NCBI RefSeq assembly: GCF_025370875.1
Contig: NZ_JAMXFD010000024.1
Location: forward strand, 1-64,000
DNA length: 64,000 nucleotides
Reading direction: 5' to 3'
Origin: Laspinema palackyanum D2c
GTDB taxonomy: Bacteria > Cyanobacteriota > Cyanobacteriia > Cyanobacteriales > Laspinemataceae
Under the pieces are notes generated by a model. The model saw only the letters and a list, made by a program, of their open reading frames with translations. It searched no databases and was not told the origin of the DNA. Positions 1-64,000 of this stretch are shown piece after piece (within the stretch, counting starts at the first letter, position 1; every line of letters begins with the position of its first letter). The position numbers and the translations under genes are program-made.

Positions 1-1
1 A

Positions 2-70
2 AATTTAGTTGATTATGTGACTAATGTCCTCGATAATCTGGGAAAAGAATATGCAATTAATTTTGCATGA
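2..70 (+). CDS. 3' end of an upstream reading frame (partial)
   Basis: Frame 2 is open from the window edge to a TGA at 68-70 that overlaps the ATG of the next gene as ATGA. The 22 residues include VLDNLGKEYAINFA, which looks like TPR-type helix. It is either the tail of a translationally coupled upstream gene or the 5' part of the same TPR-CHAT gene displaced by a frameshift. The fragment is too short to name. Confidence 0.35.
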   Translation, partial: NLVDYVTNVLDNLGKEYAINFA

Positions 71-3000
71 CTGCTTATCGGGTTCACTTAAAGCAATATC
101 CCCAAGCGATTGGATGTTTCACGGTATGCCGACTCTTGGCCCGTCAGTTACAAAATTCGATTAATATTGCTAATTCCTGTTTTGTCCTAGGAGTAGTTCA
201 TCAAAATCTCAATTTTTTAGATGAAGCGATTCAATGCTATCAAGAGGCGGTAGAAATTTATCAAAGGGAGAACACGGGAAAAGAATGGATAGAAAATTCT
301 TGGCGTAATTTAGCCACGATTTATCTAGCAAAACAAGAGTATGCCTCAGCCATTGACTGCCATAAAAAGCGGTTAGAGTTAGTGCGGCAGGGGGATTTGC
401 CTGGAGTTGATGCCTTGGGTTGCCGAGGGATGGAACAAGAAATCCTCTATGCAATTGGCGGGATTTGTTATGATTTTTTACAGCAGTATTTAGAAGCAAA
501 AGACTATTATACCCTATCTCTAAAGTTAGCGCAAGAGCTAGAGAAAGAGACTGAAGTAGCGAATAGTCTCTATATGCTGGGGCATAGCGATGAACAGCTA
601 AATCAAATAGAAGAAGCTATCCTCTCTTATCAAGCAGCAGGTGAACTTTATTTAAAACTTAAAATTGCCGATTGGGCAGATAAATCACTCAATCTGGTTG
701 TTAAAAATGCTCGAAACTTAAAGAATTATGCTAAAGCCACTGCCGCACAACAGCAGCGGGTAGAATTAGTGCGGGAGAGTGGGGATAAAACTAAGGAAAT
801 CGAGATTTTATATGAACTGGGCTGTATCAGTGATGATGCCCAGCAGTATTCAGAAGCTCAAGGCTATTTTAATCAATCTCTGAGCTTGGCGCGGGAACTC
901 AAGCAAGAAACTCAGGAAGCAAATAACCTGTATATGCTGGGAAAGACTTCTGAAAGTTTAACCGAATTAGAAGTCGCCCTGGGATTTTATCAAGCAGCGA
1001 GTGACCTTTATTTAAAACTTAAAATTACCACTTGGGTAGATATCACCCTAAATTTTGTAGGGAAAGTGGCTCGAAACTTAAAGGATTATGCTAAAGCCAC
1101 TGCCGCACAACAGCAGCGGTTAGAATTAGTGCGGGAGAGTGGGGATAAATCGAAGGAAATCGAGCTTTTGTATGAGCTGGGCTGTATTAGTTATGATGCC
1201 CAGCAGTATTCGGAAGCGCACGACTATTTTAATCAGGCGGTGAGCTTGGCGCGGGAACTCAAGCAAGAAACTCAGGAAGCGAACAGTCTCTATATGCTGG
1301 GAGAGACTTCTGAAAGTTCAACCCTATCAGAAGTCGCCCTGGGATATTATCAAGCAGCGAATGAACTTTATTTAAAACTCAAGATTACGAATTGGGTAGA
1401 TATATGCCTCAAGAAAGTAGGAAAAGTTGCTCGAAACTTAAAAGAGTATGCCCAAGCCACTGCCGCACAACTGCATCGGTTAGAATTAGCCCGAAACCTT
1501 GGGGATAAATCCAAAGAAATCGAGATTTTGTATGAACTGGGCTGTATTAGTGAGGCTGCCCAGGAGTATTCGGAAGCGCACGACTACTTTACCTTGGTTC
1601 TGAACTTGGCGCGGGAAGGCCAGCAAGAGACTTGGGAAGCGAATATTCTCTATGGGTTAGGAGAGACTTGTAGCAAGTGGAGAAAACTAACGGAGGCAAG
1701 AAAATATTATCAGCAGGCAGCGACAGTCTACGGAAAACTGAATAACCATGAATGGCAAATTTATTGCTTAATGGGAATTGGGAATGCTTATTCTGATGGA
1801 GGACAATATCAACAGACAATAGAGGTGACTGAGCAGCAGTTAGAAATTGCCCGGGAAATTGGCGATCGCAAAGCAGAAGCTTCTGCCTTGAGATGCTTAG
1901 GCAATCCATACTACTATCTGGGACAATATCAACAGGCGATGACTTTCTACCAGGAGTCATTAGAAATTGCCAGGGAAATCGGCGCTCGCTCTTGTGAAAG
2001 CTCTGCCTTGCGGAATCTGGGTTTAGTTTACTCTAGCCTCGGACAATATCAACAGGCGATGACTTTCTCCCAGGAGTCCTTAGAAATTGCCCAAGAAATC
2101 GGCGATCGCTCGGGCATGGCAACCGCTTGGGGAGTCTTGGGAGATATCCAGCGAAATCGCGGCAACTGGGATGAGGCGGAACTTCTGTTTCAGCAATCTT
2201 TAAAAGTGAGAACCGAACTGGGCGATCGTTCGGGGATAGCTTCTTCTTGGGCAAATTTGGGATATATCCAGCGAAATCGGGGCAACTGGGATGAGGCGGA
2301 GCGTCTGTATCACCAATCTTTGGAATTGAGAACTGCATTGGGCGATCACTTTGGGATGGCATCCTCTTGGGGACTGTTGGGAGATATCCAGCGAAATCGG
2401 GGCAACTGGGATGAGGCGGAGCGTCTGTTTCGCCAATCTTTGCAATTGAGGACCGAATTGGGCGATTGCTTTGGGATGGCATCCTCTTGGGGAAGTTTGG
2501 GAGATATCCAGCGAAATCGGGGCAACTGGGATGAGGCAGAGCGTCTGTATCACCAATCTTTGGAATTGAGAACTGCATTGGGCGATCGCTCCGGCATGGC
2601 AGCAACTTGGGGAAGTTTGGGAGATATCCAGCGAAACCGGGGCAACTGGGATGAGGCGGAGCGTCTGTATCACCAATCTTTGGAATTGAGAACCGAATTG
2701 GGCGATCGCTCCGGGATGGCAACAACTTGGGGAAGTTTGGGTTGTATCCAGCTACTTCGTGGCAACTGGGATGAGGCGGAGCGTCTGTATCGCCAATGTT
2801 TGGAATTGAGTACCGAATTGGGCGATCGCAAAAGGATGGCAGAATCTTGGCCAAGTTTGGGATATATCCAGCTACTTCGTGGCAACTGGGATGAGGCGGA
2901 GCGTCTGTATCGCCAATGTTTGGAATTGAGTACCGAATTGGGCGATCGCAAAGGAATCGCAGAATCTTGGAGACTGTTGGGAGATATCGAGCAAAATCGG

Positions 3001-5238
3001 GGCAACTGGGATGAGGCGGAGCGTCTGTTTCGGCAATCGTTGGAAGTTAAAACCCAATTGGGCGATCGCTCGGGCATGGCCACCTCATGTCAATGTGTGG
3101 GACATATCCAGCGAAATCGGGGCAACTGGGATGAGGCGGAGCGTCTGTTTCGGCAATCTTTGCAATTGAGAAACGAATTGGGCGATCGCAAAGGGATGGC
3201 AACCTCTTGGGGAGTCTTGGGAGATATCCAGCGAAATCGGGGCAACTGGGAGGAGGCGGAGCGTCTGTATCGGCAATCTTTGCAATTGAGAACCGAATTG
3301 GGCGATAAATCCGGCATGGGTACCAGTTACAATAGTCTGGCATTTGTCCATGAACACTTCAACCAAATTCCTCAAGCCATCGCCTGCTACAGAGCGGGTT
3401 TAGCCGTTTGTTCCCCAGGCAAATTACCTGCACCAGCCTTAGATCTCGGTCGCCGTTTGGGCAATACTGCTTTCGCTCACAAAGACTGGGAAACCGCCAT
3501 CGAAGGCTATGAGGCTGCCATCGAAGCGGTGGAAACCCTTTGCAGCTTCACCGACTCCTATGCTGAAAAACAAAAACGCCGGGAAGCGGAAATCAGTGTT
3601 TATGAGAAACTGGTGCAAGCCTGTATCCATGCTGGAGATATCGGCAAAGCCTTAGCCAGTGTGGAACGGAGCAAATCTCGCAATCTCATCGAACTGCTCG
3701 TCAATGCCGATCGCCAACCCACAGGTGAGATTCCCCCGGAAATGCGGGAGGAACTCGATCGCCTGCGTCGGGAAGTCAGCGCTAAACAGCGGATTCTTGA
3801 AAGTGTTGACCACCCCAGCAACCCCAACCCTATCTCGGATACTGATTTCGGGCAACGGCGCGGCGCGGGTCCTAACTTCACTCCCACTGCCATTGAAACG
3901 ATTCGCCAACAATATATCGCGGCGAAACAAGCTTTAGACGCCCTGCTCGATCGCATTCAAGTCTACGACCCCAATTTTACCCTCACCCAGCGCGTGGAAC
4001 CCCTGGAATTTTCTGAGATTCAGGGCTTACTGGACGAGAAAACGGCTCTGATTGAATGGTATCTCACTCGGGAGCGGATTTATGCGTTTGTGGTGACAGG
4101 AGGAGAGGGGAAAATCTCCGTTTGGGAATCCACCCCGAAGGCTTATACTGAGTTACAACAGTTGCGCCAAACCTATCTGGATGCCTATTTCAACAACAAA
4201 TATCAGTGGAAAACTCATCTGGATAGCTTCTTGCAGTGTCTCTCGGATATCCTAGATTTACCCCAACTGATTGCCCGGATTCCCTCGGACTACCGCCAAC
4301 TGATTTTAATTCCCTATCGCGATTTGCACCTGTTTCCCCTGCACGCTTTAGCCATCAACCGTACCTCCCCACACTATTTATGCGATCGCTTTCCCGATGG
4401 CATCAAATATGCCCCCAGTTGTCAATTTTTGCAAGTCTCCCAGCGCAACCAAAAACGCGAGAGTCAAAACCGCTTTTTTGCTATCCAAAATCCCACGGAA
4501 GATTTAACTTACGCAGACTTAGAAGTTGAGGCAATTTTCCCCGCTTTTCAACCCACTGCTCACCGTCTCATCCGCCAAGAAGCAACCAAAAATGCCCTCC
4601 GCCAACATCCTTATGAGAGAGATTTTCGGGCTGCCGAATATCTGCATTTTGCCGGACATGGTTCTTTTAATTTTACCAATCCCATGCAGTCTTTCCTCGT
4701 GCTTGCCGGTGCAGTAGCGGGAGCAGAAAGCCATTCCGGGCGCGATACCGAGCGATTTGTGTCTTGGCGCAAAGGAGAAAGCGCAGAGTTGGAAAAATGT
4801 TACACCCTGGGGGAGTTGTTTGAGCTAAATTTACCCCACTGTCGCCTGGTGATTCTCTCCGCCTGCGAAACGGGATTAATTGGGGTTTCTCCCGATTTGG
4901 AAGAATACATCAGTTTGGGGTTGGGGTTTCTCTATGCGGGAGCCACTAATGTGATTTGCAGTCTGTGGGCGGTAAATGATTTATCTACGGCAATTTTGAT
5001 GGTAAAACTGTATGAGGAACTGCAAATTCAGTCCTCGGTTTCTCAGGCATTGAACGAAGCGCAGCAATGGTTGCGTCAAGTCACGGTTGGGGAGTTATTC
5101 CAGTGGAGTGAATCGTCTCCCCAGGTGACTGAGAAATTACGCCAAAAAATTGAGAAAGCGTTTGAAATTTATCCGGAGGAGGAATGCTATTTTAATCATC
5201 CTAGTTACTGGGCAGCCTTTTGTGCAATCGGGATTTAG
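67..5238 (+). CDS. Giant TPR-repeat protein with C-terminal CHAT protease-like domain
   Basis: The 1723-residue protein has TPR-type repeats over roughly residues 1-1150, a linker, and a CHAT (caspase HetF associated with TPRs) domain over about 1290-1723. The CHAT fold belongs to the caspase-like cysteine peptidases. The dyad is visible: His1531 in FAGHGS and Cys1600 in ILSACETG. The TPRs form two homogenised arrays, a 360-bp super-repeat near the start and ten 120-bp units in the middle. No signal peptide or membrane segment is seen, so it is presumably cytoplasmic. In known CHAT proteins the TPRs act as sensor or scaffold and the protease cleaves a partner; the partner here is unknown. Two genes follow on the same strand. 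The start is uncertain: it overlaps an upstream stop as ATGA and has no clear Shine-Dalgarno, so a frameshift joining it to upstream sequence is possible. Confidence 0.9.
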   Translation: MTAYRVHLKQYPQAIGCFTVCRLLARQLQNSINIANSCFVLGVVHQNLNFLDEAIQCYQEAVEIYQRENTGKEWIENSWRNLATIYLAKQEYASAIDCHKKRLELVRQGDLPGVDALGCRGMEQEILYAIGGICYDFLQQYLEAKDYYTLSLKLAQELEKETEVANSLYMLGHSDEQLNQIEEAILSYQAAGELYLKLKIADWADKSLNLVVKNARNLKNYAKATAAQQQRVELVRESGDKTKEIEILYELGCISDDAQQYSEAQGYFNQSLSLARELKQETQEANNLYMLGKTSESLTELEVALGFYQAASDLYLKLKITTWVDITLNFVGKVARNLKDYAKATAAQQQRLELVRESGDKSKEIELLYELGCISYDAQQYSEAHDYFNQAVSLARELKQETQEANSLYMLGETSESSTLSEVALGYYQAANELYLKLKITNWVDICLKKVGKVARNLKEYAQATAAQLHRLELARNLGDKSKEIEILYELGCISEAAQEYSEAHDYFTLVLNLAREGQQETWEANILYGLGETCSKWRKLTEARKYYQQAATVYGKLNNHEWQIYCLMGIGNAYSDGGQYQQTIEVTEQQLEIAREIGDRKAEASALRCLGNPYYYLGQYQQAMTFYQESLEIAREIGARSCESSALRNLGLVYSSLGQYQQAMTFSQESLEIAQEIGDRSGMATAWGVLGDIQRNRGNWDEAELLFQQSLKVRTELGDRSGIASSWANLGYIQRNRGNWDEAERLYHQSLELRTALGDHFGMASSWGLLGDIQRNRGNWDEAERLFRQSLQLRTELGDCFGMASSWGSLGDIQRNRGNWDEAERLYHQSLELRTALGDRSGMAATWGSLGDIQRNRGNWDEAERLYHQSLELRTELGDRSGMATTWGSLGCIQLLRGNWDEAERLYRQCLELSTELGDRKRMAESWPSLGYIQLLRGNWDEAERLYRQCLELSTELGDRKGIAESWRLLGDIEQNRGNWDEAERLFRQSLEVKTQLGDRSGMATSCQCVGHIQRNRGNWDEAERLFRQSLQLRNELGDRKGMATSWGVLGDIQRNRGNWEEAERLYRQSLQLRTELGDKSGMGTSYNSLAFVHEHFNQIPQAIACYRAGLAVCSPGKLPAPALDLGRRLGNTAFAHKDWETAIEGYEAAIEAVETLCSFTDSYAEKQKRREAEISVYEKLVQACIHAGDIGKALASVERSKSRNLIELLVNADRQPTGEIPPEMREELDRLRREVSAKQRILESVDHPSNPNPISDTDFGQRRGAGPNFTPTAIETIRQQYIAAKQALDALLDRIQVYDPNFTLTQRVEPLEFSEIQGLLDEKTALIEWYLTRERIYAFVVTGGEGKISVWESTPKAYTELQQLRQTYLDAYFNNKYQWKTHLDSFLQCLSDILDLPQLIARIPSDYRQLILIPYRDLHLFPLHALAINRTSPHYLCDRFPDGIKYAPSCQFLQVSQRNQKRESQNRFFAIQNPTEDLTYADLEVEAIFPAFQPTAHRLIRQEATKNALRQHPYERDFRAAEYLHFAGHGSFNFTNPMQSFLVLAGAVAGAESHSGRDTERFVSWRKGESAELEKCYTLGELFELNLPHCRLVILSACETGLIGVSPDLEEYISLGLGFLYAGATNVICSLWAVNDLSTAILMVKLYEELQIQSSVSQALNEAQQWLRQVTVGELFQWSESSPQVTEKLRQKIEKAFEIYPEEECYFNHPSYWAAFCAIGI
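541..1620 (+). repeat. Three 360-bp tandem super-repeats inside the TPR-CHAT gene
   Basis: Units begin at 541, 901 and 1261, with a fading fourth at 1621. Each encodes 120 residues (three TPR-like units), including ELGCIS, QEAN.LYMLG and ATAAQ motifs at identical spacing. Near-identity at DNA level indicates recent duplication or gene conversion. Confidence 0.85.
1861..3300 (+). repeat. Tandem 120-bp repeats (40-residue TPR units), most with a HIP1-type site
   Basis: Twelve units of exactly 120 bp start every 120 bp from 1861. The ten from 2101 to 3300 are strongly alike and encode RGNWDEAERL...LELRTELGDRSGMA. The GDR codons lie in GGCGATCGC, so the cyanobacterial HIP1 octamer or a near variant recurs at most unit boundaries. 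The regular period also produces long spurious antisense reading frames. Confidence 0.9.
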
Positions 5239-5335
5239 CAACGTTCTCCCTCAGCTACGTTTCTCGTGACGCGGCAGGGCCACATTACAAGGAATATCGG
5301 TTAATTAACTTTAGCAAAAATCAAGGAGTCAAAAC

Positions 5336-5696
5336 ATGGAATTTGAAGATTTTATGACATTTTTTTCCGGCAGCGATTCAAGCGAATTCTATCAATTTAA
5401 CCCCAAAACAGTTAGCGGAAATCCTGAAGTTGCTAGAAGGGTTAGAAAGTCAACCCGAAAGCATCCGCAAACCCTTGGTAGAGTGGCTCAAGAAGCGACC
5501 CGAGGTGAGAAAAAGGGTGATAGAATTTGCCGAGAAAAAAAATGCTGCTGATCCTTTGCCAAACCGCGAAAATGTCAACTCGCCGCGACGAAAGCTGAGT
5601 AGTGAAGCGGAAATTTTACAAAATTTGTTTGAACTGCGGAAACAGGCTCAGGCGCAACAAAATGCCTCTAAAAACTTGCCTCCCCAGACTCATTAA
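5336..5696 (+). CDS. Small hypothetical protein, frameshifted in a T7 run
   Basis: A good Shine-Dalgarno (AAGGAG, 5323-5328) precedes ATG 5336. That frame reads MEFEDFMTFF and then turns to nonsense. Immediately after the seven T residues at 5360-5366 another frame carries a plausible protein, LTPKQLAEILKLLEG..., to a stop at 5696. Removing one T joins them into 119 residues: a helical N-terminal half rich in Leu, Glu and Lys, and a basic, Gln-rich tail. It lies 97 bp after the CHAT gene and 23 bp before the next gene, so it probably belongs to the same transcription unit. The indel may be a sequencing error, a true mutation or slippage. Family not recognised. Confidence 0.6.
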
Positions 5697-5719
5697 GTTC
5701 ATTTTTACCTGTCAATTCA

Positions 5720-7183
5720 ATGTCTTTTTTGCTATATGCTCCTAATGTTCATCTATTTTCGTTTCATTTGACGGAAATCGAAGATACGGATAGTGCACCT
5801 GATTATCAACCCCATTATTTACGCGATCGCTGTCTACAGATTTTTGATAGATTCCAGATTCAGCAGGGGTTAAAACTACGAGAAGTTACGCCTCATCTGC
5901 GGATGGATCTCCTCCAAGATACGAGTGACGACAATATTCTGCTGAGTTTAAAAGGCAAGCTTGGCGATAAACCGATAACCGGGGTCGTTGGGTATTTACA
6001 ACTGTATGATAGCTATGCGCTCTATTTAAACCTGCGAATTCCTGAACTGGATGAGCCCCAAGAAAACCGAACCCAACCTGTTGATGGAGCTATTTTTAAA
6101 CAATTTAACCAAAATCAACAGTGGATATTGGATAGTTCTATCGGACAGGTTATTATTTTAACCGGCTGGCTGTCCCCGGCGCAACAGAAAAAAGGACCAA
6201 TAATTTGGCAAAAAATAGCTGATTATTGCTTGCAAAGTTTCTTGGAAACATCAGACTCGCCCTTACCCCCTTGTTATCAAGCGAGTCAACTGTTTGGGAG
6301 TCCGGTGTTTGAATATGGTGACCCTCGCAATCCCGATCAATACCAAATGATTTGGGTTTGGTTATTTTTGGAGGAGTCAGAAGGGGTGAAAAATCCCTCA
6401 GCTTTGGCTGAGTCTAATCTCTGTCTCCTGGATCAAGAATTACTCGATTTATTTTTTTATCGCCAAAAAATTGTTAAAACTTTTGCCGACAGTCGAGAGA
6501 TTTATCGGGATACTCGTGCTGAATATAAAAAAATTGGCACAAAAGTTAAAGCAATTCGGTCTTTAATTCCCTCAAAAGAATCTAGTTCTGAAAATTTATC
6601 CCAATCCACGTTGATGATTCTACAAAAATCCCAGGTAGAGTTGTTAGAACTGGATGTTAGTTTTTCAGAAAATTTGCGGGGGTTAGAAACATCACGCCTA
6701 ACTTTGGAGGCGAATGCAAATAATTATCATAAAAAATTGGTTTTAATTCAAAGTTTTTGCCCCCAGGAAAAGCTAGATATCTTGGAAAATTTCTATACGA
6801 AGAATTGCGTCAATTTCCAGGAGCAAATTAAACTGGATTTAGGCTATTTTACACATATCCGAAGTTTGGCAGATAAGGCTGTGGCCTCGATTCGGGGGAT
6901 TGTGGAAATTGAGCAAACCCAACGCGATCGCCAGCGCCAAGACCAAGAAAAACAGCTTGAAAATACCATCCAGGCGATCGGACTGGCGGTGGGGACTGGG
7001 GCGATTTTTGCCTCTAGTGCGGGATTAATCACCCAACCTTGGCGGAGTCCTTGGGCAGGCGATCGCTCGTCTTATCCCCATCCCTTTCTGATTGCTGTTT
7101 TCGGCAGCTTTCTCCTGGCGGCGATCGTTTATTGGGGAGTCAAACGGTATCAAAATCGGGGTAAAAAAGTGAAAAAAAATTGA
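5720..7183 (+). CDS. Hypothetical protein with C-terminal membrane hairpin, CHAT-gene companion
   Basis: A 487-residue protein of unrecognised family. The N-terminal ~230 residues look globular, with mixed strands and WVWLFLEE near 212. Residues about 240-410 are charged and helical, likely coiled coil. Two hydrophobic segments follow near 415-433 and 453-471, and the protein ends in a lysine-rich tail (RGKKVKKN). This suggests a cytoplasmic sensor or effector body anchored in the membrane by its C-terminus. It follows the frameshifted small gene by 23 bp, so the three genes look co-transcribed. Base composition is more AT-rich than in the housekeeping neighbours. A link to the CHAT protein, for example as protease target, is inference only. 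Confidence 0.8.
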   Translation: MSFLLYAPNVHLFSFHLTEIEDTDSAPDYQPHYLRDRCLQIFDRFQIQQGLKLREVTPHLRMDLLQDTSDDNILLSLKGKLGDKPITGVVGYLQLYDSYALYLNLRIPELDEPQENRTQPVDGAIFKQFNQNQQWILDSSIGQVIILTGWLSPAQQKKGPIIWQKIADYCLQSFLETSDSPLPPCYQASQLFGSPVFEYGDPRNPDQYQMIWVWLFLEESEGVKNPSALAESNLCLLDQELLDLFFYRQKIVKTFADSREIYRDTRAEYKKIGTKVKAIRSLIPSKESSSENLSQSTLMILQKSQVELLELDVSFSENLRGLETSRLTLEANANNYHKKLVLIQSFCPQEKLDILENFYTKNCVNFQEQIKLDLGYFTHIRSLADKAVASIRGIVEIEQTQRDRQRQDQEKQLENTIQAIGLAVGTGAIFASSAGLITQPWRSPWAGDRSSYPHPFLIAVFGSFLLAAIVYWGVKRYQNRGKKVKKN

Positions 7184-7204
7184 CCCCATTGAATTCAGGG
7201 GGCC

Positions 7205-7270
7205 AGAAACCGGGGTTCTGCCCTAAATTTAGGCTGAATTCCATAGATTTTGTCAAGAACCCCGGTTTCT
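7205..7270. repeat. Dispersed short inverted repeat, AGAAACCGGGGTTCT type
   Basis: AGAAACCGGGGTTCT (7205-7219) and its reverse complement AGAACCCCGGTTTCT (7256-7270) flank a 36-base spacer with an inner CTAAATTTAG. The same type of element occurs at 47860-48005 and 63717-63780. It sits between convergent genes and could also act as a terminator. Confidence 0.75.
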
Positions 7271-7294
7271 AAATACTGCGGGTGTCGCCCCCGG

Positions 7295-7675
7295 TTACGA
7301 CATCCCATCTCGACGGCCCAATTCATAGACCCCACAAATAATACAAGCGATAATCCCCACAGAAATCGCCCAACTGGTACCCAGGGTGAATTGGACGCCC
7401 CAGTTGCAGACTCCGCCCATTGCTAGAAAGGGGACAATACTCAAGACTGAGGCATAGAGGGCATTTTGGGACTCTCTGGCCTGTTTTGAGCGCTCGAACT
7501 CTTTTTCTGAGGTGTACAGGGCGCGATCGGCAAAGTTAAACCAGCGATTCAGTTGTTCCGTTACCCATTCACTGAGGCTGGAAAGTCCCAGATACAGGGC
7601 CAGGGACCATAAGGAGGCTCCCGCCAGGGCGGTGGTATCGACTGCAAATTGAAAGGGAAAAATTTCAGTTAACAT
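7295..7675 (-). CDS. Small membrane protein, hypothetical
   Basis: A 126-residue protein with about three hydrophobic stretches, near residues 15-32, 77-92 and 98-118. A polar helical segment, SEKEFERSKQARESQ, lies between the first and second. It ends in VYELGRRDGMS. It is convergent with the CHAT cassette and monocistronic. No family is recognised; it resembles general cyanobacterial inner-membrane hypotheticals. The ATG at 7675 is the only sensible start. Confidence 0.7.
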   Translation of the reverse strand: MLTEIFPFQFAVDTTALAGASLWSLALYLGLSSLSEWVTEQLNRWFNFADRALYTSEKEFERSKQARESQNALYASVLSIVPFLAMGGVCNWGVQFTLGTSWAISVGIIACIICGVYELGRRDGMS

Positions 7676-7848
7676 AGTTGAGGCACTGGGGTCATGAATT
7701 TATCTTTTTAGCGATTTTAACAAAAGTTAAGAATTCAGGCTCCGGTATCCTCGGATGAGATGAGATTGATTCAGGGCCACCCCAAAATTGAACCGATTTA
7801 TCGATTCGGTGCGTGAATGACTGACTAGGGTACAACTTAGGGTAAAAT

Positions 7849-7979
7849 CCACGTCGAGAAAATAACTTTCTACAACACCGTTGGGGTAGGGCCTGCTAAA
7901 TGACTGGGGTGCAGGATTTGACGGAACGCAAGGGGTTCTTAAGCGGGACCATTACCTCGACGTGGTGGATTAATCCACC
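7849..7979 (+). promoter_or_regulatory. Candidate structured leader RNA upstream of the M23 peptidase gene
   Basis: CCACGTCGAG (7849-7858) pairs perfectly with CTCGACGTGG (7956-7965), closing a ~97-nt loop that contains a smaller CCTGC...GCAGG hairpin. The last two bases of the closing stem are shared with a perfect 16-bp palindrome, GGTGGATTAATCCACC (7964-7979), so the two helices compete at their junction. The layout is riboswitch-like and ends about 118 nt before the start codon. I could not match the conserved blocks of the c-di-AMP (ydaO) riboswitch, which is known upstream of some cell-wall hydrolases. The rest of 7676-8096 shows no gene. Confidence 0.35.
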
Positions 7980-8096
7980 CTCAAAATGGGGGCGCATTTA
8001 ATTTCCTGGCCCTCTTGAGAAGAGATTTATCTGTTTGATGCTCAAATGGATTTGAACGGATTCATAATATTAATCTGTGGTTGAGGAATTGAAGTG

Positions 8097-8747
8097 ATGA
8101 TGCGAAATGCTATCCCCGGATGGATGCACAAACACTTAACCCGTACTGTACGACGGCTGTTATTTGTCGGGCTAGGTTTAGCGGTGATACTGGTTCTGGG
8201 GTTGCAACCCCAGATTGCTCACTCTCAGGGACCGGGAGCGCCACAGACGGCAACGGCAAATTATTGGCAAGGGGCTTCCTTTCCTGTGGAGAATTTTCAG
8301 GCTTATACCTCGCCGTTTGGCTATCGTCAGTCCCCAACTGGCGGTTATAGCAGTGAATTTCACTCGGGTTTAGATATTGCGGCACCGATGGGAAGTTATG
8401 TCCGCAATTGGTGGGCGGGAACGGTGTCTCAGGTGATCGATGACGATCGCTGTGGCATTGGTTTGGTGATCCAATCCGGAGACTGGGAACATATCTATTG
8501 CCATATGCAAGGAGCCGTTGAGCGCTCCGGGGGGCGTCGTTACCTGATCGATCGCACCGGGGGCTTACAGATTTATGACGGTCAACAGGTTCCGGCTGGG
8601 GTCCGCATCGGTCGAGTGGGTATGTCAGGACGCAGCACGGGTCCTCATCTCCACTGGGGTCTGAGATACGCCAATGACTGGTATGACCCGGCATTGATTT
8701 TGCGGGCGATGTATGGCTCATCCCGCAGTGTTTCGATGCAACCTTAA
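8097..8747 (+). CDS. M23-family metallopeptidase (LytM-type), secreted
   Basis: A 216-residue exported protein. A basic N-terminus is followed by a hydrophobic signal segment (LLFVGLGLAVILVLGL) ending near AHSQG. The M23 zinc site is complete: H89 and D93 in HSGLD, and H184 and H186 in HLHW. M23 enzymes cleave peptidoglycan cross-links, acting in periplasm or envelope; some activate amidases. ATG 8097 was chosen over GTG 8094 because GAGGA lies at 8083-8087. A structured leader precedes the gene and a Rho-independent terminator follows it, so it is monocistronic. Confidence 0.9.
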   Translation: MMRNAIPGWMHKHLTRTVRRLLFVGLGLAVILVLGLQPQIAHSQGPGAPQTATANYWQGASFPVENFQAYTSPFGYRQSPTGGYSSEFHSGLDIAAPMGSYVRNWWAGTVSQVIDDDRCGIGLVIQSGDWEHIYCHMQGAVERSGGRRYLIDRTGGLQIYDGQQVPAGVRIGRVGMSGRSTGPHLHWGLRYANDWYDPALILRAMYGSSRSVSMQP

Positions 8748-8790
8748 AAAAAAGCTCCCCCCCGGTTGAGGGTGGAAGCGGCTCGGATCA

Positions 8791-8818
8791 AGCCCGCTTA
8801 CGCGGGCTATTTTTTTTA
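8791..8818 (+). terminator. Rho-independent terminator after the M23 gene
   Basis: AGCCCGC-TTAC-GCGGGCT is followed by a run of eight T (8811-8817 and the base before). It lies between convergent genes and may also help stop ftsH transcripts arriving from the other side. Confidence 0.85.
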
Positions 8819-8821
8819 CAG

Positions 8822-10837
8822 TTAACCTTTGCTAACAAGCTGTTTTTCTGGAAGATCAACCGATTGGCTGACGAGTTGGCGGAAGTCTTCACCTTCGATG
8901 GTTTCTTCCTCTAAGAGCATATCCACGAGGCGATCGAGCAGTTGCCGATGCTGACGGAGGATGACTCGGGCTTTTTCATAGCAGTCAAAGGCGATTTCTC
9001 GCACCTGGCGGTCCACTTTCGAGGCAACTTCTTCAGAGTAATCGGCTTTGCTGCCGAGGTCCCGACCTAAAAACACTTCGGCGTTCTGGGTTTCTAGGGC
9101 TAGAGGACCTAATGCGGACATTCCGTAGCGGGTGACCATTTCCCGGGCTAAATCGGCAACAACGCGGATATCGTTACTGGCTCCAATGGTGATTTCCGTA
9201 TCCCCAAATACTTCCTGTTCGGCGGCCCTCCCTCCCAGGGTAATGGTAATCCGGTCTATTAACCAAGCCCGGGTGTAGAGACCACTATCAATCATTTCTT
9301 CGTTGAAACTTTGTTGAGCGAAGCCGCCTATGCCGCCGGAACGGGGAATGATGGTGACTTTGTTTAAGGGGTCGGAATTTTCCAACAGGGTCATCAGCAG
9401 GGCGTGACCGATTTCGTGGTAGGCAATCAGGCGCTTTTTCTTGCTATCGAGCAGGGGGGTCAGTTGCAGTCCGATGGTGATGCGATCGATGGCGTCGTCG
9501 ATTTCTAGGGCACCAATTTCTTCTTTCCGTCGCCTTGCGGTTAAGATCGCGGCTTCGTTGAGCAGGTTGGCTAAGTCGGCCCCGGAAAATCCTGGGGTGC
9601 GACGGGCGATCGCCTCGATGGCAACTTCTGGGGCCAGCTTCTTATTCCGCGCATGGACTTGTAAAATCCCCAGGCGGCCATTATAACTCGGCAAATCGAC
9701 CATCACCTGCCGGTCAAATCGTCCGGGACGGAGTAATGCCTGATCCAGAACGTCGGGTCGGTTGGTCGCCGCAATAATAATAATTCCGGAGTTCCCCTCA
9801 AATCCATCCATTTCGGTGAGGAGTTGGTTGAGGGTTTGTTCTCGCTCATCGTTGCCACCACCGATGCCTGCGCCACGCTGACGACCCACGGCATCAATTT
9901 CATCGATGAAGACGATGCAAGGGGAGTTTTCTTTGGCTTTTTTGAACAGGTCCCGGACGCGGGAGGCCCCGACGCCGACAAACATTTCCACGAATTCTGA
10001 CCCGGAGATGCTGAAGAAGGGGACGCCTGCTTCTCCGGCGATCGCCTTGGCGAGTAAGGTTTTGCCGGTTCCAGGGGGTCCAATTAACAGGACGCCTTTG
10101 GGAATTTTGGCCCCGATCGCCGTAAATCGTTCGGGTTTTTTCAGGAAGGTGACCACTTCTTGCAGTTCTTCTTTAGCTTCCTCAATTCCAGCGACATCAT
10201 CAAACATCACGCCGGTTTTGGCTTCCATTTGAAATCTCGCTTTGGATTTGCCAAAGCTCATGGCTTGATTTCCCGCTTGCGCCGATCGCTTGACAATCAT
10301 CATCAATCCTCCTATTAACAGGAGAATTAAGAGGAGATTGGCCGCCATGCCAAAGGCGGCTGAGGGGTCTGAGGTGGGCTGAACGTCCAGTTGGATCGTC
10401 TCTGCTGCCTGGTTTTGTAATCTAATTCTTTCAAATAATTCCGGGTGGCGATCGAACAGGGGAACGGTATATTCCTGATCGCCCTGTAATAATTTAACTC
10501 GGGCAACGGATTGTGCCGGATCCACTGCCACTCGTTGGACTTCTCCGGCCTCAATTTTCTGCAATAATTCGCTATAACTCAGGGCCGCAGCCTCGGTTTG
10601 GGCGATCGCCGGATTGGTCAGCAGCACCCCTTGAGTCAGTATTCCCGATGCCAGCATTGCCCCGAGGGTGCTTGCTAGTTTAGCGGGGAGAGATGATTTT
10701 TTAGCGACAGGCCCTGTACTGTTGGCACGGTTGCCTTGTATTGTCATGCTCTCCCCTTTGAGTGAACTCGGTTGACTGACTCCCCGTTGTCCCTCGATCC
10801 ACTGTTTCAAAAAACCTTTCATATTCAATCGCTTCAC
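8822..10837 (-). CDS. ftsH: ATP-dependent zinc metalloprotease FtsH
   Basis: A 671-residue membrane AAA+ protease. Visible parts are a hydrophobic segment near 56-80, the lumenal/periplasmic domain, a second transmembrane helix near 165-182, Walker A GPPGTGKT (253-260), Walker B IVFIDEID (308-315), the SRH region and zinc motif HEIGH (474-478). FtsH degrades membrane proteins; in cyanobacteria FtsH complexes turn over damaged photosystem II and act in stress control. The sequence fits one of several cyanobacterial FtsH paralogues, but I cannot assign the number. The N-terminus carries about 30 residues before MTIQGN, so an internal start at residue 31 is possible. Confidence 0.96.
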
Positions 10838-10973
10838 CTGTGCCTGTTTGAAGTTGTCTATGCTGAGGTCCCAATGATGAACCCTCGGCGATTTATCCCT
10901 CGAAATTAGGTCCCGTTTCTAGTTTAACGTTTGTCCGGTCGCACTGCCTTGATCCGGTGTTGATCCCGCAATT

Positions 10974-11014
10974 AAAACCCTCCCCTTTGGGGAAATACCA
11001 AAGGGGAGGGTTTT
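10974..11014. terminator. Long perfect hairpin, probable bidirectional terminator
   Basis: Two perfectly complementary 17-base arms (10974-10990 and 10998-11014) around a 7-base loop; the core is CCCTCCCCTTTGG. Runs of A and T bound the stem on both strands. It lies upstream of ftsH. The surrounding 10838-11234 otherwise shows no convincing gene. Confidence 0.7.
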
Positions 11015-11234
11015 ATGCCTGCCGAATCGAGGGATCCGGCGTCTGTTGTCCGTCACGCTACTTTACCGACAATTGGGTTGGGGTCGGGTTAGAGGCGGAC
11101 GGTGCAGACTGGGGATGGCATTTGGTCCTATTTAGCTGTGGGAAATGCTGTGATAAGTAGATCGCTTAGATGCCAGAAGCGCCAAGGGAAGTTGGCAGTG
11201 GGGAGACGGGGAAAATGTGCGATCGCCATTGAGT

Positions 11235-11342
11235 TTAATGGGATGAAATTGCGACTAACATGAGGGCGGCAACGCTCAAGGTAACTACTTGCAAGGCGAT
11301 GGTGCCTGCTAACCAGAGAAAAGGTTTCCACGTATAATCCAT
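11235..11342 (-). CDS. 35-residue single-pass membrane miniprotein
   Basis: From ATG 11342 the frame encodes 35 residues starting MDYTWKPFLWLAG and ending LMLVAISSH, mostly one hydrophobic helix. A strong Shine-Dalgarno (AGGAGGAG, seven bases upstream) decides this start, although the frame stays open further upstream to 11516. The size and layout resemble the small single-helix subunits of photosynthetic or NDH complexes, but I do not recognise the family. Adjacent genes are unrelated, so it is probably transcribed alone. Confidence 0.55.
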   Translation of the reverse strand: MDYTWKPFLWLAGTIALQVVTLSVAALMLVAISSH

Positions 11343-11667
11343 AAATGACTCCTCCTCAACACCGTGAGGAATACTGACGTTCATGCTCAACGAATTCTCC
11401 ACCCCTTTGGGTGATTTCATTGCGTTCGGTTGTGCGATCGTTATCACCGGAGATCTTGATGGCGATCGCATCCCTCGCGGTTTCCCTATTTTGGGGATCG
11501 CTAGAGCGCCTATCATACGGGTGATCCCCCTCGGCGATCGCCAGGACTGACGGGTAAAAAAATGGATGGATTGTTATTTTCCTGATGCTCCATTTTTATC
11601 CAATTTCTGACTTTCAAAGCCTTTTGACTCTCCCTCACCATAACAAAATGTACCCACTAGACGATGG

Positions 11668-11699
11668 GTAGGGGCTTTCTCCCGGGAGAAAGCCCCTAC
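11668..11699. repeat. Perfect 32-bp palindrome
   Basis: GTAGGGGCTTTCTCCC is followed directly by its reverse complement, with no loop. It lies in the long gene-free stretch 11343-12142, where no gene is seen. Such GTAGGGGC...GCCCCTAC palindromes are typical dispersed repeats of cyanobacterial intergenic DNA. Confidence 0.7.
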
Positions 11700-11944
11700 A
11701 AACGAATCAATTTTCATCAATTGTGTCAGTTTTCTAATTTAACAACCCATCCATGACAGCATTTTCCCGAATCCTCCCTGTAATCCAGGGATTCTCTGGA
11801 GGTTCATCCCAAGCCCCCAGTCCGATTGTCTCCGTATGACTCTCGGTTCTAATGAATTGTTTCATCCGGGGATGTTCGGCCAGTTTACCACAGAAATTAA
11901 ATAGCTATAGCGGTTCTGTGGACTCATGAGGTATTCTCTCAAAG

Positions 11945-11969
11945 CCCCTCTCCCTCTTTGGGAGAGGGG
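11945..11969. repeat. CCCCTCTCCC hairpin repeat
   Basis: CCCCTCTCCC-TCTTT-GGGAGAGGGG is followed by TTTGGGGTGAGGG. This is a commonly dispersed cyanobacterial intergenic hairpin; it may work as a terminator. Confidence 0.55.
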
Positions 11970-12142
11970 TTTGGGGTGAGGGATGCACCTTATCGACATG
12001 AGAAACGCTATATCTGTTTTCTACCTTCACCGAACAAAACCCGTCTTCCCAGGGAAAACGGGTGCGGTGATTGTTCTGTAATTTCACTCTCCAGAGGGAT
12101 CACAACCCATGTGTGATCCCCTCTCTATCCGAAGATAGATTT

Positions 12143-13285
12143 TTAGTGATGGTGGTGATGGTGATGGGTGTGAGGAGCCGCCACTAAGGGGGTTCCGGCT
12201 ACCGCAGCGCGATCGCTGAGTAAGTCTTCAATTAAAGGGTTCGCCCATTCGGCCACCATTTTCAAAAACTCCGGCTGTTCGTTAACACAGGGCATCTGAA
12301 TATAACTCACATCAGAGTGACGCTTCTCTAAGTCATGGATAATATGATGCACATCCAGTAGGGTTTCATGATTTTCCGTAGCAAACCCGATCGGCATAAA
12401 CACCACCGCTTTTGCTCCGAGTTGGATCAAGTTCTCGGCAGCGAGAGTTGCATTCGGCTGAGTCCAGTCAATCAAAGGAGTCTGGTGATTCAGCCAACCC
12501 ACGGAAATCAAAGGATAGCGCTCAATCAGCTTATCCCGCACTGCATCATAGAGGGCCTGACTTTCCGTAATTCCAGAAGTAAAGCCTTTTGCCTTGTGAG
12601 GGCAACCGTGATTCATTAACACAATCCCAATTTGTGAGGCAAAATGTTCCCCGGTGAGCTCAGCCGCAATGGTTTGTTCGACCATTTGTGCCATTAAATT
12701 GATATAGGCGGGTTGGTTATAAAAAGAAGGGATATATCGCATATCCTTGACCCAATTTTCGCTTTCCCCCTCACTGAGCTTTTCTAGGGCTAAATTAACT
12801 TGTTCTACGGCAATACCGCTGGTAAAGATAGAATCCACCACTAATAGGGGATAAATCAGCAGTTTATCAAATCCTTCGGCTTTAATTTGGGTGAGAACTT
12901 GTTCCGGAAGGTGCGGTGCACAGAAGTTAAAGGCTTTGAAAACTTTAACGCGATCGCCCCACTGATGTTGCAATTCATGCTCAATTCCCTCACGCTGTTT
13001 CTCAAAAATGGCATTGTGAGGGGAGATGAATTTACCATGTTGATGACTCCACTCATGGAAATCAAAGATGGCGAGTAATTTTGCCAGGGGGGGGTATATC
13101 CAGCTGGGAACAGGTGCGAACTTCGCCGTGAGCAGATTCAGCGCTTGTTCGTTGTAGTTGGCAAAGTCGTCATAACTTTCGACTTCTCCATACCCCATCA
13201 ATAAAACAGCGACGCGATCATCATGGGAATGACTGCCACTGCTGACTGGGGTTGTTACTTGTTGTTGTTCGGGACTTGCAACCAC
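12143..13285 (-). CDS. Ferrochelatase-like protein with histidine-rich C-terminus
   Basis: A 380-residue protein with class II chelatase (ferrochelatase/HemH) character: VLLMGYGEVESYDDF near residue 27, SPHNAIFEKQREGI, LLIYPLLVVDSIFTSGI, VLMNHGCPHKAKGFTSGI and FMPIGFATENHETL. Ferrochelatase inserts Fe2+ into protoporphyrin IX. The usual cyanobacterial HemH carries a C-terminal LHC-like helix. This protein lacks it and ends in HTHHHHHHH, a natural histidine tail that suggests metal binding. It may therefore be a divergent paralogue, for example with another metal or a trafficking role, rather than the main HemH. The gene stands alone on its strand, with a gene-free stretch on each side. Confidence 0.75.
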   Translation of the reverse strand: MVASPEQQQVTTPVSSGSHSHDDRVAVLLMGYGEVESYDDFANYNEQALNLLTAKFAPVPSWIYPPLAKLLAIFDFHEWSHQHGKFISPHNAIFEKQREGIEHELQHQWGDRVKVFKAFNFCAPHLPEQVLTQIKAEGFDKLLIYPLLVVDSIFTSGIAVEQVNLALEKLSEGESENWVKDMRYIPSFYNQPAYINLMAQMVEQTIAAELTGEHFASQIGIVLMNHGCPHKAKGFTSGITESQALYDAVRDKLIERYPLISVGWLNHQTPLIDWTQPNATLAAENLIQLGAKAVVFMPIGFATENHETLLDVHHIIHDLEKRHSDVSYIQMPCVNEQPEFLKMVAEWANPLIEDLLSDRAAVAGTPLVAAPHTHHHHHHH

Positions 13286-13434
13286 GTTTGACTCCTCAAT
13301 ATTCGAGTTAGGGTTCTGCGATCGGGCTCATGTTTCCGATTCCCTCTAGGGTAACATCCCCTCGGGGGGGAAGGAGGGGTGCGGTGAACCCAACCCAGGG
13401 ACGAGGTTGCGAAGACTGGGTAAAGATGAAAAAG

Positions 13435-13458
13435 CCCTCCCCAAGGTATTGGGGAGGG
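13435..13458 (-). terminator. Terminator of the AKR-SGNH-lipoprotein operon
   Basis: On the minus strand CCCTCCCCAA-TACC-TTGGGGAGGG is followed by CTTTTTC. It starts 25 bases beyond the stop of the lipoprotein gene. Arms are 10 bp and perfect. Confidence 0.8.
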
Positions 13459-13482
13459 TTAAACCTGTTGCTGCCGGTTGGT

Positions 13483-14385
13483 TTAAAAGGCGCAATAGTA
13501 GACGGAACCGACATCAACCAACTCTAGGCGATCGCTTCTAGGAACCAGCGCCTCAAAGCTATGACCCTCAAAACTGGGACGCCAAAACACCAACAGGGGA
13601 ACGGCATTATTTTGGAATTGGAATGCACCAATGGGTTGAGGAATTCCCGGTTGAGAGCGTTGAGAAAAATCAAGGGGTTCCTCGTAGGAACCCGTTATCG
13701 ACGATACTTCCACCGGGTTGGTGTAAAGAGCGGTTCCGGCATTGTCAGCAACTGTTAACAAGGCGGTCTTCTCGCTGGTTTGTTCCAATACAATGATGGT
13801 TTCTCCCGCTTCCCAAGCTTTGATTTGCTTGGGATCTGGCGGATCTCGACGCAGAACTCCCTCGGGAATGCGATCGATGGGTAGGGTTTCCAAGGGTAAG
13901 GCAGTGGCAGCATCTCCTTGAGAGGGTGGCAACACCCAAACTGCTCCTTCGGGGAAGGTTTGAGACGCATTAAAGGTTGCCATTGGCGTTGGACTATCGT
14001 TACAACCATAGGGTTCATTTTGCCAGCGCCGCAAGGTCACTTCTTCGCGAATTCCCGGTGCGATCGCCACCAAAGGAGTACCTGGATCAACTAAAGACCA
14101 CTGTTCCGAAAACATGGCAATTTGTGCCTCCCCACTGGTTGGAGAAAAGGGAAACTTAGTGGCACCATTTTGTTGCACTTTGGTCCCAAACCCTAGCCAT
14201 CCGGGAAAGTCTAAAAATCGCTGTTCCGGCAAATCTATTTCTGTTTCCGGGATTACCGGAGTCTGAGTTGGATTATTATCCCCGTTTGTACAGCTATTGA
14301 GTCCGGGGAACATCAGTAGAAGACTTAAGAGGGTTATAGAAAGCTGGGTTTTCGGTTTGGGGAGGGAGAGTTTTAATTTGTTCAT
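13483..14385 (-). CDS. Putative lipoprotein, function unknown
   Basis: A 300-residue protein. The N-terminus MNKLKLSLPKPKTQLSITLL leads into a hydrophobic segment ending in LNSC near residue 32, a good lipobox, so it is probably lipidated and exported. The mature part is Pro/Thr-rich at first, then beta-rich without a recognised domain, and ends YYCAF. It overlaps the upstream SGNH hydrolase gene by four bases (ATGA) and is the last gene of a three-gene operon. Translational coupling suggests a functional link to the hydrolase. Confidence 0.75.
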   Translation of the reverse strand: MNKLKLSLPKPKTQLSITLLSLLLMFPGLNSCTNGDNNPTQTPVIPETEIDLPEQRFLDFPGWLGFGTKVQQNGATKFPFSPTSGEAQIAMFSEQWSLVDPGTPLVAIAPGIREEVTLRRWQNEPYGCNDSPTPMATFNASQTFPEGAVWVLPPSQGDAATALPLETLPIDRIPEGVLRRDPPDPKQIKAWEAGETIIVLEQTSEKTALLTVADNAGTALYTNPVEVSSITGSYEEPLDFSQRSQPGIPQPIGAFQFQNNAVPLLVFWRPSFEGHSFEALVPRSDRLELVDVGSVYYCAF

Positions 14386-14990
14386 GCCTTTTTTGCGTTA
14401 ATCCAAGAGGTCCAGCCTATCCAATTTGTCACCAATTCTGCTAATTCTGCATATCCTGCGGATTGAGGATGTGCTCCATCATTAGCCGCCACTTCATTCA
14501 GCCAAATTGGGGACTGTTGAAGGGGAGTTAAAACATCTAAATAGGGAATGGATAGATTCAAGCAAATTTGCTCAAATTGATTGGATAAAGCAGCCAATCT
14601 CAAGTTGTCTTCGTCGTTGCCAAGGGGAGGGGAACTCACCATTAACACCGGGAATAACAATTTCGCCTGTTCAAGAATCTGCCATGTATGATTGAGGGAG
14701 TCCGGAAGGTCTACTCGCATTTTTCCTTTTTCGAGGATAATGTCGTTTGCACCGAAAGAAAATAAGACTTTCCCGTTACAATCCGGGGGTAAGCGGTGGG
14801 AAACTTCCGGCAGCCACCGCTTTAAAATATCCGCCGAGGTATCTCGCCGGACTCCGAGATTGTAATAGGTAATTTCTTCACCCGCTTGACAAGCTGCCGC
14901 GACAATTCTGCCGGTCCAGCCTAAGTATTCTGGGTCTCCAGTTCCGTTGATAAAGGAGTCACCGACAAAACATATCCGGCTTGCTGTCAT
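14382..14990 (-). CDS. SGNH/GDSL-type hydrolase
   Basis: A 202-residue protein with the SGNH blocks: FVGDS (nucleophile Ser12), a block II glycine in LGVRRDT, FGANDI (block III) and DGAHPQSAGY (Asp-His pair near the end). Such enzymes are esterases, lipases or carbohydrate deacetylases; the substrate is unknown. No signal peptide is seen. It sits 12 bases after the aldo/keto reductase gene and overlaps the lipoprotein gene by four bases, so all three are co-transcribed. Confidence 0.88.
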   Translation of the reverse strand: MTASRICFVGDSFINGTGDPEYLGWTGRIVAAACQAGEEITYYNLGVRRDTSADILKRWLPEVSHRLPPDCNGKVLFSFGANDIILEKGKMRVDLPDSLNHTWQILEQAKLLFPVLMVSSPPLGNDEDNLRLAALSNQFEQICLNLSIPYLDVLTPLQQSPIWLNEVAANDGAHPQSAGYAELAELVTNWIGWTSWINAKKA

Positions 14991-15002
14991 ATTGTACCAT
15001 GA

Positions 15003-16187
15003 TTATTGTTGAGAGAGTCGTTTCACACTTTCCCCAGCGAGTAACTGATGAGCATCAGCTAAAAGTCCAGGGATTTTATCAGCGTGAGGACTCTTCGCTA
15101 GACATTGGCTAAAATCTAAGGTGTGGACGGCTTCGGCTTTTTCTCCAGGAAACCAATGGTTGCCATTTCCAAGCAAATTATAGCGCATTTTAGCATAATC
15201 CACCATATCGTAGGCGATCGCCAGATTTCTTAGCCATAAAATCAGGTAAATGTTAATCGAATGGGGGGTTTCTTCGGGTTTGGGTAAGCCAATATGCCAG
15301 CTTTTCACCCAATCTTCTCCAAAGCGGGCGATCGCCGCCTGTTCCAACCGCTCAATAATCGGTGGTAAAAGTTCCTCAGCGTCTTCTAAAAGCTCTAACG
15401 TTTTCAAATGTTCCTCAAAATCCGTGGGTCTGGATGCACCAATACTCAAGGTATGAATTTGGGGATGAGATAAGCAAAATAAGTTATTAAATACAATGGG
15501 ACTTAGGGGTTGACAGAGTTCCACTAATCTTTCTGGAGGACTGTAAAGGTTTCCCCCTTTATTAGAAGGACTAATAATAAATACCCCCATATCCTGTTGG
15601 GTTGCTGCTTCAATCGCAGGCCAGTTTCCCTGATTAATATAGTACCAATGCAGGTTGACATAATCAAACCGATTTGTTTCTATGGCCTTGATAATCACTT
15701 CCGTTGGCGCATGAGTGGAAAACCCGATAAACCGCACTCTGCCTTGCTCTTGGAACTCTTTAACCACATCCAAACATCCCCCAGGACGAATGCTGTAGTC
15801 TAACAATTCCGGGGTATTAATTCCATGAATTCCCAGTAAATCCACATAATCTAACTTTAGATTAGACAGAGATTGTTCCAAAGTTGCTCGAAATTCCTCT
15901 GGGTTTTCCGTGGGACTAACTTTGGTTTGCACGATGAGTTTCTCTCGGGGTAATTTCGGGAGGATTTCCCCCAATTGGATTTCCGAAGTTCCGTATCCCC
16001 TAGCGGTTTCAATATGATTAATCCCCACTGCTAGGGAACGCCGGATAATCGCTTCTACATTCTCTTGATTATTCGCCGGAATCGTGGATTGCGGCACATC
16101 CTGCCACTTGTACTGATATCTCATGCCGCCACAGGAAAATACCGGCATTTGCAATTCAGTTCGTCCAAAGCGTCGGTATTGCATCAT
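15003..16187 (-). CDS. Aldo/keto reductase
   Basis: A 394-residue protein with an AKR (TIM-barrel) N-terminal two thirds: MQYRRFGRTELQMPVFSCGG, then the tetrad region HIETARGYGTSE, VQTKV (Lys) and LLGIHG (His). The tetrad aspartate is replaced by Glu in ETARGYG. The C-terminal ~100 residues are helical. NADPH-dependent carbonyl reduction is expected, with unknown substrate. It is the first gene of an operon with an SGNH hydrolase and a lipoprotein. The ORF opens MMQYRR, so the start may be one codon later. Confidence 0.9.
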   Translation of the reverse strand: MMQYRRFGRTELQMPVFSCGGMRYQYKWQDVPQSTIPANNQENVEAIIRRSLAVGINHIETARGYGTSEIQLGEILPKLPREKLIVQTKVSPTENPEEFRATLEQSLSNLKLDYVDLLGIHGINTPELLDYSIRPGGCLDVVKEFQEQGRVRFIGFSTHAPTEVIIKAIETNRFDYVNLHWYYINQGNWPAIEAATQQDMGVFIISPSNKGGNLYSPPERLVELCQPLSPIVFNNLFCLSHPQIHTLSIGASRPTDFEEHLKTLELLEDAEELLPPIIERLEQAAIARFGEDWVKSWHIGLPKPEETPHSINIYLILWLRNLAIAYDMVDYAKMRYNLLGNGNHWFPGEKAEAVHTLDFSQCLAKSPHADKIPGLLADAHQLLAGESVKRLSQQ

Positions 16188-16214
16188 TAGGATTTAAGTT
16201 TGATATTAACAACC

Positions 16215-16341
16215 GGCAGGGATTTAAACCCCCACTTCATCGCTTGGATTCGGTTGACAACCGAATCCAAACACCACTGCATAAGAATTATAGTCGGTTT
16301 AAACCGACTTGAGTTGTTAGACGGGGGTTAAAACCCCCGTC
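16215..16341. repeat. Diverged copy of the composite palindromic (MITE/REPIN-like) element
   Basis: The right end is well preserved: AGTCGGTTTAAACCGACT (16292-16309) and the palindrome GACGGGGGTTAAAACCCCCGTC type unit (16320-16341). The left end is eroded, and a different palindrome, GGATTCGGTTG...CAACCGAATCC type (16246-16268), lies inside. It separates the AKR operon from rpiA. Confidence 0.7.
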
Positions 16342-16379
16342 GGGTGTTGCCACTGGCACTGGGTGATGAGCCGCGAGGT

Positions 16380-17087
16380 TTACAGTTCCCGAATCACGGT
16401 TTTCCCATCCACCACTTCACCCACTAACACGACATCAGTTACCCCAACAAATAACCCATTTTCCAACACACCAGGAATATTGTTCAGCGTCTTTTCTAAT
16501 TCTGCTGGATTGTCAATGCTATCAAATTTGACATCAATCACAAAATTCCCTTGATCCGTAATCACGGGACCGGCTTTTTTCACCCCCATCCGCAATTCCG
16601 GGACTCCCCCTAACTTTTTAATCGCTGCCATTACCGGCGTCATTGCCATTGGCAACACTTCGACAGGTAACAAAAAGGTAGAACCCAATTTATCCACTAA
16701 TTTAGAACTATCTACCACGACGATAAATATCTCCGCAAGACAATCCACAATTTTCTCGCGGGTATGTGCTGCGCCGCCGCCTTTAATTAGGTTTTTCTGG
16801 GGATCAACTTCATCAGCACCATCAATGGCAATATCAATGCGATCAACTTCATCCAAAGTCGTTAAAGGAATACCAAACTGTTTCGCCAGCACTGATGCCT
16901 GAAACGAAGTCGGAATTCCTTTAATATCTTTTAAATCCCCATTTTTCAGCCGTTCCCCGAGGAACTCAATGGTATAAGCGGTGGTAGAACCCGTCCCTAA
17001 TCCCACGATGGAACCAGATTTCACCCGTTGCGCGGCTGCCTTGCCGACTTCGCGTTTCATGGCATTTGCTGTACTCATCAGATCCAC
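16380..17087 (-). CDS. rpiA: Ribose-5-phosphate isomerase A
   Basis: A 235-residue protein of the normal RpiA length. Signature motifs are [23 protein letters not shown] with the catalytic Asp, [12 protein letters not shown] and [10 protein letters not shown]-like [13 protein letters not shown] at the end. It interconverts ribose 5-phosphate and ribulose 5-phosphate in the Calvin cycle and pentose phosphate pathway. It stands alone, divergent from the following glycosyltransferase. Confidence 0.96.
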
Positions 17088-17306
17088 TCCTATGTTTGTC
17101 CCCTCTGGGACAGAACGACAGTTAAAATAAACTCCATTGTTAAATTTACCCTGTTCCTGTCCCCATCGCGCATTTTTTCACGTCCGGATGACTGATCCAA
17201 CCTGGGGTGATATTATCAATGAGTGTTGATGTCTAAGGGATGGTGGATCAGCTCACCCCTGGGTTCCGCACCTGTTTCCAATTATTTTCCCCGCTATAAA
17301 GTTAAG

Positions 17307-18812
17307 ATGAAAATTGCATTTATAGACCCTTCCGATTGGGATTACCGGGTAGAAAGTGCCTATCAGATGCCAATGGGTGGTTCCCAATCGGCGTTATGTT
17401 ATTTAGCGGAACAATTGGCACAACAGGGTCATGAGGTGTTTGTGTTTAATCAAACCTCTAATCCGGGGATTTCACGGGGGGTAAACTGTTTGGCGTTTCC
17501 CTTAAATCAGATGTCCGAGACATTGCGCCGATCGCTAGATGTGGCAATTATCTTAAATGTGGCAGGCAAAGGTATCCCACTCCGGCAATTCTTGGGGGAG
17601 AAAATTCGCTTAATTTTGTGGACTCAACAGCTTCCCACCCTCAATGCGATGCAGCAGTTAGAAAATCCAGCGGAACGGGATGTGTATGATGGATTTGCCT
17701 TGGTCAGTGAGTGGCAGCGCCATCAATTTGAAGTAGCTTTTAAGATTAATTCCACGCGCAGTGCGATTCTTAGGAATGCCATTGCTCCCGCCTTTCAAAA
17801 CCTCTTTTCCCCCAATACTTCTATCCTCTCCCATAAGTTTCATCCCCCCATTCTCGCCTACACCAGCACTCCCTTCCGAGGATTAGATTTACTCTTATCA
17901 ATTTTCCCCAAAATTCGCCAAGCAGTTCCCGGAACCATCCTCAAAGTTTTCTCCAGCAAAAAAGTCTATCAACTGCGGGAAGATATCGATGAATCTGTCT
18001 ATGGTTCCCTCTATCAGCGCTGTCGGGACATGGAAGGGGTGGAATATTTGGGGTCAGTTTCTCAACCGGAACTCGCTCAACAGTTGCGATCGGTTTCTCT
18101 GTTAACTTATCCCAATACCTTTAAAGAAACCTCTTGTATTGCGGTGATGGAAGCAATGGCAAGTGGATGTCGGGTGGTGACGAGCAATTTAGCGGCACTG
18201 ACGGAAACCGCAGCCGGTTTTTGTCCCTTAGTTTCAGTTGAGGATGTGCAGGGATTTTCTTCTGTCAGGGATTGGCAATTTTCCTTAAGAACCGATTGGC
18301 AAAATTATGCGAGTCGCTTTGTGGATACAACGGTGCAGGCGATCGCAGATTTGCAAGCGTTCAATGCCGAATCCCAACTGCAAAAACAGGTGGATTATAT
18401 CCATCATTCCTGTACTTGGGAGGTGCGCGCCACTGCCTGGATTGACTGGTTAAATCACCTCTGTGGATTGAACAGTCCATCCGTTCCTCCCACGGCTGAA
18501 ACCCTCACCCAACAAGCGGAAATTGCCTATCATCAAGGACAATTACACCGGGCGCTGACTCTGTGTCAACAATCCCTCAAACTCAATCCGACGCTCACCC
18601 AAACCTATCAAATTTTAGGGGATACGTTCCAGGATGCGGGGAAACTCCTAGAAGCGAGTCGCGCCTATGCAACCGCCCTCAAATTGTTAGAAACCAGCAA
18701 GGTTGACAGTACCCAATCCCTCCTACTCCGGGAAAAATTAGGACCAATCCTCGATGAATTGGGCGAGACTGAAGCGGCGATCTCCCTGAAGTCCGGTTCT
18801 GGGGAGTCTTAA
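17307..18812 (+). CDS. Group 1-type glycosyltransferase with C-terminal TPR
   Basis: The N-terminal ~390 residues have GT-B features: GGSQSALCYLAEQLAQQGHEV, and the nucleotide-sugar region YPNTFKETSCIAVMEAMASG. The C-terminal ~100 residues carry TPR units (AYHQGQLHRALTLCQQSLKL). It probably transfers a sugar to a polysaccharide or cell-surface acceptor at the cytoplasmic membrane. I chose ATG 17307 (MKIAFIDPSDWDYR) because GT-B proteins begin with such a strand; the frame remains open to a GTG at 17223, adding 28 unlikely residues. It is monocistronic. Confidence 0.85.
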   Translation: MKIAFIDPSDWDYRVESAYQMPMGGSQSALCYLAEQLAQQGHEVFVFNQTSNPGISRGVNCLAFPLNQMSETLRRSLDVAIILNVAGKGIPLRQFLGEKIRLILWTQQLPTLNAMQQLENPAERDVYDGFALVSEWQRHQFEVAFKINSTRSAILRNAIAPAFQNLFSPNTSILSHKFHPPILAYTSTPFRGLDLLLSIFPKIRQAVPGTILKVFSSKKVYQLREDIDESVYGSLYQRCRDMEGVEYLGSVSQPELAQQLRSVSLLTYPNTFKETSCIAVMEAMASGCRVVTSNLAALTETAAGFCPLVSVEDVQGFSSVRDWQFSLRTDWQNYASRFVDTTVQAIADLQAFNAESQLQKQVDYIHHSCTWEVRATAWIDWLNHLCGLNSPSVPPTAETLTQQAEIAYHQGQLHRALTLCQQSLKLNPTLTQTYQILGDTFQDAGKLLEASRAYATALKLLETSKVDSTQSLLLREKLGPILDELGETEAAISLKSGSGES

Positions 18813-18962
18813 ATGGCCCTTGAGGTTTTACAAAACCTTTACAAGGACCGGGGGACTTTTGTCAGTTCCTTTACAAAACTTTGTGTTAAGCCGTCTATGG
18901 TGGAAATAGGAACCATTTACAGGGGCAAGCGAATTGCGATCGCACCCCGATGAGGTAATATC

Positions 18963-19235
18963 ATGAGTCAAACTTCTCTCCCTGTTCTGCAACCCCTGCG
19001 CCAATGGCTCGATCAGATTGAAGTTCGCGATCCCAAGGTGGCGAAACAACTCTACAAGCTGATTCCAGCGCAATGCCCCTTTGCCCGGGACCTCAAATTT
19101 AGGGGACGCACCCTCCTCCACATTCCCCCCTTATGCAAACTCAATCCCTTCTACGATGAACTGATGGGACTGCGGTTTCGGGCGCTGTGTTATCTGGTTG
19201 ATGAATGTGGCATCGATATCCAAGCTTGTTCCTAA
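18963..19235 (+). CDS. Mo-dependent nitrogenase C-terminal-like small protein
   Basis: A 90-residue protein with the block CPFARDLKFRGRTLLHIPPL followed by CKLNPFYDELMGLRFRALCYL. This matches the family called Mo-dependent nitrogenase C-terminal domain, which is widespread as small stand-alone cyanobacterial proteins, including non-diazotrophs. Molecular role unknown. No nif gene is present in the window, so the family name should not be read as evidence of nitrogen fixation. The ATG is preceded by GAGG at 18952-18955. Confidence 0.8.
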   Translation: MSQTSLPVLQPLRQWLDQIEVRDPKVAKQLYKLIPAQCPFARDLKFRGRTLLHIPPLCKLNPFYDELMGLRFRALCYLVDECGIDIQACS

Positions 19236-19250
19236 ATCTCCTCAAAAAAC

Positions 19251-19310
19251 CGGAGCGATCGCCCATTGACACTCGACCCTACTGCCTAGCGCCAATAGGC
19301 GATCGCTCCG
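19251..19310. terminator. HIP1-containing inverted repeat between convergent genes
   Basis: CGGAGCGATCGCC (19251-19263) and GGCGATCGCTCCG (19298-19310) form 13-bp arms around a 34-base loop. It lies between two convergent genes, so it is a possible bidirectional terminator, though no long T run follows. Confidence 0.45.
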
Positions 19311-19323
19311 TTCACTTTTGAAA

Positions 19324-20037
19324 TTATTCAGCCGTTGCGAGTTCCGTGTTGTTACGATTGCGACGACGAGTCAAGGCATTAAACACCATTTGACCGATCG
19401 CCTTAATCAAACTCCCTTCGAGTTCCTTAAACATATTCATGTTCAACCCGAACGCATGATTCGCTTCATCCACAATGCGATCGGCATCCGCATCATCGAT
19501 CGGCAAATTGTTCATCGCTTCACGATACTGAGTTTTGAACGCCTTCTCATCGGTAATCTGCTCAAACTCATAGAAAGCGGTGCCATCGCCCTCTAAATTC
19601 ATCGCCCGTTGAGCAATTCCCTTGAGAATTTGACCCCCAGACAAATCGCCCAAATAACGGGTGTAGGAATGCGCCACCAACAGTTCCGGTGCCGTTTCCG
19701 ACACTTCCCGGATCCGCTGAATATAGGCTTGAGCGGCCTCAGAAGGAGCCACCTGCTCCCGCCAGTTGCTGCCATAGTAGAAAGCTAAATCTTGCTCTAA
19801 ACTCGCCTTGCGATTCAGTTCAGGAAAGTAAATCTGAGACAGAATCGGGTGATTGCGATGCTTTTCCATCTCCTCTTCCATCGCCGAATAGACGAAGTAG
19901 AGATTCCGCACCAGAGTCCGATAAGAGCTTTTCTCAACCGTTCCTTTTAAAAAGCACTTGACAAAACCCACATTTTCTGCCATGCTGTGAGACTTTTTCG
20001 TGCCTTCACGCAGCTTTGTTGCTAAATTGCTACTCAT
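19324..20037 (-). CDS. ho1: Heme oxygenase (biliverdin-producing)
   Basis: A 237-residue HO-1 family protein. His17 in KKSHSMAENVGF is the proximal heme ligand, and GDLSGGQ (130-136) is the distal helix. It cleaves heme to biliverdin IXalpha, CO and iron using ferredoxin; biliverdin feeds phycobilin synthesis for phycobilisomes and phytochromes. The length is typical of the cyanobacterial enzyme. It is monocistronic. The short upstream gap (20038-20196) shows no gene. Confidence 0.96.
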   Translation of the reverse strand: MSSNLATKLREGTKKSHSMAENVGFVKCFLKGTVEKSSYRTLVRNLYFVYSAMEEEMEKHRNHPILSQIYFPELNRKASLEQDLAFYYGSNWREQVAPSEAAQAYIQRIREVSETAPELLVAHSYTRYLGDLSGGQILKGIAQRAMNLEGDGTAFYEFEQITDEKAFKTQYREAMNNLPIDDADADRIVDEANHAFGLNMNMFKELEGSLIKAIGQMVFNALTRRRNRNNTELATAE

Positions 20038-20196
20038 TCGCTTCCTTAACTTTCCAACTTTAATAAAACAGCGGGCCTATCGCCTTCGCAAGAGGCCATA
20101 AAAAATAACCTCTAAAGGGTTACCTTAAACTGAATCGATGAGAATTTTCGTTAAGTTTTTTAAACTTTCCTGGGGGTCCCAGGGGGATTTCCCAGT

Positions 20197-20412
20197 TCAA
20201 GATGGGTCCTGGCGCGCTTCCCTACGCTCAATTTCCACCTTGAGTTGAGTTAACATAGTTTCCCCATCCATCCCTTCCCCGCGATCCAGAGATTCGATGC
20301 CTACTGTAATTTTTTCCTGCAACTCCGCTAATTTCTGATAGCGCTGTTCTCGGTCCTCCAGCAACCGTAATAACACTTGCCGGTAATCTCGCCAACTCTT
20401 CGCCCTTCTCAT
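20197..20412 (-). CDS. Small helical hypothetical protein, antitoxin-like
   Basis: A 71-residue charged, helical protein beginning MRRAKSWRDYRQVLLRLLED. Its C-terminal half (SLDRGEGMDGETMLTQLKV) resembles the D-GE linker and last helix of ParD-type antitoxins, but no RelE/ParE partner lies beside it. The start is only 21 bases from the divergent start of the next gene, leaving little promoter space. It could be a lone conserved hypothetical. Confidence 0.5.
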   Translation of the reverse strand: MRRAKSWRDYRQVLLRLLEDREQRYQKLAELQEKITVGIESLDRGEGMDGETMLTQLKVEIERREARQDPS

Positions 20413-20433
20413 GCTACAAGAATCCTCGGAATT

Positions 20434-20754
20434 ATGCCTTCAGGTAACATTTTAACTGCCATAGATGTCCTCAATCTACTGGTCAAAGGTATTGACCAAA
20501 CTACCTTAGAAATAGCTCTTACTGCTTCGGGTTGGACATCAACCTTAGCGCAAGGGGGTTCTAAAAGTGGTCAGGGAAACATCTGGACAAGTCCTGGACA
20601 TCAATGCAGCGTTAGAATTATGAGCAAACCGGATGGTTTCTGTTATGCCAGAGTTTACAATGGCCCGGGAGGGGGTGCACCCGGCGAGCAACCTTTGAAC
20701 GTATTCGGTAAACCGGGAACTAGAGGAGAAACCCATTTTCCCCTGCTTCCTTAA
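20434..20754 (+). CDS. Hypothetical protein, possible toxin-domain remnant
   Basis: A 106-residue protein. The C-terminal half (GNIWTSPGHQCSVRIMSKPD, later YNGPGGGAPGEQPLNVFGKP) has the Gly/Pro-rich look of C-terminal domains of polymorphic toxins. ATG 20434 is preferred; the frame is open to 20377 but that would overlap the divergent gene. No clear Shine-Dalgarno. The following gene starts 28 bases later and could encode its immunity partner. The toxin idea is inference; the family is not recognised. Confidence 0.5.
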   Translation: MPSGNILTAIDVLNLLVKGIDQTTLEIALTASGWTSTLAQGGSKSGQGNIWTSPGHQCSVRIMSKPDGFCYARVYNGPGGGAPGEQPLNVFGKPGTRGETHFPLLP

Positions 20755-20781
20755 TTCTATAATATTAATCTTCCAAAATTT

Positions 20782-21210
20782 ATGCAATTTGAAGAAGTTT
20801 GGCAACAATACGACTTTACGGAAGCTGAATTACTGTCAATGGGTTGGCAGTTTCCCTACGATTATGTCCTGAATCTGAACTACTACTGGGAACTCAATGG
20901 CAGGGGTGCTGGTTCGGAAGTGGCATCGGTTGACCAACCCCTAAAACTAATTCTCTGTTCTTGCATTCGCCTGGATGTACAAATTAACCCCAACCTAGAA
21001 ATAGAAACTCAACCTCCTCAAACGTTGGGTACGATTGTGGGATGGGGTCAAGTCACTCCCTCTCCTTGGTTAAAAACCCTCTCTCTTCCCGCTTCCGACT
21101 GGATTCATTTATTTTTTGAAATCGGCGGCAACAACAAAATTGAAGCGGTGATGCGATCGCTCTCCATTGAGCAGTTAACCCAACCCTCTCTAGCCACATT
21201 AGGTCGCTAA
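20782..21210 (+). CDS. Hypothetical protein, possible immunity partner
   Basis: A 142-residue soluble acidic protein with EEVWQQYDFTEAELLSMGW at the start and a beta-rich middle (LKLILCSCIRLDVQINPNLE). No signal peptide or membrane segment. It lies 28 bases downstream of a toxin-like small gene on the same strand. Small acidic size and position fit an immunity protein, but no family is recognised. Confidence 0.55.
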   Translation: MQFEEVWQQYDFTEAELLSMGWQFPYDYVLNLNYYWELNGRGAGSEVASVDQPLKLILCSCIRLDVQINPNLEIETQPPQTLGTIVGWGQVTPSPWLKTLSLPASDWIHLFFEIGGNNKIEAVMRSLSIEQLTQPSLATLGR

Positions 21211-21243
21211 CCCCCGCCTAATCATTGCTCTCCCTGTTCAACT

Positions 21244-21878
21244 ATGAACCCAACTTTACCCATAGAGGTGACTTTAAAAACCTTCAGACAACTGCAAACC
21301 CAATTTAATCTTCAGCGTAGTACCGATGACCAATTTTTCCACGAGTGGTTAAACCCGGACAATACCTTGACTGCCTCGGAGCACCAAATCCTTGATGGTA
21401 TTCAGCAAAAATACTTTTACCAACTCTCTGATGGTCAACTGGGAGAAGAAACGATTAAATTAATTGTGTTATCCCCCCTCCTGGATTTGGCGGGATTTTT
21501 TGAGCCTCCCTTTCGGTTTATCACGGAACCGACTGTGCAAATTACCGCTGAACGGGATGAGATAATTTATCGGGGTCGGATTGATGCGTTGGTGCTTTTG
21601 GAAAGGTTGTGGGTGGTGGTGATTGAATCTAAAGAAACCAGTTTTTCCTTAGAAATGGCTTTGCCGCAAACGTTAGCTTATATGATGGCTCATCCGAATC
21701 CCCAACGCCCGGTTTTTGGGATGGTGACGAATGGGGAAATTTTATTTTTGTGAAACTGCAATATCAAGAATTTCCCCAATATGAATTATCAAGTGTGTTT
21801 TCCCTGCTGCCTCGGCGGAATCAACTCTATGAGGTGTTAGAGATTCTCAAACGGTTGGGACAGATGGCGATCGCGTGA
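21244..21878 (+). pseudogene. PD-(D/E)XK-type restriction endonuclease-like protein, frameshifted
   Basis: Frame one (21244-21753, 169 residues) reads to VFGMVTNGEILFL and stops. It contains a nuclease-like core with GRIDALVLLERLWVVVIESK, fitting the D...E-x-K motif of PD-(D/E)XK nucleases annotated as type I restriction subunit R-like in cyanobacteria. The family's usual ending continues in another frame (VKLQYQEFPQYELS..., ending KRLGQMAIA) to TGA 21876-21878. One extra T in the T5 run near 21745-21750 would restore about 211 residues. It is either a real pseudogene or a homopolymer error. Confidence 0.7.
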
Positions 21879-21974
21879 ACTGTTGGTTTAATTGAGAAAT
21901 TGATTGACTCCCCCCAATTGTCAACCTCTATAAAACCCCTTTTTACAACGGGCTTAGGAATTAACAAAGTAGAC

Positions 21975-22322
21975 TTAATCCGGGCTATCCTGTGGAGGGT
22001 CAGTTTCCAAATCTAATACAAATGAGATAGCTGCCTTGAGTTGAAGCATGATGTCTTCTGGTAGTCTGCCCAATTTTCGCTCTAGCCTCACGGTGGGGAC
22101 AGACCCCAACCCTTGAACATTCGCTACAGAATCGCGATCAAGAAAGGGTAATTTGGGGAGTACCACCTCGTAGGGACTCCCGCGATTTTGAGTGGTTAGG
22201 GGAACATAGACCACCAATGCTCTAGGCGGATTTGGATCGGCACGAGAGACGATGATAACAGGTCGCATTTTTGCAGCTAATCCCAGATCGACCAGCCAGA
22301 TTTCACCGGGTTTCGGGTTCAT
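21975..22322 (-). CDS. MazF/PemK-type endoribonuclease toxin
   Basis: A 115-residue protein with the PemK/MazF fold signature: PGEIWLVDLG, KMRPVIIVSR, VVYVPLTTQNRGSPYEV and GLGSVPTVRLERKLGRL. Family members cut mRNA at short motifs and are neutralised by a small partner. The antitoxin gene overlaps the toxin start by 20 bases, giving the usual antitoxin-first order. The island context (neighbouring broken nuclease gene) suits a mobile or selfish module. Confidence 0.85.
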   Translation of the reverse strand: MNPKPGEIWLVDLGLAAKMRPVIIVSRADPNPPRALVVYVPLTTQNRGSPYEVVLPKLPFLDRDSVANVQGLGSVPTVRLERKLGRLPEDIMLQLKAAISFVLDLETDPPQDSPD

Positions 22323-22488
22323 CGATTAAATCTAATACCTCCTGTTCGACAAGGCGCGATCGCATGATATCCAGAAGGTTGCGATCGGCCATTTCTATAA
22401 TCTCAGAAATGCTTTGACGTACTGCTTCCGCCACATCGGGTTCCCATTGGGTTAATTTGGCATTGAGGGTCTCTATCAGTGCGTCCAT
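22303..22488 (-). CDS. Antitoxin of the MazF-type module
   Basis: A 61-residue acidic, helical protein (MDALIETLNAKLTQWEPDVA...) lying directly upstream of and overlapping the MazF-type toxin. Its C-terminal EQEVLDLIDEPETR is acidic, as expected for the part that wraps a toxin. No DNA-binding fold is recognised with certainty. The assignment rests mainly on size and overlap. Confidence 0.75.
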   Translation of the reverse strand: MDALIETLNAKLTQWEPDVAEAVRQSISEIIEMADRNLLDIMRSRLVEQEVLDLIDEPETR

Positions 22489-22747
22489 TGTTCCCTACCT
22501 TGGAATTATCGGATTGCTTTTTGTTCTATGTTAAACCAGTTTAGGCCAGATATTGTCCCGGCGATCGCCTCCCTAAGTTGTTGCCTGCCTAAATTAGGGA
22601 CTAAAAAATTCTGAACCTCTTAGAGAGGGAACATCAATGCTAACGGCCCCTTTTGTGGTTAAATCTTTACTACTGAGGTAGAGACGACGCGGGTCAGGTC
22701 TCTTTTCCTCGCCCTGCTGTTATTGCTGTTGATTGACTCTAACCCCC

Positions 22748-23629
22748 ATGCCAAATATTCGCCGCCGTCCTCCCAATCCTGCTGTAGGCGTCAAGTCGAT
22801 GCGCTATCAAATCCAGGTGCCTGATGCTGAACCTCGACATATTCTTGAAGAAATCGTTTGGCATAAAGAAATAGAAGTAGAAGCATGGCGCGATCGCCAG
22901 CCTTTGCTAGAGTTACAAAAACTCCTCCAGGCAGTCCCTGCACCGAAGGATTTTCTGGGGGCCCTGGTGTCAGCATCCAAACAACCGGCGGCGATCGCGG
23001 AAATTAAAAAAGCCTCTCCCAGCAAAGGGGTGATCCGCGAAGACTTCGACCCGGTGGCGATCGCCCAATCTTACCAAAAAGGTGGGGCCGCCTGTCTCTC
23101 CGTCCTCACCGATAGTAAATTCTTTCAAGGCAGTTTTGACTACCTCAAAGCGGTCCGCGAAATCGTGGATTTACCCTTACTTTGTAAAGACTTCATCATC
23201 TATCCCTATCAGATTTATCTAGCCCGGGTTAATGGAGCGGATGCGGTGTTGCTGATTGCCGCAATCCTTTCGGATAAAGACTTACAGTATTTTATTAAAA
23301 TTGCCAAAGCATTAGGAGTAACTCCCCTAATTGAAGTGCATACCTTAGAAGAACTGGACCGGGTATTAGCTTTGGATGGGGTAACTTTAATTGGCATTAA
23401 TAATCGCAACCTCGAAGATTTTACCGTCGATTTAGGTACAACCTGTCAACTGCTGGAACAACGGCGCGATCGCCTCGAAAATATCATCGTGGTCAGCGAA
23501 TCGGGACTCCAGACCCCCGATGACCTCAAGCGAGTGGTCGATGCCGGTGCTAAAGCGGTGTTGATTGGGGAAGCCTTTATGAAACAACCCGACCCAGGGG
23601 AAGCCCTCGCTGCTATTTTTCCCGAGTAA
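22748..23629 (+). CDS. trpC: Indole-3-glycerol-phosphate synthase
   Basis: A 293-residue (beta-alpha)8 barrel enzyme. Core motifs are [26 protein letters not shown] with the catalytic Lys, [47 protein letters not shown] and AVLIGEAFM. It converts carboxyphenylamino-deoxyribulose phosphate to indole-3-glycerol phosphate in tryptophan synthesis. The cyanobacterial N-terminus [10 protein letters not shown] supports ATG 22748 rather than TTG 22733. It is monocistronic; trp genes are usually scattered in cyanobacteria. Confidence 0.96.
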
Positions 23630-23664
23630 TTGCCCATCCGGGACTCAAGCGCCCCTACTACTAC

Positions 23665-23892
23665 GGCGGGGGTTAAAACCCCCGCCTAACAGCTAAAGTC
23701 GGTTGAAACCGACTGCTGGTCTTATGAGTTGATGTTTTTAGTCGGTTTTAACCGACGTAGTGGCGCTTCGCGAAGCGCCACTACAGGCCGCCAACGTTAT
23801 AAACCCCCGCCGTACTGCTCGTCTTAATGAGTTGATATTTTTAGTCGGTTTTAACCGACTTTAGCTATGAGGCGGGGGTTTTAACCCCCGCC
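23665..23892. repeat. Composite palindromic (MITE/REPIN-like) element, copy A
   Basis: The left arm 23665-23714 consists of GGCGGGGGTTAAAACCCC-type and AGTCGGTTGAAACCGACT palindromes. The right arm 23843-23892 is nearly its reverse complement, so the element has 50-bp inverted ends, each made of two palindromes. Inside lie another AGTCGGTTTTAACCGAC unit (23740-23756) and a perfect 26-bp palindrome with 13-bp arms TAGTGGCGCTTCG (23758-23783). No coding content is seen. Confidence 0.85.
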
Positions 23893-23972
23893 GTACCCCT
23901 ATACTAAAAAAATGCAATGTCTGATTCCCTCGGAATTGGATATCCATTTACGGGAGACCGCTGCGGCAATAT

Positions 23973-24236
23973 ATGGAACCCATTCCTCTTCCTTCCCCCA
24001 TTCACTACGAACTGCTTCTGCAACTCTTGGAACGGCAAACCCTCTATGCCGTAAATCAGAATCCATCCGCTAGGGAACAGGTGCAACAACTGATTGTGAC
24101 CCTCAGAAAAGCCCAAAGCCAACAGAAGCAGCTAGAGTCCAAGTTTCAGCGTGAAAATATCCCGGTAGAACACCGTTGGTCCCTTAACGAAGTGGCGGCT
24201 GCTAAGACCCCTGGAAATTCTGCCCCTCCTGAGTAA
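23973..24236 (+). CDS. Conserved cyanobacterial small protein, function unknown
   Basis: An 87-residue protein: MEPIPLPSPIHYELLLQLLE, a helical middle (VQQLIVTLRKAQSQQKQLES) and a polar tail. It looks like a cyanobacteria-restricted DUF family (possibly DUF5340, from memory). No catalytic motif, signal peptide or membrane helix is seen. It lies between a repeat element and the aminotransferase gene, from which 150 bases separate it. Confidence 0.65.
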   Translation: MEPIPLPSPIHYELLLQLLERQTLYAVNQNPSAREQVQQLIVTLRKAQSQQKQLESKFQRENIPVEHRWSLNEVAAAKTPGNSAPPE

Positions 24237-24390
24237 GCACCAAGCTCTTGCATCTAATCCCGTAACCCAGTAGAATCAAAGATTCGGGTGAAAGCGCATT
24301 CAGCAACAGCACTCGCCGGTACAGAGCCTTACGGGAGGCATCTATCGGAACTCCTCATACTTAAATTTAATTGCATTAGGACTAAATTTC

Positions 24391-25536
24391 ATGGACGACA
24401 AGCTGATGCTAATGATTCCGGGCCCTACTCCGGTGCCAGAACAAGCATTAAGAGCCTTGGCAAAACATCCCATAGGCCACCGGAGCAAAGAATTTGAGGC
24501 AGTCATCGCTGAGGTGACCGAAAATTTGAAATGGCTGCATCAAACTCAAAGCGATGTCTTGATGCTTACGGCGTCGGGGACTGGCGCGATGGAAGCGGGA
24601 ATCATTAACTTCCTGAGTCCAGGCGATCGCGTGATTGTGGGTAGTAATGGTAAATTTGGGGAACGTTGGGCTCAAGTTGCCAAAGCCTATAGCCTCACCG
24701 TAGACAACATCACTGCTGAATGGGGACAAGCGTTGGACCCCGAGCAATTCCGGCAAAAGTTGGAAGCAGATACCAACAAAGAAATTAAAGCTGTCATTGT
24801 CACCCACAGCGAAACTTCCACGGGGGTAGTCAATGACCTAGAAACCATCAATCGTCACGTTAAAGCTCATGGTCAGGCATTAATTATCGTTGATGCGGTC
24901 ACCAGTTTAGGGGCGATGAATGTGCCGATCGACGCTTGGGGACTGGATGTCGTGGCCTCTGGGTCACAAAAAGGCTTTATGATTCCCCCGGGACTAGGCT
25001 TTGTTGCCGTTAGCGCCAAAGCATGGGAAGCGTACAAAACGGCTAAACTGCCAAAATTTTATCTGGATTTGGGCAAATACAAGAAAGCTACGGATAAAAA
25101 TAGCAGTCCGTTTACGCCCCCAGTTAACCTGATTTTTGCGTTGCAAGCCACCCTGCGGATGATGAAGCAGGAAGGGTTAGAGAATATCTTCAAACGCCAT
25201 GAACGGCAAATGAAGGCTACTCGTGCAGCAGCAACGGCAATGGGGTTGAAACTCTATGCGCCGGATGATGCAGCAGCGCGATCGATTACTGCGGTTGCCA
25301 CTTCCGATGCGGAACAAATTCGGTCCATTGTTAAGAAACGGTTTGATATCGTGATGGCAGGAGGACAAGACCACCTCAAGGGTGAAATCTTCCGAATTGG
25401 GCATTTGGGATTTGTCAGCGATCGCGACATTCTAACCGCCATTGCTGCCTTAGAAGCCGCCTTGCAAGAACTCGGTAAGGCAACCCAAGTCGGTGCCGGT
25501 GTCGCCGCTGCCGCCAAAATTCTAGGGGAATCCTAA
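24391..25536 (+). CDS. Class V aminotransferase, alanine/serine-glyoxylate type
   Basis: A 381-residue PLP enzyme. Motifs are MIPGPTPVPEQAL, GHRSKEFE, LTASGTGAMEAGI, VTHSETSTGV, IIVDAVTSLGA and GSQKGFM with PLP-binding Lys194. It transfers an amino group to glyoxylate or acts as serine-pyruvate aminotransferase, fitting photorespiratory glycolate metabolism together with glcD in this window. Homologues have been labelled 'soluble hydrogenase small subunit' in older cyanobacterial annotation. It has its own leader and is followed by a repeat element. Confidence 0.92.
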   Translation: MDDKLMLMIPGPTPVPEQALRALAKHPIGHRSKEFEAVIAEVTENLKWLHQTQSDVLMLTASGTGAMEAGIINFLSPGDRVIVGSNGKFGERWAQVAKAYSLTVDNITAEWGQALDPEQFRQKLEADTNKEIKAVIVTHSETSTGVVNDLETINRHVKAHGQALIIVDAVTSLGAMNVPIDAWGLDVVASGSQKGFMIPPGLGFVAVSAKAWEAYKTAKLPKFYLDLGKYKKATDKNSSPFTPPVNLIFALQATLRMMKQEGLENIFKRHERQMKATRAAATAMGLKLYAPDDAAARSITAVATSDAEQIRSIVKKRFDIVMAGGQDHLKGEIFRIGHLGFVSDRDILTAIAALEAALQELGKATQVGAGVAAAAKILGES

Positions 25537-25567
25537 CCTAACCTCTCCTCGTTCTGAGGCAACAACC

Positions 25568-25795
25568 GGCGGGGGTTAAAACCCCCGCCTAATAGCTTAA
25601 GTCGGTTAAAACCGACTACAAACATTACCTCCTAAGACTTTCAGTCGGTTGAAACTAACATTTTGCCACCTTCCCAACTCCGGCGGGAGAGAACTCCCTA
25701 CAGTGGGTTAAAAACCAAATAAAAACCTCACCCCATAAGACTTTCAGTCGGTTTCAACCGACTTTAGCTGTTAGGCGGGGGTTTTAACCCCCGCC
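25568..25795. repeat. Composite palindromic (MITE/REPIN-like) element, copy B
   Basis: The left arm comprises the GGCGGGGG palindrome (25568-25589), TAATAGCTTA and AGTCGGTTAAAACCGACT (25600-25617). The right arm mirrors it: AGTCGGTTTCAACCGACT (25746-25763), TTAGCTGTTA and the GGCGGGGG palindrome (25774-25795). The core is about 130 bp with one eroded CAGTCGGTTGAAAC unit. It is almost the same length as copy A. Confidence 0.85.
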
Positions 25796-25808
25796 GGGTG
25801 AGGATAGC

Positions 25809-26309
25809 TTACCGACATCCGAGGGATTCCCGAGTATCCACCCCGGTTTTCGGATTGACGCCACTGGCATTTTTACAGAGTTTGTTGACTTGATCCCCAT
25901 CCAAAATGGCATCGGTGAAGTCTGCACCTGTAATCTTCATATTTTTGACATTCGCACCGAGAAACAGCGCCTCGACTAACACCGCATCGGTAAAATCGGC
26001 ATTGGTTAAATTGGTCCATTCCAGCATGGAATTGGTCAAATCCGCCCCATGAAAATTCGCATCTTTCATCATGGAGAGGCTGAAAATGGCCCCCTCTGCC
26101 TGAACATTCGAGAAATTGGTGAATTGCAAATCCGCATTAGAAAACTCTGCGGTCCTTAAAAACTGCCCGGAAAAGTCTTTCCCGGAAAGTTGGGCATTGC
26201 TATAGGACAACGGGGGTGGATAGTATTTATAGGCTTGCGCTAATGCCGGTGAGGGCATGAATAAGAGCAGGAGTGCTAACACAGTAGCCGCTAAATGTCG
26301 CCAGTTCAT
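25809..26309 (-). CDS. Exported pentapeptide-repeat protein
   Basis: A 166-residue protein. The signal peptide [20 protein letters not shown]... ends near SPALAQA. Roughly 16 pentapeptide repeats of A(D/N)LXX type follow ([31 protein letters not shown]), predicting a right-handed quadrilateral beta helix. A short tail with two cysteines (CKN, LGCR) ends the protein. Location is periplasm or thylakoid lumen; role unknown, as for most such cyanobacterial proteins. Confidence 0.85.
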
Positions 26310-26438
26310 AACGGAGTTTTTTAAGGTTCTTGATTACACTAACCCAACCAGGTCTATAGCTCAGGGTACTGCATTTGGGGGCTAATTGCCCAAATTTGTG
26401 GTTACAATTTAAGGTGAAGTCACCCTGGAGACAGACTT

Positions 26439-26792
26439 ATGATCGGTTTTATCATCACTTGGTTGGTTGCGGCCATTTCCCTGCTGATTACAGCCTATGT
26501 TGTCCCCGGTATCTATGTCGCTGGGTTTTCATCCGCTGCCCTTGCTGCCATTTTAATGGGATTGATTAATGCCATTGTCAAACCGATTCTGGTGCTTTTG
26601 ACGTTGCCTTTAACGATTTTGACTTTGGGGTTATTTTTGTTGGTGATTAATGGTATCACGCTGGCCCTGGTGGGATATCTGACCCCCGGGTTTGATGTGA
26701 ATGGCTTTTTACCGGCTATCATTGGAGCCATCGTGCTCTCGTTGGTATCGAGTGCGATCGGGCATTTGGTGAAAGAGGGAACGAATGCTTAA
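26439..26792 (+). CDS. Phage holin family 4-type small membrane protein
   Basis: A 117-residue protein that is almost entirely hydrophobic, with four predicted helices. The motif GLINAIVKPILVLLTLPLTI followed by LTLGLFLLVINGI is diagnostic of the superfamily IV holin-like proteins, widespread chromosomal membrane proteins not tied to phage. Function unknown. A terminator follows 36 bases after the stop. Confidence 0.85.
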   Translation: MIGFIITWLVAAISLLITAYVVPGIYVAGFSSAALAAILMGLINAIVKPILVLLTLPLTILTLGLFLLVINGITLALVGYLTPGFDVNGFLPAIIGAIVLSLVSSAIGHLVKEGTNA

Positions 26793-26827
26793 AAATCGAC
26801 CCCATTTAATTTAAAATTCGTTAAGAT

Positions 26828-26852
26828 AAGCCCGCATTAGCGGGCTTTGTTT
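26828..26852 (+). terminator. Rho-independent terminator
   Basis: AAGCCCGC-ATTA-GCGGGCTT is followed by TGTTTT. It separates the holin-like gene from mtnP, whose ATG is 26 bases further on. Confidence 0.8.
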
Positions 26853-26878
26853 TGAAACAATAGAGGAATTAGGATACA

Positions 26879-27751
26879 ATGGAACCCGTTAAAATCGGCA
26901 TTATTGGGGGAAGCGGACTCTATCAAATGGAGGCGCTGAAAGATATCGAAGAAGTGCCGATGAATACCCCCTTTGGTTCTCCTTCGGATGCGGCGATCGT
27001 TGGGAGTTTAGATGGCATTCGGGTGGCCTTTTTAGCCCGTCATGGTCGTCACCATAGTTTGATGCCTTCAGAAATTCCGTTTCGGGCTAATATTTATGCT
27101 TTGAAACAATTAGGGGTGGATTATATTATTTCGGCTTCAGCGGTGGGGTCTTTGAAAGAGGAGGTGAAACCGCTGGATATGGTGGTTCCGGATCAGTTTA
27201 TCGATCGCACTCAACATCGGATGTCTAGCTTTTTTGGTGAGGGAATTGTTGCTCATATTGCCTTTGGGGAACCTGTTTGCGATCGCCTCGCAGAAATCCT
27301 CGGAGATGCGGTGGCGAGTTTGAATTTACCGGAGGTTAATCTGCATCGCGGCGGCACTTATGTCTGTATGGAAGGTCCGGCTTTTTCTACGCAAGCTGAA
27401 TCTAATTTGTATCGCAGTTGGGGGGCGAGTATCATTGGCATGACAAATTTAACCGAGGCAAAGTTGGCCCGGGAAGCGGAAATTGCTTATGCAACTTTGG
27501 CCTTGGTTACGGATTATGACTGTTGGCATCCGATGCATGATAGTGTAACGGTAGAGATGATATTGGATCACCTCCATGCCAATGCGGATCATGCCCAAAA
27601 AGTGATTCAAGAAGTGGTCCGGCAGTTGGGTGAAAATCCACCGGAAAGTAAGGCACATTCGGCGTTAAAATATGCAATTTTAACCCCAATGGATCGAGTG
27701 CCGCCTCGGATTAAGGATAAATTAAAGGTGATTTTGCAGAAATATTTGTAA
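26879..27751 (+). CDS. mtnP: S-methyl-5'-thioadenosine phosphorylase
   Basis: A 290-residue PNP/UDP-phosphorylase family protein: [12 protein letters not shown] (phosphate site), [57 protein letters not shown] and VTDYDCWH. It phosphorolyses methylthioadenosine to adenine and methylthioribose 1-phosphate in methionine salvage. ATG 26879 is preceded by GAGGAATTAGGA. It is monocistronic, and the length is as in other MTAPs. Confidence 0.95.
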
Positions 27752-27783
27752 GGTTGATTGGGGTAGGGTTGGGACGGCTGACC

Positions 27784-28428
27784 CTACCTGGAAAGGGTGT
27801 GAATTTCTTGTTTTAAATTACGGCGGGCGATCGCCTCTCGTTCCTCAAACATCAGAGGTGTAAAATACAGGCGATCGCGCTGTAATATTCCTTCCAAAAA
27901 TTGGGTTCTCCCCCGGCGATAGTCGGCTTCTGAAAATGCCACAAATTCTCGACGAATGGCTTGAGTATAAAACTGATATTCTGAGGGTTCTTCCCCCAAA
28001 ATTGCCCAATCTGCATCCAGAAAAATTTGCAAATCCTGTTCATCCTCTGCCGCTTCATGGTGTTTCGTCTTGAGAATTAGGGTTTGAGTGGCGGCAATAG
28101 TTGAGGGGGGAAGGTTTAATTTCGGTAAGATTTCCCCAGCATATTCCGCACTTTTTTCCTCATTATCAGAGGCAGTCGGGTCATAAATGATATCATGAAA
28201 CCAAGTTGCTAAATAAATAGCCGAAAAATCTGTGGCTAGATATTTCATCGGGTCCAAGGTTTCCATCATCAATTGGATATGTCCGAGGTTATGATAATAG
28301 CGTTGGGGATGACAATAAGTAGTAACTAAATTAAATAAGACTTTTTGACCGAGTTTGCGATCGGCAGAAAACTGTTCTAACAAGGCGTCCCAAGTCAATT
28401 TGAGGCCCAATCCATCTACATAGCTCAT
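27784..28428 (-). CDS. Predicted metal-dependent HD-domain phosphohydrolase
   Basis: With start ATG 28428 (MSYVDGLGLKLTWD) the protein has 214 residues. HD-type metal ligands are visible in RYYHNLGHI, ATWFHDIIYDP (HD pair) and ILKTKHHE; a further Asp is in FLDADWAILG. This is the family of small predicted HD hydrolases found in many bacteria with unknown nucleotide or phosphoester substrate. The frame is open to 28509, but those extra 27 residues (cysteine- and arginine-rich) look non-coding. It is convergent with mtnP. Confidence 0.82.
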   Translation of the reverse strand: MSYVDGLGLKLTWDALLEQFSADRKLGQKVLFNLVTTYCHPQRYYHNLGHIQLMMETLDPMKYLATDFSAIYLATWFHDIIYDPTASDNEEKSAEYAGEILPKLNLPPSTIAATQTLILKTKHHEAAEDEQDLQIFLDADWAILGEEPSEYQFYTQAIRREFVAFSEADYRRGRTQFLEGILQRDRLYFTPLMFEEREAIARRNLKQEIHTLSR

Positions 28429-28509
28429 GAATACCCGCGATCGCCTAAAATAATTGTGTCCACACAAACAGTCTCCTCGGTTGTAGCCTGCCACTGCGGT
28501 CACTGTCAA

Positions 28510-28760
28510 ACTTCACGAGAGTGATTTTCTCCAGGCATCCGTAGGAGGCGGAGGACCGGCGTCGGATTTCCCCGGGGAAACCTGGACAATTACTTCGGAT
28601 AACTCGGCAATCCTGCCGTTGCCGTGAATCTCCAGGAGAGGTTCCCAACTTTCATAGGGCCTTGCGGCGATTAACCCCAGTCAGTTGCCATGAAAATACC
28701 GATAGAATTGTATGATATAGTATATCTCTTATTAACTATCTTCTTGTATTGTAGGCTACC
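28510..28760. other. Gene-free stretch with hairpins, possible structured RNA
   Basis: No coding frame looks real here. The 28515-28690 part is GC-rich with several self-complementary pieces, such as TTTCCCCGGGGAAA (28567-28580) and GGCAA...TTGCC. From 28695 it turns sharply AT-rich, as expected for the promoter of the next gene. I could not match it to a known RNA family. Confidence 0.3.
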
Positions 28761-29420
28761 ATGTGGAAAAAAGAACTCTGTCTGGAAACTCAGTTCATTA
28801 ACAATTTTTATCAGGGTCCTCTCCATAGTTTAGTCTTTATTGATTTAGAATTTTTTCCAGTTTATATCACGCCAAACAAGGTTCAACAAAGAATTTTCGG
28901 TTACACAATTACTCGAATTTTAGAATCTACCGATTCTCAATATATTAAAATTCAACTAATTGAAAATCATCGAGAAGAAAAATATTTAATCAAAGAAATT
29001 ATTAATGATTTGAAATTATTCCAGGATAAAATTTTCGTCGGATTCAATATTATTAACAGTGATTTATATTGTTTGACGAAGCGAATCCGGTCCCTGAGAC
29101 TCAAACCCGACATCAGTCCCTTAACGATTTTAGATTTATATGACCCCAAACAATCTCGATATCGCGGCGGATTAAATGGATTATTTGAATATCTGGATAT
29201 CAACATTGATAAACAAATCAATGGCCTTTACATTCGCCGGAATGCCAAGCGGGTCCTGTCTCAAAAAGAAAATTCCAGTGAAATTATTAATAGAATTTAC
29301 GAATATTGTTTGGAAGATGCCAAGAATTACTTTTATATTGTCTCCAATTGGAAACAAAAATTTCCGCCTTTAGACCCCAATACTTTTCTCCAATATGAGT
29401 TTAAGGTCAAGCGGTATTAA
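28761..29420 (+). CDS. Predicted DEDDy 3'-5' exonuclease-like protein
   Basis: A 219-residue protein. An RNase H-like exonuclease core is visible: FIDLE (Asp28, Glu30; Exo I), GFNIINSDLYCL (Asp101; Exo II) and YCLED (Tyr182, Asp186; Exo III, YxxxD). This spacing fits the DnaQ/RNase D-like DEDDy class acting on DNA or RNA 3' ends. There is no further domain, so partner or substrate are unknown. The gene and its upstream region are much more AT-rich than the neighbours, suggesting acquisition by transfer. A terminator follows. Confidence 0.7.
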   Translation: MWKKELCLETQFINNFYQGPLHSLVFIDLEFFPVYITPNKVQQRIFGYTITRILESTDSQYIKIQLIENHREEKYLIKEIINDLKLFQDKIFVGFNIINSDLYCLTKRIRSLRLKPDISPLTILDLYDPKQSRYRGGLNGLFEYLDINIDKQINGLYIRRNAKRVLSQKENSSEIINRIYEYCLEDAKNYFYIVSNWKQKFPPLDPNTFLQYEFKVKRY

Positions 29421-29463
29421 ACCCAGTTGACTTTTTGCAAAATACTGGATTTTATCCCCACAA

Positions 29464-29488
29464 CCCCCCTTAAAAAGGGGGGCTTTTT
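29464..29488 (+). terminator. Rho-independent terminator after the exonuclease gene
   Basis: CCCCCCTT-AAA-AAGGGGGG is followed by CTTTTT. It lies between convergent genes. Confidence 0.8.
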
Positions 29489-29542
29489 AGAATCACCTGT
29501 TTTTGAGAGGTTCCAAATGGATTGATTCACTAGAATCGACCC

Positions 29543-31018
29543 TCAAAAAGCCTCTATCCCCTCAAATTTTTGAGTTTGTAGGGCATTGGCAGCTTCTCCA
29601 CAGGTTCGGGGAGTGGGAAATAGTTTGTCAGGATTTGCCAATCCTTTGGGATTAAACACAGTACGGACCCATTGCATGGTTTCTAAATCAATTTCATTAA
29701 ACATTTCACTCATGTAGCATTTTTTATCGGCCCCAATGCCATGTTCTCCGGTGAGACTTCCCCCAACTTTAACACAGAGTTTGAGAATTTCTCCCCCTAA
29801 TTCTTCCACTTGTTCTAAAGCCCCGGGAATAGCATTATCATATAGAACTAAGGGATGAAGGTTGCCATCTCCAGCATGAAAGACATTGGCGACCCGATAG
29901 CCATATTTTTCGCTAAGTGCCTCAATTTCTTTTAGGACATAAGGCAGTTGAGTCCGGGGAATGACTCCATCTTGAACATAATAATCGGGGCTTAAATGTC
30001 CCGCTGCGGCAAAAGCTGCTTTGCGCCCTTTCCATAATTTCATCCGGGTTTCTAAGTCACTGGCCGAGGTAATATTTCGCGCCCCATTCTGCTTGCAGAG
30101 TTCAGAAATTCGCTTTTTGTTTTTATCAACTTCGACTTGCAATCCATCAATTTCTACTAATAAAATGGCTGTGGCATCCCGGGGATAGCATCCGGTGGCA
30201 ACGACATCTTCTACGGCATTAATGCTGAGGTTATCCATCATTTCCATGCCAGCGGGAATGATGCCTGCACTGGTAATGGCAGAAACTGCCGCCCCGGCAT
30301 CTTCAACGCTGGTAAAATCGGCTAAGAGAACGCAAATGGCTTCCGGGGTTTTGAGAATGCGAAGGGTGATTTCCGTGGCGACTCCTAATGTGCCTTCTGA
30401 CCCTACAAATAAGCCGGTTAAATCATAACCGGGCATTTCAGTGAGTTCTCCTCCCACATCGACAATGGAACCATCAGGTAAAACTAATTTTAACCCTAAA
30501 ACATGATTGGTAGTAACCCCATATTTGAGGCAGTGAACCCCGCCCGAATTTTCGGCAACATTACCCCCAATGGAACAGATAATTTGACTGGAAGGGTCTG
30601 GGGCATAATAAAATCCTGCACCGCTTACGGTTTGGGTAACCCAGTTATTAATGACGCCCGGTTGGACGACAACTCGCTGATTTTCTAGGTCAACTTTGAG
30701 GATTTTTCGCATTAATGAGGTGACGATTAAGACGCAGTTTTCAATGGGTAATGCACCGCCGGAGAGTCCGGTTCCTGCGCCTCGGGGTAACCAGGGAATG
30801 TTATGGCGATCGCAGATTTTAATCGCTTCAGAAACCTGTTCGGTAGTTCGCGGCAATACCACTAATGCAGGACGTTGGCGGTAACTGGTTAATCCATCAC
30901 ATTCATAAGTGAGGAGTTCTTCTTTTCGTCGCACTACTCCATTTTTACCGACAACTCGTTCAAATTCTTTAATAATCGGTTTCCAGTCGCGTTCTGATTG
31001 GGTCTTTTGGGCCAGCAT
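29543..31018 (-). CDS. glcD: Glycolate oxidase/dehydrogenase FAD subunit
   Basis: A 491-residue FAD-linked oxidase (GlcD family). The PCMH-type FAD domain shows RPALVVLPRTTEQVSEAIKI, LPRGAGTGLSGGALP and CSIGGNVAENSGGVHCLKYG; the C-terminal domain has ANVFHAGDGNLHPLVLYD and GSLTGEHGIGADKK. It oxidises glycolate (or D-lactate) to glyoxylate in photorespiration, linking to the glyoxylate aminotransferase at 24.4 kb. No glcE or glcF is adjacent. It is monocistronic. Confidence 0.93.
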   Translation of the reverse strand: MLAQKTQSERDWKPIIKEFERVVGKNGVVRRKEELLTYECDGLTSYRQRPALVVLPRTTEQVSEAIKICDRHNIPWLPRGAGTGLSGGALPIENCVLIVTSLMRKILKVDLENQRVVVQPGVINNWVTQTVSGAGFYYAPDPSSQIICSIGGNVAENSGGVHCLKYGVTTNHVLGLKLVLPDGSIVDVGGELTEMPGYDLTGLFVGSEGTLGVATEITLRILKTPEAICVLLADFTSVEDAGAAVSAITSAGIIPAGMEMMDNLSINAVEDVVATGCYPRDATAILLVEIDGLQVEVDKNKKRISELCKQNGARNITSASDLETRMKLWKGRKAAFAAAGHLSPDYYVQDGVIPRTQLPYVLKEIEALSEKYGYRVANVFHAGDGNLHPLVLYDNAIPGALEQVEELGGEILKLCVKVGGSLTGEHGIGADKKCYMSEMFNEIDLETMQWVRTVFNPKGLANPDKLFPTPRTCGEAANALQTQKFEGIEAF

Positions 31019-31109
31019 GGTAATTTTTCCTGCTTAGGGGTTATCAAAGTTTGAGGTTAAATTATCCGGATATTTAGGATAATTTTGGGGCAAAACTGCC
31101 TGCAATTTG

Positions 31110-31835
31110 TTATCCAACGGGTTGCCGATCGCGACTCTGTGCGGAAGCAGCAGAATAGGGATTTTTGGAAAAACTTGTCCAACTGAGCACTTGAATTCCA
31201 TTGCCAAATGTTGCTTCCCCGACTACGGTAGAGAGTTCGGCGATCGCTTGACATTCAGGGTGAGCGGCGATAAAATCTTTTTGGGCTTGTTGGACGGTTT
31301 TCCAGTGACCATTGTTGACAATCACTAAGGCGCGATCGGCTAAAAAGTTTTTCATGAACAGTAACCCAATCAGTTGCGATCGATAGTCATAAGCACAATC
31401 ATAAAAATAGACCCCAACTTTAGGCGTGGGTTGGCGATCGCGCAGATCGAGAAGAAACCTCTCAAAGTCTTCATTGTAAAACTCCACCCGATCCAACACC
31501 TTAAACTGGGTTAAATTCTCAATCAGGGTTTCATAACTCTCGCTACTCTCATCCCATTCCGAGAAATTATCCACCCCATACGCTTGGCGATCGCCTTGAT
31601 CCAGCAATGCACCAATTAAACTCGACCCTTGATAGGTGCCAATTTCACAATAAATTTCCCCGGGTTCCAGACAAGACACTGCTAAATTGATTAACTGCAT
31701 CAAATTCGCTGTCGTCGTCCCTTGGACGCGATCGAGTACCTCCTGGAACTTGTCAGAACAGGGTTTGACTGAATCTTCACCCCAATTTTCATAACAATGA
31801 GGAAGCATTTCAATAAATTTAAGATAATCCATCAA
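31110..31835 (-). CDS. Class I SAM-dependent methyltransferase-like protein
   Basis: A 241-residue protein with a Rossmann-type SAM motif: GEIYCEIGTYQGSSLIGALL, then YGVDNFSEWD (acidic residue after strand 2), FYNEDFERFL and VGVYFYDCAYDYRS. This is the Methyltransf_24 pattern found in cyanobacterial glycan or natural-product clusters. Substrate unknown. It starts MMDYLKF, so 31832 is an equally possible start. Only a heptamer repeat separates it from the upstream SGNH gene on the same strand. Confidence 0.78.
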   Translation of the reverse strand: MMDYLKFIEMLPHCYENWGEDSVKPCSDKFQEVLDRVQGTTTANLMQLINLAVSCLEPGEIYCEIGTYQGSSLIGALLDQGDRQAYGVDNFSEWDESSESYETLIENLTQFKVLDRVEFYNEDFERFLLDLRDRQPTPKVGVYFYDCAYDYRSQLIGLLFMKNFLADRALVIVNNGHWKTVQQAQKDFIAAHPECQAIAELSTVVGEATFGNGIQVLSWTSFSKNPYSAASAQSRDRQPVG

Positions 31836-31885
31836 TTCACCTCGGGTAATGTTGTGGGTCTTATATCATTGGTCATGGGTCTTAT

Positions 31886-31997
31886 GTCATCCTTCATCCT
31901 TCATCCTTCATCCTTCATCCTTCATCCTTCATCCTTCATCCTTCATCCTTCATCCTTCATCCTTCATCCGTCATCCTTCATCCTTCATCCTTCATCT
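31886..31997. repeat. Heptanucleotide tandem repeat (STRR type), TTCATCC x16
   Basis: Sixteen 7-bp units run from 31886 to 31997. Thirteen are exact TTCATCC and three differ by one base (31886, 31970 and 31997). Such heptamer short tandemly repeated repetitive sequences are a cyanobacterial hallmark. The array overlaps the last codons and the stop of the SGNH hydrolase gene. Confidence 0.95.
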
Positions 31998-32746
31998 CCC
32001 TCAGCATCGCGTTCCACATAATTTTCGATCGCCTCTTTCCAAATCAAGTAGGCAGTCCCATTCAAATGTAACCCATCTAGGGTGTAGCGTTCATCCAGTT
32101 GTTGATTTTCATCCACCAGTTGAGAATGTAAATCAATATAAGAATAAGAGAAATTGTCACTTAACCGTTGCAGTTGAGTATTAAAATTTCTAATCATTTC
32201 ATTGGTAGGGCCTTGTTCAAAAAGTCTTTTGTTGATGGGTAAAACACTTTTGACATAAACTTCGGTTTGTGGGGATTGTTGTTGAATGGTCGCTAAAATT
32301 TGTTGATAATTCGCTAAAATTTCCGAAAAATCTTTTTTTCTAGCTAAATCATTAATACCAATCAGTAGAAAAATTTGACGCGGTTGAGAGGCGAGAATGG
32401 GAGTTAAACGTTGCAAAACCCCAGCGGTTGTATCGCCGATAATCCCCCGATTCAAAATTTGGGTATGATTTAAAATTTCGTTCCATTCACAGGAATCGGT
32501 TAAACTATCGCCAAGAAAAATAATGGGACGGCTGACTTCTGGAAGACCTTCAAACAAACTCCGGCGATGTTGATAGTAAATATCAGCCCAAGCCTGAGAA
32601 GAATTTTCGGGGGGATTTGACCGGATTTGTCTTAAAATGTAGGAAATTCCTCCTCTTTTGGCAATCAAGACCAGGGCGAGAATCAATGCGATCGCATTGA
32701 AGGTTAAGGATAAAATAAACTTGGGTTCAAACTTAGCAGATTTCAT
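31985..32746 (-). CDS. SGNH/GDSL hydrolase with N-terminal membrane anchor
   Basis: A 253-residue protein. A hydrophobic helix near 10-30 (ILSLTFNAIALILALVLIAK) is a signal or anchor. The hydrolase blocks are IIFLGDSLTD (Ser81), LLIGINDL (Asn132) and DGLHLNGTAY (Asp/His), as in PAF-acetylhydrolase-like enzymes. It probably acts on acyl or acetyl esters at the outer face of the membrane. The last residues (EGDEG) and the TGA stop come from the heptamer repeat, so the C-terminus may vary between strains. Confidence 0.88.
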   Translation of the reverse strand: MKSAKFEPKFILSLTFNAIALILALVLIAKRGGISYILRQIRSNPPENSSQAWADIYYQHRRSLFEGLPEVSRPIIFLGDSLTDSCEWNEILNHTQILNRGIIGDTTAGVLQRLTPILASQPRQIFLLIGINDLARKKDFSEILANYQQILATIQQQSPQTEVYVKSVLPINKRLFEQGPTNEMIRNFNTQLQRLSDNFSYSYIDLHSQLVDENQQLDERYTLDGLHLNGTAYLIWKEAIENYVERDAEGDEG

Positions 32747-32797
32747 AAACTGTATTTAAACCTGATGAAAAGAGTCATGATTCAAGCTTCTGACTTG

Positions 32798-33733
32798 TCA
32801 AAAACTACCCGAAACATCGGCGACTTTCGGCTGTTCCAGAAACCCTTGAACTCGATGCCAGACCCGTTCTAACAAATCGGGCTGATCCACGGCAAACCAT
32901 TCAATAGTGCCATCGCCTCGGAACCAAGTCCGCTGCCGTTTAGCAAATTGGCGGGTATGTAATGCCGTTAATTCCTGCGCTTCTTCCCGGGAAATTTCTC
33001 CTGCCAGATATTGCTTAACTTCAGCATATCCGAGGGTATGAAGCAGGGGTAAGTCCGGCCCATATTTGGCACAGATTGATTCTACCTCAGCCACCAAACC
33101 CGCCTCAAACATTTCCTGAGTGCGACTTAAAATTCGGCGATCGCCGTCTTCGACCTTTGTACAGTCTAAACCAATCTGTAAAATCGGATAAGTGGGCGGA
33201 TTTTCCCCTTGTTGTTGAGAAATTGGGCAGCCCGTGACGTAAAATACCTCTAATGCCCGCAGAGTTCTGACCGCATCGTTGGCATGAATTCGGGTGGTAC
33301 TCTCGGGGTCCACCTGTTGCAGCATGGCATAACATTGACCTTGACCCAAGGTAGTCAACTGCGATCGCAACTCCCGATTAGGGGCCACTCGGGGAATTTT
33401 TAACCCCTTAACCACCGCTTTCAAATACAATCCGGTCCCTCCGACTAATAAGGGGACTTGATTTTGGCGATGAACCTCAGCGATCGCCTTCATCGCCTGG
33501 TCCTGATAATCCGCCACGGTTAAATTATCCGTCGGATCACAAATATCCAGGAGATAATGAGGGACCTTCCTGCGATCGCCAGCGGTGGGTTTAGCGGTCC
33601 CAATATCGAACTCGCGATACACCTGACGGGAATCCGCACTCAAAATTGGCGACCCCAGACGCTGGGCCAAATCCAATGCCAGACTGGATTTCCCCGTCGC
33701 CGTCGCCCCACAAATTACAATTAATTTAGGCAT
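32798..33733 (-). CDS. miaA: tRNA dimethylallyltransferase
   Basis: From ATG 33733 (MPKLIVICGATATGKSS) the protein has 311 residues. The P-loop is GATATGKS (9-16). Further motifs are SADSRQVYREFDIGTAKPT, VPHYLLDICDP, LVGGTGLYLKAV and RQFAKRQRTWFR. It adds the isopentenyl group to A37 of tRNAs reading UNN codons. The frame also allows ATG 33742, three codons earlier. A 13-bp direct repeat (GTCATTTGTCCTT, 33738 and 33753) covers the upstream region. Confidence 0.95.
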   Translation of the reverse strand: MPKLIVICGATATGKSSLALDLAQRLGSPILSADSRQVYREFDIGTAKPTAGDRRKVPHYLLDICDPTDNLTVADYQDQAMKAIAEVHRQNQVPLLVGGTGLYLKAVVKGLKIPRVAPNRELRSQLTTLGQGQCYAMLQQVDPESTTRIHANDAVRTLRALEVFYVTGCPISQQQGENPPTYPILQIGLDCTKVEDGDRRILSRTQEMFEAGLVAEVESICAKYGPDLPLLHTLGYAEVKQYLAGEISREEAQELTALHTRQFAKRQRTWFRGDGTIEWFAVDQPDLLERVWHRVQGFLEQPKVADVSGSF

Positions 33734-33955
33734 GATCGTCATTTGTCCTTGGTCATTTGTCCTTACTCATCCCCCCCATCTTCCCGATTCTCCCCATCCT
33801 CCCCATCACTCCAATCCCCCCTGCATCCCCCCAAAAAATTTCTCTTCTAATTGGGCTATCATCGCTGACAACCGTTTAATGTTATAATTTTGACAGTTTT
33901 TGGTATTCTGACACTTTGTGGGCTGCAAAAGCCTGATTAATGGAGCTATCGTGGT

Positions 33956-35896
33956 ATGACCAGCAACTACAGCGCTGACCAAATACAAGTTCTTGAAGGA
34001 CTCGAAGCAGTACGCAAGCGACCGGGGATGTACATCGGGACCACCGGACCCCGAGGACTCCACCATCTAGTTTACGAGGTTGTGGACAACTCGATCGATG
34101 AGGCGCTTGCTGGCCACTGTACCCATATTGAAATCGAGTTTAACCCGGATGGCTCTTGTACCGTAACCGATGACGGTCGAGGCATTCCGACCGACGTCCA
34201 TTCTAAAACAGGGAGGTCCGCCCTGGAAACCGTCATGACTGTCCTCCACGCCGGAGGTAAATTTGGAGGGGGCGGTTATAAAGTCTCTGGAGGATTACAC
34301 GGGGTGGGTATCTCCGTGGTTAACGCCTTATCGGAATGGGTGGAAGTCACAGTTTGGCGGGAGAAAAAAGTCCATACCCAACGGTATGAACGGGGTGCAG
34401 CCATTGGAGAATTGGAAGCCAAACCGATTAAAGAAAATCGCACTGGAACCTCCGTTTGCTTTAAACCGGACCTGCAAATTTTCAGTACCGGCATTGAATT
34501 TGATTACAGCACTGTAGCAGGACGATTGCGCGAACTGGCCTACCTCAATGCTGGGGTTAAAATTACGTTTTCTGATAATCGGATTGACCTGCTCAAAAAT
34601 AATGAGCCCAGAGTTGAAACCTATTGTTATGAAGGGGGAATTCGGGAATATGTAGAATACATGAACCGAGACAAACAGCCCCTTCATGAAGAAATTATTT
34701 ACGTTGAAGGCGAACGTAATAATGTTCATGTGGAAGTCTCGTTGCAATGGTGCATCGATGCTTATACGGATAACGTTTTGGGATTTGCCAATAACATCCG
34801 GACCATTGATGGCGGAACGCACTTAGAAGGATTGAAAGCCGTTCTGACTCGGACGATGAATGCGATCGCTCGCAAACGGAATAAACTCAAAGAAGGAGAT
34901 TCCAACCTCGGCGGTGAGCATATTCGGGAAGGGTTAACGGCCGTGATTTCCGTGAAAGTGCCGGACCCAGAATTTGAAGGACAAACCAAGACTAAATTAG
35001 GCAATACCGAAGTCCGGGGAATTGTCGATTCTTTGGTGGGTGAAGTGCTCACCGAGTATTTAGAATTTCGCCCCAGTGTGGCGGATGCCATTTTAGAACG
35101 CGCCCTTCAAGCATTTAATGCCGCAGAAGCTGCCCGACGCGCCCGGGAATTGGTTCGCCGGAAATCGGTTTTAGAATCCTCTCCCTTGCCTGGAAAACTG
35201 GCGGATTGTAGTACCAAAGACCCCAGTGAAAGTGAAATCTACATTGTAGAAGGGGATAGTGCGGGAGGCAGTGCCAAACAAGGACGCGATCGCCGTTTCC
35301 AAGCCATCCTCCCCTTGCGCGGTAAAATCTTGAACATCGAAAAAACCGATGATGCCAAGATTTACAAAAATACCGAAATCCAAGCCTTAATCGCCGCCCT
35401 CGGTTTAGGGATTAAAGGGGAAGAGTTTGACTCCTCACAACTGCGCTATCATCGTATCATTATCATGACTGACGCTGATGTAGATGGGGCTCACATCCGC
35501 ACATTGCTCCTCACCTTCTTCTATCGCTATCAACGGGATATGGTGGATCAAGGGTATGTTTATATTGCTTGTCCGCCGCTGTATAAAGTAGAACGGGGCC
35601 GGAATCATTTCTACTGTTACAGCGATCGCGAACTGCAAAACCTAGTCCGCAACGAATTCCCCGCCAATGCCAACTACACGATTCAGCGGTTCAAAGGGTT
35701 GGGTGAAATGATGCCAACTCAACTCTGGGAAACGACGATGAATCCAGAAAGTCGCACCTTGAAGCGGGTGGAAATTGAGGATGCGGCAGAAGCCGATCGC
35801 GTGTTTACGGTGTTAATGGGCGATCGGGTTGCACCCCGTCGCGAATTCATCGAAACCTACGGTCCTCAACTCAAACTCATGGATCTGGATATTTAA
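33956..35896 (+). CDS. gyrB: DNA gyrase subunit B
   Basis: A 646-residue type IIA topoisomerase ATPase subunit. GHKL ATPase motifs are [24 protein letters not shown] and [15 protein letters not shown]. The TOPRIM domain has EGDSAGG (432-438) and DADVDG (506-511). The C-terminal region [20 protein letters not shown] is typical. With GyrA it introduces negative supercoils in an ATP-dependent way. The length is that of ordinary GyrB without insertion. It is monocistronic with an upstream AT-rich promoter region. Confidence 0.98.
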
Positions 35897-35984
35897 GGGT
35901 CAGTGGTCCTGAGTCAAGGGTAGGGTGAGTCACCGGAATCTACTCAGGACTGAGTTCATTTTAGGCAGAACATCCGATAGGATA

Positions 35985-36006
35985 GGGGCAGTATAAAAAC
36001 TGCCCC
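35985..36006 (+). terminator. Hairpin downstream of gyrB
   Basis: GGGGCAGT-ATAAAA-ACTGCCCC with no clear T run after it. It is a possible weak terminator or processing hairpin in the gyrB-cbiG gap. Confidence 0.4.
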
Positions 36007-36038
36007 CCTATAGCGGATAAATGGAATAGACTGGCGCG

Positions 36039-36992
36039 TTGAATATCAGGAATTGTCCGTTGAAATTGTTAGGGTTTGAAGATTATCAGCCGATCGCCGC
36101 GATCGCCGTTACGCCTTCTGGAGTCAAACGATTACTCTCTCTGGTTGATGAAGCGGGGAAATTTACCATTAGTGTATGTAGTGGACATCAAGGGGGTGCT
36201 GACTCCCTAACTCAGGCAGTCGCCGCTCAAATCGGTGCAACCCCCGTCCTCACCGGCGCATCCTCGGCGTTGAAATTGCCCGGAATTGATGTGCTAGGCG
36301 TACCCTTTGGCTGGAACCGAGGGGAGGGTCAGTGGACTGCTGTCAGTGCGGCGATCGCCCGGAAGGAACCCGTAGAAGTCATCCAAGAAGTGGGTTGCAC
36401 CCTCTGGCAAGAGAATTTACCCGAAAATCATCCATTCATCCTAGAATTGCAGGATGATCCAAAACCCGCCAAGGCAAGAGTCTGGATTAGTGCTATGCAA
36501 CGCCAATTTGCACCAAATTCAGAATTTCCCAAGGTGCAGTGGCATCCGCGAGTCTTGTGGGTGGGAGTGGGTTGCGAACGAGGAACCTCGCGGCAGGTGG
36601 TGGAAACGGCGATCGCTCAAGTTTGTCAGTCTCGTCATTTCGCACAAGGGGCGATTGCCGGAATTGCTACAATTGATAGTAAAGCCGATGAAGTGGGATT
36701 ATTAGAGTTGTGCGAGGCGCGTCAGTGGCCCTTGAAAACCTTTCCCTCAGAGGTTTTGAAGTCGGTTACAGTTCCCACCCCGTCAACGGTGGTGGCACAG
36801 AAAATCGGCACTCCCAGCGTGGCAGAAGCAGCGGCGATCGTGGCCGCACAAGGGTGGACCTCCTCGGGGGAAACGCGCAATTCTCTGCTCGTTCCTAAGC
36901 AAATTTTTCGATTAGAGGGGGAACCGGGTGCCGTGACGGTGGCGATCGCGCAAGCCGAGCAAGAATATACAGGACGTGAGGGAAAACAGTGA
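36039..36992 (+). CDS. cbiG: CbiG-type cobalt-precorrin-5A hydrolase, apparently shortened
   Basis: A 317-residue protein. The CbiG signature is clear: SVCSGHQGGADSLTQAVAAQ, GATPVLTGASSALKLPGIDV, LGVPFGWNRGEGQW, then the C-terminal domain VGVGCERGTSRQVVE, GIATIDSKADEVGLLELC and GTPSVAEAAAI. CbiG opens the lactone ring of cobalt-precorrin-5A in anaerobic-type cobalamin synthesis. The N-terminus (PIAAIAVTPSGVKRLLSL) jumps directly to VDEAGKFTISV, whereas family members usually carry about 80 residues between these points (CbiG_N). The frequent cyanobacterial C-terminal CobJ fusion is also absent. The start (TTG 36039) is weak. Confidence 0.8.
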   Translation: MNIRNCPLKLLGFEDYQPIAAIAVTPSGVKRLLSLVDEAGKFTISVCSGHQGGADSLTQAVAAQIGATPVLTGASSALKLPGIDVLGVPFGWNRGEGQWTAVSAAIARKEPVEVIQEVGCTLWQENLPENHPFILELQDDPKPAKARVWISAMQRQFAPNSEFPKVQWHPRVLWVGVGCERGTSRQVVETAIAQVCQSRHFAQGAIAGIATIDSKADEVGLLELCEARQWPLKTFPSEVLKSVTVPTPSTVVAQKIGTPSVAEAAAIVAAQGWTSSGETRNSLLVPKQIFRLEGEPGAVTVAIAQAEQEYTGREGKQ

Positions 36993-36993
36993 G

Positions 36994-37392
36994 TTAGGGA
37001 TGGGTTATCCCCTCTAGGGTTTCTTTCATCCCTTGACGCACTTGTTCAACAGTTAGTCCCAAGATTTGGGCCGTTTGCTCTACTGTAAATCCCCGGGATA
37101 GCAACTGCGGGACTACTTCACGTTTGCCTTCGAGCTTAATATCTTGATACAGTCTGGAGTGCTTGAATCCACTCACGTCTATCATCTGTTTTACCTCCTC
37201 GCTGCTGAATGAACGAAAACTTGTACAATACCACCGTCTCTATCAACTAAACAACTTCGGCGCGATCGGCTTCATCCGTCATTTCCTGCCTTGCCTGAAC
37301 CACAATCTGTCTGGCTTTTTCCGCAAGGCAGATAGCGGTTACCCGAGATTTCTGCAAACCAGTTCTGACCCCTGCTTCTTTAAAAGATAGCC
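36994..37392 (-). pseudogene. Chimeric remnant: DUF2887/Rpn-type C-terminus joined to a Uma2 fragment
   Basis: The minus strand matches the C-terminal half of the intact DUF2887 gene at 40.0-40.8 kb (AEKA.Q.VVQARQEMTD, EEVK.MI, SRLYQDIKLEGK, GFTVEQ.AQ.LGLTVEQVRQG). An in-frame TAG and a frameshift break it; only a 63-residue tail (36994-37185) is open. Upstream, 37328-37392 instead matches part of the Uma2 gene (41285-41348) with about six mismatches, in the same orientation. So two gene fragments have been fused. Confidence 0.8.
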
Positions 37393-37420
37393 ACTCCACC
37401 CATCATATTTTGTCAATAAA

Positions 37421-37453
37421 CCGGGCGGTAGGATTCATAACCCTACCGCCCGG
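37421..37453 (-). terminator. Hairpin terminator
   Basis: CCGGGCGGTAGG and CCTACCGCCCGG form 12-bp arms around a 9-base loop, followed on the minus strand by TTTATTG. It lies just downstream of the second DUF2887-type remnant. Confidence 0.65.
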
Positions 37454-37479
37454 TTGAGGGTTCTAACCTCGCTTGAAAC

Positions 37480-37869
37480 CTAGGTTTGTTGAATCCCTTG
37501 GCGCACTTGTTCAACAGTTAAACCCAGCATTTGCGCGATTTGCTCAACTGTAAATCCCTGTGACAGCAACGGCGGAACGACTTCGAGTTTGCCTTCGAGT
37601 TTGCCTTCGAGTCTGCCTTCAAGTTTGCCTTCGAGCTTAATATCTTGATACAGCCTGGATTGCTTGAATTCATTTACGCCTATCATCTCTTGTACCTCCT
37701 CGCGGCTTAATTTAGCAAATTTGTACAATACGACCGTCTCTATTAAGTCTACAACTTCTGCGCGTTTGATTAAGGGGGGCCAAGAGATTTTTGCAAGAGG
37801 TTTAATAACTTGTATGATGTTTATGTCACCTTCAATAGATTCCGAATTAACTGTTCCAGATGATACGGT
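37480..37869 (-). pseudogene. Second DUF2887/Rpn-type C-terminal fragment, 5' end replaced
   Basis: The frame is open from 37869 but has no standard start before TTG 37728. From RAEVV.LIETVVLYKFAKLS to the end it matches the intact copy at 40.0 kb. Upstream of that it reads VNSESIEGDINIIQVIKPL, unlike the intact copy, so the 5' end was exchanged. Four extra 12-bp repeats encoding LEGK/LEGR expand the middle (about 37583-37635). Probably a non-functional remnant, though a short product is possible. Confidence 0.65.
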
Positions 37870-37894
37870 TTAGATGAACTACAGCACAGCAAGA

Positions 37895-38425
37895 TTAGTT
37901 CTCCATGACGTATAGATATCCCTCTTTGTACTGCTTTTTAGAAGTCCTTATGTAGATAATTAAATAATTTCTTAATTCAAATACTTCTTTGATACCTGAA
38001 ACCAAATTGCTCGTGTCCTCCTTAAGGAAGTTATCGGCATTTATTTTGGAAAGACAACTGTTTAGATACTGAACCAAATCCTTTGTGAACTCATGAAATG
38101 CTTGGCTATCCTTTAATTTTTGGCTTTGACAATAGTAGACTTGACCAGATAGACTTTTAATGTGTGATTTTTGACTGGATTGCCGATCCAATTCCTTGAC
38201 TTCACCCTGAACCCTCTCCTCTTGATCCGGGTTAGCATCCTGAACTTCAGGAAGAAGCTGCTCAAGTAGTCCAGTTGTTTCAAATGATTGAATTAATTTC
38301 TCAAAAATTGTAACAATATCGGGAACGGATATTCCAATAGGTTTTTCTGCAAAACTCTCGCGATCATAGACAATATATTCACCCTCTTTTTTCAAATGAA
38401 GGGCAAAGTTAAGGGTGTATTTCAT
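37895..38425 (-). CDS. Hypothetical protein, third gene of an accessory operon
   Basis: A 176-residue protein: MKYTLNFALHLKKEGEYIVY, then a helical segment VPDIVTIFEKLIQSFETTGL, a charged linker with Gln/Glu, and a C-terminal part LRNYLIIYIRTSKKQYKEGY. No signal or membrane segment. It follows the preceding gene by five bases, so the two are translationally coupled. Composition is AT-rich. Family not recognised; the context (fragments of nucleases, a conflict-type HTH gene opposite) suggests an accessory or defence-related role. Confidence 0.7.
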   Translation of the reverse strand: MKYTLNFALHLKKEGEYIVYDRESFAEKPIGISVPDIVTIFEKLIQSFETTGLLEQLLPEVQDANPDQEERVQGEVKELDRQSSQKSHIKSLSGQVYYCQSQKLKDSQAFHEFTKDLVQYLNSCLSKINADNFLKEDTSNLVSGIKEVFELRNYLIIYIRTSKKQYKEGYLYVMEN

Positions 38426-38430
38426 AGGTT

Positions 38431-38640
38431 TTATGGGGTAACTTCCCGAGCAACTATCGTAATTTTAATGGAGTAGGAATCCACCGCTTCATAGGCTGTC
38501 CTGGCTACTGAACGGCATCGAATGATGATTTCTGTTGCATCCGGAACCGCTCGGAGTTGAGCGCCTACAATCTGATCTAGCATAGGGCGAGTCAAATGCC
38601 GATCTTTATACTCTAAGGCAATCTTCTGGTAGGCCATCAA
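38431..38640 (-). CDS. Hypothetical small protein, second gene of an accessory operon
   Basis: A 69-residue protein (MMAYQKIALEYKDRHLTRPM...). The C-terminal part AYEAVDSYSIKITIVAREVT looks like paired beta strands. Its start overlaps the stop of the upstream gene by four bases, and the next gene starts five bases after it. No family recognised. Confidence 0.65.
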   Translation of the reverse strand: MMAYQKIALEYKDRHLTRPMLDQIVGAQLRAVPDATEIIIRCRSVARTAYEAVDSYSIKITIVAREVTP

Positions 38641-38966
38641 TAATCCCCTGTTACCAAAATATTTCTAATTCGTGTGGCCACATTTTTTGCGCCTTTTTCC
38701 GTGGGAGCAATAATCCGAATGACGCAATCAATACCCCCATCTTTACCATACCGATTATCTATACTTTGGGGAGTCAGGGGAGTACCACCTACATCGGTGA
38801 ATTCAACCGTTTCAAATCGTTTGAGTCTCAGCATTAAGCGTTTGAGTTCGTCATGCTCAAATTTATACCCCATTTGACTAGGGGTTAATTTTTCTACGGG
38901 TTTGAACTGCGTGACATTAGAAAAATTAAAGAAGTTTTGGACCCATCCGACGATTAGATCAATCAT
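38637..38966 (-). CDS. Hypothetical protein, first gene of an accessory operon
   Basis: A 109-residue protein: MIDLIVGWVQNFFNFSNV, then SQMGYKFEHDELKRLMLRLK and a beta-rich DGGIDCVIRIIAPTEKGAKN, ending NILVTGDY. A hydrophobic start could be a weak anchor. It overlaps the second gene by four bases (ATGA). The divergent HTH gene at 39356 may share the 390-bp regulatory gap. No family recognised. Confidence 0.65.
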   Translation of the reverse strand: MIDLIVGWVQNFFNFSNVTQFKPVEKLTPSQMGYKFEHDELKRLMLRLKRFETVEFTDVGGTPLTPQSIDNRYGKDGGIDCVIRIIAPTEKGAKNVATRIRNILVTGDY

Positions 38967-39296
38967 AATGTTTTGCTCCTTGTGCCTGTTAATTCAGATT
39001 TTTGGCAAATTATGGCCCCTCACCCCTAGTCTTGCTCAGATCTGACCGTAGGACTGAGAATGCTCCCAAGGGTCAAGGCAGAGCGCGATCGCACACTATT
39101 GCAATCCCGAGAGTTCCTCCGTTTACGATTTGAGTCAAGGTAGCAAGCTTCACTGGCAAGCCCCTACACAAGCATTGCTCAAGCTCGGGCAGCGAGATCG
39201 CCTGCTCAATCCTTATTGTCTTCTGCTCCTTTTCCTTTAGACAAGTCGGAAAAGGACGGAAAAAGACGGCTCTTTTCTTAAAAAAATCTTAAAAGG

Positions 39297-39326
39297 GCGG
39301 ATAGTAGCGGATAATAGCGGATAGGG
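39297..39326. promoter_or_regulatory. Three direct 10-bp repeats (GCGGATARTA), possible operator
   Basis: GCGGATAGTA, GCGGATAATA and GCGGATAGGG lie in direct succession at 39297-39326, i.e. one per helical turn, 30 bases before the ATG at 39356. A looser direct repeat (GTCGGAAAAGG, ACGGAAAAAG, ACGG) precedes them at about 39245-39270. This is suggestive of a protein-binding array in the divergent regulatory region. The rest of 38967-39296 shows no gene. Confidence 0.5.
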
Positions 39327-39355
39327 AAGAATTTGGGAGGGTTGATCGCGGCACT

Positions 39356-39889
39356 ATGAACTGGCAATCGGTGTTGAAATCAATTGATGACTTAGTGTTT
39401 CAGCAAACGGGTAAACATCTTGATAATCTGCAAATGGCAATTTTGAAGGGCGTCTTTAATGGTGAGAAGTATGCAGACATTGCAGAACAGTATAAATGTA
39501 CGATGGGTCATGTCAAGGATGAGGGATACGAACTTTGGCAAATTTTGTCCCAGGTTTTAGGTGAGGAATTAAACAAATCAAATTTTTGCGCTACGATTGA
39601 ACGGTTGGGCTTTGTAAATTCTCAACATCAAATTATTGGTAATCCAGTCCAAATTGGTAACCTCAACCTTTGTGCTAATCCGGATAATTTGGAATTAAAC
39701 AAGAAAGAAGCGGTCAATCCTGACTCACATCGATATCCCACCCCAAATCACGAAAGCTCAAATCAAAATATCTTAGACCCTAGAATTCTAAAGACTATCT
39801 CCAAGTTCAATGAACTAGGGTTAACTCCCGAACAAATTGCAGAAACGATGGATTTACCATTATTTCAAGTCCTAGATTCCCTCAAATAA
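39356..39889 (+). CDS. HTH protein with vWA-MoxR-associated (conflict-system) type N-terminal domain
   Basis: A 177-residue protein. The N-terminus DLVFQQTGKHLDNLQMAILK, then YADIAEQYKCTMGHVKDEGY and ELWQILSQVLGEELNKSNF, is the helix-turn-helix module that starts many cyanobacterial NACHT/WD40/TPR conflict proteins and vWA-MoxR-associated proteins. Here it is not followed by an NTPase but by a polar linker and a second small HTH-like unit (ISKFNELGLTPEQIAETMDL). So it is a stand-alone version, perhaps a regulator or the remnant of a larger sensor. It is divergent from the three-gene operon. Confidence 0.75.
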   Translation: MNWQSVLKSIDDLVFQQTGKHLDNLQMAILKGVFNGEKYADIAEQYKCTMGHVKDEGYELWQILSQVLGEELNKSNFCATIERLGFVNSQHQIIGNPVQIGNLNLCANPDNLELNKKEAVNPDSHRYPTPNHESSNQNILDPRILKTISKFNELGLTPEQIAETMDLPLFQVLDSLK

Positions 39890-40041
39890 AGAAAAATTAA
39901 TTTTAGTTTAAATCAATTTCTTTGAACCAATTTAATGATTTTGATTGATTTACCCCCTGATTCCACTATTCTGGGTAAAAAAATACTGGAGTAGAGTCAA
40001 TCACCCTACCCCAGATTAAAATAGGTTAACCCTTAGCAAAC

Positions 40042-40836
40042 CTAGGTTTGTTGAATCCCTTGGCGCACTTGTTCAACGGTTAAACCCAGCATTTGCGCGA
40101 TTTGCTCAACTGTAAATCCCTGTGACAGCAACGGCGGAACCACTTCGAGTTTGCCTTCGAGCTTAATATCTTGATACAGCCTGGATTGCTTGAATTCATT
40201 CACGCCTATCATCTCTTTTACCTCCTCGCGGCTTAATTTAGAAAACTTGTACAATACGACCGTCTCTATTAATTCTACAACTTCTGAGCGTTTGGCGTCA
40301 TCGGTCATTTCCTGCCTTGCCTGAACCACTAGCTGTTTGGCTTTTTCCGCTGCACTGGCGTTTTGCTTCTCAATGATTAACTGGACAATCTGCATTCCTA
40401 ACGAGGTTTCTGGGACCTCTTCCAACTCGTCCAGATAGATGCGCTGAACTTGATTGGAATTTAGGAGTGCTTGATAGGGTACGAGTTCCTTCGGTTCATA
40501 ACTGCGTCGGCCAAAAATAACCACGGTTCGCCAGTTTTGAGCGGGATTGTTTTGATGCAGGTAGAGAAAGAGTTCGGCAAACAAATTGGCATAAAATCTT
40601 TTGTCGCTGTAAAATTGTACCTCCACCAAATTCAGCGGCATTTCGGGAAACTCGGCTTTGGGGATAAACAACCCATCAATCCGAAAAGCCGTTTGTTTGA
40701 GTTCCACGGAGGAAAATTCATAAGCCTCTGCTTCGGAGGCTGGACGACCAATCACTTCAAAGAAGCAACTGGGTTGTTGTTTAAACAGTCGGTAAAATAT
40801 GGGGTCTGTTTCCATGTCAGAAAGAGTAGATGGCAC
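40042..40836 (-). CDS. DUF2887 / Rpn-family nuclease-like protein
   Basis: A 264-residue protein. N-terminal PD-(D/E)XK-like core: DPIFYRLFKQQPSCFFEVIG, FRIDGLF (Asp54) and VEVQF (Glu72-x-Gln74). C-terminal part: EEVKEMIG, SRLYQDIKLEGK and an HTH-like GFTVEQIAQMLGLTVEQVRQ. The family is annotated as Rpn recombination-promoting nuclease/putative transposase and is expanded in cyanobacteria. It is the only intact copy among three in 4 kb; the other two are broken. Confidence 0.88.
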   Translation of the reverse strand: MPSTLSDMETDPIFYRLFKQQPSCFFEVIGRPASEAEAYEFSSVELKQTAFRIDGLFIPKAEFPEMPLNLVEVQFYSDKRFYANLFAELFLYLHQNNPAQNWRTVVIFGRRSYEPKELVPYQALLNSNQVQRIYLDELEEVPETSLGMQIVQLIIEKQNASAAEKAKQLVVQARQEMTDDAKRSEVVELIETVVLYKFSKLSREEVKEMIGVNEFKQSRLYQDIKLEGKLEVVPPLLSQGFTVEQIAQMLGLTVEQVRQGIQQT

Positions 40837-40963
40837 TCCAGGGTGATGGCTGGATTTACTTTTATTTTATCATAACTAGAGTTTGAAAATCCTATATTTT
40901 AACTCAATTTAATACCATTGGCTTAGGCGAATCGTTAGGTAGACTAGGACAGCATTGGAAAAT

Positions 40964-41542
40964 TTAAGCGCCAATGTTTCCTGCGGCTAATACTTCGTTA
41001 ACGGTTAGGGTTAATTCAGGAAACACTTGAGAGACTAGGGTTTGACTTGCGGTTAATATGGTTTCTTCATAAAATCCTTCTTCTAGGCGCAAGACGGATA
41101 GTTTATTGAGGATAGGGTCTACAATCCAATATTCGGGGATGTCGGCGGCTGCATATTCCGATCGCTTATATCGATAGTCCCGATTAATCGATTCAGGGCT
41201 GACCACTTCTATCACTAATAAAGGTGGGGTCTGGAAAACAGCGGATTTGTCCAACAAGTCTATGGCTTGTTCTTGTAAGACTACGCAGATATCGGTTACG
41301 CGAGATTTCTGCAATCCGGTTCTGACTCCTGCTTCTTTAAAACATAGCCCCGGTAATTTTTTTCGAGTAATTTCCACTTTTAAGCTATCCCGAATAAAAT
41401 CAGCAATCAGCAAATGTCTGATAGTTGGTGGATTCATGATTTCTAATTTCCCATTGACTAATTCATAGCGGTTATCGGTTCCATCATCATACTGTAGATA
41501 GTCTTCAAAGCTGCATAATTTATCGGTGACTATAGCATTCAT
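40964..41542 (-). CDS. Uma2-family (DUF820) PD-(D/E)XK endonuclease-like protein
   Basis: A 192-residue protein: FEDYLQYDDGTDNRYELVNG (Glu27), RVTDICVV (Asp84), LLVIEVVSPES (Glu112), DYRYKRSEYAAADIPEYWIV and DP. These are the hallmark of the Uma2 fold, hugely expanded in cyanobacteria with unknown role. Monocistronic. Part of this gene is duplicated in the chimeric remnant at 37.3 kb. The gene-free stretch 41543-41943 downstream on the plus strand shows only HIP1 sites. Confidence 0.92.
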   Translation of the reverse strand: MNAIVTDKLCSFEDYLQYDDGTDNRYELVNGKLEIMNPPTIRHLLIADFIRDSLKVEITRKKLPGLCFKEAGVRTGLQKSRVTDICVVLQEQAIDLLDKSAVFQTPPLLVIEVVSPESINRDYRYKRSEYAAADIPEYWIVDPILNKLSVLRLEEGFYEETILTASQTLVSQVFPELTLTVNEVLAAGNIGA

Positions 41543-41943
41543 GGCAATTATTTAGATGGGATTGATGGATGTTATTATAGCGCATCAAATTACCATCAAT
41601 CTGGAGGTTCACGGGTGAGAGTGGTCCGGAGGGAGGAACTCTGGGGGGAGAAATCTCTTCCAGGAATTATCCTATTGATTGATACCGAGTATCATCGATC
41701 GCCCTTGAAGAACTTCTATCTCTTCTGGGGAGGCGATCGCCTCCCAAAATAGGTCCCTCAGTTCCGGCAACCTCGGACCCTCCAGGAACCATGAGCATTT
41801 TTCAAAATTTGTCAATGATACCGATCGCGAATTTTGTGGCAATTTTTCACAGTCCTCCTATGTTTGCGATCGCCACCTAAGTTCACCAAATCTTTAAGAA
41901 TAAAGTATGAGTGTTGTGCAATCAGTCTAAATAGGGTGCAATC

Positions 41944-42147
41944 ATGCTAGGTCAAACGACTTTACCTAAACTTTCAGTGGATCAAATCGTGGAGAGAATC
42001 TTTGCTTTACGCCAAATCACCCGCGTTGACCAACAACTGTTGATGACAACGCTACTCTCGAAAAATGCCCTAAATGACCGAGAACATACCCAAATCAGTC
42101 GCGTGTTTGATGGGGTCCAACGAGGGTTAATTCGGGTCGTTGAATAA
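41944..42147 (+). CDS. Small conserved cyanobacterial protein, unknown function
   Basis: A 67-residue helical protein: MLGQTTLPKLSVDQIVERIF, ALRQITRVDQQLLMTTLLSK, ISRVFDGVQRGLIRVVE. Such short proteins are common in cyanobacteria without known role. The ATG follows a recognisable promoter-like AT-rich stretch (TTTAAGAATAAAGTATGA). No Shine-Dalgarno is obvious. Monocistronic. Confidence 0.7.
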   Translation: MLGQTTLPKLSVDQIVERIFALRQITRVDQQLLMTTLLSKNALNDREHTQISRVFDGVQRGLIRVVE

Positions 42148-42333
42148 CAAATATCGGGTGATCGGCTAGGGGAAATGCTTGCTTGAGGTGGGTCGTGGCA
42201 GTTTTTATTCTGTCTTGAACTATTTTAAGCAAAGGAAAGGAGTAGCAACAAATGTGCTGTTACAAAGCTAGATGTTTTCCGGTTGATGCAATCTCTTCAA
42301 ACTTATTTCTGGGACTCATGAATGTCTATCAAT

Positions 42334-42370
42334 AAAAAGCAGCCTGCTGGATGAATTGGATCCAGCAGGC
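42334..42370 (-). terminator. Rho-independent terminator of the Tab2 gene
   Basis: On the minus strand GCCTGCTGGAT-(7 nt)-ATCCAGCAGGC is followed after TGC by TTTTTATT. It begins about 58 bases after the Tab2 stop. Arms are 11 bp and perfect. Confidence 0.8.
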
Positions 42371-42427
42371 GCTATCAATTTAAAGGGCAAAAAGCTAACC
42401 CATCTCTCTATTTGTAGCACTCAGATT

Positions 42428-43261
42428 TTAGCTATTCTGCAATAACCAAAACCCACTATAGGTCATCCCAGAATCATCCGGTTGGATCAGTAAAAAATGT
42501 AACCCCTGTGTTGCCTGTTTGCGCTGTTGAAACGTTTGACCCGCCTCGGCAACTTCTGTATCCTCAAAGGTAGCCATAATCCAGCGATCGACTAATCCCG
42601 CCTCTAAAATTAGTCCATTAGGAGGTCCGGGATTGTAATCGATCGCCACTGGAGATGCTTCTTGCAACCATTGAGCAATTTTCATCGATTGCCGTCCGCC
42701 ATCCAGGACCACTCCCGGAATCACCGCATTAGAAGGGAGTCCCAAGGCAACTGGCGTCAATTCCTCCGGGATATGCCGAATCCGGATTGCTCTTTCCGCA
42801 AACACTTCCATTAAATAAGCGGCACTCACGGAAGCAAACCGCCAGCGATCGCCCCATAACGCTTCTGGCAGAGGTCCCGGTGGTGGGCGATCGCGCACTA
42901 AGGGTTCGTAAGGTTCATGAGTATAATTAGGCTCGTTTCTATACTCCTGCGCTTTCTCCACTAACCATGATTTTAAAGCGGGAGTGCGTCGAGAAGCTTC
43001 TACCTTCACCCCCAGTTTTTCCCCTGCCGCTACCATCAAACTGAGGGACTGGGGACGAAACACTGCGATCGCCTCCGGTAATCTCCCCTCCCCCGCAATT
43101 TGCAGTTGTTGCGCTAACCAAGTCGAGTTTGCCTCCGATTGGGAACAGCGACTACTCCATTGGAAATTTCCCGTTGCATCACAGAGGCACAACTCCCATA
43201 ACGGTTCCCCTGCGGCGCTTTGTAACGGACGACGGTAAAAATCTGCTTGCCAAATGACCAC
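42428..43261 (-). CDS. Tab2/Atab2-family RNA-binding protein
   Basis: A 277-residue protein of the Tab2 (DUF1092) family: WQADFYRRPL at the start, then LPPDR-like PPPGPLPEALWGDRWRFA, GLPSNAVIPGVVLDGGRQSM, GLILEAGLVDRWIMATFED and GLHFLLIQPDDSG. In chloroplasts Tab2 is needed for translation of psaB mRNA (photosystem I); the cyanobacterial homologue is presumed to act in photosystem mRNA translation. Monocistronic with a terminator. Confidence 0.9.
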   Translation of the reverse strand: MVIWQADFYRRPLQSAAGEPLWELCLCDATGNFQWSSRCSQSEANSTWLAQQLQIAGEGRLPEAIAVFRPQSLSLMVAAGEKLGVKVEASRRTPALKSWLVEKAQEYRNEPNYTHEPYEPLVRDRPPPGPLPEALWGDRWRFASVSAAYLMEVFAERAIRIRHIPEELTPVALGLPSNAVIPGVVLDGGRQSMKIAQWLQEASPVAIDYNPGPPNGLILEAGLVDRWIMATFEDTEVAEAGQTFQQRKQATQGLHFLLIQPDDSGMTYSGFWLLQNS

Positions 43262-43330
43262 AATTACTATCCCAATTTATCAGTACCGGCGGGAACAACC
43301 GGCGGGGGATTAATTAAAGTCGCTACACCC

Positions 43331-43430
43331 GGCGGGTAGTAGCATCACCCGGCGGGTAGTAGCATCACCCGGCGGGTAGTAGCATCACCCGGCGGATAGT
43401 AGCATCACTCGGTGGATAGTAGCATCACCC
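43331..43430. repeat. Five 20-bp tandem repeats at the edge of a palindromic element
   Basis: The unit GGCGGGTAGTAGCATCACCC occurs five times without spacers (starts 43331, 43351, 43371, 43391 and 43411; the last two carry one and two or three changes). It ends exactly where the composite element's GGCGGGG palindrome begins. Not a CRISPR, as there are no spacers. Confidence 0.92.
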
Positions 43431-43626
43431 GGCGGGGTTTAAACCCCCGCCTAATAGCTCAAGTCGGTTAAAAACCGACTAACAACACCACCTTAGAAGA
43501 CTTTTAGTCGGTTAAAAACCGACTAACAACACCACCCTATAAGACTTTTAGTTTTAACTCCCGCCGGTTGTCTTTCAGTCGGATTTATCCGACTTTAGCT
43601 GTTAGGCGGGGGTTTAAACCCCCGCC
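43431..43626. repeat. Composite palindromic (MITE/REPIN-like) element, copy C
   Basis: Left end: GGCGGGGTTTAAACCCC-type palindrome (43431-43451) and AGTCGGTTAAAAACCGACT (43462-43480). A further AGTCGGTTAAAAACCGACT unit is internal (43506-43524). Right end: AGTCGGATTTATCCGACT (43577-43594), with compensated changes keeping the palindrome, and the GGCGGGGG palindrome (43605-43626). It separates Tab2 from the phosphorylase gene. Confidence 0.85.
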
Positions 43627-43674
43627 GGTGCTCGCGGTTAGGACTCAAACCCCCGCCGATAATCCCAATTACAC

Positions 43675-45888
43675 CTAGACGCTGGCGAGAATCGGTTCTA
43701 AATCAAGCTGAATCCCTGGTGCATAAACTTTTGCCACATAATCCGCCACCATGCGATCGGTGTTGAATAATGGTGCATTGGTCTTAATCGAACCCTTCAT
43801 CATCTTAATCCAACCGTGAGATAGACCAGTATTCGGGTCGATGTCGTAATACAGGGGAACAATTTCCTCTTCTAATAACCGATACAGGGATTCTGCATCA
43901 ATTTTATCCTGCATTTCCTGGTCACTGGTATGAGCATCTTCCCCGATCGCCCAACCATTCATCCCTTTGCCATCAGGACCCGTTTGATAGCCTTCACACC
44001 ACCATCCGTCTAACACGCTGCAATTGATACCGCCATTAAAGCAGACCTTTTGACCGCTAGTTCCCGATGCTTCCAGGGGACGACGGGGGGTATTTAACCA
44101 CACATCCACACCCTGAACCAACTTGCGTCCCGTGTACATATCGTAATCAGGCAGCACAATCACGCGGTTTTGCAACAGGGAATGTTGTTGACTCCACTCA
44201 TAAATCCGTTGCAGAATCCGCTTGCCTTGTTCATCTGCCGGGTGTGCTTTCCCCGCAAATACGATTTGCACTGGGCGTTCGGGGTTGCTGAACAGACGCA
44301 GCGATCGCTCTAAATCATGCATCAACAGATACCCACGCTTGTAGGTACTGAAGCGGCGCGCAAACCCAATCGTTAGCACATTCGGGTCTAAAATCCGGTC
44401 GGCAGCATCCACCCAATGGGCATCTGCCCCGTGCTGTTGCCTTGCCCGTTTAATTTTAGTGCGGGTGTGAGCAATTAAGCGTTCTTTCAGCAGTTGATGA
44501 CGCCACCAGAGTTCCTGATCGGGAATTTCATCTACTTTCGCCCACATTTGCGGGTCAGCGATGCGATTGGACCAATCTTCTCCGAAATATTGAGCATAAA
44601 GGTCACTGAGTAGCGGTGCAGTCCAAGTGCGCTGATGCACCCCATTGGTGATGTGACCGATCGGGACTTCTTCCATCGGGCGATCGGGATACATAATATG
44701 CCACATCTTCCGGGAGACTTCCCCATGTAAGGCAGAGACTCCATTGGCAGTCCGGCACATCCGCAAGGCGAGCACTGTCATGCCGAACGGTTCCCAAGGG
44801 TCTCCCAGACGCCTTGCACCAACCGCCATGAATTGTTCCTGAGTTAGTCCCAGAGTCGGCCAATAATGGGAGAAGTAAGACTCAATTAAGTCTCCGGAAA
44901 ATACATCGTGACCCGCAGGAACTGGGGTGTGAGTGGTGAAGACACAACGTTCGCGAACTGACTGTTCTACATCATAGAAACTCTTGCCAGTCCGCTGCAT
45001 TTCCATGCGGGCGACTTCTAGGGTACAGAAGGCGGCGTGTCCTTCGTTGAGATGACAAATTGCAGGGTTAATTCCCAGGGCCTCTAATGCTCTGACACCA
45101 CCAATACCTAAAACGACTTCCTGAGCAATCCGGGTGTCTTGGTTGCCGCCATAGAGGTGTCCGGTTAACCAGCGATCGAGGGGGTCATTATCATGGCGAT
45201 CGGTATCGAGTAAATAGAGGGAAACTCGCCCGACTTGTACTCGCCAAATTTGGATTTTAACTACCCGACTGCGGATTTCTAATTCAACCGTAATCGGTTT
45301 ACCCTCGGCATCCGTCATTAACTCCAATGGCATCTGCTCGAAGATGTTATCTACATAGTAATCTTCTTGCCATCCGTGACCGTTAATGCGTTGGCGGAAA
45401 TATCCTTGCCGATACATTAAACCAATTCCAATTAAAGGAACGCCTAAATCTGAGGCGGATTTGAGGTGATCCCCAGCTAACATCCCCAAACCACCGGAGT
45501 AGATGGGGAGGGATTCGTGGATGCCAAATTCGGCACAGAAGTACACGACGGGGCGATCGCGGGTAATCTGAGGGGCCACTCGACTCGCCCAGGTATCCCG
45601 AATCGCCATGTAGCGGTGGAATTGCTCCGAAACCGCTTTCACCCGCTTCATGTAATCGGGATCGTTTGCAAGCTGACTGAGGCGTTCTAGCGAAACAAAT
45701 TGCAGCAAGGCAACGGGATTGTGATTCCACTGGTGCCATGCGTCGGGATCGATGTTGCGAAACAGAGAAATTCGTTCAGTGGTCCAACACCACCAATAGT
45801 TATAAGCGATTTCTGCCAAGGGTTTCAGGGGAAAGGGCAATTTCTCCCGCAATTGTTGGCTGGCTTTCGTGTAATTTTCAATCACCAT
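43675..45888 (-). CDS. glgP: Alpha-glucan (glycogen) phosphorylase, short form
   Basis: A 737-residue GT35 enzyme. Motifs are FCAEFGIHESLPIYSGGLGM, LAGDHLKSASDLGVPLIGIG, HLNEGHAAF, FTTHTPVPAGHD, HITNGVH, GFARRFSTYKRG and the PLP site EASGTSGQKVCFNG with Lys614. It releases glucose 1-phosphate from glycogen in the cytoplasm. The length and the modified PLP motif match the alpha-glucan phosphorylase subfamily rather than the ~840-residue E. coli GlgP type. Monocistronic; a repeat element lies downstream. Confidence 0.93.
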   Translation of the reverse strand: MVIENYTKASQQLREKLPFPLKPLAEIAYNYWWCWTTERISLFRNIDPDAWHQWNHNPVALLQFVSLERLSQLANDPDYMKRVKAVSEQFHRYMAIRDTWASRVAPQITRDRPVVYFCAEFGIHESLPIYSGGLGMLAGDHLKSASDLGVPLIGIGLMYRQGYFRQRINGHGWQEDYYVDNIFEQMPLELMTDAEGKPITVELEIRSRVVKIQIWRVQVGRVSLYLLDTDRHDNDPLDRWLTGHLYGGNQDTRIAQEVVLGIGGVRALEALGINPAICHLNEGHAAFCTLEVARMEMQRTGKSFYDVEQSVRERCVFTTHTPVPAGHDVFSGDLIESYFSHYWPTLGLTQEQFMAVGARRLGDPWEPFGMTVLALRMCRTANGVSALHGEVSRKMWHIMYPDRPMEEVPIGHITNGVHQRTWTAPLLSDLYAQYFGEDWSNRIADPQMWAKVDEIPDQELWWRHQLLKERLIAHTRTKIKRARQQHGADAHWVDAADRILDPNVLTIGFARRFSTYKRGYLLMHDLERSLRLFSNPERPVQIVFAGKAHPADEQGKRILQRIYEWSQQHSLLQNRVIVLPDYDMYTGRKLVQGVDVWLNTPRRPLEASGTSGQKVCFNGGINCSVLDGWWCEGYQTGPDGKGMNGWAIGEDAHTSDQEMQDKIDAESLYRLLEEEIVPLYYDIDPNTGLSHGWIKMMKGSIKTNAPLFNTDRMVADYVAKVYAPGIQLDLEPILASV

Positions 45889-46549
45889 ACTATGACACCA
45901 TGCTTTCGAGACGTTTTCGGTTGTCGGACATTATGACAGAAGGGCGATACCCCGAAGACTCTCGATGGACCGATCGCTGCAAAGAGTATCCCGGGGCTGC
46001 TCCTTTGGCAACATTAGGATGAATTATAAATGTATGACCTCTAGGCGGTAAATAGGTGTTTTATTACACAATTTTAAGTTTTGGTTCAGATTGTCCCGGA
46101 ACGGCCCCTGGGGGCGATCGCCGCTTGACCCGTCTTTTGTAGGGGCCCCGGTGTGTAGAGCCAGAATCTGGCAATATCTTGCTCTGTAACGCTTGAAGCG
46201 GCTTTCGTTACGGGTTAAACCCGAAAATTTTTCATCGTTCTAGGAGTTGACTTCAAGGCAGTTCCGGGAGCAATTTCGGGAGTCAGGGTCGGTTAGTCAT
46301 GCTTATTAATTGTGAGGAATTCTTGACGTGCAGTCTCTAAACGGGCGATCGCTGGGTTGGAACGGTTGATCCCGCTCTGAGGGACCTCCTTCTGTTGCTC
46401 ATTCCGAATTACTAATCCTCAAAAGGGCTAGGTCCCTTTCCAGGGACCTGGAAATTATGAAGATGAGCCAAGGGCCGCGATCGCGACACCAAAAATCAGC
46501 TAAAATCGGTAAAAATCACGGCAAACTTATCGTTAATAGTAGAAGTCCT
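45889..46549. other. Gene-free intergenic stretch
   Basis: About 660 bp between divergent genes. It holds several HIP1 sites and a small GTAGGGGCCCC palindromic piece near 46140-46150, but no convincing gene or known RNA. Promoters of glgP and the aminotransferase must lie here. The in-frame extension of the aminotransferase to 46457 is rich in basic residues and looks non-coding. Confidence 0.5.
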
Positions 46550-47827
46550 ATGAATCCCGATCTGACTAAATTTGGTGAACAGATGTCCCAGCTTACTGGA
46601 GTACGGGCCATCATGAAAGATATTAGTGAAACCTTACGCGCCGGTGCAGATCGGGATTTAATTAATATGAGTGCCGGAAACCCGGTCATTTTGCCCGAGG
46701 TTGAACAGTTGTGGCGCGATTGTACAGCAGATTTACTCTCGTCCTCCGAGTATGGGGAAGTCGTCTGTCGCTACGGAGAATCCCAAGGGTATCAGCCGTT
46801 TATTGATGTCATCAAAGCAGATTTTAACAAGCGCTATGGATTAAACCTGAGCGATCGCAATATTCTGATTACTCCAGGCAGTCAATGCCTTTACTTTTTT
46901 GCCGCCAATACTTTAGGTGGATATACCACCAGTGGACAACTCAAGCAAATTGTCTTACCCCTGAGTCCGGATTATACTGGGTATGGGGGAGTTAGCTTAG
47001 TCCCGGAATCTTTAATTGCCTATAAACCCACCTTAGATTTGGATGCAACAGCACATCGGTTTAAATATCGTCCAGATTTCAGCCAATTAGAGATTAATGA
47101 AAATGCCGGTTGTGTAATTTTTTCTCGTCCCTGTAATCCCACGGGGAATGTGCTAACTGAGGACGAGGTGAAGAAAATAGCCGCAATGGCAGCACCGTAT
47201 GACGTGCCAGTGTTTGTGGATTCGGCCTATGCACCGCCCTATCCGGCGTTAAATTTTACCGATATGACGCCGATTTTTGGCGGAAATATTATTCATTGTA
47301 TGAGTTTGTCCAAGGCGGGGTTACCTGGAGAGCGAATTGGGATTGCGATCGGGGATGAACGCACAATTCAGATTTTGCAATCCTTCCAAACCAACCTCTG
47401 TATTCACTCCTCTCGGTATGGACAGGCGATCGCAGCACGGGCGATCGCATCCGGAGCATTAGGCGAAATTGCCGAAACCGTCATCCGTCCCTACTACCAG
47501 CAAAAATTCACCGTCCTAGAAACCACCCTCGATCGCGCCATGCCAAAAGACCTCCCCTGGTTCTTGCATCGCGGTGAAGGCGCAATTTTTGCCTGGATGT
47601 GGTTCCAAGACTTACCGATGACGGATTGGGAACTCTATCAAGAATTGAAAAAAGTCGGAGTCATAGCCGTTCCCGGCAGCAGTTTCTTCCCCGGATTACG
47701 CGAAGATTGGAAACACAAACATGAATGTATTCGCCTAAGTTTAACCGCTAGTGATGAAGCCATCGAAATGGGCATGGAACGGTTAGCAAAAGTGGTTGAA
47801 AAAGTGTTTCAAGGCGTCATTGCCTAA
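46550..47827 (+). CDS. Valine-pyruvate transaminase-like PLP aminotransferase
   Basis: From ATG 46550 (MNPDLTKFGEQMSQLTGVRA) the protein has 425 residues of fold-type I, AvtA/MalY-like class. Motifs are MSAGNPVILPEVEQLW, ITPGSQCLYFF, VIFSRPCNPTGNV, VFVDSAYAPPYPAL and SLSKAGLPGERIG with Lys255. It probably makes valine or alanine by transamination. An upstream in-frame ATG at 46457 is less likely. Two tandem AGAAACCGGG-type repeats follow the stop. Confidence 0.85.
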   Translation: MNPDLTKFGEQMSQLTGVRAIMKDISETLRAGADRDLINMSAGNPVILPEVEQLWRDCTADLLSSSEYGEVVCRYGESQGYQPFIDVIKADFNKRYGLNLSDRNILITPGSQCLYFFAANTLGGYTTSGQLKQIVLPLSPDYTGYGGVSLVPESLIAYKPTLDLDATAHRFKYRPDFSQLEINENAGCVIFSRPCNPTGNVLTEDEVKKIAAMAAPYDVPVFVDSAYAPPYPALNFTDMTPIFGGNIIHCMSLSKAGLPGERIGIAIGDERTIQILQSFQTNLCIHSSRYGQAIAARAIASGALGEIAETVIRPYYQQKFTVLETTLDRAMPKDLPWFLHRGEGAIFAWMWFQDLPMTDWELYQELKKVGVIAVPGSSFFPGLREDWKHKHECIRLSLTASDEAIEMGMERLAKVVEKVFQGVIA

Positions 47828-47852
47828 CTCAATTCTATCTAAATCTCCCGCC

Positions 47853-48016
47853 AAGATTCAGAAACCGGGTTTCTTACCTAAACTTAGGCAACCTACCCAA
47901 ATTTAGGCAGAAACCCGGTTTCTAACCCCCGGCAAAGATTCAGAAACCGGGTTTCTTACCTAAACTTAGGCAATCCACCCAAATTGACGCAGAAACCCGG
48001 TTTCTAGCCCTCGGCA
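47853..48016. repeat. Two tandem 82-bp copies of the AGAAACCGGG inverted repeat
   Basis: Unit 1 starts at 47853 and unit 2 at 47935. Each begins AAGATTC followed by AGAAACCGGGTTTCT, an inner CTAAACTTAGG hairpin, and AGAAACCCGGTTTCT (47909-47923 and 47991-48005). The region 47828-48259 holds nothing else recognisable. Confidence 0.88.
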
Positions 48017-48259
48017 AGAGGAAAAAAGCACTTCATAAAAATTAACGGTTTTCTCGGTAGTTTCACGGATTGACGCTAATTTTTCAACTCCCCTAAAATA
48101 TAGGACGACCCTCTAAGTCAAAAAATACCTAAAATCTCCGGTTGGTGCCTAGAAACTGTTCTCAACAGCAACAACTTGTAAAATTTTATACAGTTTTATA
48201 TCCCGCAACTGGCTCGGTAATTTTTGCTTTTGCCTCAATATAATTCAAGGACAATCATC

Positions 48260-50314
48260 ATGTCTTCTATCGACTCCCAACCCTCTTCTAATCCCGAATC
48301 CAATCCCACTACTGCTGCGATCGCACGTCGCCAGTTTCTCGGTTTATCCGCCAGTGCGGTTCTTGCCCTCACTCTAGGAGGGTGGCCCCAACCCGTCAGT
48401 GCTGATAGTAACGTTTCGGGTACTACAACTGAGGGTGATTCCAATGTAAATCTGAATATTAAGGAACGGTATCGAATTTTTGTTCCTAATATTACGGTGG
48501 CCCGAGGGGGTCAGGCAAAAGTTGTATTGCGATCGGGCGAAGATTTCACCATCGATATCCCTCGCCGAGTCGCCGATCAGAGTGAATTTACAATCAAAGG
48601 CAAAGGTCTTCAAGGCAACGATATTGTAATTGTCATGCATACCTTATATGAACCAAGCGCAAAAATTCAGGAAAGCATAGAATATGAAATAGAATCAGCC
48701 GGATTTATCCAAGATGTGACGAAAGAAAACTGCCAAGAAGCTTATTTGCAAATCACAGAGGGAAAATATTTTGAGGATCTCGCAACCTTAGAGTTACTAG
48801 ATTATGTAGTTGCCTCTTCTAAATTAGATGAAAAAATTCAGCAGCGCTACGAAATTGCCAGTCAAAGCTCTCGATTGGTGGCAATTGAGGAAGCTATTGA
48901 GAAGGTTTTGGCGAACTCCGAGTTAAACCCAAATGAGAAACAAGTGATCCGGGGAACCCACCAATATGTGCGCGCTGGTGACCCTGTACCGAACTTTGAA
49001 GATCTCACCGATCTAGCTGCTATCATTGCCGGTACTGAATTAAGTCCCGGACTTAAGCAATATTACTTACAAGCTATTGCTACAGCTAAAGCAGTAACCG
49101 CTGATTTTATCATTGTTCAATTAATTGCAGACCCCCAACAAAGCCCCCAATTGAATGAGGAAGAGCGGAGCAAGTATTTACAAGTTTATCAGCAGGTCCG
49201 TGATGGACAAAAAGTTTCAGACCAAGAAACGTTGAAGGGGTTAGATCAATTGATTGCCAATTCTAACATCCTTGAAACCTGTAAAGTGCTGTATTCATTG
49301 GCACAAGACCGCTTTTTTGAAGATGCAGCATCAGCACAAGAAGATTTTGGAGATCTGAGGCAAGTCGCAAATAAAGTGAAACGTACTGGTGCTGGTATTG
49401 TCCCCACTGCGACCAACGCCCTTAGTTTGTTGGGAGTAGAAGCAGGAACAGGCGTAACAATTAGCTCTTTGAGTGGAGCAGCCGCTACAAATGCAACGTT
49501 AGCAGCTTTAGGTGGGGGTTCGATCGCCACAGGTGGTTTTGGGATGCTGGGTGGTTTAGCCGTTGCCACAGGTGGAGCCGCTTTAATTGGTGCAGCCGGA
49601 ATCCTTTCCATTGCGCTAGTGTCTCAAATGGATGGACAAGATTTAAAAAACTTAGGAGTAGCTGGACTGACTGGCACTTTAGCGGGTGCAGCGGCTGTTT
49701 TTGTTGCCTGGACAGGTGTCAGCGCTTTGGGTATTGCGGGTACTTTATCGGGAGCCGCTGCGATTACTGCTACCATATCAGCCTTGGGTGGACTGAGTGT
49801 ACTTACTGGGGGCGCATCCCTGGTAGCATTTGGTACAGGTTATGTGGTTTGGTCAGTTTTAAAGGGGAATAAGAAGCGAGATAATAATATCTTGCATCAG
49901 TTGGAAAGTCGTCTATACACTTTTATTGAAGAACTGAGTGTAGATGATAGTTTGTTTGCTTTTCTCAAAACAAAGCTCCCCCAAGAGAACTATTATGCAG
50001 CAGAAGTATTTTTTGCTCCTAATATTCCCCTAGATAAATTAACCACAGCTTTGAAAAAGTGGGGAACAGTTGGCAAGGAAGAAAAAATATTGTCGTTCGT
50101 AGATACCAGCATATTAGACAATGGTAAGGCGGGAATATTATTAACAAATCAAGGAATAATTTGGAAAAGTATTGCTTCAAGTGGACATCTTAAATTTTCT
50201 GAAATCAACACATATTTTTCGGGAAAGATAGCTGATTTGCTAATTCATGAGGAGGATAGTTCTCAATTTGCTGATGTGATTTGGGAACTTCACAATAAAT
50301 TTGGCAAGACTTAG
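48260..50314 (+). CDS. Tat-exported hypothetical protein with glycine-rich hydrophobic region
   Basis: From ATG 48260 (AAGG upstream) the protein has 684 residues. A twin-arginine signal, ARRQFLGLSASAVLALTL (R23 R24), points to folded export. Residues about 60-110 are beta-rich (YRIFVPNITVARGGQAKVVL), 110-370 helical and acidic. Residues about 390-540 are a Gly/Ala-rich hydrophobic stretch (GGFGMLGGLAVATGGAALIG) resembling glycine-zipper membrane helices of pore formers. The ~140-residue C-terminal domain (KAGILLTNQGIIWKSI) looks like a PH-like sandwich. Function unknown. The next exported protein gene is 74 bp downstream. Confidence 0.8.
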   Translation: MSSIDSQPSSNPESNPTTAAIARRQFLGLSASAVLALTLGGWPQPVSADSNVSGTTTEGDSNVNLNIKERYRIFVPNITVARGGQAKVVLRSGEDFTIDIPRRVADQSEFTIKGKGLQGNDIVIVMHTLYEPSAKIQESIEYEIESAGFIQDVTKENCQEAYLQITEGKYFEDLATLELLDYVVASSKLDEKIQQRYEIASQSSRLVAIEEAIEKVLANSELNPNEKQVIRGTHQYVRAGDPVPNFEDLTDLAAIIAGTELSPGLKQYYLQAIATAKAVTADFIIVQLIADPQQSPQLNEEERSKYLQVYQQVRDGQKVSDQETLKGLDQLIANSNILETCKVLYSLAQDRFFEDAASAQEDFGDLRQVANKVKRTGAGIVPTATNALSLLGVEAGTGVTISSLSGAAATNATLAALGGGSIATGGFGMLGGLAVATGGAALIGAAGILSIALVSQMDGQDLKNLGVAGLTGTLAGAAAVFVAWTGVSALGIAGTLSGAAAITATISALGGLSVLTGGASLVAFGTGYVVWSVLKGNKKRDNNILHQLESRLYTFIEELSVDDSLFAFLKTKLPQENYYAAEVFFAPNIPLDKLTTALKKWGTVGKEEKILSFVDTSILDNGKAGILLTNQGIIWKSIASSGHLKFSEINTYFSGKIADLLIHEEDSSQFADVIWELHNKFGKT

Positions 50315-50388
50315 ATTTTTTTCTTAGCGTTATCGAGCCTTTAACTGTTTTAAAGTAAAAGGCTCATCCTCCTGTTATCCCAACTCCC

Positions 50389-51072
50389 ATGAAACTCCCA
50401 TCCATTCTGATTAGTTTAGGACTCGCATTGTTACTGGTTCTGACTTCCCCGACTTTACCTGGGGCACAAACCTCAGTGCAATGGAATAATCTGGCGATCG
50501 CCTCTCCCATTGCTTCCCCCTGTGCTAACGTCACCACCATTCACAATGACGCTTTGGAACTTCACTACAGTCCCGAGTGTTTAGAGCAAAAACTCCATCT
50601 GAGTGAGTTACTCCATCGCTTAGAACCCTTGATTGCTGAAAAAACTCGCAACAAAATCACCGTCAGCAATCTCAACTATGCGTTAATTCCGGAAGGAATT
50701 CACCTCCAGGCGGATTTAATCGTTAATGTCAAACCGATCGCCCGAAGTGTGCCGGTTGCAGTCTCTCAAGATTTATCCCTGAGTATCCAAGATGGATATC
50801 TCTACATTAAAGCGGGCAAAACTGATATAGAAAGCTCCCAATTACTCATCCAGTCTAGCAAAGGGATGATTATTCAAAAAATTGACCAAGAATTATCCAG
50901 CTTTAACGGTAAAAAGTTGGATGAGGTTTTGGCACTTAACCATCTCAATACTCTGGCAGAACCGATTGGAATTGGTCCAAATGCGGTGGATTTTGTGATT
51001 CAATCCCTTGAAAATAAACTGAACCTGAGTCTTGATGAAAGCGGTTTAACTCTGGCGGTTCGAGTCCGATAA
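50389..51072 (+). CDS. Exported protein of unknown function
   Basis: A 227-residue protein. The signal peptide MKLPSILISLGLALLLVLTS ends near PGAQTS. The mature part alternates beta strands (LEQKLHLSELLHRLEPLIAE, VSNLNYALIPEGIHLQADL), like lipid-binding DUF2993-type proteins, but without clear identity. It lies 74 bp after the Tat-exported protein on the same strand and could be co-transcribed. Confidence 0.72.
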   Translation: MKLPSILISLGLALLLVLTSPTLPGAQTSVQWNNLAIASPIASPCANVTTIHNDALELHYSPECLEQKLHLSELLHRLEPLIAEKTRNKITVSNLNYALIPEGIHLQADLIVNVKPIARSVPVAVSQDLSLSIQDGYLYIKAGKTDIESSQLLIQSSKGMIIQKIDQELSSFNGKKLDEVLALNHLNTLAEPIGIGPNAVDFVIQSLENKLNLSLDESGLTLAVRVR

Positions 51073-51102
51073 ATGAGCGGAGATAGCAAATAGGTTCTCT
51101 AA

Positions 51103-51237
51103 GGGATTCTGGTTGCAGCTACAGTGAGGCGGCTGATTCCTGCGGTTCAACCCATTATGGACGCCCTCATCGCTCAGGCTGGTTTTTGGATTAGTGCAGC
51201 CTTATACACCCGAATTTTACAAGCGGCTGATGAATAA
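51103..51237 (+). pseudogene. C-terminal remnant of a PIN-domain (DUF3368-type) toxin
   Basis: An open stretch reads GILVAATVRRLIPAVQPIMD and ends GFWISAALYTRILQAADE before TAA 51235-51237. This is the usual ending of small cyanobacterial DUF3368 PIN ribonucleases. The N-terminal two thirds, including acidic active-site residues, are missing, and a TAA (51100-51102) directly precedes it. The following 51238-51455 is AT-rich promoter-like DNA. Confidence 0.6.
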
Positions 51238-51455
51238 TCCCTGAGCCCACCCTTGCAGGTATTGTCTATATCATTCTGACTTCCTGCCGCCCCTAGGGCT
51301 TTTTCAGATTAAGCATTATATCATAAAAATTTAAAAAATAAATATATTTCTCAGTGTAGAAAAAATATTTAGAGGTCTGAGTCATTTTATTTTTTGCGCT
51401 ATACTTAGCCTATTCCGTTTACAAGTTCAGTGTTTAGGGACGACTTATTCTGATA

Positions 51456-52574
51456 ATGAATTCACAACAATTGATGAACCGCACTGAGGAAGACTTAATG
51501 ATTCCTCATGCGGAGTATGCGAAGAAATTGCGTCCCCTGTTGCCCAAGGAGGCATTTGAACCCGATCCGGGTAAGTTAGGGATTTTATCGATTAATTTGG
51601 TGATTATGGTCCTGGGTTGGGCGATCGCCTCCACATTAGATCGTTGGCCCGTATTCTTATTATGGCTTTACCTCCCGATCGCCCTGGTGATGGGTAATAG
51701 CATTGTTGTCCTCCTGTTTAGTTCTCATAACCTGATGCATGGCAGTGTTATCAAAAATAAGCGAGTGATGGACATCATGGGGTTTCTGGGATTAACCCTG
51801 TTGTGGATGCCACAGACGATGTGGAAAGCGGTACACAATCGTGAGCATCACAATAAAACCAATTCCATGAATGACCCCGATCGCAACTATTTGGAGGGTC
51901 AGCCCAAAAATTGGGGAAAATGGATTCAAAACCTATTTGTGCCTTCTGCGGAAGTCCATCCCTTGTGGTTAGCAGTCGGAATGACCAGTGCCTGGGGGGT
52001 GCATAACTTCAGAAACATCACCTCGGTGCTGTTTTTCAATGACCAATCCGTAGACTATGTTCCGGCAGCGTTTACCATCACGCCGAAAGAACGACGGGCG
52101 ATCGCATGGGAATTAGTAGCGATCGCAGCGATTCATCTCACCATTTTGTTTTCCCTACAATTTGACCCCATCAAACTCCTACTGAGTTACTTTCTCCCCA
52201 TCGCCATTGGCTATGCCGGGGTCATGTTTTATATTTATACCAATCACATGGTCTCGCCGATGAGCACCATTAACGATCCCACGTTCAACAGCTTATCCAT
52301 CCGAGTTCCTAAACTCTTCGATTGGTTGCACTTGAACTTTTCTTACCACACCGAACATCATATTTTCCCCTATATCAACTCAGACTATTACCCCCTAGTC
52401 CGAGAATTGCTGGAACTGCACTATCCAGGTCGGTTGAAGTTAATCGATGCTACAGAAGCTTGGCGTTTATTGCTCCAAACTCCTCGCCATTATAAAGATG
52501 AAAATACGTTTACCGATTGGTCCGGAGAAAAATCGGTCCCTTGTCCCGTAATCCCGACTTCAGCGAAAAACTGA
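51456..52574 (+). CDS. Membrane fatty acid desaturase family protein
   Basis: A 372-residue protein with four to five membrane helices and three histidine boxes: HNLMH (91-95), HNREHH (127-132) and HTEHH (298-302). These bind a di-iron centre. The enzyme introduces double bonds or hydroxyls in acyl chains or carotenoids, using ferredoxin as electron donor. The exact substrate cannot be told from sequence. The preceding promoter region is AT-rich; a strong terminator follows. Confidence 0.88.
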   Translation: MNSQQLMNRTEEDLMIPHAEYAKKLRPLLPKEAFEPDPGKLGILSINLVIMVLGWAIASTLDRWPVFLLWLYLPIALVMGNSIVVLLFSSHNLMHGSVIKNKRVMDIMGFLGLTLLWMPQTMWKAVHNREHHNKTNSMNDPDRNYLEGQPKNWGKWIQNLFVPSAEVHPLWLAVGMTSAWGVHNFRNITSVLFFNDQSVDYVPAAFTITPKERRAIAWELVAIAAIHLTILFSLQFDPIKLLLSYFLPIAIGYAGVMFYIYTNHMVSPMSTINDPTFNSLSIRVPKLFDWLHLNFSYHTEHHIFPYINSDYYPLVRELLELHYPGRLKLIDATEAWRLLLQTPRHYKDENTFTDWSGEKSVPCPVIPTSAKN

Positions 52575-52585
52575 CAATCAAGCAA

Positions 52586-52619
52586 AAACAACCGACACTC
52601 TTTAGGGTGTCGGTTGTTT
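52586..52619. terminator. Bidirectional terminator between desaturase and rbcS
   Basis: AAACAACCGACAC and GTGTCGGTTGTTT form 13-bp arms around TCTTTAGG. It serves both the desaturase gene (plus strand) and the RuBisCO operon (minus strand). Confidence 0.85.
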
Positions 52620-52697
52620 CTTGAGTCTACCTATAAAGTAGGGGAAACGAACTTGTTTCCCCTACCCCGCAAACTATGTGAGAATTATTTCACAAAC

Positions 52698-53033
52698 TTA
52701 GAAGCGGCTGGTGTTGGGTTTGTGGATGATAAAGCTCATCACTTGGCACTGCTTGATGTTATCAAAACCCACAACGCGGATGAAGCAGCTGGGGTATTCG
52801 CTACGGCAGGCTTGGACTTCAGCCATCACTTCTTGGACAGAACGTGCGTTGAACAAAGGCAACTTCCACAGGGTCCAGTAGTAAACCGTGGGGTCAGAGT
52901 TTTCATTGAACTCAATGGCAGGAATGTAGCCTTGGTCAATGATGTACTGAATCTGCTTACCAATCTGTGCATCAGACAGAGGGGGCAGATAGGAAAGGGT
53001 TTCGTAACGACGCTCTTTTGGCAGAGTTTTCAT
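52698..53033 (-). CDS. rbcS: RuBisCO small subunit
   Basis: A 111-residue protein starting [20 protein letters not shown], the standard cyanobacterial form IB N-terminus, with [13 protein letters not shown] and a short Val-Gly-Phe-Asp end ([14 protein letters not shown]). It assembles with RbcL as L8S8 in the carboxysome and fixes CO2. The frame extends to 53102, but those extra 23 residues are not part of the family. Last gene of the rbcL-rbcX-rbcS operon. Confidence 0.97.
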
Positions 53034-53107
53034 AATTCTTTGTCTCTTTGCTGCGGGATCTACAAGGATTGGCGGTTTAGGCCAGCAATAAATCACCACC
53101 AACCGGA

Positions 53108-53488
53108 TCAGGGTTCCGTTTCCGTCTCTGGGGCTGACTCAGGTAGGGGTAATCCCGTGACTGTTCTTTCCAGATACTGCTTCCGGTGGTCGATGTTGGC
53201 TTGCATGATGCCAGTCAGAACCATTTCAGGCAAGAACTCTGTAATTTCCTCGGCGATATGTTCGCGCACGGTCATGATCCGAATCGCCAAGTCTGGCTTT
53301 TCGTGAAGCAACGTCTCGATGTACGTTTCTCCATTTTGGATATTGGCCGTGGCAGAAAAGTTTTGCAACCAATAGGCCAAGGGAGGATTAGTTTCGTTCA
53401 GTTGACTGACTACGATTCGCATGGCTTGGTAGGTCAAATAGCTGCTCATGACTTTGGCAGTATCTTTGGCAATTTGTTTTAAATCCAT
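53108..53488 (-). CDS. rbcX: RuBisCO assembly chaperone RbcX
   Basis: A 126-residue all-helical protein: [60 protein letters not shown]. The dimer binds the C-terminal peptide of RbcL and aids L8 core assembly. It sits between rbcL and rbcS, the usual cyanobacterial order. Confidence 0.96.
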
Positions 53489-53688
53489 ATTGTTGGCAAG
53501 GTTTGATATCGGCGGTTATTTATGACTACCATCCGCGATCGCAGCGGTTGGTTGCACCTTTCGTTGGGTACAAACCATAACCCGGATCTCGTTTATCAAA
53601 CAGCGTAGGGGAATACTTTCCTCCCAAGGTTGCCGGATTTTGCCGTGATACTGCACTGAAGCTAGAGCGCTTGCCTGACTAGAGAAAG

Positions 53689-53722
53689 GTTAACCGTTTT
53701 CCCTCTGAGGTAAACGGTTAAC
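53689..53722 (-). terminator. Hairpin in the rbcL-rbcX gap
   Basis: GTTAACCGTTT and AAACGGTTAAC form 11-bp arms. It lies 22 bases after the rbcL stop, in a 255-bp intercistronic region. There is only a short T stretch, so it probably attenuates or stabilises, lowering rbcX/rbcS relative to rbcL. Confidence 0.6.
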
Positions 53723-53743
53723 TTTTCTACTAAGGATCCGTCA

Positions 53744-55174
53744 TCAGACGGTATCCATCGCCTCGAACTCAAACTTGATTTCTTTCCAGAGGTCAAGGGC
53801 GACAGCCAACTCAGGAGACCAACGTCCGGCTTCACGGAGGACGTCATTCCCTTCACGAGCCAAGTTGCGGCCTTCGTTACGAGCTTGGATACAGGCTTCC
53901 AAGGCAACACGGTTGGCGGTTGCACCGGGAGCATTACCCCAGGGGTGACCCAAGGTCCCACCACCAAATTGCAGTACGGAGTCATCACCGAAGATTTCCA
54001 CGAGAGCAGGCATATGCCATACGTGAATACCACCGGAAGCAACAGCCATCACCCCAGGCATGGATGCCCAGTCTTGGGTGAAGTAAATCCCACGAGATTT
54101 ATCTTGTTCGATATAGTTTTCGCGGAGCAGATCCACGAAGCCCATCGTGATGCCACGTTCGCCTTCGAGTTTACCCACAACGGTTCCGGTGTGGATGTGG
54201 TCACCACCGGACATCCGCAAGCACTTGGCAAGCAGACGGAAGTGGATACCATGATTTTTCTGACGGTCGATAACTGCGTGCATAGCACGGTGGATGTGGA
54301 GCAGGACTCCGTTATCGCGGCACCAGTGAGCCAAGGTGGTGTTGGCGGTGAACCCTGCGGTTAAGAAGTCATGCATGATGATGGGCATTTCGAGTTCTTT
54401 GGCGAACTCAGCCCGTTTCAGCATTTCTTCGCAGGTGGGGGCGGTTACGTTGAGGTAGTGGCCCTTGATTTCGCCAGTTTCTGCCTGAGCTTTATGGATG
54501 GCGTCAGCAACGAACAAGAAGCGATCGCGCCAGCGTTGGAACGGCTGGGAGTTGATGTTTTCGTCGTCTTTGGTGAAGTCCAAACCACCGCGCAAGCATT
54601 CATATACTGCACGACCGTAGTTCTTCGCAGATAAACCGAGTTTCGGTTTGATCGTGCAACCCAGCATGGGACGACCATATTTGTTGAGTTTGTCGCGCTC
54701 AACTTGGATGCCGTGCGGAGGACCTTGGAAGGTCTTCAGGTAGGCAACGGGAATCCGCATATCTTCCAAGCGGAGTGCACGCAAGGCTTTGAAACCAAAC
54801 ACGTTCCCCACGATGGAGGTCAGCATATTGGTAACAGAACCTTCCTCAAACAAGTCGAGGGGGTAGGCAACGTAAGCGATATATTGGTTCTCTTCGTTGG
54901 GTACCGCTTCGATGTCATAGCAACGGCCTTTGTACCGATCCAAATCGGTCAAAAGGTCGGTCCAGACGGTGGTCCAGGTTCCGGTAGAAGATTCAGCAGC
55001 TACGGCGGCTCCTGCTTCTTCGGGGGGAACTCCGGGCTGAGGGGTCATCCGGAATGCTGCCAAGACATCGGTATCTTTGGGAGTGTAATCCGGCGTGTAG
55101 TAAGTCAGTCTATAATCTTTAACGCCAGCTTGGTAGCCGGTTTTTGCTTGAGTCTGGGTTGAACTGTAAGACAT
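53744..55174 (-). CDS. rbcL: RuBisCO large subunit, form IB
   Basis: A 476-residue protein: [72 protein letters not shown] with carbamylated Lys202, [17 protein letters not shown] (loop 6) and [12 protein letters not shown]. It carboxylates or oxygenates ribulose bisphosphate in carboxysomes. AGGGGG lies three bases before ATG 55174. First gene of the operon. Confidence 0.99.
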
Positions 55175-55684
55175 AATCCCCCTTCCTAGGAATCATCGGA
55201 ATCATCGAAAATCGTTGCAGTTGTCCTGGTTTTTAGTTTTCCTGACAAGTTATGCACTTATCATAGGCACTATTGCTTACCGGCCCCGCGTCGGGGATCA
55301 GTGAAGCGAAATCAGTCGGCTGCTTCGTTTTGCTGCATAACAATAGTATCAGGAAAACAATAAGTTAAACATCATTGTTCTTTTATTCTTAGATAATATT
55401 TCTTTATTTTTCGTTATAAATATTAATTTTTTGTTATAATAAAAAATGGCAATTTTCCAGTATAATGAAACGCTCAATTTTGAGAGAACGGGCCGAATTT
55501 CGGTCTGGGGAGCAGCAGGAACGATACAATTGATCGCAGTTGAGAAGGCGATGGAGTCTGCGTCCTGACCCGGATAGAGCAGGGAGGAACGTTCAAGAAT
55601 GCGATCGCCTCCTTTGCCTTGCGACCCTTTAACCTTGATCCCCTTTCTTGAGCGATCGCCCCTGGGGGTGATTTTAAAAAACTT
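55175..55684. promoter_or_regulatory. rbcL leader/promoter region and divergent gap to the kinase gene
   Basis: About 510 bp. Next to rbcL there is a direct repeat GGAATCATCG (55191 and 55200 region), a GC-rich portion, then strongly AT-rich DNA at 55360-55450 suitable for promoters. Further on toward the kinase gene HIP1 sites occur. No gene is seen. A LysR-type (CcmR/RbcR) operator would be expected here but I cannot point to one. Confidence 0.4.
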
Positions 55685-57496
55685 ATGCAGCCAGCTTTCC
55701 TCCACTGCATCAACCCGGATTGTCCAAGTCCCAGCAACCAAAATCGGAGTCATCACTTTTGCGACAGTTGTGGAACCCCTCTGATTTTAAATGGGCGTTA
55801 CCTGCCGTTACAAAAAATAGGGACCGGCGGTTTTGCCGTGACTTTCACCGTTTATGACCGGCAGACGGACCGGGAACGAGTCTTAAAGGTGTTGGTGGAG
55901 CGATCGCCCAAAGCCTTGGAACTGTTTGAACAAGAGGCATCGGTTTTGGCGAGTCTGACTCATCCGGGAATTCCCAAGGTCGATCGCGACGGTTATTTTC
56001 ACATTTCCCTCAAACATCCCCAACCCCACACCCTTCCTTGTCTCGTCATGGAAAAAATCGAGGGGTTCACCTTGGATGAGATGCTGCATCGGGATTATCC
56101 CCAAGGGTTTCCCGAGGAAATGGTGGTGGATTGGTTGATGCAGGCAGCAGATATATTAGAAGAGTTGCATCGGCATTCGATTATTCACAGGGACCTCAAA
56201 CCCACCAATTTAATGGTCCGGATAGCGGCGACTCCGGCAAATACGGGTAGTCCGTTCTCCTTATTTAATAGAAAGATGGGGGGAAGTGCAGGGGGCCAAC
56301 TGGTGGCGATCGATTTTGGGGGGGTAAAACAACTCAGCGGCAAACAAGCGAGTTCCACGCGGTTGTTTTCTCCTGGTTATAGTCCTCCGGAACAGATGAT
56401 GGGGGGTTCCGTGGGACCAGCAGCGGATTTTTATGCATTAGGACGAACGGCTATTTTTCTGCTAACCGGGCGATCGCCCACGGACTTCGATGATGGGATG
56501 TCGGGAGAATGTCGCTGGCATCCTCATGCCAGGGTCAGCCTGAATCTGGCTAATGTCATCGATGAAATGCTGGAATTTCAGGTTGACAAACGATTATCCA
56601 GCGCCACCGAACTACAAGGACGACTGGGACAAGGTTCGTATTTAAAAACCTTAGTCCGCCAACGTAATCTGGGACTGAGTGGACGCTTGGCGGAGTTTGC
56701 GGCGGTGGCATCTGGGAACAGTATCAAATTTGCCTGGGGAGTAGGAACCGTGGTGATTAAGGCGATCGCCACCCTAGGGATTGTCAGCTACAAAACCCTG
56801 GAGGGCATCCTGATCACCACATTGGATGTGATTAGCTGGGTCTTTACCGCCTGCTTCGATACCTTATTAGGCACCATCTTAGGCGGATTGGGGGCCAGTG
56901 TCGGTGCCGGAGTCGGATTTACGGTAGCTTATTGGTTACCCGTGGGTACAAGAGTGAGCAGTCGCCTAAGTGAGTTAATCGCACAATGGTTTCCCAACCT
57001 GGAACTGACCGTTGATCCGGTAGCGATTTTATTTGCGATGGCGGGTTTAGGTACAGCCTTGGGGTTAACCGAAGCGGGAAGTTTTGGACAAAAACGGCGA
57101 TTTCTCGTCGCGGGCTTGATGGGACTATTTGGCTATGGATTGGGATGGTTTGTATTAGCGGTGAGTTCAACCACGGAGACTCTAAACGCTCCTGATTTAG
57201 TCGGATTTACTGCAATTGCGATCGCCTCAGTTGTCCTCGGGTTAGGATTACCCAAACCGCAACTGTTCCATGCAACGATGAGTGCGATCGGGACTGCGAT
57301 CGTAATGGCCGTCTTTCTGTATAGTTCTTATTTTCCCCTAATTTTAGACCTATTTTCCGCCACCTCCGGAATCGGGATGCCGCAATTTTGGGATAGCATC
57401 GCCTTTTTTGCTTTATTAGGGATGACGGGCAGTTTTTCTCTCGGTTGTAGTTACTATTTACTCATGCCCGTTTTGAGACTGTTAGGATTTCGATAA
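55685..57496 (+). CDS. Serine/threonine kinase with zinc ribbon and membrane tail
   Basis: A 603-residue protein. An N-terminal zinc ribbon has C8, C13, C26 and C29 (CINPDC...CDSC). Kinase domain: KIGTGGF glycine loop, Lys68, HRDLKPTN (Asp170) and DFGGVKQ (Asp210), with the activation segment SPGYSPPEQ. About residues 345-600 contain six or more hydrophobic helices without recognised domain. It is probably a membrane-bound sensor kinase of Pkn2/Spk type; ligand unknown. Monocistronic. Confidence 0.9.
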   Translation: MQPAFLHCINPDCPSPSNQNRSHHFCDSCGTPLILNGRYLPLQKIGTGGFAVTFTVYDRQTDRERVLKVLVERSPKALELFEQEASVLASLTHPGIPKVDRDGYFHISLKHPQPHTLPCLVMEKIEGFTLDEMLHRDYPQGFPEEMVVDWLMQAADILEELHRHSIIHRDLKPTNLMVRIAATPANTGSPFSLFNRKMGGSAGGQLVAIDFGGVKQLSGKQASSTRLFSPGYSPPEQMMGGSVGPAADFYALGRTAIFLLTGRSPTDFDDGMSGECRWHPHARVSLNLANVIDEMLEFQVDKRLSSATELQGRLGQGSYLKTLVRQRNLGLSGRLAEFAAVASGNSIKFAWGVGTVVIKAIATLGIVSYKTLEGILITTLDVISWVFTACFDTLLGTILGGLGASVGAGVGFTVAYWLPVGTRVSSRLSELIAQWFPNLELTVDPVAILFAMAGLGTALGLTEAGSFGQKRRFLVAGLMGLFGYGLGWFVLAVSSTTETLNAPDLVGFTAIAIASVVLGLGLPKPQLFHATMSAIGTAIVMAVFLYSSYFPLILDLFSATSGIGMPQFWDSIAFFALLGMTGSFSLGCSYYLLMPVLRLLGFR

Positions 57497-57708
57497 AACG
57501 GTAGTCATAAATATGTAATGATGATGCTGGACTACTGATAGAAATCTACTTGGTTTATAAAAAATAAAAGCCAAAATTATTGCAATTTAATAAGCTAGGC
57601 TTATAAAAAATATTTGAATTTCAAATATTTCTCGGGAATGAAAAATGTTAAATTAGGGCCCTAAATTTTAGAGGAATTAACATAATGAAAAAATCGATAA
57701 AGAATACC

Positions 57709-58238
57709 TTTGGCGGGTATATGTAGAGTTTTTGAAGTGTCAGCAACTTGGCTTCAGAAATACGTCAATGCCAAGTATGCCAAGGTTTCCAGGGAACTTG
57801 AAATATCAGCTAAACCCCCAGGAAATCCCAGTAATGTGACGAACTTTGGTCGTATGTTCAAAACAAAGAAAACCAACAGTGGGTGTGGCTCGCTATAGAT
57901 TTAAAAACCAAAGAAATTGTCGGATTTTATGTAGGAGATAGAAGTCAAAAATCAGCCCAAAAATTATGGGAATCTTGACCTCCTGTTTATCGGCAATGTG
58001 CAGTATGCTATACAGATTTTTGGCAAGCATATGAATGTGCTTTTCCAACAAACCGACATAAGCCGGTCAGCAAAAATAGCGGAAAAACCAGTCATATTGA
58101 ACGGTTCACTAATACCTTAAGGCAACGAGTTTCTGGACTGGGCGCGAAAAACTTTATCGTTTTCTAAAAAATTTAGATAATCATGGTGGGACCTTATTGT
58201 ATTTTATTCATGATTATAATGAATCATTACATATTTAG
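57709..58238 (+). pseudogene. IS1-family transposase remnant
   Basis: Pieces match an IS1-family transposase: GICRVFEVSATWLQKYV, then in other frames WVWLAIDLKTKEIVGFYVGD, RSQKSAQKLWES, a TGA stop, PPVYRQCAVCYTDFWQAYEC, KTSHIERFTNTLRQRVS and finally FIHDYNESL. At least three frameshifts and one stop make it dead. I saw no clear terminal inverted repeats. The AT-rich surroundings (57500-57700) hold no gene. Confidence 0.85.
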
Positions 58239-58641
58239 GACTACGTTTTTTGCTTTTGCTTTTATTTTTAGCGTACCTGATACCTATTATCTTGAATTTC
58301 CGTGATGCTATGTTCTTTGATTTCTGCTGTTCAATGTCTCTATGTGCGGTTTCCCACGTTATGGCTCGGACCATCAAGTAATATTCGCGTTCATCAGTGT
58401 ATATAGATTTTGATGGATACTGAGGTTGTATCTTTCTCTTATACAGACCACCTAGGACGAATCTGAAATGTAGTAACTCAGCTGAGTACATTTCATAGGG
58501 TTGGCAATCGACAATATCTATCCAATGCCCTTTTGCTTGAGCGAGATGCTTTTTTACAAAGAGAACTGCACGGGACTCTTCGCTCTTAGCGTATTCAAGG
58601 TATTTTTTAAGTAGGTATTTTTTAAGTAGCTCGTCGTCCAT
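58204..58641 (-). CDS. AT-rich hypothetical protein with duplicated start region
   Basis: A 145-residue protein (MDDELLKKYLLKKYLEYAKS...) with FVKKHLAQAKGHWIDIVDCQ and a basic end (KNKSKSKKRSPKYVMIHYNH). Its C-terminus overlaps the dead IS1 transposase on the other strand by 35 bases, so it may be cut short by that element. Two small duplications lie at its 5' end. Function unknown. Confidence 0.5.
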   Translation of the reverse strand: MDDELLKKYLLKKYLEYAKSEESRAVLFVKKHLAQAKGHWIDIVDCQPYEMYSAELLHFRFVLGGLYKRKIQPQYPSKSIYTDEREYYLMVRAITWETAHRDIEQQKSKNIASRKFKIIGIRYAKNKSKSKKRSPKYVMIHYNHE

Positions 58642-58664
58642 AAGTCAAGTCGTCCATAAGTCAA
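58599..58664. repeat. Two small tandem duplications at the 5' end of the 58.2-58.6 kb gene
   Basis: GGTATTTTTTAAGTA is present twice in tandem (58599-58613, 58614-58628; in frame). The 16-bp GTCGTCCATAAGTCAA is present twice (58633-58648, 58649-58664) and duplicates the start codon out of frame. Signs of replication slippage. Confidence 0.8.
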
Positions 58665-58869
58665 GATGTTCTGGAATCTGTACTGGGTGCCTAAGAATGA
58701 AGTTGAACCGCATTCGCTAACGCTTGCCGTTAACTTGTGTCGTCTTTTATGTTGGTTCCAACGGCGTCTTATTTCGCCGCTTCCAGATTTTATCATAATA
58801 ATCCCAGAAATGTTGAATGTCAATATAAAACTTTACATTGTAAGTTGGACTAAGCCTGTAAAGGCTAAA

Positions 58870-59109
58870 TTACTCAACACGAGTATATTTATCTTCAGCA
58901 GTTTCGAGGATTTTAATCAAACCAGAGATCGCCGTTTGATTGCCTTGCCCAATTTCTCGTAAAGTATAGACAGCCAGCCTACGGGGATATTCATGGCATT
59001 GGGGATGTTCAAGCATTTGGTAAAGTTCTTGAACAGCGCGTTTGCGATCGGTTTGGAAAATAGTTTTGATAAACCTTTGACAACCGGTTTCCCTCTTAAG
59101 AGCGTCAAT
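58870..59109 (-). pseudogene. HEAT-repeat protein remnant
   Basis: The minus strand reads, from an ATT at 59109, IDALKRETGCQRFIKTIFQT, RKRAVQELYQMLEHPQCHEY, PRRLAVYTLREIGQGNQTAI, SGLIKILETAED, then stop at 58870. The LREIGQGNQTAI..L...L type repeat is that of HEAT/PBS lyase-like repeats seen in cyanobacterial NACHT proteins. No standard start is seen, so it is likely a C-terminal remnant. The region 58665-58869 shows no gene. Confidence 0.55.
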
Positions 59110-59275
59110 TTAATAACAACAAATCATGCTTTCTTGTAATAGCTTAAGCCTCGAATCCCCTACCAATACCCCTGGACGCGGAGCCTTTTTACAAACCCAT
59201 CCAATAGAGAGTGAACTTTTCATCGATGCAACCGCAGGCTCGGACTGTTATCATCCCTCCTCAAGTTGACCCTAA

Positions 59276-60865
59276 TTAATGAGAAAATCCTACAAAATAT
59301 TTATCCAAGTTAAACAACTTATTTAATTCATGTTGAGCTTTTTGGTAAATTTTCATTTCTCCGGTTTCAATATGAGCAAATCCTTCACTTCCAGGGCGTA
59401 AACTCTGGTCATGATTATCAATTAAAATGGTCAAAGTCAACATGGGATTAGTCCCCGATTGATCCGATGCAATCTTCGGTAAAATTTCTTGAACCTTGGC
59501 CCGATAACTGGGACTATAAGGGTCACGAACTTTGAAAATTACAGTTTGATTAGGCTTCACCAAATTCCCATCTTCCTGGGAGACTTCTACCGTTGCCGTA
59601 AGCTGGGATAAATTAACAATTTCCATCAGTTGTTGACCCATTTGTACCGGAGCTTGATCCACTAAATCTAAATCAGGCGTTACCACAGTTCCTGTGATTT
59701 TAGATTTTAGAATCAAATCCTGCTGGCGATCGCGCAATCGGGCGAGTTCCGCTTCTGCCTTAGCCACCCGTTCCGATTCATTCGTAATTTGAATGACTGC
59801 CGCTTCCACTTGGGTTTCCACCCCACGTTGTAATGCCAATTGTTGCTCTAACTCATTCGCACGCTCATCTCGCAACTCTTCAACTTGATTTTTAACCGCT
59901 TGAATTTGTTCATATTTAGCCGCGATTAGTCCCCGTTTTTGTTCAATGAAATTTTCTCGTTGACGGATTTCGCTTTCATATTGGCGGATTTGCTGGCGCT
60001 TCACCTCCATTTGACTCATTTGTTGATTAATCTGACTTTTCAGGAGATTTTCTTCCTGCTGAGATTTCTCAAACTCCTTGCGAGCTAACGCCCCTTCCCT
60101 GAGAATATCTTGATATCGGGCAATCTCTGATTGTACAATCTCTAAATTTTCCTGATAATGTGTCGAATCTACTTCTAATCCCGCAATTTCATGCTGAATT
60201 CCAGTAATCTGATTTTCAATGCCAATTTGATTATTTTTAGCCCCGGATATTTCACTTTCAATACTGTTAATTTCTTCCTCTAACTGCCGAATTTGCGGGG
60301 AATAGTTTCCTGAGATAATGGCTTCAAACTCGGCTTGTTCTTTTTCGGCACGATTCCGGGCTATATCCACATCCTGTTTAACCTTCAGGAGTTCCATCTC
60401 GCCCTTCTTGGCCTGACTTTTTGCATCATCAAGCGCTGAATTTGCCTGTTGTAAAATCTGTTCAGCGTCAGCAATTTGCTTGTCTATCTCTGCACTATCA
60501 ATTTCCGCAACAACATCCCCTTCGGTAACCCGCCCATTACTTTTAACTTTCAGATTAACTGTACCCGCGACAGAAGTGGTCACATGGTGACGTTCATAAC
60601 TGCGAGAGGTAATGGTTCCTGCTCCCGTGACATGATTAGAGATGGGAATTCGGGCGATCGCCACCCCACCCACCACTAAAAACACCAGCATTAATGCCTT
60701 CCCATAAAACGGAGAAGCAGCCGGTGGTTTTGCCGGTGGAACCGCTTCCGGAGTCGGCGAAACTGGCGCAGTCGGTGGGATAGGCGGTTGAACCAGCGAT
60801 TTCGGTGGCACCACTTTTAACGGAGACTTTTGGGGTGGATTCGGATTAGAACTCATAACAGTCAA
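59276..60865 (-). CDS. HlyD-family periplasmic adaptor (membrane fusion protein)
   Basis: A 529-residue protein. A Pro-rich cytoplasmic N-terminus (1-50) is followed by a membrane helix near 54-74 (LMLVFLVVGGVAIARI), a biotinyl/lipoyl-like half motif (GTVNLKVKSNGRVTEGDVVA), a very long coiled coil (about 130-390) and the second lipoyl half with beta barrel (KSKITGTVVTPDLDLVDQAP). It spans the periplasm between an inner-membrane exporter and an outer-membrane channel. It starts 25 bases after the PqqD-like/M50 gene, so the two are co-transcribed; no ABC transporter is adjacent. Confidence 0.9.
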   Translation of the reverse strand: MTVMSSNPNPPQKSPLKVVPPKSLVQPPIPPTAPVSPTPEAVPPAKPPAASPFYGKALMLVFLVVGGVAIARIPISNHVTGAGTITSRSYERHHVTTSVAGTVNLKVKSNGRVTEGDVVAEIDSAEIDKQIADAEQILQQANSALDDAKSQAKKGEMELLKVKQDVDIARNRAEKEQAEFEAIISGNYSPQIRQLEEEINSIESEISGAKNNQIGIENQITGIQHEIAGLEVDSTHYQENLEIVQSEIARYQDILREGALARKEFEKSQQEENLLKSQINQQMSQMEVKRQQIRQYESEIRQRENFIEQKRGLIAAKYEQIQAVKNQVEELRDERANELEQQLALQRGVETQVEAAVIQITNESERVAKAEAELARLRDRQQDLILKSKITGTVVTPDLDLVDQAPVQMGQQLMEIVNLSQLTATVEVSQEDGNLVKPNQTVIFKVRDPYSPSYRAKVQEILPKIASDQSGTNPMLTLTILIDNHDQSLRPGSEGFAHIETGEMKIYQKAQHELNKLFNLDKYFVGFSH

Positions 60866-60889
60866 TGCCCTGAGTACAAAGTTAACAAA

Positions 60890-62626
60890 TCACGGTTTAT
60901 TGCTGGGAAAGAAAAAGTAAATTAACCAAGCTATTAAAAGTAAAAAAGCCGTCATTGGAATATTCGTTAAACTCCAATCGGCAATTCTGGCCAATAAAAA
61001 CCCAAAGACGAAATAAATATAAGCTAAACTTAAAGGCGCATAAATGGCTAAAATTAAAATATCCCCAGACCTTTCTCGTAACGGTTTCCCGCGCAACAAA
61101 TTTCCATATAAGCCAAACGATCGCGTCCTGAGATTATTAATCCCCGTCAATGCCACCGCTAGATAATAGCCGTCAAACTTAGCCATCGGATTGAGATTAA
61201 TCGCCACCGTGACTAAAGCCGCCACCATCAGTAAATAACTCGCCGTATGTAGCCAACTACCGGCATGAGTCCAATTCCAAAACCACAAAGCACCGGCCCA
61301 AATTGCAAATTGCACCAACAAACCAGCCCCCACAACCAACACCCGCTTAAACCGAGATAAACAGTAAGAATCCGTCGTATTCGTATAAGCCGCAGGCATA
61401 AACATCATCAGCAGCAATCCCATATTCGGAACCACACCGCCAAAGTTTTTTAACGTAAAAGCATGACCCAATTCATGAAAAGCCACCACCAGCATTGACA
61501 GCAGAGCAAAGGGAATAATTAAAGCGGGACCATTCGCTTCCATGAGTTGCTGTCCCGTATAAAAAATGATTTCCCGCTGACGAATTCCCAAGACAGCAGA
61601 AGCACCTAAACAGAGGAATAAAAGCACCGCAAATGGCTTCGTCCAAATCCAGCGGATGCCTTCAATATGGCGAGTCAGCCAAGGGTCAGGATTGAATAAA
61701 GGAATCCGAAAATAAAGCAACTGCATCGGGTTAAATTTGCCCCGAGGAGGAGTGGGAACCGTCGTCCCTTCCAACATGGCGGATGTCGTCAACAGTCGCA
61801 GGAGATGTTTGAGTTCTTGTGGGGTAATACAGAATTCCTCAATAATTGAGGAGGGCGATCGCCTCCCCAATTGGTCGATAATTACCTTATCCGAATCACT
61901 CAATTGTAAAAAAGTAAAATCCTCCGGATTGCGAAGAATCCAATACCCATCGGGATGGTTAATCCAGTGAACACAGGATTTAAGGGTTGGAGAATTTGAA
62001 GGGCGCTCAACCGCAGATTTTTCGGCATCAGATGGCTCTGCATCATCCCGGGCTAAAATCTGTAACTCAATCAACTTTTGGAGCAAATCCGGGATAAAAT
62101 CAGCAGAAATTTCCCCAGGGAACTGCTGCTCACAGCGAGTTTGAATCTCAAAAACCGTATATTTTCCCGTAAAATAATTTAAAGCATAGCCTTCAACTCT
62201 CGAAAAAATTACCCGCAGATTGCCTTCAATCGCTTTGAGCAAAACTTGGTCAGAATCAGGGAGAGGAGCCAGAGTCCAGAAAGGAGTTAAATCTGGACAA
62301 ATCCAATCCATAGCAGTCTCATCCTCAGCCGCTAAAATACCCAATTCAATCAGTTTTTGGAGGAGTTCCCAGACAAAAGAGGGAGACAGGGAGTCACCAA
62401 ATTGCTGCTGACAACGCCGCTGGATTTGGGCGATCGCCAACTTCCCCGTGAAATGCTGTAAAACAAATCCTTCCATCGGGGAAAACGTAAATTGACCATT
62501 CCCTTGGCGCGACTTGAGCACCACCCTATCCGAATCTCGGACCTTAGCGAGTTGCCAGTAAGTGCCGAGATTCGGACAAATCCAGGGATCATAGTGGTTT
62601 TGAGGGTTAAGGGGTTGGGGGTTCAT
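60890..62626 (-). CDS. Three PqqD-like domains fused to an M50-type membrane metalloprotease
   Basis: A 578-residue protein. N-terminal modules near 12-98, 106-192 and 217-285 share the pattern W(I/V)CPDL..., SD.V.LK, F...EG..L..FTGK, typical of PqqD-like peptide-binding domains. The C-terminal half has about six membrane helices with zinc motif HELGH (384-388) and the second M50 motif NPMAKFDG (Asp485). M50 (site-2 type) proteases cut within the membrane. Together with the HlyD partner this suggests leader removal and export of a peptide, perhaps a RiPP. The 5' part is duplicated at the window end. Confidence 0.88.
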   Translation of the reverse strand: MNPQPLNPQNHYDPWICPNLGTYWQLAKVRDSDRVVLKSRQGNGQFTFSPMEGFVLQHFTGKLAIAQIQRRCQQQFGDSLSPSFVWELLQKLIELGILAAEDETAMDWICPDLTPFWTLAPLPDSDQVLLKAIEGNLRVIFSRVEGYALNYFTGKYTVFEIQTRCEQQFPGEISADFIPDLLQKLIELQILARDDAEPSDAEKSAVERPSNSPTLKSCVHWINHPDGYWILRNPEDFTFLQLSDSDKVIIDQLGRRSPSSIIEEFCITPQELKHLLRLLTTSAMLEGTTVPTPPRGKFNPMQLLYFRIPLFNPDPWLTRHIEGIRWIWTKPFAVLLFLCLGASAVLGIRQREIIFYTGQQLMEANGPALIIPFALLSMLVVAFHELGHAFTLKNFGGVVPNMGLLLMMFMPAAYTNTTDSYCLSRFKRVLVVGAGLLVQFAIWAGALWFWNWTHAGSWLHTASYLLMVAALVTVAINLNPMAKFDGYYLAVALTGINNLRTRSFGLYGNLLRGKPLRERSGDILILAIYAPLSLAYIYFVFGFLLARIADWSLTNIPMTAFLLLIAWLIYFFFPSNKP

Positions 62627-62901
62627 GGCGATCGCATCAGGGGTGAGAGGGTCTAGGGGTTCATCCAGTAGCTTACGGTTCTATTTCTTTATTAGGAGTA
62701 ACCCCCGGGAATTATGCAGCCTGAACAATTTTGTTGCAAAACTTTACAAACACTGGGGGCGATCGGTCAAGTTTTGGGGTCATCGTAAAGAGCGATCGCC
62801 CCTGCCAGCCTAGAAACCGGGTTAAAAGCCAAATTGTCTGCTGAGATACAAAGGCTTTACCCAAAAGATGCCTTACTAATTCTTACAAATTTGTGGGATG
62901 A

Positions 62902-63651
62902 TTACCTTACCCATTTATGATTTTTACTCCGTCGCATCCCAGTGGCCGCCAGTCCGATTAAAATAACAGCCACCGCTGATGTTGGTTCAGGAACCGATAC
63001 ATCATTATTGCCATCTTTTACCACCCGTGCTACTAGGAAGGCAGAAGAAGCTTTATGCTCCTCAGTAATAAAGGAAGAAACGGGAGAAAGTCCATCAAGA
63101 GTGTGGCTAAACCCTAACAATTCCAAGCTATAGTTAAAGCCATCTTTCTGGAAAGTCGTGGTGCTAAAAGGACTGGAGAAGTCAATTTTATCATCACAGG
63201 GGGTGTTGCTAACTTGAAAAACGGGACAGGTTCCCGCAGTATTTGAAGTTTCATTAATCAAGAAACTGTAGTTAAATGCATGAAAGACTCCATCAATTGC
63301 CATTGAGAGGTCTAAATCAGCTCCTGATGCTGCCGTTCCTGCCCACACAGGGAAGTTCAAATGAGTTAATTCGCCAAGGACAAAGTTGCTCCCACTAGAA
63401 ACAGAAACTAACGAAGAAGAACTGGTGAAATTGAAACCACTTTGACCCGAAATGGTAGCCGGGCTCCCCCAACGAACTTGATTAGTACCAGTGCCATTGA
63501 ATACAGAAGTTCCTTGGACGTTATCCCAAGTGCCTGTAATGTTGCTGAGGGTGAAGGAAACAGCATGAGCAGGAAGGGGCGAAATCAGGGCAATTCCTGC
63601 CGTTGCACCGATGATTCCTAGGGATTTTACGAAATAAGCAGATGCCGACAT
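62902..63651 (-). CDS. PEP-CTERM protein, choice-of-anchor K-like
   Basis: A 249-residue protein. Signal peptide MSASAYFVKSLGIIGATAGI... ends near PAHAVS. The beta-rich middle contains FVLGELTHLNFPV, as in choice-of-anchor K proteins, and two cysteines. The C-terminal sorting signal is VPEPTSAVAVILIGLAATGM followed by RRSK. Exosortase would remove the tail; none is in this window. Probable extracellular or surface protein. Distance to the M50 gene (275 bp) suggests separate transcription. Confidence 0.9.
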   Translation of the reverse strand: MSASAYFVKSLGIIGATAGIALISPLPAHAVSFTLSNITGTWDNVQGTSVFNGTGTNQVRWGSPATISGQSGFNFTSSSSLVSVSSGSNFVLGELTHLNFPVWAGTAASGADLDLSMAIDGVFHAFNYSFLINETSNTAGTCPVFQVSNTPCDDKIDFSSPFSTTTFQKDGFNYSLELLGFSHTLDGLSPVSSFITEEHKASSAFLVARVVKDGNNDVSVPEPTSAVAVILIGLAATGMRRSKNHKWVR

Positions 63652-63716
63652 TGTGATGCTCCTGTATGTTTAAGGAAAAAGAAAAGGTTTTGCGATCGGC
63701 TTTGGGGGATGGGTGC

Positions 63717-63780
63717 AGAAACCGGGTTTTTACATGGATTTAGGCGAGTCAGCCAAGGTTATGTAAAAAACCCGGTTTCT
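63717..63780. repeat. AGAAACCGGG-type inverted repeat at the breakpoint of a duplication
   Basis: AGAAACCGGGTTTT (63717-63730) and AAAACCCGGTTTCT (63767-63780) with an inner TGGATTTAGG. A lone half copy lies at 62812-62823. It overlaps the reading frame end of the duplicated M50 fragment. Confidence 0.8.
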
Positions 63781-63794
63781 TTGAGGGGGGGGAA

Positions 63795-64000
63795 GGGGCG
63801 ATCGCCAACTTCCCAGTGAAATGCTGTAAAACAAATCCTTCCATCGGGGAAAACGTAAATTGACCATTCCCTTGACGTAACTTTAGCACCACCCTATCCG
63901 AACCTCGGACCTTAGCGAGTTGCCAGGAAATGCCGAGATTCGGCCAAATCCAATAGTCATAGTGGTTTTGAGGGTTGAGGGGTTGAGGGTTCATGGCGAT
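63795..64000 (-). pseudogene. Duplicated N-terminal fragment of the PqqD-like/M50 gene
   Basis: From ATG 63994 the frame encodes about 66 residues nearly identical to residues 1-66 of the M50 protein (PNLG..WQLAKVR.SDRVVLK, GQFTFSPMEGFVLQHFTGKL) and then runs into repeat DNA, stopping at 63749. The DNA match includes the bases upstream of the start up to the window end. A partial gene duplication; the product has only one PqqD-like module and no protease. Confidence 0.85.

Follow-up and report, generated by a model that had tools for sequence, protein, structure and literature searches.

A conserved three-gene operon opposite an HTH regulator gene in Laspinema palackyanum D2c: a candidate conflict cassette with operator-like repeats

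Genes and repeats at the locus

We analyzed a 64,000-nucleotide stretch (the window) of the 7.03-Mb genome of L. palackyanum D2c, in which three genes, here called A, B and C, are transcribed away from a gene for an HTH protein, P0004. The features are listed below.

36994–37185: second free-standing Rpn 3' end, with an AGGAGG-ATG start
37476–37768, minus strand: left direct repeat, a free-standing rpn 3' end
37480–37728, minus strand: RpnS-like ORF in the left repeat, 82 aa, with KLEG/RLEG four-residue repeats and an AGGAGG-ATG start at 37686
37895–38425, minus strand: gene C, 176 aa, fast-evolving and mostly replaced in the genome G002
38431–38640, minus strand: gene B, 69 aa from TTG or 68 aa from the ATG at 38637
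38637–38966, minus strand: gene A, 109 aa, a conserved alpha/beta protein without known relatives
39244–39272, no strand: repeat cluster 1, operator-like, units like AAAAGGACGG, coordinates by eye
39291–39325, no strand: repeat cluster 2, operator-like, units like ATAATAGCGG with a 10-bp period
39356–39889, plus strand: HTH gene, a divergent regulator gene, encoding P0004 (177 aa)
40038–40294, minus strand: right direct repeat, the 3' end of the full rpn gene, 95–98% identical to the left copy in ungapped blocks
40042–40836, minus strand: DUF2887/Rpn family nuclease gene, 264 aa, with an internal AGGAGG-ATG start at 40212
40964–41542, minus strand: Uma2 family gene, 192 aa

A sequence-only reading had proposed three open reading frames of 109, 69 and 176 codons opposite an HTH gene, and all four were recovered at the proposed positions. 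The spacing of 5 bp between B and C was as read. The other junction had been given as an ATGA overlap, which is inexact: A and B join at TGATG, where the TGA stop of A and the ATG of B (38637) have one base in common, and a GGGGA run precedes this junction. The starts of the HTH gene and A are separated by 389 bp. The surrounding nuclease genes and remnants that had been noted were also present, namely the DUF2887/Rpn gene, the Uma2 gene and the two free-standing Rpn 3' ends.

The product of 40042–40836 matched the Rpn model TIGR01784 (E 4.9e-33). As predicted from its sequence, the gene has the RpnL/RpnS layout, in which a nuclease-family gene contains an internally started C-terminal part. 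Rpn genes have been reported as toxin-antitoxin and phage-defence genes, and RpnS tails, which carry four-residue repeats, as antitoxins (PMC10327210).

The near-identical rpn 3' ends form direct repeats that flank the cassette in the window. Gene A was absent from the other genomes of the genus that were searched (G001 and G004–G007). In four of these (G004, G005, G006 and G007), the syntenic gyrB-cbiG // DUF2887-Uma2-glgP locus was present without the stretch of approximately 37770–39970; the G001 contig ends too early for the site to be read. In G002, the cassette is on the opposite side of the rpn gene, and thus its flanks are not fixed.

The window cbiG (36039–36992), at 317 aa, is short, with the C-terminal half and some of the N-terminus missing; it is a fused ORF of 654 and 639 aa in loci L009 and L010, and short or split in G004 and G005. 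An intein-like insert was seen by eye in gyrB of G002, G003 and G004 (L009 8786–10894; L112 3210–6803), and there was none in gyrB of the window (33956–35896, 646 aa) or G007. In the cassette-free G005, four inserted genes separate gyrB from cbiG (L115 788–7399), and one of their proteins begins, by eye, with a MoxR-like P-loop motif.

In five of seven loci, a Uma2 gene was located no more than 1.1 kb from the cassette or from a lone B or B remnant. The expectation from Uma2 density is 2–5% per locus (P 1e-6), for a pattern noticed first and tested afterwards. As these genomes contain 39–97 Uma2 copies each and Rpn genes are likewise abundant, we gave the island context little weight. An estimate of HTH adjacency, which assumes 12 copies per 7 Mb, was left out of the evidence.

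Conservation and distribution of A, B and C

Seven genomes belonging to five cyanobacterial families share A-B-C in one and the same order (the window genome, G003, G002, G331, G290, G442 and G437), and A occurred only together with B and C. A pattern scan for A over 84,980 species genomes, which demands exact short peptides, returned four loci: Oscillatoria sp. HE19RPO 124 (G003) and Laspinema olomoucense D3b (G002), both of the same genus as the window, a Thermosynechococcaceae MAG (G331) and Planktothrix rubescens PCC 7821 (G290). The scan missed G442 and G437. In whole-genome searches, A was detected in 3 of 59 genomes, including that of the window, and in 3 of 358 phylum-wide. C was present in the same 3 of 358, its remaining matches being at E 0.004 or worse. 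B was detected in 4 of 386 phylum-wide genomes (E < 1e-20), 8 of 388 genomes of the order and 1 of 10 Planktothrix genomes. We dropped one match to A in G216 (E 9.6e-4, 30% identity, within a large ORF) and set aside matches to B at E 0.005–0.09 and to C at E 0.004–0.009 as chance.

We calculated dN/dS among the three congeners. The values were 0.11–0.19 for A, 0.08–0.12 for B, 0.28–0.39 for C and 0.16–0.23 for the HTH gene, B being the most conserved member of the operon. These ratios rule out chance ORFs and pseudogenes. Because the order recurs in seven genomes and dN/dS is low among the three congeners, A-B-C goes beyond chance and is, judged from its sequence, a real operon under purifying selection. 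The sequence-only reading had proposed gene-neighborhood conservation as a check, and the recurrence bears it out.

C behaves differently from its partners. Between the window and G002, DNA identity is 87–89% for A, B and the HTH gene (dS 0.36–0.47) versus 63% for C (dS 1.1), and the identity of C drops at approximately 38300–38350. Past the drop, the G002 and window C proteins share 48% identity, as do those of the window and G442. Since the G002 C is no closer to the window C than the G442 C is, most of C was swapped in one lineage, with its partners retained. Between the window and G003, dS is 0.08 for B and 0.38 for A; local recombination is perhaps responsible for the low value.

T, a protein of 67 aa with two hydrophobic spans, has its gene between those for A and the HTH protein in G003 and G442 (L009 4399–4602 and L073 6909–7112; 38 of 67 residues identical), and tblastn did not find it in other cassette copies. 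The window lacks the 288-bp piece that holds T in L009, and thus T was probably lost there. One T protein matched DrpB in NCBIfam at E 0.035. Downstream of the G290 copy (L015 9170–11576) are small gene pairs that by eye look like HicAB- and RelBE-type toxin-antitoxin genes, with IS200/IS605-like genes beside them. G452 (L074 3730–6721) has no A in its genome and keeps B and C in a decaying cassette, in which transposase-like genes separate B from C and also directly precede B. A lone B homolog of 64 aa, without A or C, is present in G159 (L035 5319–5513), 218 bp from a Uma2 gene.

Profile searches had also been proposed as a check. In the libraries used, A, B and C had no match to a structural or phage family: matches in Pfam, NCBIfam and PHROGs were at chance level. 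PADLOC-DB 2.0.0 gave no family at E ≤ 1 for A, B, C or the HTH protein of the window and no defence-model match for C of G290, G331 and G437. A sequence search of the PDB with the operon proteins returned nothing convincing, the profiles of A and B did not match each other, and we recognized neither a toxin nor a nuclease motif in the three proteins.

Several candidate relatives were rejected. SpoVS, considered for B, gave no match. For A (model pLDDT 65), the best Foldseek E was 0.56 and VIA Z was at most 4.8. For C (model pLDDT 79), the best Foldseek E was 1.2 against the PDB and 0.045 against viral structures, and VIA Z was at most 6.2, among unrelated helical rows; none was accepted as a relative. 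Plain phage genes were ruled out by the viral scans and, for A and C, by searches of phage records.

Chance retention of cargo or a remnant from a phage or other mobile element would explain the insertion between direct repeats, the empty site and the IS200/IS605-like genes that, by eye, adjoin the G290 copy. However, pattern scans found no relatives in IMG/VR viral contigs, A and C had none in INPHARED phage records, and the plasmid set returned a single B match at E 0.9. The cassette also contains no integrase and its genes are under purifying selection. We regard this explanation as very unlikely.

The divergent regulator and the repeats before its gene

P0004 consists of a sigma70-region-4-like HTH and an Rpn-like C-terminal helix-turn-helix motif. 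It gave weak sigma70-type matches in Pfam and NCBIfam and none to NB-ARC or TIGR01784. A relative in locus L076 matched sigma70-ECF at 1.3e-4, and its C-terminus matched TIGR01784 at E 6.8e-5, with 22.8 bits, which is under the curated cut-off of 52.1. A profile of the C-termini of HTH-only proteins (n = 11) aligned with a profile of Rpn tails (n = 9, from Laspinema-group loci) at an hhalign probability of 94% (P 1.2e-7). The match score was 34.7; column shuffles gave at most 18.0, and none of 200 reached it. The P0004-type tail and the Rpn tail, a short helix-turn-helix motif, thus likely, though not certainly, share ancestry.

The HTH of P0004 aligns over its full length with those of the paralog L004 and the G290 protein (36–41% identity overall). 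It is of a type that we take to be a head module of vWA-MoxR-associated conflict proteins. That this HTH normally heads larger conflict proteins, as the sequence-only reading had it, held for one NTPase protein of the same genome, but no Pfam or NCBIfam model corresponding to the vWA-MoxR-associated label was matched. P0004 had been described as lacking an NTPase, and it indeed has no NB-ARC match, the paralog in the same genome being an HTH followed by NB-ARC. Calling it a stand-alone HTH was incomplete, as the Rpn-like motif is also present. By this architecture, P0004 is more than a truncated conflict protein.

An HTH-family gene is divergent from A in all five intact copies where one was seen. 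In the window, G003, G002 and G442, the last from another family, the product is HTH-only (176–177 aa). The G290 counterpart is an HTH-NB-ARC protein of 470 aa, with NB-ARC matched. No HTH-family gene was found in the 6.7 kb readable upstream of A-B-C in G331 (8–9 kb readable overall), and the G437 contig stops 121 bp past A. The gene is 85–86% identical in the three species and its second motif is conserved, which rules out a mere relic. Relatives were present in all 11 genomes searched, with 5–44 matches per genome. In G008 (L076 2797–4502), the divergent neighbors of an HTH-only gene encode a protein with an NYN nuclease domain (Pfam E 8e-21) and an 88-aa protein of no known family. HTH-only genes may sit next to varied partners.

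Direct repeats spaced at 10 bp, in helical phase, were apparent upstream of HTH-family genes, and we analyzed these upstream regions for periodicity. Seventy HMM matches gave 37 regions after repeats of the same protein were dropped; matches with a late profile start, no start codon or less than 250 bp of upstream sequence were not used. The best self-match at lag 10 averaged 19.6 of 30 in the 37 regions, compared with 12.4–14.9 at lags 5–9 and 11–19 and 17.4 at lag 20, a multiple of 10. In 149 control upstreams, lag 10 gave 13.0. By dinucleotide shuffling, 25 of 37 HTH-family regions reached p ≤ 0.01 versus 5 of 139 controls (Fisher p 1e-16), as did 15 of 21 when counted by protein cluster; these controls were genes of at least 150 aa in the fetched loci. 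Of the five control positives, one is the coding sequence that precedes a C gene and another is a simple tandem repeat. The five A-B-C-adjacent regions all reached p ≤ 0.01 (window, G002, G003 and G442, 0 of 300 shuffles; G290, 2 of 300). The 12 HTH-family regions that missed this level include those of the HTH-only L046 and L054.

The repeat unit is approximately WAAWGTCGGA and mostly starts 60–80 bp before the ATG in 24 regions, the 13 low-scoring regions of the 37 being excluded from the consensus. In these 24 regions, the unit and the recognition helix covary, with confounding by relatedness (Mantel r 0.31, 0 of 2000 permutations): GHVKD is paired with TCGG/GCGG, DHVRK with GTGGGA/GGGGGA and SYIRD (G290) with TTAGA. 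As related proteins have common motifs, this covariation is supportive only. Among three sister genomes, windows over the repeat stretch are 91–95% identical, comparable with well-conserved coding parts. The repeats adjoin the HTH gene and, in the window, are at least about 280 bp from the start of A. These patterns support the HTH family as putatively DNA-binding and self-regulating, and P0004 probably binds the phased repeats. Its control of A-B-C, at which the divergent layout hints, would go one step further.

The architecture of P0004 and the autoregulation-type repeats at its promoter also fit a toxin-antitoxin addiction module, in which P0004 would be antitoxin and autorepressor, the toxin would be A, B, C or the neighboring Rpn nuclease, and the module would keep its own island without a defence role. 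The antitoxin activity reported for RpnS tails (PMC10327210) points the same way, as does the rpn gene adjoining the cassette in Laspinema. However, no rpn gene was noticed beside the G442 and G290 cassettes, the G290 regulator is an NB-ARC protein, and the likeness of the tails is a short motif under the curated cut-off of the Rpn model. Toxin-antitoxin genes usually share one operon, unlike the HTH gene, which is transcribed away from A-B-C. On balance, an addiction module seems rather unlikely.

An ordinary stress-response or physiological operon, under a sigma4-like or STAND transcription regulator and with no role in conflict, would account for the strong purifying selection on A and B and for the absence of a recognized toxin or nuclease motif. 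A regulator of this type, combining sigma70-r4 with NB-ARC, is also described in cyanobacteria (PMC11119718). The very patchy spread, the lateral-type insertion with empty sites, the replacement of C and the insertion-element decay in G452 fit a dispensable accessory module better. We thus consider an ordinary operon unlikely.

A proposed repressor-controlled conflict cassette and known systems

The explanation that we prefer, tentatively, is that the HTH gene and A-B-C, joined in some copies by T, a small protein of membrane type, form a laterally moving, repressor-controlled conflict cassette in which C is the diversifying part. We favor it because the A-B-C order is fixed in seven genomes of five families and A occurs only with B and C, because an HTH-family gene is divergent in every intact copy where one was seen, and because the phased repeats (25 of 37 versus 5 of 139) mark all five A-B-C-linked regions and covary with the helix. 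The replacement of C in G002 with A, B and the HTH gene kept, the empty site in four genomes of the genus together with the flanking direct repeats, and the Rpn, Uma2 or toxin-antitoxin-like genes near the copies are further reasons. The conflict half of this reading, a possible defence or toxin role, is suggested by the rarity of the cassette, the exchange of C, the island context and the kinship of the regulator. Against it, the three operon proteins matched no defence model and cannot be given an activity. G331 carries A-B-C with no HTH-family gene in the 6.7 kb upstream, the repeats lie near the HTH gene and some 280 bp or more from A, and 12 of 37 upstream regions are non-significant.

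Under such a conflict cassette, the regulator would sit on the phased repeats, repress its own gene and hold the divergent operon low until invasion or stress lifted the repression. A and B would form a conserved core, and C a diversifying partner setting the target or the effect, the outcome being harm to the invader or the infected cell. The cassette would be gained and lost by recombination, in the window between the rpn 3' ends. A bolder version, which we consider quite unlikely, makes A-B-C(-T) an undescribed cyanobacterial phage-defence system with C as an exchangeable specificity or effector subunit. A novel HTH-Rpn-tail regulator would couple it to the neighboring Rpn nuclease, and an invader would titrate the regulator off the phased 10-bp operators, releasing both cassette and nuclease.

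In the open-access literature searched, we found neither the operon nor the repeats nor the HTH-Rpn-tail protein described. Three protein families without a detectable relative, in a selected and mobile cassette, imply a function awaiting discovery. The phased-repeat finding reaches past this cassette to a multi-copy HTH family that includes NB-ARC proteins, a class linked elsewhere to immunity and cell death, and predicts that the HTH of this family acts as a self-controlling domain that binds DNA. The HTH-Rpn-tail architecture hints at a tie between such regulators and Rpn toxin-antitoxin genes.

With the vWA-MoxR-VMAP systems (PMC7159879), the likeness is thematic only, both being conflict cassettes with a diversifying component. 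No vWA, MoxR or VMAP gene was present among the window ORFs at 34–44 kb and their Pfam matches, and none was seen by eye in the ORF lists beside the other copies. B was compared with Alba (PDB 2bky), a comparison chosen in advance. The ungapped alignment covers 29 residues, at the KP / EIVIKARGRA region of Alba, but with an hhalign probability of only 2% (P 0.024), B being shorter (68 versus 97 aa) and none of nine B proteins having an Alba match in Pfam.

The neighboring DUF2887 gene matches the Rpn model, and the P0004 tail resembles the Rpn tail. The free-standing 3' ends in the window are like RpnS (PMC10327210) in their four-residue repeats and AGGAGG-ATG start. However, in the searches made A, B and C were unrelated to Rpn, and P0004 has an additional HTH. 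With the cyanobacterial HTH-NB-ARC (STAND) proteins, P0004 has in common the N-terminal HTH and the phased promoter repeats; these proteins carry an NTPase, whereas P0004 has the Rpn-like C-terminal motif instead.
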